A stretch of DNA of 36,314 nucleotides from Alphaproteobacteria bacterium (GTDB lineage Bacteria > Pseudomonadota > Alphaproteobacteria > Bin95), in the NCBI GenBank assembly GCA_022827685.1, contig JAJEIH010000113.1, positions 1 to 36,314 of the forward strand. Direction: 5' to 3'. Numbering within the stretch: the first letter of the stretch is position 1; every line of letters starts with the position of its first letter. The position numbers were made by a program, and so were the translations under genes. Below, piece after piece: positions 1 to 36,314 of the stretch. The notes beneath the pieces are model-generated. The model had not been told where the DNA came from. It was given only the letters and a program-made list of their open reading frames with translations, and made no database searches.

Positions 1-165
1 ACGCCCCGGAACCTCAACACAAAAATAAAATGGCACTACACCGACAAGCCCAAAACCACAATCAAGCTATATCAACACCTTGCCGAACCAGAACACTTCA
101 ATATCAACCGAAGCCACCGCCAAACTGTTAAACTTGGGGTAGGAATGCGCGCTGTGCACCGCTAG
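1..165 (+). CDS. Possible IS630-type transposase C-terminus (partial, open at left edge)
   Basis: Frame 1 is open from the first base to a TAG at 163-165 (54 residues). The DNA is far more AT-rich than the rest of the window up to about base 140. The pattern RN....KIKW.YT followed by KL..L resembles, from memory, the last residues of IS630-family transposases, which read roughly RN...KW.FT...KLK.LYP. The family inserts at TA dinucleotides, and a TA lies at 140-141, exactly where the sulfatase reading frame stops looking like a sulfatase. If that is the element boundary, the last 8 codons come from sulfatase DNA. The call rests on a short match and could be wrong; a chimeric contig end is the alternative. 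Confidence 0.35.
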   Translation, partial: TPRNLNTKIKWHYTDKPKTTIKLYQHLAEPEHFNINRSHRQTVKLGVGMRAVHR

Positions 166-561
166 CGAGAGGTGGTCGAAGCCCCGATAGGGCCCGTGCC
201 GGCCGGTGGTTGCGGCGGTCGCCTCGAAGGCGGTGGCGTCCACCATCGGCTGCCAGTGGGCCTTCCCCACCAGCGCAGTCCGGTAGCCGGCCTGCTCTTT
301 CAGCAGGGCTGCGACGCTGGGGTCGGCTTCGGGCAGCGAGTAGCCGTTACGGTAAACGCCGTGAGTGTTGACGTGCTGCCCGGTGATGATCGTGGAGCGC
401 GCCGGCATGCAGGTGACGTTCTGGGCGTAGGCGCGCTCATAGAGCACGCCTTCCGCCGCCAGCCGGTCGGCCACAGGGGTCCGGGCGATCCGGCCACCGT
501 AGCAGCCGAGCCCGTCGAAGCGCTGCTCGTCGGTCGTCACGAAGAGTATGTTGCGTCCCAC
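67..561 (-). pseudogene. Sulfatase, N-terminal fragment truncated by AT-rich DNA
   Basis: Type I sulfatases hydrolyse sulfate esters using a formylglycine made from Cys or Ser in a CxPxR motif. Here the motif is CMPAR, with the Cys at residue 51, and residue D11 sits in the N-terminal metal-binding stretch TTDEQR. The GTG start at 561-559 has GGAGAGG about 9 bases upstream. Sulfatase-like sequence ends near residue 140 of 164, whereas family members run to about 450-550 residues. The last 24 or so residues are encoded by AT-rich DNA that looks foreign. The C-terminal metal ligands and substrate pocket are therefore absent and the product should be inactive. It is the last gene of the leftward transporter run, 27 bases after the permease stop, which suggests that the imported compound carries a sulfate ester. 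Confidence 0.85.
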
Positions 562-588
562 CGGATTGTCCTCTCCGCGCGCACCTGC

Positions 589-1422
589 TCAGCGGTCGGA
601 GCCTTGGGTTGCGCCATGCACGAAATGCCGCTGGACGAAGTAGCTGATCGCGAACATGGGCAGCAGGATGAAGGTCCCCGTCGCCGCCATCAGCTCCCAG
701 CGGTCGCCTTCCTCGGTATAGAACGTACTCAATACCACCGGCAGGGTGACGGCCTCCTTCTTTGTCAGGATGAGCGCATACAGGAAGTCGTTCCACGAGA
801 AGATGAAACAGAAGATCCCGGCGACGAACACGCCCGGGATGGTGACCGGAAGCACGATGTCCCGGATGACGCGCAGACGGGTCGCGCCGTCCGTCATCGC
901 CGCTTCCTCCATCTCGACCGGGATGGTGTCGATGAACCCCTTGAGCATCCAGATCGCGAAAGGCAGCACGATCGACAGATTGATCCAGACCATCCCGGTC
1001 CAGGTGTCGAGCAGATGGAGCTGCCGGAACATCAGGAAGAACGGCAGCACCACGACGATGGGCGGAACGAACTGGGTCGCGAGCACGCCGAAGAACAGCG
1101 TCTTCTTGAACCTCATTGCGAAGCGGGAGAAGCTGTAGGCGGCCGCCAGCGCCACCGGCACGCCGATAACCACTGTGAGCCCCGAGATCGCGACGGAGTT
1201 CAACAACCGGTCGCCGACATAGAAAGGCCGCTCGAAGATGGCCCGGAAGTTCTCCAGCGTCGGATCGAAGAACAGGGTCATCGTGTAGACATCGGAGAGC
1301 GGCTTGATCGAGGTGAGGAAGATCCAGGCGATCGGGCCCAGCAGCACCGCCAGCAGGACTGCGATGGCGATGCCGCGCAGGCAGAAGAGGATATGTCCGC
1401 GCCGCCGCGGCGAGAGCGCCAT
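589..1422 (-). CDS. ABC sugar-type transporter permease (MalG-like)
   Basis: A 277-residue inner-membrane permease of the carbohydrate-uptake (CUT1) class. It begins with a basic N-terminus and a hydrophobic segment (residues about 12-32), has several further membrane segments, and carries the EAA loop for ATPase docking (EEAAMTDGAT...IVLP). I chose the ATG at 1422-1420 because it overlaps the upstream permease stop as TGATG, the usual sign of translational coupling. The longer open frame reaching 1809 is only antisense-free read-through of the neighbouring gene. It pairs with the MalF-like permease to form the membrane channel. Substrate is not readable from the sequence; the flanking sulfatase hints at a sulfated compound. 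Confidence 0.93.
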   Translation of the reverse strand: MALSPRRRGHILFCLRGIAIAVLLAVLLGPIAWIFLTSIKPLSDVYTMTLFFDPTLENFRAIFERPFYVGDRLLNSVAISGLTVVIGVPVALAAAYSFSRFAMRFKKTLFFGVLATQFVPPIVVVLPFFLMFRQLHLLDTWTGMVWINLSIVLPFAIWMLKGFIDTIPVEMEEAAMTDGATRLRVIRDIVLPVTIPGVFVAGIFCFIFSWNDFLYALILTKKEAVTLPVVLSTFYTEEGDRWELMAATGTFILLPMFAISYFVQRHFVHGATQGSDR

Positions 1423-2303
1423 CAACCCGCCTCCCCCCTGGGAAAGAGCAGGCGGAAATAGACCGCGGACACACCGACCAGCAGCAGCGCGAGCACGAAG
1501 GCGATCGCGGAGGCATAGCCCATGTCGTAGGCGGTGAACCCCATGCGGAAGGCGTAGTAGGTCATCGTGCTGGTCGACTCGCCCGGCCCGCCGCCTGTCA
1601 GCAGGTACACATAGTCGAACATCTTGAACGAGAAGATCGTCTTGAGGACGAAGGCGATGGCGAGCACCGGCATGAGCTGCGGCAGGACGATCGTCCAGAA
1701 CGACGTCCAGGCCGACGCTCCGTCCACCCGCGACGCCTCCAGCGTGTCGCTCGGGATCGACAGCAGTCCGCCGATCAGCATCAGCGACAGGAACGGCCCC
1801 CAGTGCCACATGTCGGTGAGGATCAGCCAGGTCATCGCCCAGCCCGAACTGCCCAGCCAGTCGACATGGGCGAGAAACGGGAACAGCGCATCCAGGACGG
1901 CGTCGAAAATCCCGAATTCGGGATTGAGGAAAAATCGGAACGAGGTGCCCTGAAGGGCGGGCGACATGGCGAACGGCAGCACCAGAACGGTTCGTGCAAT
2001 CGAATAGCCGCGCCCGCGGCGCGCCAGCAGGAGCGCGATCAGCAGTCCGAATACGACCGCGCCCAGCGCCGAACCCGTGACAAAGGTGGCGGTGACGGTG
2101 AGCGAGTTGAGGAACGACGGGTCGTCGAAGAAGGCGCGCCAGAAATTGTCCAGGAAGACGAAATCGGTCGGCACGCGGGACCGGCTCAGGCGCCAGTCCA
2201 TGAAGCTGATGATGCCGGCATAGCCGAGCGGGTAGATGACGGTTGCCGTGACCAAGAGCAGGGCCGGCATCATCAACAGATATTTCAGGTGTCGGTCACG
2301 CAT
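1422..2303 (-). CDS. ABC sugar-type transporter permease (MalF-like)
   Basis: A 293-residue permease with about six hydrophobic segments. The first spans residues about 9-30 (LMMPALLLVTATVIYPL). The EAA loop is LEASRVDGASAW...IVLPQLMP in the C-terminal third. Length and order fit the MalF/UgpA partner of a CUT1 importer. The start ATG at 2303-2301 has only weak Shine-Dalgarno sequence close by; GGAGG lies further upstream. Its stop overlaps the start of the MalG-like permease by one base. It is preceded by the solute-binding protein gene with a 41-base gap, so the three genes are almost certainly one transcript. Confidence 0.93.
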   Translation of the reverse strand: MRDRHLKYLLMMPALLLVTATVIYPLGYAGIISFMDWRLSRSRVPTDFVFLDNFWRAFFDDPSFLNSLTVTATFVTGSALGAVVFGLLIALLLARRGRGYSIARTVLVLPFAMSPALQGTSFRFFLNPEFGIFDAVLDALFPFLAHVDWLGSSGWAMTWLILTDMWHWGPFLSLMLIGGLLSIPSDTLEASRVDGASAWTSFWTIVLPQLMPVLAIAFVLKTIFSFKMFDYVYLLTGGGPGESTSTMTYYAFRMGFTAYDMGYASAIAFVLALLLVGVSAVYFRLLFPRGEAG

Positions 2304-2344
2304 CGCGATGCGCCCGGCTCACACCTCCATCGGTCGCTCGCGCC

Positions 2345-3667
2345 TCAGCCCCGGTCGACCAGCTTCTGCGCCTGCTCGGCGGCCGCGTCGAGCGCTTCCT
2401 TGGGGTCGGCGCCGTTGCTGACCGCATCCGAGATCGCGTTGGCCAGCACCTGCATGACCTCCGGCCAGACGGCCAGCTGCGGGAAGATCCGCGAGCTTTC
2501 GAGGCTGCCCGCCGCGGCCATCTGCAGCCCCTGGTTCGCGGCGTTGACCTCCTCGTCCATCATATTCTTCTTGTGCAGCGCGACGATGACGTTGCGCTTC
2601 TCCTTCTCAATGACGTTGCGCTTCTCCAGGTCCGGGTTGCTGACCCATTTCAGGAATTCCCAGGCGGCTCCCTGCTTATCCGAGTTCGCATTGATCGCGG
2701 TCGGCATGGACATCGCGAAGGTCGTCGACTTGTCGCCCTTGAACGCGGGCAGCGGCGCGAAGCCCACCTGCTCCGGCGTGAGCTTGGTGTTCTTGCCGAG
2801 GATGCGGGAGCCGTAATGCCACCACCAGCCCATGAAGAACGCGCTCTGGCCCGCGCCCATCGACAGCGAGCCGTCATACTGCTCGAAGGACTTGGCGCCC
2901 TCGGAGTTCACCTTCAGGTCGTTCTCCAGCGCGACGTAGTATTTCAGGGCCTCGACCGCTTCCGGCGAGTTGAAGGTCACCTTGCCGTCCTGGAACAGCT
3001 CGCCGCCGTTGCTCCACAGGATGTTCATCCACACCGCGACGTTCTGGGCGGCCTTCGGCGAGTAGTACATGCCGATGCCGATGCCTTCCTTGTCCTTGAT
3101 GACCTTCGCCACCTCGGCGAGCTCGTCCCAGGTCTTCGGCACCGGGAGCCCGTGCTTCTCCAGCAGGTCCTTGCGGTAGAACATGAGCTGGGCGTGGCCG
3201 CGCAGCGGCAGGCCGTAGATCATGCCGCCATAGGTGACCCCGAGCTGGTGCGCGGGGTAGTAGCGGTCGAGCGTGACCTTGTCCTCCGCCATCATCTCGT
3301 CGATGGGCACGAACAGATCCTTCAGCCCCGGTCCCCAGTCGTCCTTGTAGTTGATGAGGTCGGGGTCGGCGTCGCCCGCCACCTTGATGGCGAGGATTTT
3401 CTCGAGAAGGTTGCGGAAGGGGATGAATTCGAACTCGACCTCGATTCCCGTCAGGTCGGTGAACTCCTTCAGCCTCGCTTCGTGGCCCTCATACTGGCCG
3501 GCCACCGGGGCGAGATAGGTGAGCTTGGTCCCGGCATAGGGCTTGCCCGCCTTGAGGCCGTAGGGCAGCGCGTCGGCCGCGTTCGCAAGGGTCGCACCGC
3601 AGGCGAGCCCGGCCGCGACCGCGCCCGTCAGCAAGGTGCCCATCAGCGTCCTTCGGGTTGTTCGCAT
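2345..3667 (-). CDS. Extracellular solute-binding protein of the ABC importer
   Basis: A 440-residue periplasmic binding protein of the MalE/UgpB type. The N-terminus has twin arginines (TTRRTLMG), a hydrophobic stretch and a likely cleavage site ANA-A near residue 30. The RR motif would also suit Tat export, but this is not certain. There is no lipobox Cys at the cleavage point, so it should be a free periplasmic protein. The mature part shows family-like stretches such as LPLRGHAQLMFYRKDLLEKHG and AAWEFLKWVSNP. The ATG start at 3667-3665 has a strong GGAGGAG four bases upstream. It is the first gene of the leftward run and faces the ATPase gene across a 236-base spacer that holds the putative operator. 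Confidence 0.95.
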   Translation of the reverse strand: MRTTRRTLMGTLLTGAVAAGLACGATLANAADALPYGLKAGKPYAGTKLTYLAPVAGQYEGHEARLKEFTDLTGIEVEFEFIPFRNLLEKILAIKVAGDADPDLINYKDDWGPGLKDLFVPIDEMMAEDKVTLDRYYPAHQLGVTYGGMIYGLPLRGHAQLMFYRKDLLEKHGLPVPKTWDELAEVAKVIKDKEGIGIGMYYSPKAAQNVAVWMNILWSNGGELFQDGKVTFNSPEAVEALKYYVALENDLKVNSEGAKSFEQYDGSLSMGAGQSAFFMGWWWHYGSRILGKNTKLTPEQVGFAPLPAFKGDKSTTFAMSMPTAINANSDKQGAAWEFLKWVSNPDLEKRNVIEKEKRNVIVALHKKNMMDEEVNAANQGLQMAAAGSLESSRIFPQLAVWPEVMQVLANAISDAVSNGADPKEALDAAAEQAQKLVDRG

Positions 3668-3788
3668 GGTCTCCTCCGACAGATGTTGTTCCGGCAGCCG
3701 GACGGGTTCCCAGACTCGACTATACCCGGCTCATGAAGGGGATCCTCCATCGGAGAGTCTTCGGCCCGGATGCCGTCCCGGAGTAAGT

Positions 3789-3816
3789 TGCACATTAAGT
3801 CACAGGCCGCTAGTTT
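3789..3816 (+). promoter_or_regulatory. Candidate sigma-70 promoter for the ATPase/bicupin/lacI run
   Basis: TTGCAC at 3789-3794 and TAGTTT at 3811-3816 are spaced by 16 bases. Predicted transcription would start inside the palindrome at 3820-3835, the usual place for a repressor site. The match to consensus is moderate. A separate leftward promoter must also exist in this spacer but I could not pick one with confidence. Confidence 0.4.
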
Positions 3817-3819
3817 TTT

Positions 3820-3835
3820 TTGCATGCGTATGCAA
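3820..3835. promoter_or_regulatory. Candidate LacI-family operator
   Basis: TTGCATGCGTATGCAA is an inverted repeat (TTGCAT, four bases, ATGCAA) with CG at its exact centre, the hallmark of LacI/GalR-family operators. It lies in the spacer between the divergent binding-protein and ATPase genes, 68 bases before the ATPase start. A lacI-type gene is the third gene of the rightward run. Binding here could repress both directions. I found no second copy elsewhere in the window by eye. Confidence 0.65.
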
Positions 3836-3903
3836 TTTCTCGGTTTCGGGGATTGCCGGTGCGGCGGGTACCGGTCAGTCGCGACAGCGAGCCGGAGGGT
3901 GAG

Positions 3904-4983
<1,080 letters not shown>

Positions 4984-4986
4984 CCG

Positions 4987-6009
4987 GTGAGTTCCTGGAC
5001 CCAGAATGCGATGGAAAGCAGGCTCGTCCGCTACGACGAACTCGTCCCTTGCGCGGCCGCCTTCCTCGATTCCCGCACCCCCGGCTCCGACAAGAAGGAG
5101 AATTTCTGCATTATCGGCCCGGGTGTCGCGGAAAACCCCGGGCAGCATGTGCATATCGCCGAGCCGCACGGGTTCAACATCGGCGGCGCGCGCCAGCCCG
5201 GCGGATGCGTCAACTCCCAGCATTCCCACACGACTGCCGAGGTCTTCGTCGTCCATAGCGGACATTGGCGCATTCTTTTCGGTCCCGACAGGGAGGACGG
5301 CCACCTCGACGCTGCACCGGGGGACGTGGTGTCCATCCCGGTTCACATGTTCCGCGGGTTCGAAAAACTGGACGAGGGGCTGGGCTTTCTCTGGGTCGTG
5401 CTGGGCAGCGACGATCCCGGCCAGGTCGCATGGGCTCCCGAGGTATTTGCGCGTGCCGAACAGACGGGGCTCCGGCTGCTCAAGGGCGGCGAGCTGATCG
5501 ACGTTGCGGCCGGCGAGGCCCTGCCGCCCGGCGCCGAACTGGAGGAGCCGCCCTCGCCCGCCCAATTGGCCGCCTGGGCGACACCGGCGATGGCGAAGAT
5601 GGAACAGGGCCTGTGCCGCGGTTGCGACATGGCCGCCAATCCCGCTTCTCTTCTCGCGGGCGAGGGTGTCGAGGAATGCGGGATCCTCAACCTGGTCGAC
5701 ACTGCCGACGGGTTCCCGGCAGGCCCGATCCGGGGCGGGTGGCCACACGGGTTCGCCCTGCGCCAGCTGCGCATGGCGGGTGGCGCGCACATATCCCCGC
5801 ATATCCGCTTCGAGCCCGAGGTGGTGTTCGTGCATGAGGGCGAGCTCGGCGTTTCCTGGCCGGAAGGCGAGGTCGTCATGCGGCGGGGCGACACGATGTC
5901 GGTTCCCGTGGGCGTTCCCCGCAGCTTCCGGAACGGCGGGCCGGAACGCGCCGTCGCCTATGTCGTGCGCGGCGGCGACAATCCGGGCGCCCCCCGGTTC
6001 GAGCCATAG
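4987..6009 (+). CDS. Two-cupin-domain protein of unknown substrate
   Basis: A 340-residue protein with two beta-barrel cupin domains. The first (residues about 65-140) has HSHTTAE, a good HxHx3E metal motif, then GDVVSIPVHMFRGF, where the usual third His is Arg or displaced. The second (about 260-335) has HIRFEPE in place of HxHx3-4E and GDTMSVPVGVPRSF, again Arg in place of the third His. The second site probably binds metal poorly. Related bicupins act as dioxygenases or isomerases, but I cannot name the reaction. The GTG start at 4987 has AAGGAG 7 bases upstream and sits 3 bases after the ATPase stop, so it is co-transcribed with the transporter and probably handles the imported compound. 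Confidence 0.85.
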   Translation: MSSWTQNAMESRLVRYDELVPCAAAFLDSRTPGSDKKENFCIIGPGVAENPGQHVHIAEPHGFNIGGARQPGGCVNSQHSHTTAEVFVVHSGHWRILFGPDREDGHLDAAPGDVVSIPVHMFRGFEKLDEGLGFLWVVLGSDDPGQVAWAPEVFARAEQTGLRLLKGGELIDVAAGEALPPGAELEEPPSPAQLAAWATPAMAKMEQGLCRGCDMAANPASLLAGEGVEECGILNLVDTADGFPAGPIRGGWPHGFALRQLRMAGGAHISPHIRFEPEVVFVHEGELGVSWPEGEVVMRRGDTMSVPVGVPRSFRNGGPERAVAYVVRGGDNPGAPRFEP

Positions 6010-6041
6010 CCGGCTGCGCGCCGCCCGGGCGGAGGGCAGGG

Positions 6042-7154
6042 ATGCCCGCTGGCGCAAGCGGCCTATCCCGCCCGGAGGGAGGCCCTGCAGCGACCGCGCG
6101 CCATGCGGTGACCGCAGAGGAAGTCGCGCGCCGGGCCGGCGTCTCGCAGTCCGCCGTCTCGAGGGCCTTTACTCCGGGCGCAAGCGTCGCTCCCAGGACC
6201 CGCGAGAAGGTCCTCGCGGCAGCGCGGGAACTGGGCTATCGGCCGAACGCGATGGCGCGGACGCTGATTACCAACCGCTCGCGGATCATCGGCGTCGTCA
6301 TGGCCTATCTCGACAACATGATCTATCCCGACGTTCTCGAAAAGCTGGCTGCGGGGCTGCAACGGCGGGGCTACCAGATGCTGCTGTTCACCGGGTTCAA
6401 GGACCGCCATTCCGACCCTGTCTTCGAACAGGTCATGCAATACCGGGTCGACGGGCTCCTGCTCGCATCGACGACGCTCTCCTCCGACCTGTCCGACGAA
6501 TGCACCGCCGCCGGCGTGCCCGTCGTCATGTTCAACCGCATGACCGAGCACCCGCTGTGCTCCAGCGTGACCAGCGACAACCGCAATGGCGGACGCCAGA
6601 TCGCCGAGTTTCTCGTCGCCGGCGGCCACCGCCGGTTCGCCTACATCGCGGGCGCGGCGATTTCCTCGACCAACCGGGACCGCGAGGCCGGGTTTCGCGA
6701 GGGGCTGTCGCGGCACGGCTTTTCACAAATCGGCTACGCCGAGGGCAACCTCGAATTAGGGGATACCCGGACCGCCGCGCGTGGCCTGTTTGCAGCCGAC
6801 GAGCCGCCCGATGCCGTTTTCGTCGGCAGCGATCACATGGCGCTCGCCGTCATGGAGGTCGCCCGGCACGAGTTCGGGCTGCGCGTCCCGGAGGACGTTT
6901 CCATTGTCGGCTACGACGATGTCGGCGCGGCTGACTGGCCAAGCTTCTCGCTCACCTCTTTCTCATTGCCGGTCGAGCCCATGGTGGACGCCGCGGTCGA
7001 GTTGATGATGGAGCAGATCGAAAGCTCGTCGATCCTCTCCCACCACCGGGTGGTGCCGGGCTGCCTGGCGGTGCGAGGCAGCGCCCGTCTGCCGGGAGGG
7101 CCGGTCCGCGACCGGGATGGAACGCTCATATGGGCGCCCGGCGGGATGGAATGA
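6042..7154 (+). CDS. LacI-family transcriptional regulator
   Basis: A 370-residue regulator. The helix-turn-helix is at residues about 23-44 (VTAEEVARRAGVSQSAVSRAF), followed by the hinge segment ELGYRPNAMARTL and a periplasmic-binding-protein-like effector domain with typical stretches (NRSRIIGVVM; VFVGSDHMALAVM; DVSIVGYDD). The ATG at 6042 has GGAGGG five bases upstream. That start gives a 20-residue extension before the helix-turn-helix, longer than usual; a GTG at 6108 would give a standard N-terminus but lacks a ribosome site. It lies in the same run as the transporter ATPase and bicupin, so it likely senses the imported compound or a product of it and binds the 3820-3835 palindrome. Confidence 0.94.
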   Translation: MPAGASGLSRPEGGPAATARHAVTAEEVARRAGVSQSAVSRAFTPGASVAPRTREKVLAAARELGYRPNAMARTLITNRSRIIGVVMAYLDNMIYPDVLEKLAAGLQRRGYQMLLFTGFKDRHSDPVFEQVMQYRVDGLLLASTTLSSDLSDECTAAGVPVVMFNRMTEHPLCSSVTSDNRNGGRQIAEFLVAGGHRRFAYIAGAAISSTNRDREAGFREGLSRHGFSQIGYAEGNLELGDTRTAARGLFAADEPPDAVFVGSDHMALAVMEVARHEFGLRVPEDVSIVGYDDVGAADWPSFSLTSFSLPVEPMVDAAVELMMEQIESSSILSHHRVVPGCLAVRGSARLPGGPVRDRDGTLIWAPGGME

Positions 7155-7186
7155 TGCAGCCGGGCGCATCGGACACGGGAGGCAGC

Positions 7187-8326
7187 ATGTTCAACACGGA
7201 CCATATCCGGACGACCCATGTCGGCAGCCTTCCGAGGCCCGACGACATTGCCGACGGGCTGTTCGCCCGGGAGCGCGGCGAGGGTTTCGATCCGGCTGCG
7301 TTCCAGGCCTGCCTGGACGACGCGGTGGATGCCATCGTCGCGCGGCAGCGCGCCGTCGGCATTGACATGCCTTCGGACGGTGAACTCGGCAAGATCTCCT
7401 ACGCCACCTACATCAAGGACCGTCTGACCGGCTTCGACGGGGACAGCCCGCGGCGGCCGCCTGCAGACCTCGCCGATTTCCCCGACTACCTGAAGAAGCT
7501 CGCGGAGAGCGGCGGCACGCCGACCTACCGGAGTCCGCGCTGCGTCGGACCTATCGCGATAAAGGACCGCGAGCCTCTGGACCAGGATATTGCCAGGTTC
7601 CTCGGCGCCCTCGACAAGGCCGGCTATTCCGCCGGCTTCATGAATTCCGCTTCGCCCGGCGTCATCGCCCAGTTCCAGCCGTCCGACTTCCACCCGGACC
7701 ACGAGTCCTATGTGCGGGACCTCGGCGCCGCGATGCGCACGGAATACGAGACAATCGCGGCGGCAGGCCTGACCTTGCAGATCGACGCGCCGGACCTCGC
7801 TCTCGGCAGGCATGTCGTGTTTGCCAGGCTGGAGGACGAGGCGTTTCTCAGGGTGGCCGAGATGCATGTCGAGGTGATCAACGAGGCATTGGCCGACGTG
7901 CCGCGCGAGCGGGTCCGGCTGCACATCTGCTGGGGCAACTACGAAGGGCCCCACACCCACGACATCCCGATGGAGAAGGTTCTTCCGCTGCTCCTGAAGG
8001 TGAAGGCGGGAGCCTTGCTGTTCGAAACCGCGAACCCCCGCCATGGCCACGAATGGCGAGCCTGGCGGGATGCCGACCTGCCCGACGATCTGGTGCTCAT
8101 CCCCGGGGTGATCGACAGCACCACCAACTATGTCGAGCATCCGCGCAACGTCGCCGACCGCATCCTGCGCTTCGCCGACATCGTCGGGCGGGAGCGGGTT
8201 ATCGCCGGAACCGACTGCGGCTTCGCGACGTTTGCAGGATACGGCGTGGTGGATCCCGAAATTGTCTTCGCCAAACTCCGGTCGCTCGCCGAGGGCGCGG
8301 CCATCGCCAGCGAAGAGTTGTTCTGA
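7187..8326 (+). CDS. MetE-like (cobalamin-independent methionine synthase family) methyltransferase
   Basis: A 379-residue protein matching the C-terminal catalytic half of MetE: RTTHVGSLPRP near the N-terminus, zinc ligands H246 and C248 in HICWGNYEGPH, and C344 in AGTDCGF. MetE itself is about 750 residues with a folate-binding N-terminal half that is missing here, so this is a stand-alone family member. Such proteins transfer methyl or alkyl groups to or from thiols; substrates vary and cannot be read from the sequence. I start at the ATG 7187, which has GGGAGG four bases upstream. Another in-frame ATG at 7151 overlaps the lacI stop as ATGA. It is the last gene of the rightward run, implying a methyl or thio group in the pathway. 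Confidence 0.85.
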   Translation: MFNTDHIRTTHVGSLPRPDDIADGLFARERGEGFDPAAFQACLDDAVDAIVARQRAVGIDMPSDGELGKISYATYIKDRLTGFDGDSPRRPPADLADFPDYLKKLAESGGTPTYRSPRCVGPIAIKDREPLDQDIARFLGALDKAGYSAGFMNSASPGVIAQFQPSDFHPDHESYVRDLGAAMRTEYETIAAAGLTLQIDAPDLALGRHVVFARLEDEAFLRVAEMHVEVINEALADVPRERVRLHICWGNYEGPHTHDIPMEKVLPLLLKVKAGALLFETANPRHGHEWRAWRDADLPDDLVLIPGVIDSTTNYVEHPRNVADRILRFADIVGRERVIAGTDCGFATFAGYGVVDPEIVFAKLRSLAEGAAIASEELF

Positions 8327-8433
8327 TGCGTCGTGCTGCTCTGTCAAAGACGGTTCCCACGGCGCCATCTGTTGATAGGCGCAGGGTCTCAATCCGTCAT
8401 GATCCAACGCGATCAAACACATATGACGCTGAT

Positions 8434-8745
8434 TGACATCGAAACGACGCGCCTGCTTCCTCGAACGCATTCGTGTTCCGCGACTGCAGCGCCACCGACA
8501 CGATCACGGACTTCGACACGACCCGGGACTGCATCGACCTGAGCGATTTCGGCGGTGGTACGATCACGCTGACCGGTCTCACGGCGGCTTCCGAACTGGC
8601 CGAGGACATGTTCGTTCTCGACAAGATCGCGGGCAGCGACGATGTGGACGACATGGTCCAGGGCGGCGGCAGCGACGACACGATAACCGGAGGCACCGGC
8701 GCCGACACTTTCGTGTTTGCCGCAGCAACCACGGCTATCCCGCGA
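8434..8745 (+). pseudogene. RTX (haemolysin-type calcium-binding) repeat remnant
   Basis: About 100 codons encode a piece of an RTX C-terminal region: NAFVF and DTITDFDTTRDCIDLSDFGG, then GGGSDDTIT and GGTGADTFVFA, which are GGxGxDxux-like nonapeptides. The pattern is that of secreted proteases, lipases and adhesins exported by type I systems. There is no proper start, no catalytic domain and no intact C-terminus. The frame stays open to 8991 only by running through the tRNA-Cys and into the tRNA-Asn gene, so a longer gene call would be wrong. It is a decayed fragment directly upstream of two tRNA genes. The rest of 8327-8843 shows nothing else that I can identify except the tRNA promoter. 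Confidence 0.7.
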
Positions 8746-8803
8746 GATACAAGGGGTTGGAGGACCGACTCCCTCATCCCGGGCAGCGTCCGCCCGGCGC
8801 GCA

Positions 8804-8832
8804 TTGACCGCGCCCGGCTGCCGGCCTATGTG
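8804..8832 (+). promoter_or_regulatory. Promoter of tRNA-Cys/tRNA-Asn
   Basis: TTGACC (8804-8809), a 17-base spacer, and TATGTG (8827-8832), ending 11 bases before the tRNA-Cys. The -35 is one base from consensus. Confidence 0.6.
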
Positions 8833-8843
8833 GGGACCCCGGC

Positions 8844-8917
8844 GGCGCGGTGGGAGAGTGGCTATCCATCGGACTGCAAATCCGCTTACACCGGTTCGAA
8901 TCCGGTCCGCGCCTCCA
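8844..8917 (+). tRNA. tRNA-Cys (GCA)
   Basis: Acceptor arms GGCGCGG (8844-8850) and CCGCGCC (8907-8913) pair perfectly. The anticodon loop CTGCAAA gives anticodon GCA at 8876-8878, the T arm is CCGGTTCGAATCCGG, and the discriminator T is followed by an encoded CCA. The closing pair of the anticodon stem looks mismatched (T-C), which may lower automated scores. Confidence 0.95.
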
Positions 8918-8970
8918 GACCCTCGCCAAGCGGTCTGAACGCCGCTATAAGGGCGCGCATTCGGGTCTGT

Positions 8971-9045
8971 TCCGCGGTAGCTCAGTGGTAGAGCGGTCGG
9001 CTGTTAACCGATTGGTCGTAGGTTCGAATCCTACCCGCGGAGCCA
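8971..9045 (+). tRNA. tRNA-Asn (GTT)
   Basis: Acceptor TCCGCGG (8971-8977) pairs with CCGCGGA (9035-9041), the D arm is GCTCAGTGGTAGAGC, the anticodon GTT is at 9003-9005, the T loop is TTCGAATC, and the discriminator G and CCA are encoded. It lies 53 bases after tRNA-Cys and is probably on the same transcript. A TATAAG at 8946-8951 could be a -10 box of its own. Confidence 0.96.
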
Positions 9046-9173
9046 TCTTTCCATATATTTCAACAGATTATTGCACGATCCAACCTGCATGGATCGAAGG
9101 CCTGGACGCGGTGCAGGCCGTGACCCTGACGTGAAATGCGGGATAGTATGCCGGGGCATATTGCGGAGGGGAC

Positions 9174-10361
9174 ATGTCATCGCAGAACGACAGCACGCTC
9201 GTCTGGGACGGGCGGGCGCCGCGCCCCTTCGAGATCGCCGTCGGGGACGAGGCGCTCGACGACCTGCGCCGCCGGTTCCGCGCCACCCGCTGGCCCGACC
9301 AGGCGCCCGGCGATCCCTGGCAGTTCGGCACCGATGCCGCCTATCTCGAAGCGCTGTGCGCCTACTGGGCAGAGGACTATGACTGGCGGGCCCAGGAGGC
9401 GGCGCTCAACAGGCTGAACAACCGCAAGGTCACTATCGGGGGCCACAACCTGCACTACGCCCATGTGCCGGGAGAGGCGCCGGATGCGCCGCCATTGCTG
9501 CTGGTCCACGGCTGGCCCGGCTCCTTCTACGAGTACCACAGGCTGATCCCGCGCCTGACCCGGCCGTCGGACTTCGGCGGCCGTGCGGAAGACTCGTTCA
9601 CTGTCGTCGTGCCGTCGCTGCCCGGCTACGGGTTTTCCTTCACGCCGGGCCAGCGCCGCTTCGGCCTCAGGGACGCCACGGACATCCTCGCCGTACTGAT
9701 GACCGACGTGCTGGGCCATGACCGGTTCTTCGCCCACGGCCAGGATTTCGGCTCCTATGTCGCGGCCCATCTCGGCAACGCCCACGCCGACAGGACGCGG
9801 GGCATCCACATCACGCTGATGGCGCTGCCGCGGGTCCTGCCCGACCTGGCCGAGCCGACCGGGGAAGAGGAGCGCTACCGGGCGCAGCTCGCGCACTGGC
9901 TGAGCGAAGAGACCGGCTATGTCCAGATCATGGGGACCAAACCGCAGACCCTCGCTTTCGGGCTCACTGATTCGCCCGCCGGGCTGGCGGCGTGGATCGT
10001 CGAGAAGTGGCGCTCGTGGAGCGATTGCAAGGGCGATGTCGATGCGCATTTCGGCCGGGACACGCTGCTGACGAACATCATGATCTACTGGATTACCGGC
10101 TCGATCGGCTCCTCGGCTTGGCCCTACTACCAACGCACCCGGGAGCCCTGGATCATATCGGAAGACGAGCCGGTCACGGCGCCCACCGCCTATGTCGAGC
10201 ATCCTTTCGAAATCCTGACGCCGCCGCGCTCGCTCGCCGAGACCATGTACACCAACATCCAGCGCTGGACGGTCAGGGAAAGCGGCGGCCATTTCGCGGC
10301 CCTGGAAGACCCCGACCGGCTCGCCGCCGACATCTCGTCCTTCTTCGCCGGCCTGCGTTAA
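9174..10361 (+). CDS. Epoxide hydrolase (microsomal-type, N-terminal EHN domain)
   Basis: A 395-residue alpha/beta-hydrolase of the microsomal epoxide hydrolase family, which opens epoxides to diols. The EHN domain covers residues about 17-125 (FEIAVGDEALDDLRRRF; RWPDQ). The oxyanion motif HGWPG is at 112-116. The nucleophile position is D191 in HGQDFGSY, where most relatives have GGDWGS. The catalytic His is in ESGGHFAALEDP near the C-terminus. Family length is about 380-400, so it is complete. The ATG has GCGGAGGGG seven bases upstream. The DUF1028 gene follows 38 bases later and is likely co-transcribed. The natural epoxide is unknown; an esterase-like side activity is also possible in this fold. 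Confidence 0.92.
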   Translation: MSSQNDSTLVWDGRAPRPFEIAVGDEALDDLRRRFRATRWPDQAPGDPWQFGTDAAYLEALCAYWAEDYDWRAQEAALNRLNNRKVTIGGHNLHYAHVPGEAPDAPPLLLVHGWPGSFYEYHRLIPRLTRPSDFGGRAEDSFTVVVPSLPGYGFSFTPGQRRFGLRDATDILAVLMTDVLGHDRFFAHGQDFGSYVAAHLGNAHADRTRGIHITLMALPRVLPDLAEPTGEEERYRAQLAHWLSEETGYVQIMGTKPQTLAFGLTDSPAGLAAWIVEKWRSWSDCKGDVDAHFGRDTLLTNIMIYWITGSIGSSAWPYYQRTREPWIISEDEPVTAPTAYVEHPFEILTPPRSLAETMYTNIQRWTVRESGGHFAALEDPDRLAADISSFFAGLR

Positions 10362-10399
10362 CAGACTCGTTTGCCGGCGCGAAACAGGAGAGGAAACCG

Positions 10400-11068
10400 A
10401 TGACCTTCACCTGCATTGCCCGCGACGCGGCCACTGGCGAACTCGGCATCGCGACGGCGACGCGCTCCCTCGCGGTCGGCGTCCGCGTGCCGCATGTCTC
10501 GCGCCTCGGCGCGGTCGCCGTCATGGCGATTGCGGATTACCGCCTCGGCCGGCTGGCGCAGGACCTGCTGGCCAACGGGTGCCCGGCCCAGGCGGCGGTC
10601 GATGCGCTCGTCGCCGCGGACCCGCACCCCGAATACCGGCAATTGGGGATTATCGATGCGGAAGGCCGGGCGGCCGCGCGCACTGGCAGGGAGAACCGCG
10701 ACTTCGCCGGCCATCATGTGCGCGACGGGCTGATCGCGCTCGGCAATGTGCTGACCGGCGAGCATGTGCTCGACGCCATTGAGGAAGGCTTTGCCGGCGG
10801 CACACTTGCCGAACGCCTGCTCGCAGCGCTGGAGGCGGGCCGCGACGCCGGCGGCCAGCATGGCGGGCAGAACTCGGCGGCTCTCGTCGCCTGGGGCGCG
10901 CACGACTTCCCGCGCGTCGATCTCAGGGTCGATGTCCACGAAGAGCCGGTGGGCGAACTCAGGCGCGTGTTCGACGCCTGGAAGCCCGCGGGCGACTACT
11001 ACACCGAGAGGCAACTGGATCCCCGCGTGCGCCCCCTGCACGAGACGCTGCCGGGCCGGGGTTACTGA
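10400..11068 (+). CDS. DUF1028 family protein (putative Ntn-hydrolase fold)
   Basis: A 222-residue protein typical of DUF1028: MTFTCIARDAATGELGIATAT at the start, then the VGVRVPHVSRLGAVAVMA segment. After the initiator Met the protein starts with Thr-Phe, in line with a suggested N-terminal-nucleophile hydrolase fold in this family; I infer rather than see activity. The ATG at 10400 has GGAGAGGA upstream; a longer frame that starts at 9992 runs through the epoxide hydrolase and is not real. Its stop overlaps the tail of maeB by seven bases on the opposite strand, with no room for a separate terminator. Confidence 0.85.
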   Translation: MTFTCIARDAATGELGIATATRSLAVGVRVPHVSRLGAVAVMAIADYRLGRLAQDLLANGCPAQAAVDALVAADPHPEYRQLGIIDAEGRAAARTGRENRDFAGHHVRDGLIALGNVLTGEHVLDAIEEGFAGGTLAERLLAALEAGRDAGGQHGGQNSAALVAWGAHDFPRVDLRVDVHEEPVGELRRVFDAWKPAGDYYTERQLDPRVRPLHETLPGRGY

Positions 11069-13335
11069 CCCCGGCCGTTCCCCGCCGCGTGGGCGGCGAA
11101 CACGGCCATGTTGACGATCTCGGAGACCCTGGCGCCCATCTGGACGATCTGGACCGGCTTGGAGAGCCCGAGCAGGACCGGGCCGATCACGGCCCCGCCG
11201 CCCAGCATCTGCAGCATCTTGGCCGAGATGTTGGCGGCGTGCAGGCTCGGCATGACGAGCACGTTGGCCGGCCCGGAAAGCCGCGCGAAAGGATAGAGCT
11301 GGCGCATCAGTTCCTCGTCGAGCGCGGCGTCCGCCGACATCTCGCCCTCATACTCGAAATCGACGCCGCGTCCGTCGAGCACGGACACCGCCTCGCGCAC
11401 ATGGGCGGCCTCGCCGAAGGGCGGGTTGCCGAAATTGGAGAACGAGAGCAGCGCGACACGCGGCTCCGCGCCCATGTCGCGCGCCATGCCGGCCGCCGCC
11501 GCCGCGATGTCGGCAAGCTGTTCCGGCCCCGGCCGTTCGTTCACCGTCGTGTCGGCGACGAACACGGTCTGGTTGCGATTCACATAGAGGGTCACGCCGC
11601 AAGGCGTCGAATCGGCGGTGGGCGGCAGCACATGGCGCACGCCGCCGAAGCTCACCTGGAAGGACCGCGTGAGGCCGGTCACCATGGCGTCGGCCGCGCC
11701 GGCCGCCACCATGCAGGCGGCGAAGCAATTGCGGTCCTGATGCACCATGCGCTGCACGTCGCGCTGCAGGTAGCCCTTCCGCTGGAGCCGCTGGTAAAGC
11801 ATGGCGATGTATTGCGCATTGTCTTCCGAGAGGGCGGCGTTGTGGATTTCCAGCGGTTCGCCGGAGGCGATGCCGAGCCGCTCCATCTGGCCCCGGATAA
11901 TGTTCTCGCGCCCGACCAGGACGGGCGTGCCGAAGCCCTGCGCGCGGAAGGCGAGCGCGGCGCGGATGGCGCGCTCCTCCTCGCCCTCCGCGAACACCAC
12001 GCGGCGCGGCGCGGCCTGCACCTCGGCATAGATGCGCTGGAGGCTGCCCGACGTGGAATCGAGGCGGGCGGCGAGCGCGGCCCGGTAGGCGGGCCAGTCC
12101 TCGATCGGCTTCTGCGCCACGCCCGTGTCGATGGCGGCCCGCGCTACCGCCTCCGGCACATTGACGATCAGGCGCGGGTCGAAGGGCACCGGGATGATGT
12201 AGTCGGGGCCGTATTGCAGGCGCTTGCCGGGATAGGCCGCCGCCGCCTCGTCCGGCACGTCTTCGCGCGCGAGCGCCGCCAGTGCGTCGGCGGCAGCGAT
12301 CTTCATCGCATCGTTGACGGTCGTGGCGCGCACGTCCAGCGCGCCCCGGAAGATGTACGGGAAGCCCAGCACATTGTTGACCTGGTTCGGGTAGTCCGAC
12401 CGCCCGGTGCAGATGATGGCATCGCTGCGCACCTCGCGCACCTCCTCCGGCGTGATCTCGGGGTCGGGATTGGCGAGCGCGAAGACGATCGGCTTCTCCG
12501 CCATCGACGCGATCATCCCGCGCGTGAAGGCGCCCTTGACCGAGAGGCCGAAGGCGATGTCGGCACCTTCCATCGCCTCTTCGAGCGTGCGCATCGGGGT
12601 CTCGACCGCATGGGCCGACTTCCACTGGTTCATGCCCTCGGTGCGGCCCCGGTAGATGACGCCGCGCGTGTCGCAGAGCACGACATTCTCCGCCGGCAGG
12701 CCGAGCGCCTTGAAGAGGTCCACGCAGGCGATGCCGGAGGCGCCTGCGCCGTTCACCACCATGCGGCAGTCCTGGATGCGCCGGCCGGTCAGGTGAAGCG
12801 CGTTGATGAGGCCGGCGGCGGAGATGATCGCCGTGCCGTGCTGGTCGTCGTGGAAGACCGGGATGTCGAGCAGTTCGCGCAGGCGCTCCTCGACGATGAA
12901 GCACTCAGGCGCCTTGATATCCTCCAGGTTGATGCCGCCGAAGCTCTTGCCGAGATAGCGCACGCATTCGATGAAGGCATCGACGTCTTCAGTGTCCACC
13001 TCCAGGTCGATGCCGTCCACATCGGCGAAGCGCTTGAACAGAACCGCCTTTCCTTCCATGACGGGCTTGGAGGCGAGCGCGCCGATATTGCCGAGGCCGA
13101 GCACGGCGGTGCCGTTCGAGATCACCGCCACCATGTTGCCCTTGGCGGTGTAGTCGTAGGCGAGGCCCGGGTCCTTCTCGATCTCGAGGCAGGGTGCGGC
13201 CACGCCCGGCGAATAGGCGAGCGAGAGCTGGTACTGGGTGGTGAGCGGCTTGGTCGGCGTCACCTCCACCTTGCCGGGCCGGCCGGCGGCGTGCATCCGC
13301 AGCGCCTCGCGCCCCAGCGTGTCGTTGTCAACCAT
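11062..13335 (-). CDS. maeB: NADP-dependent malic enzyme fused to phosphotransacetylase-like domain
   Basis: A 757-residue MaeB, which decarboxylates malate to pyruvate with NADP reduction and links the TCA cycle to pyruvate pools. The malic enzyme part covers residues about 1-430, with [24 protein letters not shown], the catalytic region KAPECF...FHDDQHGTA and the nucleotide-binding stretch [11 protein letters not shown]. The PTA-like part covers about 430-757 ([42 protein letters not shown]); in known MaeB proteins this part is regulatory (acetyl-CoA sensing) rather than catalytic. Length is the family norm. The start ATG at 13335-13333 gives the expected N-terminus. Convergent with the DUF1028 gene, seven-base overlap. 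Confidence 0.97.
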
Positions 13336-13431
13336 CGCGCTTGCCCCCGGCCTTTCGGCTCTTCGTCGCTCAAGGAATCCTAGTCCGGCAGCGGACCCTT
13401 TGCCAATGCCGCCCCGGGGAGGCCGGACCGT

Positions 13432-13809
13432 TTACCAGAAGCGACGGACTTCGTAGCGGTCGAACACGGCGTCGATGGACACAATCGGAATGCCGCGGCC
13501 CATGGCCTGCGCTACGAGCATCCGGTCGAACGGATCGCGATGCGGGCCCGGCAGCCGTCCCGCTCGCTCTGCATCGGCGACAGTGATCGGAATATGCCCG
13601 AACCCTTCCCCGGCGATGGAGGCGGCAATGTCGGCGCCGATGTCGGGCAACCTGCCAAGCCGAACCTTTGTCGCAATTTCCCAAGCGGAAGCGGCGCTCA
13701 CGACCAAGTCGTTCGCGTCGTTACCGATCATGCGGCGAGCCCGGCGCGACAAGCGGGCGTTATCCGTCAGCCACCAGAGAAAGGCATGAGTATCCAGCAA
13801 CATCCGCAT
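13432..13809 (-). CDS. PIN-domain toxin (VapC-like), type II toxin-antitoxin system
   Basis: A 125-residue PIN-domain protein. The expected acidic residues are present: D6 in LLDTHAFLWW, E44 in SAASAWEIATK, D92 and D95 in DPFDRMLVAQA, and D113 in SIDAVFD. PIN toxins are Mg-dependent ribonucleases that cut tRNA or rRNA. This sequence belongs to the subgroup whose partner is a Phd-type antitoxin. The antitoxin gene ends six bases upstream, so the two are coupled. All catalytic acids are intact, so the toxin should be functional if expressed free. Confidence 0.92.
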   Translation of the reverse strand: MRMLLDTHAFLWWLTDNARLSRRARRMIGNDANDLVVSAASAWEIATKVRLGRLPDIGADIAASIAGEGFGHIPITVADAERAGRLPGPHRDPFDRMLVAQAMGRGIPIVSIDAVFDRYEVRRFW

Positions 13810-13815
13810 GAGCGG

Positions 13816-14079
13816 TCAGTCTTCCGAACGCCCTTCCCAGGCCCCCAGTTCTTCTTCCGGAAGCGGATCGAAAAAGGCGCTATCCGGAATATCAAGCTTG
13901 CCTTTCAGGGCGCCCGGTTGCCGGGGTCCCTTCGGCCTGCCGGTCGCGGACAAGGCGCAGGCCACAAGGCGGACGGCCGGCTTGCCCCGACGGGCAATCA
14001 CGACTTCCTCGCCGCGTTCGGCCCGGGAGACCAGCGAGGACAAACGGGCCCTCGCCTCGCCGATGTTGACGGTGGACAT
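13816..14079 (-). CDS. Phd/YefM-type antitoxin
   Basis: An 87-residue protein that begins with the Phd/YefM DNA-binding motif: MSTVNIGEARARLSSLVSRAERGEEVVIARRGKPAVRLV. The C-terminal half (residues about 45-87) is Pro- and acid-rich and would wrap and block the toxin. Such antitoxins repress their own operon, so the 86-base region upstream (14080-14165) should hold the operator; I could not pick a clear palindrome there. The ATG start has AAGG nine bases upstream. Confidence 0.9.
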   Translation of the reverse strand: MSTVNIGEARARLSSLVSRAERGEEVVIARRGKPAVRLVACALSATGRPKGPRQPGALKGKLDIPDSAFFDPLPEEELGAWEGRSED

Positions 14080-14165
14080 GATCGCTTACCTTGAGACGCG
14101 GCTTCAACTTAGCTGCGGGGACCGTACCGTCAAGCTCTACCCGGCCCAAGGTCCACGGGCGCCGC

Positions 14166-14960
14166 CTATTCGCTGACCCGGAAGACGGGGTCGCGGCCGA
14201 GGGGCGCGCCGGAGAGATAGCGGGTGAGGAACGCCCCGCAGAATTCGAGCTCCTCGGGCGGCACGGCCGGATGCAGGCCGGGATTGGCGTGGAGGCGCTT
14301 GTCGGCGGAGCCGAGCGCATCGAACAGGCCGAGGCACTGCTCGCGGGTGAAAAGCTCGTCCTCAAGCTGCCAGATGAACAGGACCGGGCAGGTGATCGCC
14401 CTGGCCGCCGCCTCGATGACCGGCTTGTAATGCGCGGGTTCGGAGACGAGGCCCATCAGCCCCAGCACGGCGACCGAGATGCGCGGCTCGGCCGCGACGA
14501 AGGGCGCGCCGTAGATCGTGCCCATCGACAGGCCCCAATAGCCGACGGGGCCCGCGCCGACCTCCTCCAGCCCGGACACCGTCTCCAGCGCGAGCCGCCA
14601 GTCGCGCACCATGTCGTCGGCCGTGCCCTCCCGCTGCCATTCCGGCCAGAACGAGGCGCGCCCGCCGGGGCCGGTCTGGCGGCGGCCGTGAACCGGCCCG
14701 TCGAGGGAGAGCCCGAAATAGCCGTGCTCGCGGCAGAGGCCGGCGGCGATATCGGGGATCGGGCGCTGGTGCCGGTCGCCGGAGGCGCCGTGGCCGTAGC
14801 AGACGAGCGGCGCGCCGGGCTTCGAGCCGTCGCCGGACCAGAGCGCCCCCGTCACCGGCCGCGCGCCCGTGTTGATGGTGAACTCGCGCACCGAGGCGCC
14901 GTCATGCTGCTCCGTTTCGTGCCATTCGAGCCTGTTGCCGGTCGCGGTCATGGGGTGCAT
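14166..14960 (-). CDS. Alpha/beta hydrolase (dienelactone-hydrolase-like)
   Basis: A 264-residue single-domain alpha/beta hydrolase. The nucleophile elbow is GLSMG in GYWGLSMGTIYG, the acid is probably the Asp in IWQLEDELF, and the His lies in NPGLHPAVPPEE. VCYGHGASGDR forms the oxyanion loop. Substrate is unknown; the family includes esterases, peptidases and lactonases. Two Met codons (14960 and 14951) are possible starts and neither has a clear ribosome site. I chose the first. The open frame to 15116 overlaps the divergent oxidoreductase and is not used. It stands alone, 86 bases downstream of the antitoxin promoter region on the opposite side of the toxin genes. Confidence 0.85.
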   Translation of the reverse strand: MHPMTATGNRLEWHETEQHDGASVREFTINTGARPVTGALWSGDGSKPGAPLVCYGHGASGDRHQRPIPDIAAGLCREHGYFGLSLDGPVHGRRQTGPGGRASFWPEWQREGTADDMVRDWRLALETVSGLEEVGAGPVGYWGLSMGTIYGAPFVAAEPRISVAVLGLMGLVSEPAHYKPVIEAAARAITCPVLFIWQLEDELFTREQCLGLFDALGSADKRLHANPGLHPAVPPEELEFCGAFLTRYLSGAPLGRDPVFRVSE

Positions 14961-15063
14961 CCTGAAGCCGTGGCGGGGGTCCGGCGGAGTGTTCGCCCGC
15001 CGGGCCTTCCGGGTCAAGAAGGCCGCCTCCGGATTCCCGGGGCGGCGGAGGGGGAACGGTTTC

Positions 15064-16080
15064 GTGACACTACAATTCGGCCTTCGCGTGCCCACGGTGG
15101 GCGCGCCCCGGAACACCGCCGCCTACGCTGCCGAAGTCGAGGCCGCCGGCTTCGACTTCATGTGGGTGCCGGACACGCCGCTGCTCGCCGGGCGCTGGCG
15201 GGACGTCTATATGCATCTGGGCGCGGCCGCGGAGCGCACGGAGCGCCTGCGGCTCGGCCCCGGCGTCACCAACCCGCTGACCCGCCACCCGCTGACCACG
15301 GCGAGCGCCATCGCGACCCTGGACGATGCGTCGGGCGGGCGGGCCGATCTCGTGGCGGGCACGGGCTACAGCTCCGCCTATATCATCGGGCGCAAGGCCG
15401 CCACCCTGGCCGGCATGCGCGAGGCCACCGCCCTCTGGCGCGGCCTGCTTGGCGGCCGGCCGACCGATCCGGGCGGCTCGGAGACCGTCCTAGACCCGGC
15501 CTACGCCCATGTGCCCATCCTGCTCGCCGCGACCGGCCCACGCATGCTGGCGCTTGCGGGCGGGATCGCGGACGGCGTGCTCATCCATGTCGGCGCCGCG
15601 CCCGAGGCCGTCGCCTGGGCGCTGGAGCGGATCGACGCCGGCATGGCGGCCGCGGGCCGCGCCAGAGACGAGGTTCGGCGCATCGTCGTGGTCACCGCCT
15701 GCATCGACGACGACCGCGAGCGCGCGATCGACCATATGCGCCCCTGCGCGGCGGGCCTCTGCCGGCACCGCCATGCGGATGTCTTCTTCCCCGGCATCGG
15801 GATACCGGACCGCCCGGCGGACTATGTCGAGCCCTATCCGGACCTCGGCCACGCGGTGGACTGGGACGAGGCGAAACGGGTGACCGCCTATGTGCCCGAC
15901 GCCGCGGTCGAGGCCTGCGTCGCGCTCGGTTCCGCCGACGAGGTTTCGGAACGGGTGCAGGCGCTGGCGGCGCTCGACATAGACGCGATCTGGTGGCGCG
16001 ACGAAGCGACCTGGACGCGGCCGGACACATTGATGGAACGGTTGTCTGCCGAGGTGCTGCCCCGGTTCCGGGCCGGTTGA
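15064..16080 (+). CDS. LLM-class flavin-dependent oxidoreductase
   Basis: A 338-residue luciferase-like TIM-barrel oxidoreductase. Typical stretches are AEVEAAGFDFMWVPDTP, ERTERLRLGPGVTNPLTRHPLTTASAIATLD and the GTGYSSAYIIGRKAATL phosphate-binding region. This family uses FMNH2 or coenzyme F420. The GTG start at 15064 is chosen because GGAGGGGG stands about 11 bases before it and the protein then opens with LQFGLRVPTVGAP, as expected; the frame is open further upstream but that overlaps the divergent hydrolase. A PPOX-fold protein and a YbaK-type protein follow in the same direction at short spacing (84 and 19 bases). Confidence 0.92.
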   Translation: MTLQFGLRVPTVGAPRNTAAYAAEVEAAGFDFMWVPDTPLLAGRWRDVYMHLGAAAERTERLRLGPGVTNPLTRHPLTTASAIATLDDASGGRADLVAGTGYSSAYIIGRKAATLAGMREATALWRGLLGGRPTDPGGSETVLDPAYAHVPILLAATGPRMLALAGGIADGVLIHVGAAPEAVAWALERIDAGMAAAGRARDEVRRIVVVTACIDDDRERAIDHMRPCAAGLCRHRHADVFFPGIGIPDRPADYVEPYPDLGHAVDWDEAKRVTAYVPDAAVEACVALGSADEVSERVQALAALDIDAIWWRDEATWTRPDTLMERLSAEVLPRFRAG

Positions 16081-16164
16081 CGGGCGCGCAGCGGCCCGCT
16101 TGCCGTCCGCCTGCGCGGCGGTCACACTGCCGTTTCGATGGACGGCCTCAAGGGAGAAAAGGGC

Positions 16165-16692
16165 ATGGCGGACGGGTTCACGATCACGAAATTCAGGGAT
16201 GTCGCGGACGGCTTGCAGGCGGGCCAGTTCGCCGTTGGCGAGCGGCGCAAGGCAAGCAGCCTTGACGATCTCGACCCCGTCCACAGGGACCTGCTCGACC
16301 GGCCGATCACGGTCTCCCTCGGCGTGATGACGCCGGACGGCCGCATCGGGCTCACGCCCATGTGGTTCGACTACGAGGGCGACAGGATTCTGGTGAACAC
16401 CGCGTCCCACCGCTCCAAATGCGGCTGGATACGCGCCAATCCCGAAATGACGGTGCTCATCGTCAACCCCGACAATCCCTATCACTGGGTGCAGATCCGC
16501 TGCACCGTGGAGGAGGAGCTGCGGGAATGGGAGGATGGCGGCGAGCGCGTCACGCGGCAGCTCGACAGGATCTGGTCCAAATATACCGGAGCCGAGCCGC
16601 CCTACGGCCTGCGCGACCCCGAGATCGACGAGAAGCGGGTGCTGTTCGTCTGCCGGATCGACCGGATAGCGACGTTCGGGAAGCCCGCCTGA
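16165..16692 (+). CDS. Pyridoxamine 5'-phosphate oxidase-fold protein (FMN/F420-binding split barrel)
   Basis: A 175-residue split-barrel protein. VSLGVMTPDGRIGLTPMWFDYEGDRILVNTA and HRSKCGWIRANPEMTVLIV are the cofactor-binding strands of the class often annotated as PPOX-type F420-dependent enzymes. The ATG 16165 has AGGGAG about 11 bases upstream; an in-frame ATG at 16138 is less well placed. It follows a luciferase-like oxidoreductase, and both families include F420 users. I see no F420 biosynthesis gene in the window, so FMN is equally possible. Substrate unknown. Confidence 0.85.
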   Translation: MADGFTITKFRDVADGLQAGQFAVGERRKASSLDDLDPVHRDLLDRPITVSLGVMTPDGRIGLTPMWFDYEGDRILVNTASHRSKCGWIRANPEMTVLIVNPDNPYHWVQIRCTVEEELREWEDGGERVTRQLDRIWSKYTGAEPPYGLRDPEIDEKRVLFVCRIDRIATFGKPA

Positions 16693-16711
16693 CGGCGTTC
16701 AGGCAGTCGAA

Positions 16712-17185
16712 ATGCCGAAATTGCGGGGCCCGGACCGGGTGAAAGCCGCCCTTGAGGCGCTTTCGCTGGATTGCGAGGTCCTGACCCTGCCCGGTTCGAC
16801 CCGGACGGCGGAGGAGGCGGCAGAGGCGGTCGGCTGCACCGTGGGCGAGATCGCGAAGTCGCTGGTCTTCCGCGCCGGGGACAGCGCCGTGGTCGCTGTC
16901 GTCAGCGGCGACGACCGGGTTGACACGGCCAGGCTGTCGGAGGCCGTCGGCGCGGAGGTCGGCCGTGCGGACGCCGGGTTCGTGCGCGCCGCAACCGGAT
17001 TCGCGATCGGCGGCGTGCCCCCTCTCGGCCATGCGAGGCCCGTCGCCCTGTTCATGGACCGGGGCCTCTTCCGGTTCGCGCGGGTCTGGGCGGCGGCGGG
17101 CAGCCCGTTTTCCGTGTTCGCCATCGAGCCGGCAAGACTGCGCGACGCCGCCGGCGCCATGATCGCCGACCTCGTCGTGATGTAA
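16712..17185 (+). CDS. YbaK/ProX-type aminoacyl-tRNA deacylase
   Basis: A 157-residue YbaK/EbsC-domain protein. Family members hydrolyse mischarged tRNAs such as Cys- or Ala-tRNA(Pro). The conserved Lys is K49 in IAKSLVF, and the GGVPPLGH segment matches the family GGxxPxGH signature. The length is that of a stand-alone editing protein. The ATG at 16712 is 19 bases after the PPOX-fold stop, suggesting co-transcription, with no obvious functional link. It ends 20 bases before the end of the giant FN3 gene, which is on the opposite strand. Confidence 0.92.
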   Translation: MPKLRGPDRVKAALEALSLDCEVLTLPGSTRTAEEAAEAVGCTVGEIAKSLVFRAGDSAVVAVVSGDDRVDTARLSEAVGAEVGRADAGFVRAATGFAIGGVPPLGHARPVALFMDRGLFRFARVWAAAGSPFSVFAIEPARLRDAAGAMIADLVVM

Positions 17186-17205
17186 GTCGCAGAATCGAGG
17201 GATAT

Positions 17206-20200
17206 TCAGAACCTGAATTGCAAAGCGGCCGAGATTCGGCTTTCCGGGCCGCCGGCTTGCGGAGCGCGGCGTTCGGCGGCGAGTTTCAGCACGGGACCCG
17301 CCAGCGGCCCGATATCGACCCCGAGCGCCAGGCGCCGGACGTCCACGCCGGCAAGGCCGAGCGCCGCGTGCGGTTCGAACAGCGAGCGGTGCGAGACGAA
17401 GCGCCAGCCGGCCTTCAGGTCCAGAGTGGGCAGCGCCTTGCCGCCGCCGCGTTTCGGCGCCTCGCGGGACCAGAGTGGTTCGGGTTCCCCGCTCCCGCCG
17501 GCCGGCGCCCCGTACGCCCCGGCCACCGACCATGACGGTCCGCCGCGGTTGGCGTCCGCCGGCTGCCGCACCGTGACCGTCAGGCCTAGTTCCCGATACT
17601 CGCGGCCGGAGCGCCAGACCAGGCTCCGCGACCGGATGTCCGCGCGCCCGGACGACGCCGGCAACGGCGATGTGAGGCCGCTCGACAGCTCGAGACCCAG
17701 ACCGCGCACACCGTCGCCGCCGTCGCGGCGCAACGACAGGGACGTGTAGTAAACAGCTTCCCCTTCCTCCAGCGCAGCCTCGATGCCGAGGCTCTGGCGG
17801 TCCGTGGAAGCGGAGAGGGAGCCGATGGCCGTCCGTGCATCCCCGTCCGCTGCGAGCCGCGCGAGACCGCCCGCGCCGGATACCGAGAGCTTCAGAGCCC
17901 CGGACATCGGCAGCGGGCTGCGGAAACCGGCGGAGACGGTTGCCAGTTCGGCGTCTGCGGTCTCGACGCCCCGGCCGGCAGTCTCATTCCGGATGGTTCC
18001 CCGCCCGCCGCCGAGGGTCATCCAGGCCATTCCTCCGTCCTCGAAATGCCGTTGCAGAAAGGGATGCACGCTGTCCACGACGGTCTCAATCGCGCCGGAC
18101 ACGGCGTCGGCGCCGTATTCCAGTTCTCCCTCGCTGCGAGCCAGCGCCGCTCCGAAAAGCCATCGCCCGCCGAGCCGCATATCGAGCCCGAACCATGTCG
18201 ACAACAACCGGCCTCCGAAGCGCGCCCCCGGACCGGCCGCCCCTCCGAATCTTCGCAGCTCGCCGCGATGCCAAAGCGACCATTGCGGAAGCCGCCCGCC
18301 CGCCGGGGCCCCGAGGGGAATCCGGAAGGCGCTTTTCCGGAGCGCCTCGCGCGCGTTCATGCCGACGGTCATCGCCTGCCGCCCGTCGGCTGCCGGAGGT
18401 TGCGCCTCTTCGTTGCGGGCCGGCGCGAACAGCGGAAGCTCGCGCCCGGCCAGAACGACCCGCGCCGCGTCCGGACCGGCGGAGAACCGCTCGCCGATAA
18501 CAATTTCCGCGCCCGCCGCTACATGGCCTGCAAGGCCCGCCATAACAGCCTTGACGGTCCTTCGCTCGGCGGGCTTCGCGACGGCCCTGGGCGTTGCGGA
18601 CACGAGATCCGAACCGGGGCTGCGGTTCGGGAACAGGCAGTCATTTCTTGTGCAATACCGGACCCGGAACACATATTCGACGTTGCCTTTCAGTGCTGCT
18701 TCAACGTCGTTTTCCCAACCCCTCGCAACAACATGGCGGGTCGTTTCCCGGCTGCTGCCGGATATGTCTATCCATCGGTCCGCGCCTGTGTCTGCACGTG
18801 ATCTGGCGACATGTTGCCATTTGACGATCGCCGGATGTTTCGGGTCCTCCCATGTCAGCACGACCTGCCCGTAGCCGGCATGGGCCTTAAGGCCTGTCGG
18901 TCTGGCCAGGCCGGGCAAAGGGACAACCGTAACTCCTGCCGATTCAAGGCTGTATCCACTGCTGTTTACGGCTCTAACGCGGAAGGTGTGGGGCGTGCCG
19001 CCTTCAAGGCCGGTAATTGTATGGCCGGTCGTTCCGGCATGGCTGCCGGGAATGTCGGTCCAGTCGCCGAATTCGCCCGTTGTCCGGTAACGGTATTGCC
19101 AAAGCGTGACGCTCGGATCGCCTGAAGCCTTCCAATCCAGCGATGCCTCGTTCACGCCCGGCTCCGCCACGAGTTCCTCCGGCCTGGCCGGGAGAGGCGG
19201 CAGCGGGACGGTTGCGGTCGCCACGTCTGATTCCGCGCCCGTACGGTCGCCGGCGACGGCGCGGACCTTGAAACCGTATGAGGAGCCGGCCATGAGGCCA
19301 ATGACGGTGTGGCTTGTTGTGGTGGCTGCACTGCCGGCGATGAATGTCCAGTCCTGCTCGAATTCCCCGTCTCCCTGCCGCCGGTTGTATTCCCAGCCGG
19401 TGATTGCGCCGTCGCCGGGGTCGTCCCATTCGAGCAGCACTTCTCCGCTGCCGGATGTCGCGGTAAGGCCCGTCGGCTTCGCCGGAACGGCGAATGGGGT
19501 AGCCTCGGTCTCGTCCGACTCCAGGCCGGAGCCGCTGCTGTTGACGGCCCGGACGCGGAAATGGTGGGGAATGCCGGCAGCAAGCCCGGCCACAGTGTAT
19601 CCGGTCGTCGCCGCGCCGCCGCCGGGGATGTCGGTCCAGTCTCCGTAGCTGCCGGTCGTCCTGTAACGGTACTGCCAGCCGGTAATCGTCGCGTCGCCCG
19701 GATCGTCCCAGGCGAGCGCGACCGCGCGGTCTCCGGGCGTCGCCGCGAATCCCTCCGGCCTGGCCGGAACGGACGGCAGGGCTGCGACCGCCTCGTCCGA
19801 CTCCGCGCCGGTGCCGCTCATGTTCAGGGCGCGGACCTTGAAGCCGTAGGAGAAGCCGGTGCCGAGGCCCGTGACCTTGTGGCTCATCGTGGCGGCGGCG
19901 CTGCCGAGGATGTTTGTCCATTCCTCCTCGTACTCGCCGTCCAGCCGCCGCTGGTTGTATTCCCAGCCGGTAATGCTCGGGTCCATCGGGTCGTTCCACT
20001 CCAGCACGGCCTCTCCGGCGCCGGGCGTCGCGCTGAGGCCCGCCGGTTTGGCCGGAACGGCAAGCGGGGTTGCGGTCGCCTCGCCGGACGGCGCACCGGG
20101 GCCGCTGCGGTTGACGGCCCGGACCTCGAAGCGGTGGACGACATCGTTGGCGAGTTTCGTCACCGTATGGCCTGCCGTCTTTGCCCCGCTGCCGTCAATG

Positions 20201-23200
20201 CCGGTCCAGCCCCCGTAGCCGCCGGTCGTCCTGTAGCGGTACTGCCAGCCGGTAATCGTCGCATCGCCCGGGTCGTCCCAGGCGAGCGCGACCCGCCCGT
20301 CGCCTGGCGTTGCCGTGAGGCCCGTTGGTTTTGCGGGCACTGCGATGGGGGTTGCGGTAGCTTCATCGGACTCCGCGCCGCTGCCGCTTGCATTGACGGC
20401 GCGAAGCTTGAAGCCGTGGGCGGTTCCGTTGTCGAGGCCGGTCACGGTATGGGCGGCCGTCCCGGCGCCGCTGCCGGAGATGTCCGCCCAGTTTCCGTAA
20501 CTGCCTGTTGTCTTGAGGGCGTATTGCCAGCCGGCAATCGTCACATCGCCCGGGTCGTCCCAGGCGAGCGCGACCCGCCCGTCGCCCGGCGTTGCCGTGA
20601 GGCCCGTTGGTTTTGCGGGCACGGCGATGGGAGTTGCGGTAGCTTCATCGGACTCTGCGCCGCTGCCGCTTGCATTGACGGCGCGAAGCTTGAAACGGTA
20701 GGCCGTTCCGTTGTCGAGGCCGGTCACGGTATGGGCGGTCGTCCCGGCGCCGCTGCCGGAGATGTCCGCCCAGTTTCCGTAACTGCCTGTTGTCTTGAGG
20801 GCGTATTGCCAGCCGGTAATCGTCGCGTCGCCCGGATCGGTCCATTGCAGCAATACCCGCCCGTCGCCCGGCGTTGCCGTGAAGCCCGTCGGCTTTACGG
20901 GCACGGCGACGGGAGTTGCAGCCACTTCGTCGGACTCCGCGCCGCTGCCATGTTCGTTCACGGCGCGGAGCTTGAAGACGTGACGGACGCCGTTCTCGAG
21001 CCCGGTTGCCGTGTAGGCAGTCGTCATCGCATCGCTGCCCGGAATGTCCATCCACGCCCCGAAACCGTCCGTGGTCCTGATCGCGTATTGCCATCCCGAA
21101 ATCGTCGGGTCGTCCGGGTCGCTCCAAGCCAGCGCAACCTGCCCGTCGCCGGACCGGGCGCTCAAGTCTTCCGGCGCGGCCGGGCGCAGCGACCGCGGCG
21201 CGGCGGACCGCTCCTCCGACTCCGGACCGTTGGCGGCGTTTACCGTCCTGATCTTGAAGACATATGTCGCGCCGTTCTCGAGGCCCGTTACGGTATGTTG
21301 CACGGTCCTGGCGTCGCTTCCGGGAATTTCGTCCCATTGTGCCTTGTAACTGCCGCCCGACTTCCTGCTCTTGAATTGCCAGCCCCGGATGCTCGCATCG
21401 TCGGGGTCGTTCCAGGCGAGCAACACCTCGCCGTCGCCGGGCTCGGCCCGGAACCCCGTGGGCTTGGCCGGCACCGCCTCCCGCGGCGTCGCGGCGGCTT
21501 CGTCGGACTCCGCACCGGCGCCGCTCGCGTTCAGCGCCCGGATCCTGAATGTGTGGGCCGTGTCGTTGGCAAGGCCGGCCACCGTATGGCGGACCGTGGA
21601 GGGGCCGCTGCCGGAGATGTCTTTCCAGGCGCCGTAGGCCGCTGTCGTCCTGAAGCGGTATTGCCATCCGGTGATGCTGTCGTCGCCGGGGTCGGTCCAG
21701 AACAGCTTCACCTGCGTATTGCCCGCCTCCGCGCGAAGGCCGGACGGCTTTTCAGGAACCGGCCGCGGCGTGGCGGCGACGGCGTCGGATTCCGCACCGT
21801 TGCCGCCGGCGTTGACAGCGCGGATTTTGAAGGTGTGCCCGACGCCGTTGGAAAGGCCGGTAACGGTGTGGCCGGTGGTGGCCGCGTCACTGCCCTCAAT
21901 GTCCGTCCAGGCGCCGTAACCGCCGGAGGTCCTGAACGAATACTGCCAGCCGGTAATCGTGGAATTCAGCGGGTCGTTCCAGGCCAGAGCGACCCGCGCA
22001 TCCCCCGCCTTTACCGTGAATCCCGAAGGTTTGGCCGGACGGGACAGGGGCGTCGAGGACGCCTCTTCGGATTCAACGCCGGGGCCGACATCGTTCACAG
22101 CCCGGATCTTGAACCTATGTGCCGTCCCGTTGGGCAGGTCGGACACGACATGGCGTGTTGTCATGGCGCCGCTGCCGGCGATGTCGGTCCAGCTCCCGTA
22201 GCCGCCTGTCGTCCTGTAGGCATACTGCCATTTCTCGATCGAAGCGTCCGACGGGTCGTCCCATGAAAGCGTGACCTGCCCGTCGCCTGCGAGCGCGGCA
22301 AATCCGGCCGGTTTCTCCGGCACTCTCGTCATGGGCGTCGCGGAGACCTCGTCGGACCCGGCGCCGGCCCCAATATCGTTCACGGCCCGGATCCTGAATG
22401 TGTGGGTTATGTTGTTTTCGAGCATGGAAACAACGTGCCGCACTGTCGCCGCGCCGCTTCCCGCCATGTCGGTCCAGCCACCGTATTTGCCGATCGTCCT
22501 GTAAGCGTATTGCCATTTCGAAATCGTTTCGTTTCCCGGGTCGGCCCAGGTCAATATCGCCTTTCGATTGCCGGCTTCGACCGAGAACTCCGTGGGTTTT
22601 TCGGGGACTGTCGGCATGGGTGTCACCGGTTTTTCGTCCGACCGCCTTCCGGTTCCGGCCCCGTTGAACGCCTGAATCTGAAACACGTATCCGGTGCCGT
22701 TTTCGAGGCCGAGGACGGTATGGGTCGTCGTGTCGGCGTCGGAACCGGGAATGGCCGCCCAGCTTCCGTAACGCTCGTCCGCCTTTTTCCGGCGGAATTC
22801 CCAGCCCTGTATGCTGACATCGTCGGGATGGTCCCATATCAGCACGGCCCTCCGGTCTCCCGAAAGCGCCTGGAAACCGGCGGGTTTTTCGGGAAAGGCG
22901 GGATAGGGTTCGCCGGTCGCCTCATCGGATTCACGGCCGGGGCCGGCGGCATTGACCGCCCTGATCTTGAACTTGTAGGTCCGGTTATTCGCAAGACCGG
23001 TGACCGTGTAGCGCCTTGTGGCGGAGCCGCTCCCCGTCATGTCCGCCCAAACGGTATAAGAACCGGCGCTTGGCTGGTAGGCATATTGCCAATGCGTAAT
23101 CGTCGGGTCGCTCGGGCCCGACCACCGCAGACGGACCTGGGTGTTGCCGTCTTCGGTCGAGAGGCCGGCCGGCTTTGCCGGAGCGGATTGCGCGACAGAG

Positions 23201-23325
23201 CGGTCCGCCGACACGGCCGCAGCGCAGACCAGCAGGATGACCGCGGGCATCCGGCGGCTGTTTCGCGAATCCGCAGGCCGCGCTCCCGCACGCAGCGACG
23301 CCGCGCCGGCCGGTTTCGAAAACAA
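17206..23325 (-). CDS. Giant FN3-repeat protein with C-terminal autotransporter-like barrel
   Basis: A 2039-residue secreted surface protein. Residues 1-47 form a long signal region: 25 polar residues, then RNSRR and a hydrophobic stretch ending near VAQS. Residues about 49-1582 are 16 tandem fibronectin type III domains of about 94-100 residues, each with a GWQYxxRTTGxYGxWxDIxGS core and GLxNGxxHxFKxRAVN...ESDEAxATP close. Residues 1583-2039 look like an outer-membrane barrel: IVIGERF and WSLWHRGELRRF motifs, alternating strands and a terminal FRF. This fits a type V autotransporter presenting an FN3 rod; no enzyme or protease domain is visible. The TTG start at 23325 has GAGGGGG nine bases upstream; an in-frame ATG at 23250 would give a short ordinary signal peptide. 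Likely adhesion or matrix binding. Confidence 0.88.
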   Translation of the reverse strand: MFSKPAGAASLRAGARPADSRNSRRMPAVILLVCAAAVSADRSVAQSAPAKPAGLSTEDGNTQVRLRWSGPSDPTITHWQYAYQPSAGSYTVWADMTGSGSATRRYTVTGLANNRTYKFKIRAVNAAGPGRESDEATGEPYPAFPEKPAGFQALSGDRRAVLIWDHPDDVSIQGWEFRRKKADERYGSWAAIPGSDADTTTHTVLGLENGTGYVFQIQAFNGAGTGRRSDEKPVTPMPTVPEKPTEFSVEAGNRKAILTWADPGNETISKWQYAYRTIGKYGGWTDMAGSGAATVRHVVSMLENNITHTFRIRAVNDIGAGAGSDEVSATPMTRVPEKPAGFAALAGDGQVTLSWDDPSDASIEKWQYAYRTTGGYGSWTDIAGSGAMTTRHVVSDLPNGTAHRFKIRAVNDVGPGVESEEASSTPLSRPAKPSGFTVKAGDARVALAWNDPLNSTITGWQYSFRTSGGYGAWTDIEGSDAATTGHTVTGLSNGVGHTFKIRAVNAGGNGAESDAVAATPRPVPEKPSGLRAEAGNTQVKLFWTDPGDDSITGWQYRFRTTAAYGAWKDISGSGPSTVRHTVAGLANDTAHTFRIRALNASGAGAESDEAAATPREAVPAKPTGFRAEPGDGEVLLAWNDPDDASIRGWQFKSRKSGGSYKAQWDEIPGSDARTVQHTVTGLENGATYVFKIRTVNAANGPESEERSAAPRSLRPAAPEDLSARSGDGQVALAWSDPDDPTISGWQYAIRTTDGFGAWMDIPGSDAMTTAYTATGLENGVRHVFKLRAVNEHGSGAESDEVAATPVAVPVKPTGFTATPGDGRVLLQWTDPGDATITGWQYALKTTGSYGNWADISGSGAGTTAHTVTGLDNGTAYRFKLRAVNASGSGAESDEATATPIAVPAKPTGLTATPGDGRVALAWDDPGDVTIAGWQYALKTTGSYGNWADISGSGAGTAAHTVTGLDNGTAHGFKLRAVNASGSGAESDEATATPIAVPAKPTGLTATPGDGRVALAWDDPGDATITGWQYRYRTTGGYGGWTGIDGSGAKTAGHTVTKLANDVVHRFEVRAVNRSGPGAPSGEATATPLAVPAKPAGLSATPGAGEAVLEWNDPMDPSITGWEYNQRRLDGEYEEEWTNILGSAAATMSHKVTGLGTGFSYGFKVRALNMSGTGAESDEAVAALPSVPARPEGFAATPGDRAVALAWDDPGDATITGWQYRYRTTGSYGDWTDIPGGGAATTGYTVAGLAAGIPHHFRVRAVNSSGSGLESDETEATPFAVPAKPTGLTATSGSGEVLLEWDDPGDGAITGWEYNRRQGDGEFEQDWTFIAGSAATTTSHTVIGLMAGSSYGFKVRAVAGDRTGAESDVATATVPLPPLPARPEELVAEPGVNEASLDWKASGDPSVTLWQYRYRTTGEFGDWTDIPGSHAGTTGHTITGLEGGTPHTFRVRAVNSSGYSLESAGVTVVPLPGLARPTGLKAHAGYGQVVLTWEDPKHPAIVKWQHVARSRADTGADRWIDISGSSRETTRHVVARGWENDVEAALKGNVEYVFRVRYCTRNDCLFPNRSPGSDLVSATPRAVAKPAERRTVKAVMAGLAGHVAAGAEIVIGERFSAGPDAARVVLAGRELPLFAPARNEEAQPPAADGRQAMTVGMNAREALRKSAFRIPLGAPAGGRLPQWSLWHRGELRRFGGAAGPGARFGGRLLSTWFGLDMRLGGRWLFGAALARSEGELEYGADAVSGAIETVVDSVHPFLQRHFEDGGMAWMTLGGGRGTIRNETAGRGVETADAELATVSAGFRSPLPMSGALKLSVSGAGGLARLAADGDARTAIGSLSASTDRQSLGIEAALEEGEAVYYTSLSLRRDGGDGVRGLGLELSSGLTSPLPASSGRADIRSRSLVWRSGREYRELGLTVTVRQPADANRGGPSWSVAGAYGAPAGGSGEPEPLWSREAPKRGGGKALPTLDLKAGWRFVSHRSLFEPHAALGLAGVDVRRLALGVDIGPLAGPVLKLAAERRAPQAGGPESRISAALQFRF
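20311..20874 (-). repeat. Two near-identical 282-bp tandem modules inside the FN3 gene
   Basis: The 282 bases from 20311 recur from 20593 with few mismatches, exactly one 94-residue FN3 domain apart (domains 9 and 10). The preceding domains are more diverged. Third-position identity points to recent duplication or gene conversion rather than selection on protein alone. Such arrays change copy number by slippage or recombination and may be collapsed in short-read assemblies. Confidence 0.8.
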
Positions 23326-23445
23326 ATGCGGTTCCCCCTCGCATGCCCAAGCATGGCGGCCCCGTTAGCGGAGCCGCTCCCCCACAGGGGATTCCGTCGT
23401 CAGGGGGATAGGTTGTAAAGAAACCGCCGGTTATATCTGACAAAC

Positions 23446-23474
23446 CAATAAGGCATATCTAGGACTTTTTTCAA
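23446..23474 (-). promoter_or_regulatory. Candidate promoter of the FN3-repeat gene
   Basis: Read leftward, TTGAAA (23474-23469), 17 bases, then TTATTG (23451-23446), about 120 bases before the TTG start. The region 23326-23714 has no gene. It is the most AT-rich patch nearby. The rest shows only an imperfect GC-rich hairpin near 23370-23400. Confidence 0.35.
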
Positions 23475-23714
23475 ACAGAACGATGGCGCCAGGAAAGTCG
23501 CGACATGCTGACGTCAGGAAAGGCGGCAGGCGGGGGTATTGAGCGTCCGCGACCCAGCTTGTTTCATCTCGGGAGCGCCGCGAGGCAGGAGAGAAGGAAC
23601 AACTAAAGAAAACGGCAAATGGGAAAATCTGGCCGGGAGCGGTGTCGAAGCGGCGCCTGCGGGACGATGCCGGCGCGGCGAAATGCAACCCGCGATGGCG
23701 ACAGCGGAAGGGGG

Positions 23715-24470
23715 TCAGCCGCCGCAGGCGGGGCAGCCGGCACGGCGCTTGAAGCGGATCGTCCGCATCGTGGCGCTGAGCGCATCGTAGAGCAGCAGAC
23801 GCCCGGAGAGGCCGTCGCCGATGCCGATCAGTTCCTTCAACGCCTCCACCGCCATGAGCGTGCCGACGACGCCGGCTACCGCGCCGAGGATGCCGGCTTC
23901 CGAGCAGGCCGGCACCGCGCCCGGCGGCGGCGGCTCCGGGAACAGGCACCGGTAGCAGGGATGCTCGGGCCCGGCATGGGGCTTGAAAGTGGAGACCTGG
24001 CCGTCGAAGCGCAGCACCGCGCCCGAGACGAGCGTCCGCCCGGCAGCAATGGCGGCGTCGTTGACGAGGTAGCGGGTAGCGAAATTGTCGCTGCCGTCGA
24101 GGATGAGGTCGTAGTCGCGGAAGAGCCGGGCGGCATTGGCCCCGGTCAGCCGCTCATTGTGGGTCTCGACGCGGATGGCGGGGTCGAGCGCATGGATGCC
24201 GGCTGCCGCGCTCTCGGCCTTGGGCCGGCCGATGCGCTCATTGCCGTGAATCACCTGGCGCTGGAGGTTGGAGACATCGACATCGTCGTCGTCGATGACG
24301 CCGAGCGTGCCGACCCCGGCGGCGGCGAGATAGAGCAGCACCGGCGCGCCGAGGCCGCCCGCGCCCACCGCCAGCACGCGCGAGGCCAGCAGCTTCTGCT
24401 GCCCGGCCCCGCCCACCTCCGGCAGGATCAGGTGCCGGGCATAGCGGTCGAGCTGTGCGTCGGTCAGCAT
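23715..24470 (-). CDS. moeB: MoeB/ThiF/HesA-type E1 adenylyltransferase
   Basis: A 251-residue ubiquitin-like-activating (E1) enzyme. These adenylate the C-terminal Gly of MoaD or ThiS so that sulfur can be added. The nucleotide-binding motif is GAGGLG (residues 37-42), the Arg finger region NLQRQ is at 68-72, the zinc ligands are C172/C175 and C246/C249, and a Cys stands at 189 in ACSEAGILG at the site of the E1 cysteine. The ATG at 24470-24468 gives the standard MLTDAQLDRYARHLIL start. It lacks a rhodanese domain. No MoaD or ThiS gene is near. It follows the DadA-like gene by 11 bases and should share its transcript. MoeB, ThiF and HesA cannot be told apart from sequence alone. Confidence 0.9.
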   Translation of the reverse strand: MLTDAQLDRYARHLILPEVGGAGQQKLLASRVLAVGAGGLGAPVLLYLAAAGVGTLGVIDDDDVDVSNLQRQVIHGNERIGRPKAESAAAGIHALDPAIRVETHNERLTGANAARLFRDYDLILDGSDNFATRYLVNDAAIAAGRTLVSGAVLRFDGQVSTFKPHAGPEHPCYRCLFPEPPPPGAVPACSEAGILGAVAGVVGTLMAVEALKELIGIGDGLSGRLLLYDALSATMRTIRFKRRAGCPACGG

Positions 24471-24481
24471 GACGGCGTGCT

Positions 24482-25726
24482 CTAGAACCGCCCGATGCTG
24501 TAGGGGGCGAGGTCGATGGCGGGCGCGCGTCCGGCGGCAAGGTCGGCGATATACCGCCCGCTGATCGGCCCGGCCGTGAGCCCCAGATGGCCGTGGCCGA
24601 AGCCGTACCAGACGTTCCGGTGCAGCCGGGAGGCGCCCAGCACCGGGAGCGAGTCCGGCGTGGCCGGCCGGTTGCCCATCCAGGGCGAGCCATCCGAGGC
24701 GTCGATGTCCCGGAACGCCTTGCGCGCATGGGCCCGGAGCGGCTCGATGCGCTTCCACTCGGGCGGTGTGTCGAGGCCGGCGAACTCGGCCGTGCCGGCG
24801 AGCCGGAGGCCCATCTCCATCGGCGTCGCCATGAATTTGCGGTCGTAGAAGGAGATCGGGTGGCGCGTCTCGACGCCCGGGTCCGGCAGGGTCAGGTGGT
24901 AGCCGCGCTCGGATTCGAGCACCGCCTTCTCGCCGAGCATTTCGGCAAGGCCCGCGGACCAGGCCCCGGCCGCGACGACGAAACCGTCCGCCGCCAGACG
25001 GCCCTCCGAGGTTCGGACCGCCGCGGGCCGGTCGTCGTCGAAATCGAAGCCGGCGACCCGGGCCGCCAGCACCCGGCCGCCTCCGCGCGTGAAGGCTTCC
25101 GCAAGGCCGGCGGTGAGCGCGCCCGGATTGATTGTATGGGCGCCCCCGGGAAAGAAGACCGCATGCGGGAAGATCGGCGCCAGCCCCGGCTCAAGCTGGC
25201 GGAGTTCGTCGCCGGAAAGCTCCTCTACCTCGAACCCCCGCTCACGCTGGCCCTCCCGGTCCCGCAAAGCAGCCCGGAAGCTGCGCGCGCTCTCATAGAC
25301 GGTGAGCGTCCCGTTCTGCCGGATGAGGCCCGCCGTGCCGGCCTCGGCGGCGAGGTCCTTGTGGGCGTCGAGGGCAAGGCGGTGGAGGGCGGCCATGGCG
25401 TCCATCTGCCGGCGCATCGGCTCCGGCCGGCCCGCGCGCACGAAGCGGATGAGCCAGGGCAGGAACTCCGGCAGGTGGCGCCAGCGGATGAACAGCGGCC
25501 CCATCGGGTCCAGCAGCCAGCGGGGCGCCTTGAACATGAGGCCGGGGCCGGTCTGCGGCAGGCAGGAGTGCGAACTGATCGCGCCGGCATTGCCGAAGGA
25601 GGTCATCGTGCCGGGCGGCTCGGGGTCGATCAGCGTGACCTTGCAGCCGTCGCGCCGCAGGTAGCAGGCCGTCGCCGTCCCGACGATGCCGGCCCCGATG
25701 ACGGCGATATGTTGCGCCTCGCTCAT
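24482..25726 (-). CDS. dadA: FAD-dependent D-amino-acid dehydrogenase-like oxidoreductase
   Basis: A 414-residue DAO-family flavoprotein. The Rossmann motif IGAGIVGTATACYL (residues 10-23) is followed by TLIDPEPPGTMTSFGNAGAIS, the region where DadA-type enzymes contact FAD. The C-terminus has GNRPATPDSLPVLGAS and GHLGLTAGPISGRYIADL, the second FAD segment. Members oxidise D-amino acids or related amines and pass electrons to the membrane. The substrate cannot be fixed. ATG start at 25726; the gene faces a CoA transferase with a 99-base divergent spacer, and MoeB lies downstream. Pairing with an E1 enzyme is unusual and may be only operon convenience. Confidence 0.9.
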   Translation of the reverse strand: MSEAQHIAVIGAGIVGTATACYLRRDGCKVTLIDPEPPGTMTSFGNAGAISSHSCLPQTGPGLMFKAPRWLLDPMGPLFIRWRHLPEFLPWLIRFVRAGRPEPMRRQMDAMAALHRLALDAHKDLAAEAGTAGLIRQNGTLTVYESARSFRAALRDREGQRERGFEVEELSGDELRQLEPGLAPIFPHAVFFPGGAHTINPGALTAGLAEAFTRGGGRVLAARVAGFDFDDDRPAAVRTSEGRLAADGFVVAAGAWSAGLAEMLGEKAVLESERGYHLTLPDPGVETRHPISFYDRKFMATPMEMGLRLAGTAEFAGLDTPPEWKRIEPLRAHARKAFRDIDASDGSPWMGNRPATPDSLPVLGASRLHRNVWYGFGHGHLGLTAGPISGRYIADLAAGRAPAIDLAPYSIGRF

Positions 25727-25825
25727 GGCCCGGCATATAGCACGGCGCCGGCCGGGGCGGCAGGCGGTTTGGCCTGCGGGGGAAACGCTCTAATGTCCCG
25801 GCCGCAGTCAGGGAGGCGGAGTGCC

Positions 25826-27019
25826 ATGAGCGGGCCGTTGTCGGGGTTTCGGGTCGTCGATCTTACCAATGTGATTTCGGGGCCGATGGCGACGCAGATC
25901 CTCGGCGACCAGGGCGCCGACGTCATCAAGGTCGAAGCGCGGGGCGGAGACCTGACGCGCGGCGGCGGCAACCGCCAGGGCGGCTTGTCGGCGGCATTCC
26001 TGAATAACAACCGCAACAAGCGCTCCATCGTGCTGGACCTCAAGCAGCCCGGGGGCGTGGCGCTCCTGAAGCGGCTCGCCGAGACGGCGGACGTCTTCAT
26101 CCAGAACTTCCGCCCGGGCGTGGTGGAGCGGCTCGGCGTCGGCGAGGCGGACATCCGCGCCGTCAGGCCGGATATCGTCTATGTCTCGATCAGCGGCTTC
26201 GGCGAGAAGGGGCCGTTCGCCTTCAAGCCCACCTACGACCCCATCGTGCAGGCGATTTCGGGCCTCACCACCGTGCAGGCGGGCTCCGACGAGGAGCGGC
26301 CCCGCCTGGTGCGCACCATCCTGCCGGACAAGGTGACGGCGCTCACCGCCGCGCAGGCGGTCACCTCTGCGCTGCTGCACCGGGCGGCGACCGGCGAGGG
26401 CCAGCATGTGCGCGTCTCCATGCTCGATTCCGTCGTCGCCTTCCTCTGGAATTCGGACATGGGCTCGCAGACCTTCGTGGACGCGCCGACATCGATCCAG
26501 CGCGCGGCGAGCTTCATCGACCTCATCTACGAGACGGCCGACGGCTTCATGAGCGTCTCGCTGATGACGGACCGGCAATGGCTCGGCTTCTGCGAAGTCG
26601 CCGGGCGCGGGGACCTGGCGAGCGACCCGCGTTTCGCCACCGGGGCGCTGCGGGACGAGAATATCGACGCGCGCCTGGAGCAGGTGCAGCTGGAGCTGCG
26701 CAAGCGCACCACGGCGGAGTGGACGGCCGCCTTCGACGCCGCCCACGTGCCTTCAGCGCCGGTGCTGACCCGCGGAGAGATGGTCCGGCACCCCCAGGTC
26801 GCGGCCAACGGCACGCTCACGGAATACGACCACCCGCTTGCCGGGCGGCTCCGGCAGGCGAGGCCCGCCATCCGCTTCGAGGGCTCGCCCTCGGGCATCA
26901 GGCGCGGCGGCTCCGAACTCGGCGCCGACACGCGCGAGGTGCTGGCGGAGGCCGGGGTGGAGGAAGACGAGATCGACGCCGCCATGGCGAGCGGCGCGGC
27001 GGGGGCGGGCGCGTCCTGA
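25826..27019 (+). CDS. CaiB/BaiF-family (class III) CoA transferase
   Basis: A 397-residue class III CoA transferase, which moves CoA between carboxylic acids. The N-terminus has FRVVDLTNVISGPMATQILGDQGADVIKVE, then NNNRNKRSIVLDLK and FIQNFRPGVVERLG. The catalytic Asp is probably D168 in ILPDKVTAL, aligned with the Asp of formyl-CoA transferase. Length is normal. The ATG 25826 has GGGAGGCGGA upstream; the longer open frame from 24587 is antisense to dadA and not real. Acceptor and donor are unknown, and no acyl-CoA dehydrogenase or thiolase accompanies it. The 58-base gap to upp contains GC-rich inverted repeats (27022-27042) that could end transcripts. Confidence 0.93.
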   Translation: MSGPLSGFRVVDLTNVISGPMATQILGDQGADVIKVEARGGDLTRGGGNRQGGLSAAFLNNNRNKRSIVLDLKQPGGVALLKRLAETADVFIQNFRPGVVERLGVGEADIRAVRPDIVYVSISGFGEKGPFAFKPTYDPIVQAISGLTTVQAGSDEERPRLVRTILPDKVTALTAAQAVTSALLHRAATGEGQHVRVSMLDSVVAFLWNSDMGSQTFVDAPTSIQRAASFIDLIYETADGFMSVSLMTDRQWLGFCEVAGRGDLASDPRFATGALRDENIDARLEQVQLELRKRTTAEWTAAFDAAHVPSAPVLTRGEMVRHPQVAANGTLTEYDHPLAGRLRQARPAIRFEGSPSGIRRGGSELGADTREVLAEAGVEEDEIDAAMASGAAGAGAS

Positions 27020-27077
27020 TGCCGGCGGCGCGCCGGCGCGTTTCAGGCGGGCTGGCCGGGAAGGCCCTGCAAGCCGC

Positions 27078-27707
27078 TTACTTGTTGCCGTAGAGCCTGT
27101 CGCCGGCGTCTCCGAGGCCCGGCACGATATAGCCGTGGTCGTCGAGCCTCTCATCGACGGCGGCGGTGAAGACCGCCACCTCGGGATGGGCGGCGTGGAA
27201 CGCCTCGATGCCCTCCGGGGCCGCCAGCAGGCACAGCATCTTGATGTCGCGCGCCTTCGCCTCCTTGAGCCTGGAGACGGCCGCCGCCGCCGAGTTCCCC
27301 GTCGCCAGCATCGGGTCGAGAACGATCACCGGGCGGTCGCCCAGGTCCTGCGGCACCTTGAAGTAGTATTCCACGGCCACCAGCGTTTCCGGGTCGCGGT
27401 AGAGCCCGACATGCCCGACGCGGGCCGACGGGATGAGGTCGAGCAGCCCTTCCAGCAATCCGTTCCCGGCTCTGAGGATGGAGATGAGGACGAGCTTCTT
27501 GCCGGTCAGGAACGGCGCGCCTGTCTCCGCGAGCGGCGTCTGGATGCTGCGGGTCTCGGTCGCGAGGTCGCGGGTGACCTCATAGCCGAGCAGGAGCGAG
27601 ATCTCGCGCAGCAGCACCCGGAACTTGGCGGTGTCGGTGTCCCTCCGTCGCATGAGGGACAGCTTGTGCTGCACCAGCGGATGATCGACGACCGTGACAT
27701 TGCCCAT
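27078..27707 (-). CDS. upp: Uracil phosphoribosyltransferase
   Basis: A 209-residue UPRT that makes UMP from uracil and PRPP in pyrimidine salvage. The PRPP loop is [14 protein letters not shown], and the conserved C-terminal uracil-contact segment is [16 protein letters not shown]-terminal [19 protein letters not shown] is typical. Length equals that of E. coli Upp (208). The ATG 27707 has GAGAGG nine bases upstream. It is downstream of the amidase (96-base gap) and near an adenine-deaminase-type gene, so the neighbourhood deals partly with nucleobases. Confidence 0.97.
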
Positions 27708-27803
27708 TGGTGAAATCCTCTCTCGAGTCCGAAGTCAGAATAACGCGCCGGGCAGGCCAGCATACGCCCTGCGGGCCGGGAGGCGGAGGGAGGACGCGCC
27801 CGG

Positions 27804-29297
27804 TCAGGCGCAGCCGGGCTGCCACGGGCGGGCCGGACCCGGCGGAACACGGGCCCGGGCCGCCTGCTCGAAGGCATGGGCATAGCCGATGAGCGGCCCG
27901 TCCCGCCACGCGCCGCCGATGAAGGAAAGCCCGACCGGCAGGCCGGCGACATAGCCTGCGGGCACGGTGACGCTCGGATAGCCGGAGACGGCGGCCAGGC
28001 CCGAACTGCCGCCGAGGCGGTTGTCGCCGTTCACGAGGTCGATGGCCCAGGGCACGGGCGAGGTCGGCGCGACCAGGGCGTCGAGCCGGAACTCGCCGAT
28101 GGCCCGGTCGATGCCGTTCTCCCGCGTGAGACGGCGGCATGTGGCGAGCGCCTTCAGATAGGCCGGATCGTCCGCGCCGTCCGTCTCCTCGGCAGCGATC
28201 AGCTGTTCCTGCCCGAACCACGGCATGACCCGGTCGGCATTGTCGAGATTGAACCGGATCAGATCGGCAAGGGAATGGACCGGGCATTCGGGCCCGAGCG
28301 CCGACAGCCAGGCGTTCAGCCCGATCTTGAACTCGGTCCGCATCACCAGGATTTCGTGCGGCCGGATGGCCTCGCGCGAGGGCATCGCAACCTCATCGAC
28401 GATGACGGCCTCGGCGTCCGCCAGCACCTGGAGCGCGCCCTCGAATACCCGGTCCACGGCTTCGTGGAAGCCGCAGTAATTGCGGATGACGCCGATCCTC
28501 GCCCCCTGCAGCGCGCCGGAATCGAGGAACCGGGTGAAGTCTTCCTCCGGCGGCGGCCGGGTGACCGGATCGTCCGGGTCGGGGCCGGCCAACGCGCCGA
28601 GCAGGACCGCCGCATCGGCGACCGTGCGCGCCATCGGGCCGGCCGTGTCCTGGCTCGCGGCTATGGGAACGATTCCGGTGCGGGAGACCAGGCCGAGGGT
28701 CGGCTTGATGCCGGTGACGGAGTTCATCGCGGACGGGCCGACGATGGAGCCGTCGGTCTCGGTGCCGATGGCGGCCGGCGCGAAATCGCGCGCGACGGCC
28801 ACGCCGGAGCCGGAACTGGAGCCGCCGGGCGAGCGGTCGGTCGCATAGGCGTTGCGGACCTGGCCGCCCCGGCTCGACCAGCCGCTCGACGAGCGGGTGG
28901 AGCGGAAATTGGCCCATTCGCTGAGATTGGTCTTGCCGAGCAGAACGGCGCCGGACCCGCGCAGGCGCCGGGCGATGTGGCTGTCCGCCCCCGCTCTCAC
29001 GCCGTCGAGCGCGAGCGAGCCGGCCGTGGTCATCATGGCGTCGCCGGTCGCGATATTGTCCTTCAGCAGCACCGGCACGCCGTGCATGGGGCCGCGCACC
29101 CGGCCGGCGGCGCGCTCGCGGTCGCGCTCCCGGGCGATTTCGAGCGCATCGGGATTGAGGAAGGCGATGGACCGGAAGGCCCCGTCCTCCGCCGCAATCC
29201 GCTGCCGGAAGGTCTCGACGAGATCGACCGACCGCAGCGCGCCCGACGCCATCAGGCGGGCGAGGTCGGCGATCGAGGCTTCTTTCGGCAGGTCCAT
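27804..29297 (-). CDS. Amidase-signature hydrolase
   Basis: A 497-residue amidase-signature enzyme, hydrolysing a C-N bond by a Ser-cisSer-Lys triad. Lys is K79 in PVLLKDNIAT, the cis-Ser lies in GGSSSGSG (158-165) and the nucleophile is S184 in ETDGSIVGPS. The length matches related amidases, longer than GatA (about 485) by a little. GatA itself is unlikely since gatB and gatC are absent. The ATG 29297 is chosen since MDLPKEASIADLARLM is a standard amidase start; the frame to 30263 is antisense to the deaminase. It is divergent from that gene with a 66-base spacer. The substrate is unknown. Confidence 0.93.
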   Translation of the reverse strand: MDLPKEASIADLARLMASGALRSVDLVETFRQRIAAEDGAFRSIAFLNPDALEIARERDRERAAGRVRGPMHGVPVLLKDNIATGDAMMTTAGSLALDGVRAGADSHIARRLRGSGAVLLGKTNLSEWANFRSTRSSSGWSSRGGQVRNAYATDRSPGGSSSGSGVAVARDFAPAAIGTETDGSIVGPSAMNSVTGIKPTLGLVSRTGIVPIAASQDTAGPMARTVADAAVLLGALAGPDPDDPVTRPPPEEDFTRFLDSGALQGARIGVIRNYCGFHEAVDRVFEGALQVLADAEAVIVDEVAMPSREAIRPHEILVMRTEFKIGLNAWLSALGPECPVHSLADLIRFNLDNADRVMPWFGQEQLIAAEETDGADDPAYLKALATCRRLTRENGIDRAIGEFRLDALVAPTSPVPWAIDLVNGDNRLGGSSGLAAVSGYPSVTVPAGYVAGLPVGLSFIGGAWRDGPLIGYAHAFEQAARARVPPGPARPWQPGCA

Positions 29298-29363
29298 GGG
29301 GAAAGGACTATCGTGCGCTTGCCGTCCCGGCGCAAACTGCCAGGGATCGCAACGGAGGCCGGA

Positions 29364-30383
29364 ATGGACGTGAGGTCGTTTGTCCGGGCGCTGCCCAAGG
29401 CCGAGCTGCACCTTCATCTGGAGGGCGCGCTCGAGCCGGAACTGATGATGCGGCTGGCCGCCCGCAACAAGGTCGATATCCCGTTCCGCTCGGTAGAGGA
29501 GGTCCGGGCCGCCTACCGCTTCACCCGGCTGCAGGACTTCCTGGACATCTACTACCGGGGCATGGACGTGCTGCGCGCGGAAGAGGACTTCCACGATCTC
29601 ACCGCGGCCTATCTGGAGCGCGCCGCCGCCGACGGGGCGGTGCATGTCGAGGTGTTCTTCGATCCCCAGGGCCACGCCGCGCGCGGCATTCCCTTCGCGG
29701 TCGCGGCGGACGGCATCCTGGCGGCGCTCGCCGAGGGACCCGAGCGGCTCGGCATTACCTCGCTGCTCATCATGTGCGTCCTCAGGCATCTGGACGAAGA
29801 GGACGGGTTCGCCGCCTTTCGCGAGGCCGCGCCCTATGTCGCCGACGGGCGGATCGCCGGCCTCGGCCTCGATTCGACCGAGAAGAACAATCCGCCCGCG
29901 AAATTCGAACGCCTCTTCGCCGCGGCGCGGGAAGCCGGGCTCAGGCTCGTCGCCCATGCCGGCGAGGAGGGGCCGGCCTCCTATGTCGCCGACGCGGTCG
30001 ACCGGCTGGGGGTGGACCGGATCGACCACGGCAACCATGCGCTCGATGACCCGGCCCTGGTCCGCCGCCTCGCCGGGCTGGGCATTCCGCTTACCGTGTG
30101 CCCGCTTTCCAACCTCAGGCTCGGCGGGGTGGCCGACCTCAGGCAGCACCCGTTGAAGCGCATGCTCGACGCCGGGCTCAGGGCCACGGTCAACTCGGAC
30201 GATCCGGCCTATTTCGGCGGCTACCTGCTGGACAATTTCGTCGCCGTGGCCGAAGCGCTCCAACTGGAGGCGGCGGACCTCGTCACGCTCGCCCGCAATT
30301 CCATCGAAGCCTCATTCCTCGACGAGCCGGCGAAAAGGACGCATCTGGACCGTTTGGACCGGATTGCCGGAGCGCAGGGCTAG
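29364..30383 (+). CDS. Adenosine deaminase-family protein, probably adenine deaminase
   Basis: A 339-residue metal-dependent deaminase. Zinc ligands are H16 and H18 in AELHLHLEGA, His in LVAHAGEEGP, and Asp in VNSDDPAYFGGY; the catalytic Glu is in HAGEEG. The NSDDPAYFGGY ending is, as I recall, typical of the adenine-deaminase branch rather than adenosine deaminase, so the likely reaction is adenine to hypoxanthine plus ammonia. ATG 29364 has ACGGAGGCCGGA upstream. The stop codon TAG at 30381-30383 falls inside the terminal inverted repeat of the adjacent element. With upp nearby, a base-salvage role is likely. Confidence 0.92.
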   Translation: MDVRSFVRALPKAELHLHLEGALEPELMMRLAARNKVDIPFRSVEEVRAAYRFTRLQDFLDIYYRGMDVLRAEEDFHDLTAAYLERAAADGAVHVEVFFDPQGHAARGIPFAVAADGILAALAEGPERLGITSLLIMCVLRHLDEEDGFAAFREAAPYVADGRIAGLGLDSTEKNNPPAKFERLFAAAREAGLRLVAHAGEEGPASYVADAVDRLGVDRIDHGNHALDDPALVRRLAGLGIPLTVCPLSNLRLGGVADLRQHPLKRMLDAGLRATVNSDDPAYFGGYLLDNFVAVAEALQLEAADLVTLARNSIEASFLDEPAKRTHLDRLDRIAGAQG

Positions 30384-30629
30384 AGCACTATCCGTTCGGG
30401 TTGGAACAGTGTCGTTCGCAAAGCCTGAACCGTCACCCCGGCCCCCGAGCCGGGGTCCATCTCCGACTCCCGATACCGCCGCTGCCGGCGGAGAACGGGC
30501 TCAACCGCTGAAACTGCCGCGAGAACCGAGGCTGGACCCCGGCTCGGGGGCCGGGGTGACGAAAGGGGTCAAGGCTCGACGCTACCCGGCAAATGCAGCC
30601 GTTTCCGTTGGAACGGATCGTGCTCTAGC
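30379..30629. mobile_element. Small non-coding repeat element with terminal inverted repeats and an inner REP pair
   Basis: A 251-base element between convergent genes. Terminal inverted repeats of 19 bases, starting GCTAGAGCAC and ending GTGCTCTAGC, match at 18 of 19 positions (30379-30397 and 30611-30629). Inside lie two 29-base arms that are perfect reverse complements (30431-30459 and 30533-30561). Each begins or ends with GTCACCCCGG and is itself partly palindromic. It encodes no protein. The form is that of a MITE or a REP doublet. I saw no clear target-site duplication. It may also act as a bidirectional terminator. Confidence 0.75.
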
Positions 30630-31389
30630 TGTTCCACCAGGGCGTGTCGCTGAAGGAGCGCAGGTCGATTTCGTTCGTCCAGGTGGAACGGTGCTGGTGC
30701 GCGAGATGGACATAGGTGTCCGCGATCTTCTCCGGCAGCATGAGGCCGTCATGCTCCATGCCGCGGGTCTCGCGCAGCGCCCGGTATTTCTCCGGCCCGA
30801 GCATCTTGCCGAGCGTATCCGGGGCATCGACCGCGCCGTCGATCAGGATGTGGACGATATGGACGCCGCTCGGGCCGAACTCGGCATTGAGCGTCTGGCA
30901 CAGCATGCGCCGGCCCGCCATGGAGGCCGCGTGCGAATGCTGGCCCTTGTTGCCGCGCACCGCCGCCGTCGATGAGGTGACGAGGATGGAGCCGCCGCCG
31001 CGTTCGACCATCCGGGGGCAGACGGCCGAGGCCGTGCGGAACAGGCCGAAGGTCGCCATGCGCCAGCCCAGCTCGAAGACCTTGTAGCTGGTCGCCTCCA
31101 GGGCCCGGTTGCCGACCTGCGAGCCGAGATTGTAGAGGACCACCCGGATCGGCCCTATGTCCGCCTCCACGGCGGCGATCCGGTCCTCGATGCTGTCGGG
31201 CTCGACGGCATTGAGCAGATAGCCCGTGGCGTCGCCGCCCTCGCTCCTGATGCCTTCGACCAGCCGGTTCAGGCCCTCCTCGTCGCTGCGGCGGCAAAGG
31301 ACGGCATGGTAGCCCTCGCGCGCGAAGCGGCTTCCGACGGTTCCGCCGATTCCGGCGCCGGCGCCGATGACGAGGCAAACGGGTTTCAT
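30625..31389 (-). CDS. SDR-fold protein lacking the catalytic Tyr and Lys
   Basis: A 254-residue short-chain dehydrogenase/reductase. The nucleotide-binding motif is GAGAGIG near residues 8-14, then LCRRSDEE, YNLGSQVGNRALE, VTSSTAAVRG (the Ser region) and IDGAVDAP. Where classical SDRs have YxxxK, the aligned stretch is SHAASMAG: His replaces Tyr and Met replaces Lys. The C-terminal LDLRSFSDTPW recalls the SDR subgroup with an incomplete active site. It may bind NAD(P) without classical dehydrogenase chemistry. ATG 31389 has GGAGC eight bases upstream; MEQPRM at 31404 is the alternative. Its stop TAG is supplied by the terminal repeat of the adjacent element. Confidence 0.88.
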   Translation of the reverse strand: MKPVCLVIGAGAGIGGTVGSRFAREGYHAVLCRRSDEEGLNRLVEGIRSEGGDATGYLLNAVEPDSIEDRIAAVEADIGPIRVVLYNLGSQVGNRALEATSYKVFELGWRMATFGLFRTASAVCPRMVERGGGSILVTSSTAAVRGNKGQHSHAASMAGRRMLCQTLNAEFGPSGVHIVHILIDGAVDAPDTLGKMLGPEKYRALRETRGMEHDGLMLPEKIADTYVHLAHQHRSTWTNEIDLRSFSDTPWWNS

Positions 31390-31445
31390 GCGAGGTTGCT
31401 CCATGGGGTAACGGTCTGGGCGCGGACGGGCCTGAGCGGGAAGAA

Positions 31446-31532
31446 TGGTGCCCCCGGGGAGACTCGAACTCCCACGCCCTTGCGGGCAACAGATTTTGAG
31501 TCTGCCGCGTCTACCGATTCCGCCACAGAGGC
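31446..31532 (-). tRNA. tRNA-Leu (CAA)
   Basis: Class II tRNA with a long variable arm (TGCCCGCAAGGGCG). The acceptor GCCTCTG (31532-31526) pairs with CGGGGGC using two G-T pairs. The anticodon loop CTCAAAA gives CAA, decoding TTG. A73 and CCA are encoded. A weak promoter, TTGAGC-17-TAGCGG, lies at 31580-31552, its -35 overlapping the ubiD stop. Confidence 0.95.
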
Positions 31533-31576
31533 ACAGGGCCCGGCCCAGGGACCGCTATTTAGCGCCGGCGGGCCGC

Positions 31577-33061
31577 TCAATCCAGCCCGAACTCCTCCCA
31601 CCTCGCGGCGATGCGCGCGCTGACCTCCTCGCTCATCGCCAGCTTTCGGCCCCATTCGCGCCGGGTCTCGGGCGGCCACTTGTCCGTGGCGTCGAGGCCG
31701 ATCTTGGAGCCGAGGCCGCTCTCGGGGCTCGCGAAGTCCAGATAGTCGATGGGCGTGTTCTCCACGAGCGTGATGTCGCGGGCCGGGTCCATGCGCGTCG
31801 AGACCGCCCAGACGACGTCCTTCCAGTCGCGCGCGTCGATGTCGTCGTCCACGACGATGACCCACTTGGTGTACATGAACTGGCGCAGATAGGACCAGAC
31901 GCCGAACATCACCCGCTTGGCGTGGCCCGGATAGGCCTTGCGGATCGAGACCACGGCCACGCGGTAGGAGCAGCCCTCCGGCGGCAGCCAGAAGTCGCGG
32001 ATTTCCGGGAACTGAGCCTGCAGCAGCGGGATGAAGACCTCGTTCAGCGCCTCTCCCAGCACGGAGGGCTCGTCCGGCGGCCGGCCGGTATAGGTGGTGA
32101 GGTAGATCGGCTCGCGGCGCATGGTGATCGCCGAGACGGTGAACACGGGAAAGCGCTCGACCGCGTTGTAATAGCCGGTGTGGTCTCCATAAGGCCCCTC
32201 GTCGCCATAGTCGTCCAGAGAGACATGGCCCTCCAGCACGATCTCGGCCCCGGCCGGCACCTTGAGCGGCACGGTGCGGCAGTCCACAAGGTCGAGCCGG
32301 CGGCCCGCCAGGAGGCCGGAAAAGCGGTATTCCGAGAGCGTCTCGGGCAGCGGCGTGACGGCCGCCAGAATGGTGGCCGGGTCCGCGCCGATCACGGCGG
32401 CGGCGGGCAGCGGTTCGCGCTTCCTGGCCGCCCAGCGCGCATGGTGGCCGGCGCCGCCGCGATGCTTCAGCCAGCGCATCAGGGTCGTGTTCCGGCCCGT
32501 CACCTGCATCCGGTAGATGCCGAGGTTGAAATCGTCCTCGGCCGTGCGCCCCGGCCCCCGCGTCACCACCAGCGGCCAGGTGATGAGCGGGGCTGGCTCG
32601 TCCGGCCAGCAGGTCTGCACGGGGAAGCGCCCGAGGTCGATGTCGTCGCCCTCCAGCACGACCTCCTGCACGGGCCCGCGCCGGACGGTGCGCGGCGCCA
32701 TCGACAGCATGGTCCTGAGCAGCGGCAGCATGCCCACCGCCTCGCGCCAGCCGCCCGGCGGCTCCGGCTGGCGGAGGAAGGCCAGGGTTTCGCCGATTTC
32801 GCGCAGCCCCTCCGGCTCGCGCCCCATGCCCCAGGCGACACGCTCCACCGTGCCGAACAGGTTGGCGAGCGCGGGCATGCCCCAGGGGCTGCCGTCCGGG
32901 CGGCGCAGGTTCTCGAAAAGGAGCGCCGGCCCGCCCGCCTGCAGCACGCGGCGGTGGATTTCGGTCACCTCCAGCTCGGGCGACACGGGCGCGGATATGC
33001 GCTTGAGCCGGCCCGCATTTTCCAGCCGGGCGATGAAGTCTCGCAGGGAACGATCGGTCAC
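31577..33061 (-). CDS. ubiD: UbiD, prenylated-FMN-dependent 4-hydroxy-3-polyprenylbenzoate decarboxylase
   Basis: A 494-residue UbiD, the ubiquinone-pathway decarboxylase that needs the prFMN cofactor made by UbiX. Cofactor and catalytic regions are present: [17 protein letters not shown] (Asn and Arg), [19 protein letters not shown] and [12 protein letters not shown], which is the E. coli UbiD form. Length agrees with E. coli UbiD (497). The GTG start at 33061 gives [10 protein letters not shown], the expected N-terminus, with AGGA about ten bases upstream. It lies between two tRNA-Leu genes, with tRNA promoters touching both ends of the gene. UbiX is not in the window. Confidence 0.95.
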
Positions 33062-33084
33062 GGGATGGCTATCCTGTCCGGTCG

Positions 33085-33113
33085 TTGACAGATGTGCGCC
33101 TTCCTCTTATCAC
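33085..33113 (+). promoter_or_regulatory. Promoter of tRNA-Leu (CAG)
   Basis: A consensus TTGACA (33085-33090), exactly 17 bases, then TATCAC (33108-33113), 21 bases before the tRNA. It overlaps the upstream region of the divergent ubiD. Confidence 0.75.
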
Positions 33114-33134
33114 GCCGTCTCGCTCCTGCCCCGT

Positions 33135-33221
33135 GCCCAGGTGGCGGAATTGGTAGACGCGCAGGTTTCAGGTACCTGTGGCCGCAAGGTCGTGGAAGTT
33201 CGAGTCTTCTCCTGGGCACCA
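33135..33221 (+). tRNA. tRNA-Leu (CAG)
   Basis: Class II tRNA with acceptor GCCCAGG and CCTGGGC pairing perfectly, long variable arm (TGGCCGCAAGGTCG) and anticodon loop TTCAGGT giving CAG, decoding CTG. A73 and CCA are encoded. In the opposite direction to the other tRNA-Leu on the far side of ubiD. Confidence 0.96.
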
Positions 33222-33274
33222 TCTTCCGTTCCGGCAATTCCGGCCCGAACGCTTCCCCGGACGCAAATGCCGGG

Positions 33275-33670
33275 CTAGAGGCAGGCTGCGCCGGCGCGGG
33301 CGCAATCCTCGTCTTCCTCCCCGGTGCCGCCGCCGACGCCGCAGGCGCCGATGACCCGTCCGTCGCGGAGGATCGGCACGCCGCCCTGTCCGAAAATCAT
33401 GCGCCCGCCGTCGGCCGCGGCGATTCCCCGGAAGGTCGGATGGTCCGCGCGCTCGGTCAGGTCGCCGCTCGGCCGGCCGAAGGCGGCGGATGCGGCGGCC
33501 TTGCCCTGCGAGCCGTAGACGGCGGCCCAGATCGCGCCGTCCATGCGCTGGAAGGCGACGAGGCGCCCGCCGGCATCCGAAACCGAAACGCAGATGAGGA
33601 TGCCGAGGCTCTCCGCATGCGCGATGGCGGCCGCGGCGATGCGGTTGGCTTCCTGGAGGGTGAGCGGCAT
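33275..33670 (-). CDS. HbpS/GlcG-like (DUF336) protein
   Basis: A 131-residue protein of the GlcG/HbpS family. The start MPLTLQEANRIAAAAIAHAE and the VSVSDAGGRLVAFQRMDGA, PILRDGRVIGACGVGGGTGEEDE segments are typical. One family member, HbpS, binds haem; others stand next to enzymes of glycolate or aromatic degradation and have no settled function. No signal peptide is seen, so it is cytoplasmic. It is divergent from the second UbiD paralogue with 111 bases between, a layout that suggests shared control. Confidence 0.88.
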   Translation of the reverse strand: MPLTLQEANRIAAAAIAHAESLGILICVSVSDAGGRLVAFQRMDGAIWAAVYGSQGKAAASAAFGRPSGDLTERADHPTFRGIAAADGGRMIFGQGGVPILRDGRVIGACGVGGGTGEEDEDCARAGAACL

Positions 33671-33781
33671 GAGAGGTCTCCGGATCGCTAAGGTTCAGTG
33701 CCCCTGCCGGGCGCGCATAGTGTATAGCAACCGCCTTCGCCGTCGGAAGGACGGACGGGAAGCCGGCAGGGGAGCCAGCCC

Positions 33782-35164
33782 ATGCGACCGAACGAAAGAA
33801 CGCTCGACCTCAGATCCTTCCTCGAAGACCTGGAAGCGGCGGACCCGGCAAGCATCCTGCGCATTCCGGAACCGGTCGCCCTCGACTTCGACACAACGGC
33901 GGTGGCGATGGAACTGGAGAGGCAGGGCCGCGCGCCGGTGGTCCGCTTCGACAAGGTCGGGGACTCGCCCTTCCCCGTCGTCGCCAACCTGTTCGGCGAC
34001 CGCCAGCGCTACGCCCGGGCGCTCGGCGTTGACGAAGCGGATCTGATCGGGACCTGGGGCGGGCTCGGCGACGGGACCATCGAGCCGGTGATCCTGGAAA
34101 CGGGCCCCGTTCTGGACCGGGTGGTGACGGGCGGCGATGTCGATCTCGGCGCGCTGCCGATCATGAACCATTTCGCGGAGGACGGCGGCCGCTATGTCAC
34201 CAACGGCATCGTCGTCGCGCGAGACCCCGACAGCGGGGTGCGCAACGCCAGCTACCACCGGCTGCAGGTCATGGGCCGGACCCGTTTCGGCACCAGCCTG
34301 CACAGCCGCCGGCATCTCTGGAACTATGCCCAGCGCGCCGCCGAGAGAGGCGAGGCGATCCCGGTGTCGATCGTCATCGGCCACCATCCGCTGTTCGCCT
34401 TTGGCAGCGGCCTCTGGAAGGGACCCATGGACGCGGACGAATACGCCGTCGCCGGCGGCTTCATGGGGCGGCCTCTGGAATTGGTCCGGGGCGTGACGGT
34501 GCCGGTCGAGGCGCCGGCCTTCGCCGAGTTCGTCCTGGAGGGCCATATCCTCCCCGGCGAGGAGGCGGACGAAGGGCCGTTCGCGGAATTCACCGGCTAT
34601 GCCTCGGCGCGCTCGACCCGCCATGTCATCGAGGTCTCGGCGATCCTGCACCGCGAGGATGCGATCTACCAGGACATCGTGCCGGGCATTTCCGACGAGC
34701 ATACCGGCCTTCTGGCGGTGCCGATGGAGGCGCGGCTGCTCAAGGTGCTGCGCCAGAACTATCCCAATGTCACCGGCGTCGCGATGCCGAAATCCGGCGC
34801 CTGCCGGATGCATGTCTATATCGCCATGAAGAATCCCGCCCCCGGCCAGGCGAAGAACGCGGCTGCGGCTGCGCTCGGCGAAGACCTCAGCCTGAAGCTG
34901 GCCGTCGTCGTCGATGACGATGTCGATATCGCGAGCGACCGGGACGTGATGTGGGCCGTCTGCACCCGCATGCAGGCGGACCGGGATGTCGACATACTGA
35001 AGGACTGCATGGGCGCGATCCTCGACCCGTCCAACCATGACGGGCTGACCGCCAAGATGATGATCGACGCGACAAGGCCCGCCGGCGACTTCCCGCCCCG
35101 CCACACGATTCCGGAAGACGCGGCCGCGCGGGCGCGCGAGCTGGTCCGGAAATACGCTGTCTGA
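33782..35164 (+). CDS. Second UbiD-family decarboxylase (paralogue)
   Basis: A 460-residue prFMN-dependent (de)carboxylase family member, well diverged from the canonical ubiD nearby. It keeps VRNASYHRLQVMGRTR (Asn, Arg), the His segment SLHSRRHLWNY, AEFVLEGHI and DEGPFAEFTGY, so both catalytic Glu positions look intact. The EGPFAE form differs from EGPYGD in the ubiquinone enzyme, which suggests a non-ubiquinone substrate, such as an aromatic or unsaturated acid. ATG 33782 with AGGGGAG seven bases upstream. The DUF336 gene is divergent. No ubiX-like flavin prenyltransferase is in the window, so it must depend on one elsewhere. Confidence 0.93.
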   Translation: MRPNERTLDLRSFLEDLEAADPASILRIPEPVALDFDTTAVAMELERQGRAPVVRFDKVGDSPFPVVANLFGDRQRYARALGVDEADLIGTWGGLGDGTIEPVILETGPVLDRVVTGGDVDLGALPIMNHFAEDGGRYVTNGIVVARDPDSGVRNASYHRLQVMGRTRFGTSLHSRRHLWNYAQRAAERGEAIPVSIVIGHHPLFAFGSGLWKGPMDADEYAVAGGFMGRPLELVRGVTVPVEAPAFAEFVLEGHILPGEEADEGPFAEFTGYASARSTRHVIEVSAILHREDAIYQDIVPGISDEHTGLLAVPMEARLLKVLRQNYPNVTGVAMPKSGACRMHVYIAMKNPAPGQAKNAAAAALGEDLSLKLAVVVDDDVDIASDRDVMWAVCTRMQADRDVDILKDCMGAILDPSNHDGLTAKMMIDATRPAGDFPPRHTIPEDAAARARELVRKYAV

Positions 35165-35195
35165 GCCGTTCCGGCGAGGGTAGCGCGGGCGTCGT

Positions 35196-35562
35196 CCGTC
35201 ATGCCCGTCCCCATATCGTCGGACTTGGTCCGGGGCCATTGCTGTCCGGTTTAGATTTTGCGGACAAGGCGCATGGCCTGGATTCAACAGGATTTCAAAG
35301 GGTTCCGTCGGATCGGGACATGGATCGACGCCCGGCTTCCCGACCCACTCCTCGTCATGCCCGGACTTGTTCCGGGCATCCATGCGGCCGTGCAGCGGAA
35401 GCAGTGGAAGTGGATGCCCGGAACAAGTCCGGGCATGACGAGGGGGCGCATTCCGGCACGACGGAAAGCGAGGGGACAGGAGACGTTGCGCGCCCATAAC
35501 CCCCGCTTGGCTTCACCCAATGGCTAAACCGGACAGCAGTGTTCCGGGGCCGGGCATGACGG
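35196..35562. repeat. Outer inverted repeat around the second element
   Basis: CCGTCATGCCCG (35196-35207) and CGGGCATGACGG (35551-35562) are reverse complements outside the element at 35241-35537. TCCGGGGCC also occurs as a direct repeat on each side (35229-35237 and 35543-35551). The layout suggests an element that landed in an older palindrome. Confidence 0.55.
35241..35537. mobile_element. Second repeat element: terminal inverted repeats around a REP pair
   Basis: A 297-base element after the UbiD paralogue. The ends GCTGTCCGGTTTAG (35241-35254) and CTAAACCGGACAGC (35524-35537) are perfect reverse complements. Inside, arms of 33 bases (35350-35382 and 35411-35443) are perfect reverse complements, start CTCGTCATGCCCGG and enclose 28 bases. 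No protein is coded. It has the same plan as the element at 30379-30629 with different sequences. Confidence 0.75.
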
Positions 35563-35670
35563 GAAGAAGACATGAGCCCAAACCGGGGCCGCCGGCATGA
35601 GATTGTCCCGACTGTTCAACAGGTTGTGAGAAAACTGCCCGATATTTCCATCTTTTGTTCCCGAATGGGC

Positions 35671-35697
35671 TTGACTTTCAGCGAAATGGAGTAGAAT
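35671..35697 (+). promoter_or_regulatory. Candidate promoter for the right-edge ORF
   Basis: TTGACT (35671-35676) and TAGAAT (35692-35697) with a 15-base spacer, short by two bases. It sits in an AT-rich patch in an otherwise GC-rich region. Predicted transcription starts near 35704, so a leader of about 235 bases precedes the ORF. Confidence 0.5.
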
Positions 35698-35707
35698 AGG
35701 CATGAGA

Positions 35708-35744
35708 GAAAGGCGGCTCCCGGGGCCGCCTTTCCGCTTTTCTG
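35708..35744 (+). terminator. Hairpin with T-run: terminator or attenuator in the leader
   Basis: GAAAGGCGGC (35708-35717) and GCCGCCTTTC (35725-35734) form a perfect 10-base stem with a 7-base loop, followed by CGCTTTTCTG. It begins within five bases of the predicted transcription start, so it may end nearly all transcripts early. Three more hairpins or palindromes follow: 35739-35750, 35756-35778 (8-base stem) and 35809-35834 (9-base stem). Confidence 0.55.
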
Positions 35745-35937
35745 CAGAAAGCATGGCCGGGGGCCGCAAACCCCCGGCGAGAGCGGACGGGGAAGGTGCG
35801 CCCTGCGTCTCGCGCGCGCAATCAGGCGCGCGAGCCGCGCCGCCGCGATACGCCCGCCCGCCCGCGCACACCCCCGCACGCGATTGCGCGCGAAACAGGG
35901 ACACCCCGTCCCGCCCCTGGCCTGAAAGGAGGCATGG

Positions 35938-36314
35938 ATGACCGTGAACGACCCCCGACCCCGACTGGCAGCGGCGCTGCTGGAGCGCCTCGCCCCGGCC
36001 GCCGAAGCCCTCGCTGCCGCCTGTGCCGGGGACATAAACGCCGGACCGCCGCCGGAGGACGACCGCGCCCGCGCCGACCACCACCGCGCCGCACGCGCCC
36101 AGCTCGCCCATCTGCGCCAGCTCCTCGCCGTGATCGACTGGAGCGCCAGGCACCTGCCCGAACCGGAACCCGGACAGGAGCCCGCTCCAGAGCCGGAGCC
36201 CGTCGAGGACCCGTGGGAGCCGCCGCCCCCGGCGGAGCCCGACTATGACGGCAGCGAGGACGAGTTCCACTATGGCGGCGAGTCCTACGTCGGCAGCCAG
36301 GACACGCCCGAGTT
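35938..36314 (+). CDS. Unidentified acidic Pro-rich protein, N-terminal part (runs off right edge)
   Basis: An ATG at 35938 with AAAGGAGG five bases upstream opens a frame that continues past the end (125 full codons). It begins MTVNDPRPRLAAALLERLAP. Residues 1-80 look helical and Ala-rich, with ARAQLAHLRQLLAVIDW as an amphipathic stretch. Residues about 82-106 are a Pro-Glu run (PEPEPGQEPAPEPEP), and the rest is acidic and rich in Tyr, Gly and Ser. No signal peptide or known domain is visible. I do not recognise it. The strong ribosome site, and the fact that the two other frames show no better coding pattern, support it as real. It could belong to a mobile element or phage remnant, but the window does not show this. 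Confidence 0.6.
   Translation, partial: MTVNDPRPRLAAALLERLAPAAEALAAACAGDINAGPPPEDDRARADHHRAARAQLAHLRQLLAVIDWSARHLPEPEPGQEPAPEPEPVEDPWEPPPPAEPDYDGSEDEFHYGGESYVGSQDTPE

Follow-up and report, generated by a model that had tools for sequence, protein, structure and literature searches.

The right end of the window, by which we mean the whole 36,314-nucleotide stretch of DNA that was analysed, is the front of a dispersed repeat found in about 90 copies in its own genome. From 5' to 3' the copies consist of a TTTGTTC motif, a promoter, a hairpin designated hairpin 1, a part that varies by subfamily, a conserved core, usually an ORF or a remnant of one, although many copies lack an ORF, and CATGACAnnn decamers arranged in an array. 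Hairpin 1 covaries among copies, and one of the two ORF types, which resembles phage small terminases (TerS-like), is under purifying selection. We consider it reasonably likely that the whole is a high-copy, probably mobile element whose RNA is protected by the hairpin and whose TerS-like protein binds the decamer array. As far as the open literature and the family libraries show, the element is undescribed; among titles and abstract openings in the open PMC literature, no terminase-bearing or MITE-like repeat of such kind was found.

The copy at the end of the window

The window is the whole of contig C81 of a 4.3-Mb, 167-contig genome, and it ends inside the repeat (Table 1). Another contig, C4, breaks off at the same base of the repeat as C81, so the break probably comes from the assembler's failure to resolve this repeat. 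The original prediction had missed both the dispersed nature of the sequence and the contig end. It had described an unrecognised acidic protein cut at the window edge, which is confirmed, the contig itself stopping there. The other parts it had listed, namely a promoter-like sequence before a perfect 10-base-stem hairpin, a 12-base palindrome, two further stems, and a strong ribosome-binding site before the ORF, are all present, and the leader of about 235 nt recurs in the own genome and in congeners, as had been expected of its relatives. Its interpretation overall is partly supported.

Table 1. Parts of the element copy in the window.
Feature	Position	Strand	Remark
5' extension of the window's subfamily (ATTGTCCC...GTTGTGAGAAAACTG...)	35602-35653	+	boundary approximate
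TTTGTTC motif	35654-35660	+	imperfect inverted match to 3' CATGACAAAA
Promoter: -35 TTGACT (35671-35676), -10 TAGAAT (35692-35697), spacer 15	35671-35697	+	sequence
Hairpin 1: 10-bp stem GAAAGGCGGC/GCCGCCTTTC, loop of 7, predicted transcript 5' end	35708-35734	+	sequence, covariation
12-base palindrome TTTCTGCAGAAA	35739-35750	.	sequence
Second stem GCCGGGGG...CCCCCGGC	35756-35778	+	sequence varies by subfamily
GC-rich core (GCGCAATCAGGCGCGCGAGCCGCGCC ... CGCGAAACAGGG), conserved	35782-35902	+	most widely shared part of the element
Core stem, 35810-35817/35826-35833	inside 35782-35902	+	
Ribosome-binding site AAAGGAGG	35925-35932	+	sequence
DPRP-type ORF (MTVNDPRPRLAAALLERLAPAAEALA...), ATG 35938 (another ATG at 35934), cut by contig end	35938-36314	+	

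The boundary of the 5' extension was placed by comparing by eye the upstream sequences of the window copy and of L009, L037, L038, L050 and L051; upstream of its approximate start the flanks of several sister copies diverge. Such longer 5' sequence is shared within some subfamilies, the window's included. In several subfamilies similarity between copies starts at TTTGTTC (37 of 64 copies, the motif having been both found there and used as the anchor), and TTGTTC lies inside the 140 bp upstream in 62 of 107 copies. The 12-base palindrome is limited to one group of subfamilies and is missing from many aligned copies, and an AAGGAGG-like site is present in ORF-carrying sister copies as well.

Just upstream of the element, the window carries a 32-bp inverted repeat, CTCGTCATGCCCGGACTTGTTCCGGGCATCCA, at 35351-35382 and 35411-35442. 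Palindromic repeats resembling it occur in L020, L067 and L137, and it looks like a second dispersed repeat.

Copy number and taxonomic range

A DNA search of the own genome with positions 35600-36314 returned 44 matches at E<=1e-3. A pattern of the core motif (26 positions, at most 3 mismatches) found 94 sites there and 70, 83, 71, 111, 27 and 59 sites in the congeners G002 to G007, the reversed control pattern giving none in any of these genomes; G001, of the same genus, has no core motif. Similar copies sit in different flanks. When 40 genomes, the own and relatives, were searched at the DNA level, ten had a match: the own genome, six of the seven congeners, and three distant genomes (G014, G025 and G038), whose GC-rich matches of at most 40 bp were discounted as chance. 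Of 289 genomes of the class, only the own one was hit by a covariance model built from the core, in a search that scored no more than 12 candidates per genome. Viral contigs and phage and plasmid records contained no match to the element. The element with a core of the window's type thus appears, in the genomes compared, to be found in one alphaproteobacterial genus only.

The named relatives from the protein scan are metagenome-assembled genomes, most of them titled Alphaproteobacteria; several have bin names of the jk18x kind, a prefix that bins carry in a study of Ircinia sponges (PMC9531527). The host bacterium is presumably a sponge symbiont.

At four loci (L101, L018, L119 and L120) two or three cores follow one another in tandem; the additional cores have neither promoter nor hairpin 1.

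The decamer array

At least two decamers lie within 2600 bp 3' of 59 of the 61 core-fetched copies that have at least 1500 bp of downstream sequence, as against 3 of 64 in a control of 1500 bp upstream. Among copies with two CATGAC at most 10 bp apart, successive CATGAC are spaced by exactly 10 bp in 177 of the 215 steps shorter than 40 bp, and no step measured 7-9 bp. A pattern of three decamers, allowing at most 3 mismatches, matched the own genome 111 times and its reversed control not at all. Between the start of the leader and the array lie 225 to about 1320 bp, except in one outlier of 2118 bp that contains what look like unrelated genes. Eight of 30 tail loci have no core in view; in the four of these eight for which the sequence before the tail was examined, it contains TerS-like C-termini or remnants, and no transposase was recognised there.

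A shared unit of about 200 bp lies between two decamer clusters at L029-L031, L033, L026, L143 and L158, and may represent another small element lying within the tail.

Two types of encoded protein

A crude motif test divided the 59 array-bearing core-fetched copies into 24 with a DPRP ORF, 5 with a TerS-like ORF and 30 with neither. The DPRP ORF, the type in the window, has 14 matches in the own genome and occurs in seven of the eight genomes of the genus; many of its representatives keep the N-terminus and are cut after it, at points that vary. The window's DPRP ORF has no useful match in Pfam or NCBIfam; the type weakly matches phrog_31793, a family of unknown function (8e-5). Its median dN/dS is 0.49 (328 pairs, in a set that includes chimeric reading frames), and comparison of profiles by hhalign found no relation between the DPRP and TerS-like proteins. 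One DPRP match (G004:C230:72028-72342) lies in an open frame of 24115 codons, a length that probably reflects a stretch of N or an artefact of assembly.

TerS-like ORFs, found in other copies, account for 25 matches in six of the eight genomes of the genus. All six aligned members match the helix-turn-helix of PF03592 (Terminase_2) at about 1e-12 (best 3.8e-12), with profile positions 2-67 of 141 covered in the first member; this match is absent from the window's own ORF. A TerS-like sequence profile searched against the PDB found the SF6 small terminase (2.6e-4), and the top four Foldseek matches of a TerS-like model were SPP1/SF6 small terminases, with weak E-values of which the best was 0.04. 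The model is confident for residues 11-68 only and poor elsewhere (mean pLDDT 52). The TerS-like protein is under purifying selection, the median dN/dS of 34 pairs compared over their first 110 aa being 0.16, and its acidic C-terminal half has no known relative.

Ends of the element and evidence for mobility

Dispersal into different flanks makes it probable that the element is mobile, a property we infer. The termini, compared by eye, form an imperfect inverted match between 5' TTTTGTTCRTG and the 3' sequence given in Table 1; longer terminal inverted repeats (CTTCGCGAAACATGAAA) were seen in one subfamily only and were dropped. No target-site duplication was found in 37 copies whose ends are known only to within a few bp, shared flank words being not above shuffles, and no transposase was recognised by eye in long copies, whose ORFs are of the TerS-like or DPRP type. 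The flanks of three of 16 prepared copies revealed no clean empty site. At two of the sites the same flanks enclose, in other species, a spacer that is similar in size or larger, with G007 carrying a core (L102) at one of them; for the third the flanks are on different contigs in other species, as would fit old insertion and rearrangement.

An unlikely alternative, although the strongest of those considered, is a MITE-like family, in which the transposase of a known insertion sequence acts on the ends while promoter, hairpin and ORFs are passengers. The element shares with bacterial MITEs and other non-autonomous repeats its short dispersed copies, its conserved ends, its many short ORF-less copies beside long, gene-bearing ones, and its restriction to one genus, and the cutting of ORFs at varied points after a kept N-terminus would fit as well. 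It differs in showing no target duplication, only weak and imperfect terminal inverted repeats, and no parent transposase or transposase-bearing long form among the copies seen. Also against a passenger role are the promoter and covarying hairpin kept in gene-less copies and the purifying selection on the TerS-like ORF.

The reading that we favour, of a probably mobile element with its own RNA and DNA-binding protein, would work as follows. Transcription would start about 1-4 nt before hairpin 1, and the RNA so capped would carry the core and the ORF. Long copies would make protein, the TerS-like type having the helix-turn-helix of ring-forming small terminases, and this protein may bind the phased decamers of its own copy and of ORF-less copies. 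ORF-less copies still have their promoter, hairpin, core and array, and so resemble derivatives formed by deletion, which would be served in trans. A bolder form of this proposal, which we regard as speculative, is a new kind of selfish element that combines a captured TerS ring on phased 3' arrays with a short, 5'-capped RNA needed in cis and has multiplied to about 100 copies independently of transposase; no transposase of a known class would be involved, and gene-less derivatives would multiply too.

If the favoured reading holds, small terminases would have found a new use, in which a phage packaging protein is kept under selection outside any recognised phage context and goes together with phased repeats at dozens of sites per genome. 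The element may also explain assembly breaks and rearrangement at repeats in these bacteria, and the covarying 5' hairpin of gene-less copies would make a need for RNA in upkeep or spread of the element directly testable.

Comparison with packaging systems

The resemblance to the small terminase of SPP1/SF6 and its pac site comprises a related helix-turn-helix, direct repeats near the gene and a spacing of one DNA turn. For SPP1-like phages, one account describes direct repeats close to the gene of the small terminase, which probably makes use of them, and helix-turn-helix motifs that lie one turn of DNA apart (PMC4737164). The same account credits the isolated SF6 domain with little sequence specificity for the repeats (PMC4737164), which counts against a simple sequence reading of the decamers. 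The element departs from the SPP1/SF6 arrangement in its approximately 90 copies, in the lack of large terminase or head genes seen beside the TerS-like gene, in an array that lies 3' of the gene, not over its promoter and start, and in the acidic C-terminal half of the protein. Satellites of the SaPI/PICI type carry their own TerS. The element is like them in having a TerS without its own large terminase, and unlike them in its size (about 0.4-1.5 kb), its many copies per genome, and its lack of integrase, replication or capsid genes.

A packaging role for the TerS-like protein is doubtful, because Terminase_6N (PF03237), the sole large-terminase family searched, has no match in the own genome. 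The same search gave matches in one of the eight genomes of the genus and was positive in six of 14 control genomes. It is improbable that the element is a packaging hitchhiker, in which the array would be a pac-like site and the TerS-like protein would direct the motor of a helper phage or gene transfer agent to it for spread between cells; a TerS-like protein with phased direct repeats beside its gene speaks for this, on the pattern of SPP1-like phages (PMC4737164), but packaging alone leaves some 90 different sites unexplained, and the element is missing from the viral contigs and the phage and plasmid records searched.

Hairpin 1 and the leader RNA

Promoter-like hexamers occur in 74 of 102 copies, compared with 39 of 102 mononucleotide shuffles. 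In 47 of the 74 promoter-bearing copies the stem of hairpin 1 starts 8-11 nt after the -10 box, which is about 1-4 nt past the expected start of the predicted transcript. Pairing is kept in 88.5% of its cells over 77 distinct sequences (shuffles 83.2, sd 0.5), and both sides are changed in 66 cells (shuffles 26.5, sd 8.0), a count reached by none of 500 shuffles; sliding the partner by one column reduces pairing to at most 55%, and by two or three columns to at most 62%. The excess over shuffles is confined to cells, percentage paired and score; neither the 4 pairs that show double changes nor the 16 pair types are more than shuffles give. Covariation counted naively between pairs of columns was masked by the subfamilies, and helix-wise counting then singled out hairpin 1; RNAalifold reported almost no covariation (-0.17) for the full leader. 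Against dinucleotide shuffles the fold of the window leader scores better (z -2.26), with 4 in 200 shuffles equalling it.

Covariation of the leader among relatives, which the original prediction had put forward as a check, is therefore seen in hairpin 1 but not in the core hairpin, where none of eight pairs has double changes over 50 sequences and the sequence is nearly invariant. Conservation of the core hairpin could act on the DNA or on the RNA, or could reflect no more than recent copying.

The T-run claimed after hairpin 1 passes a lenient scan narrowly in the window copy and fails a threshold of at least five T among the 8 nt that follow the stem, which four of 102 unique copies reach. 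The conserved feature is therefore a hairpin at the predicted 5' end of the RNA, not a terminator. The lenient scan, of 35500-36314, gave four terminator-like sites against 0.8 in shuffles and, under its 16-18 spacing rule, no promoter-like site. Improbable too, and ruled out as the main reading by the rarity of that T-run, is the proposed attenuator or riboregulator, with hairpin 1 stopping transcription when a signal is lacking or yielding an RNA of about 38 nt: the window copy and its close subfamily do have a perfect stem followed by a few T, and the leader is both long and conserved, but what follows it is one of two unrelated ORF types or no ORF, no covarying alternative structure was found, and at Rfam gathering scores the whole window matches four tRNAs and no regulatory RNA family.

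The 5' stem-loop of ompA mRNA shields the 5' end of that RNA. By analogy, hairpin 1 of the proposed element may shield the 5' end of its RNA instead of ending transcription; both are stem-loops a few nucleotides from a 5' end, which is predicted for hairpin 1. Hairpin 1 differs from stabilising stem-loops of the ompA type in belonging to a dispersed element, and stabilisation of its RNA is a prediction.

Related arrays in a second alphaproteobacterial family

The decamer pattern, at no more than one mismatch, matched seven of 385 genomes of the class: two of the window's genus (100 and 122 matches), three of genus g68 (32, 29 and 52), which belongs to another family than the window's genus, and two with a single match each. 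TerS-like matches number 3, 4, 4 and 5 in G197, G290, G367 and G394. In the last of these, locus L180, from a genus other than the window's, has a TerS-like ORF about 44% identical that ends in three decamers; it follows a short leader without the GC-rich core and lies between ordinary chromosomal genes. Many of the g68 arrays have no TerS ORF close by. From these few genomes, it looks as if the TerS-like gene with its array predates the core and is more widespread, and the leader with hairpin would be a feature of the window's genus.

A GAAC-N7-GAAC or GTTC-N7-GTTC box, which we take to be of the alphaproteobacterial LexA type, lies at most 250 bp upstream of 11 of 43 g68 arrays and of none in shuffles; examples are L223, L233, L236, L237 and L267. 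The start of the L180 TerS-like gene carries GAACATAAAGCGAAC, and at L229, L238 and L246, also in g68, palindromes like AGACAGACCGGTCTGTCC stand shortly before the decamer arrays.
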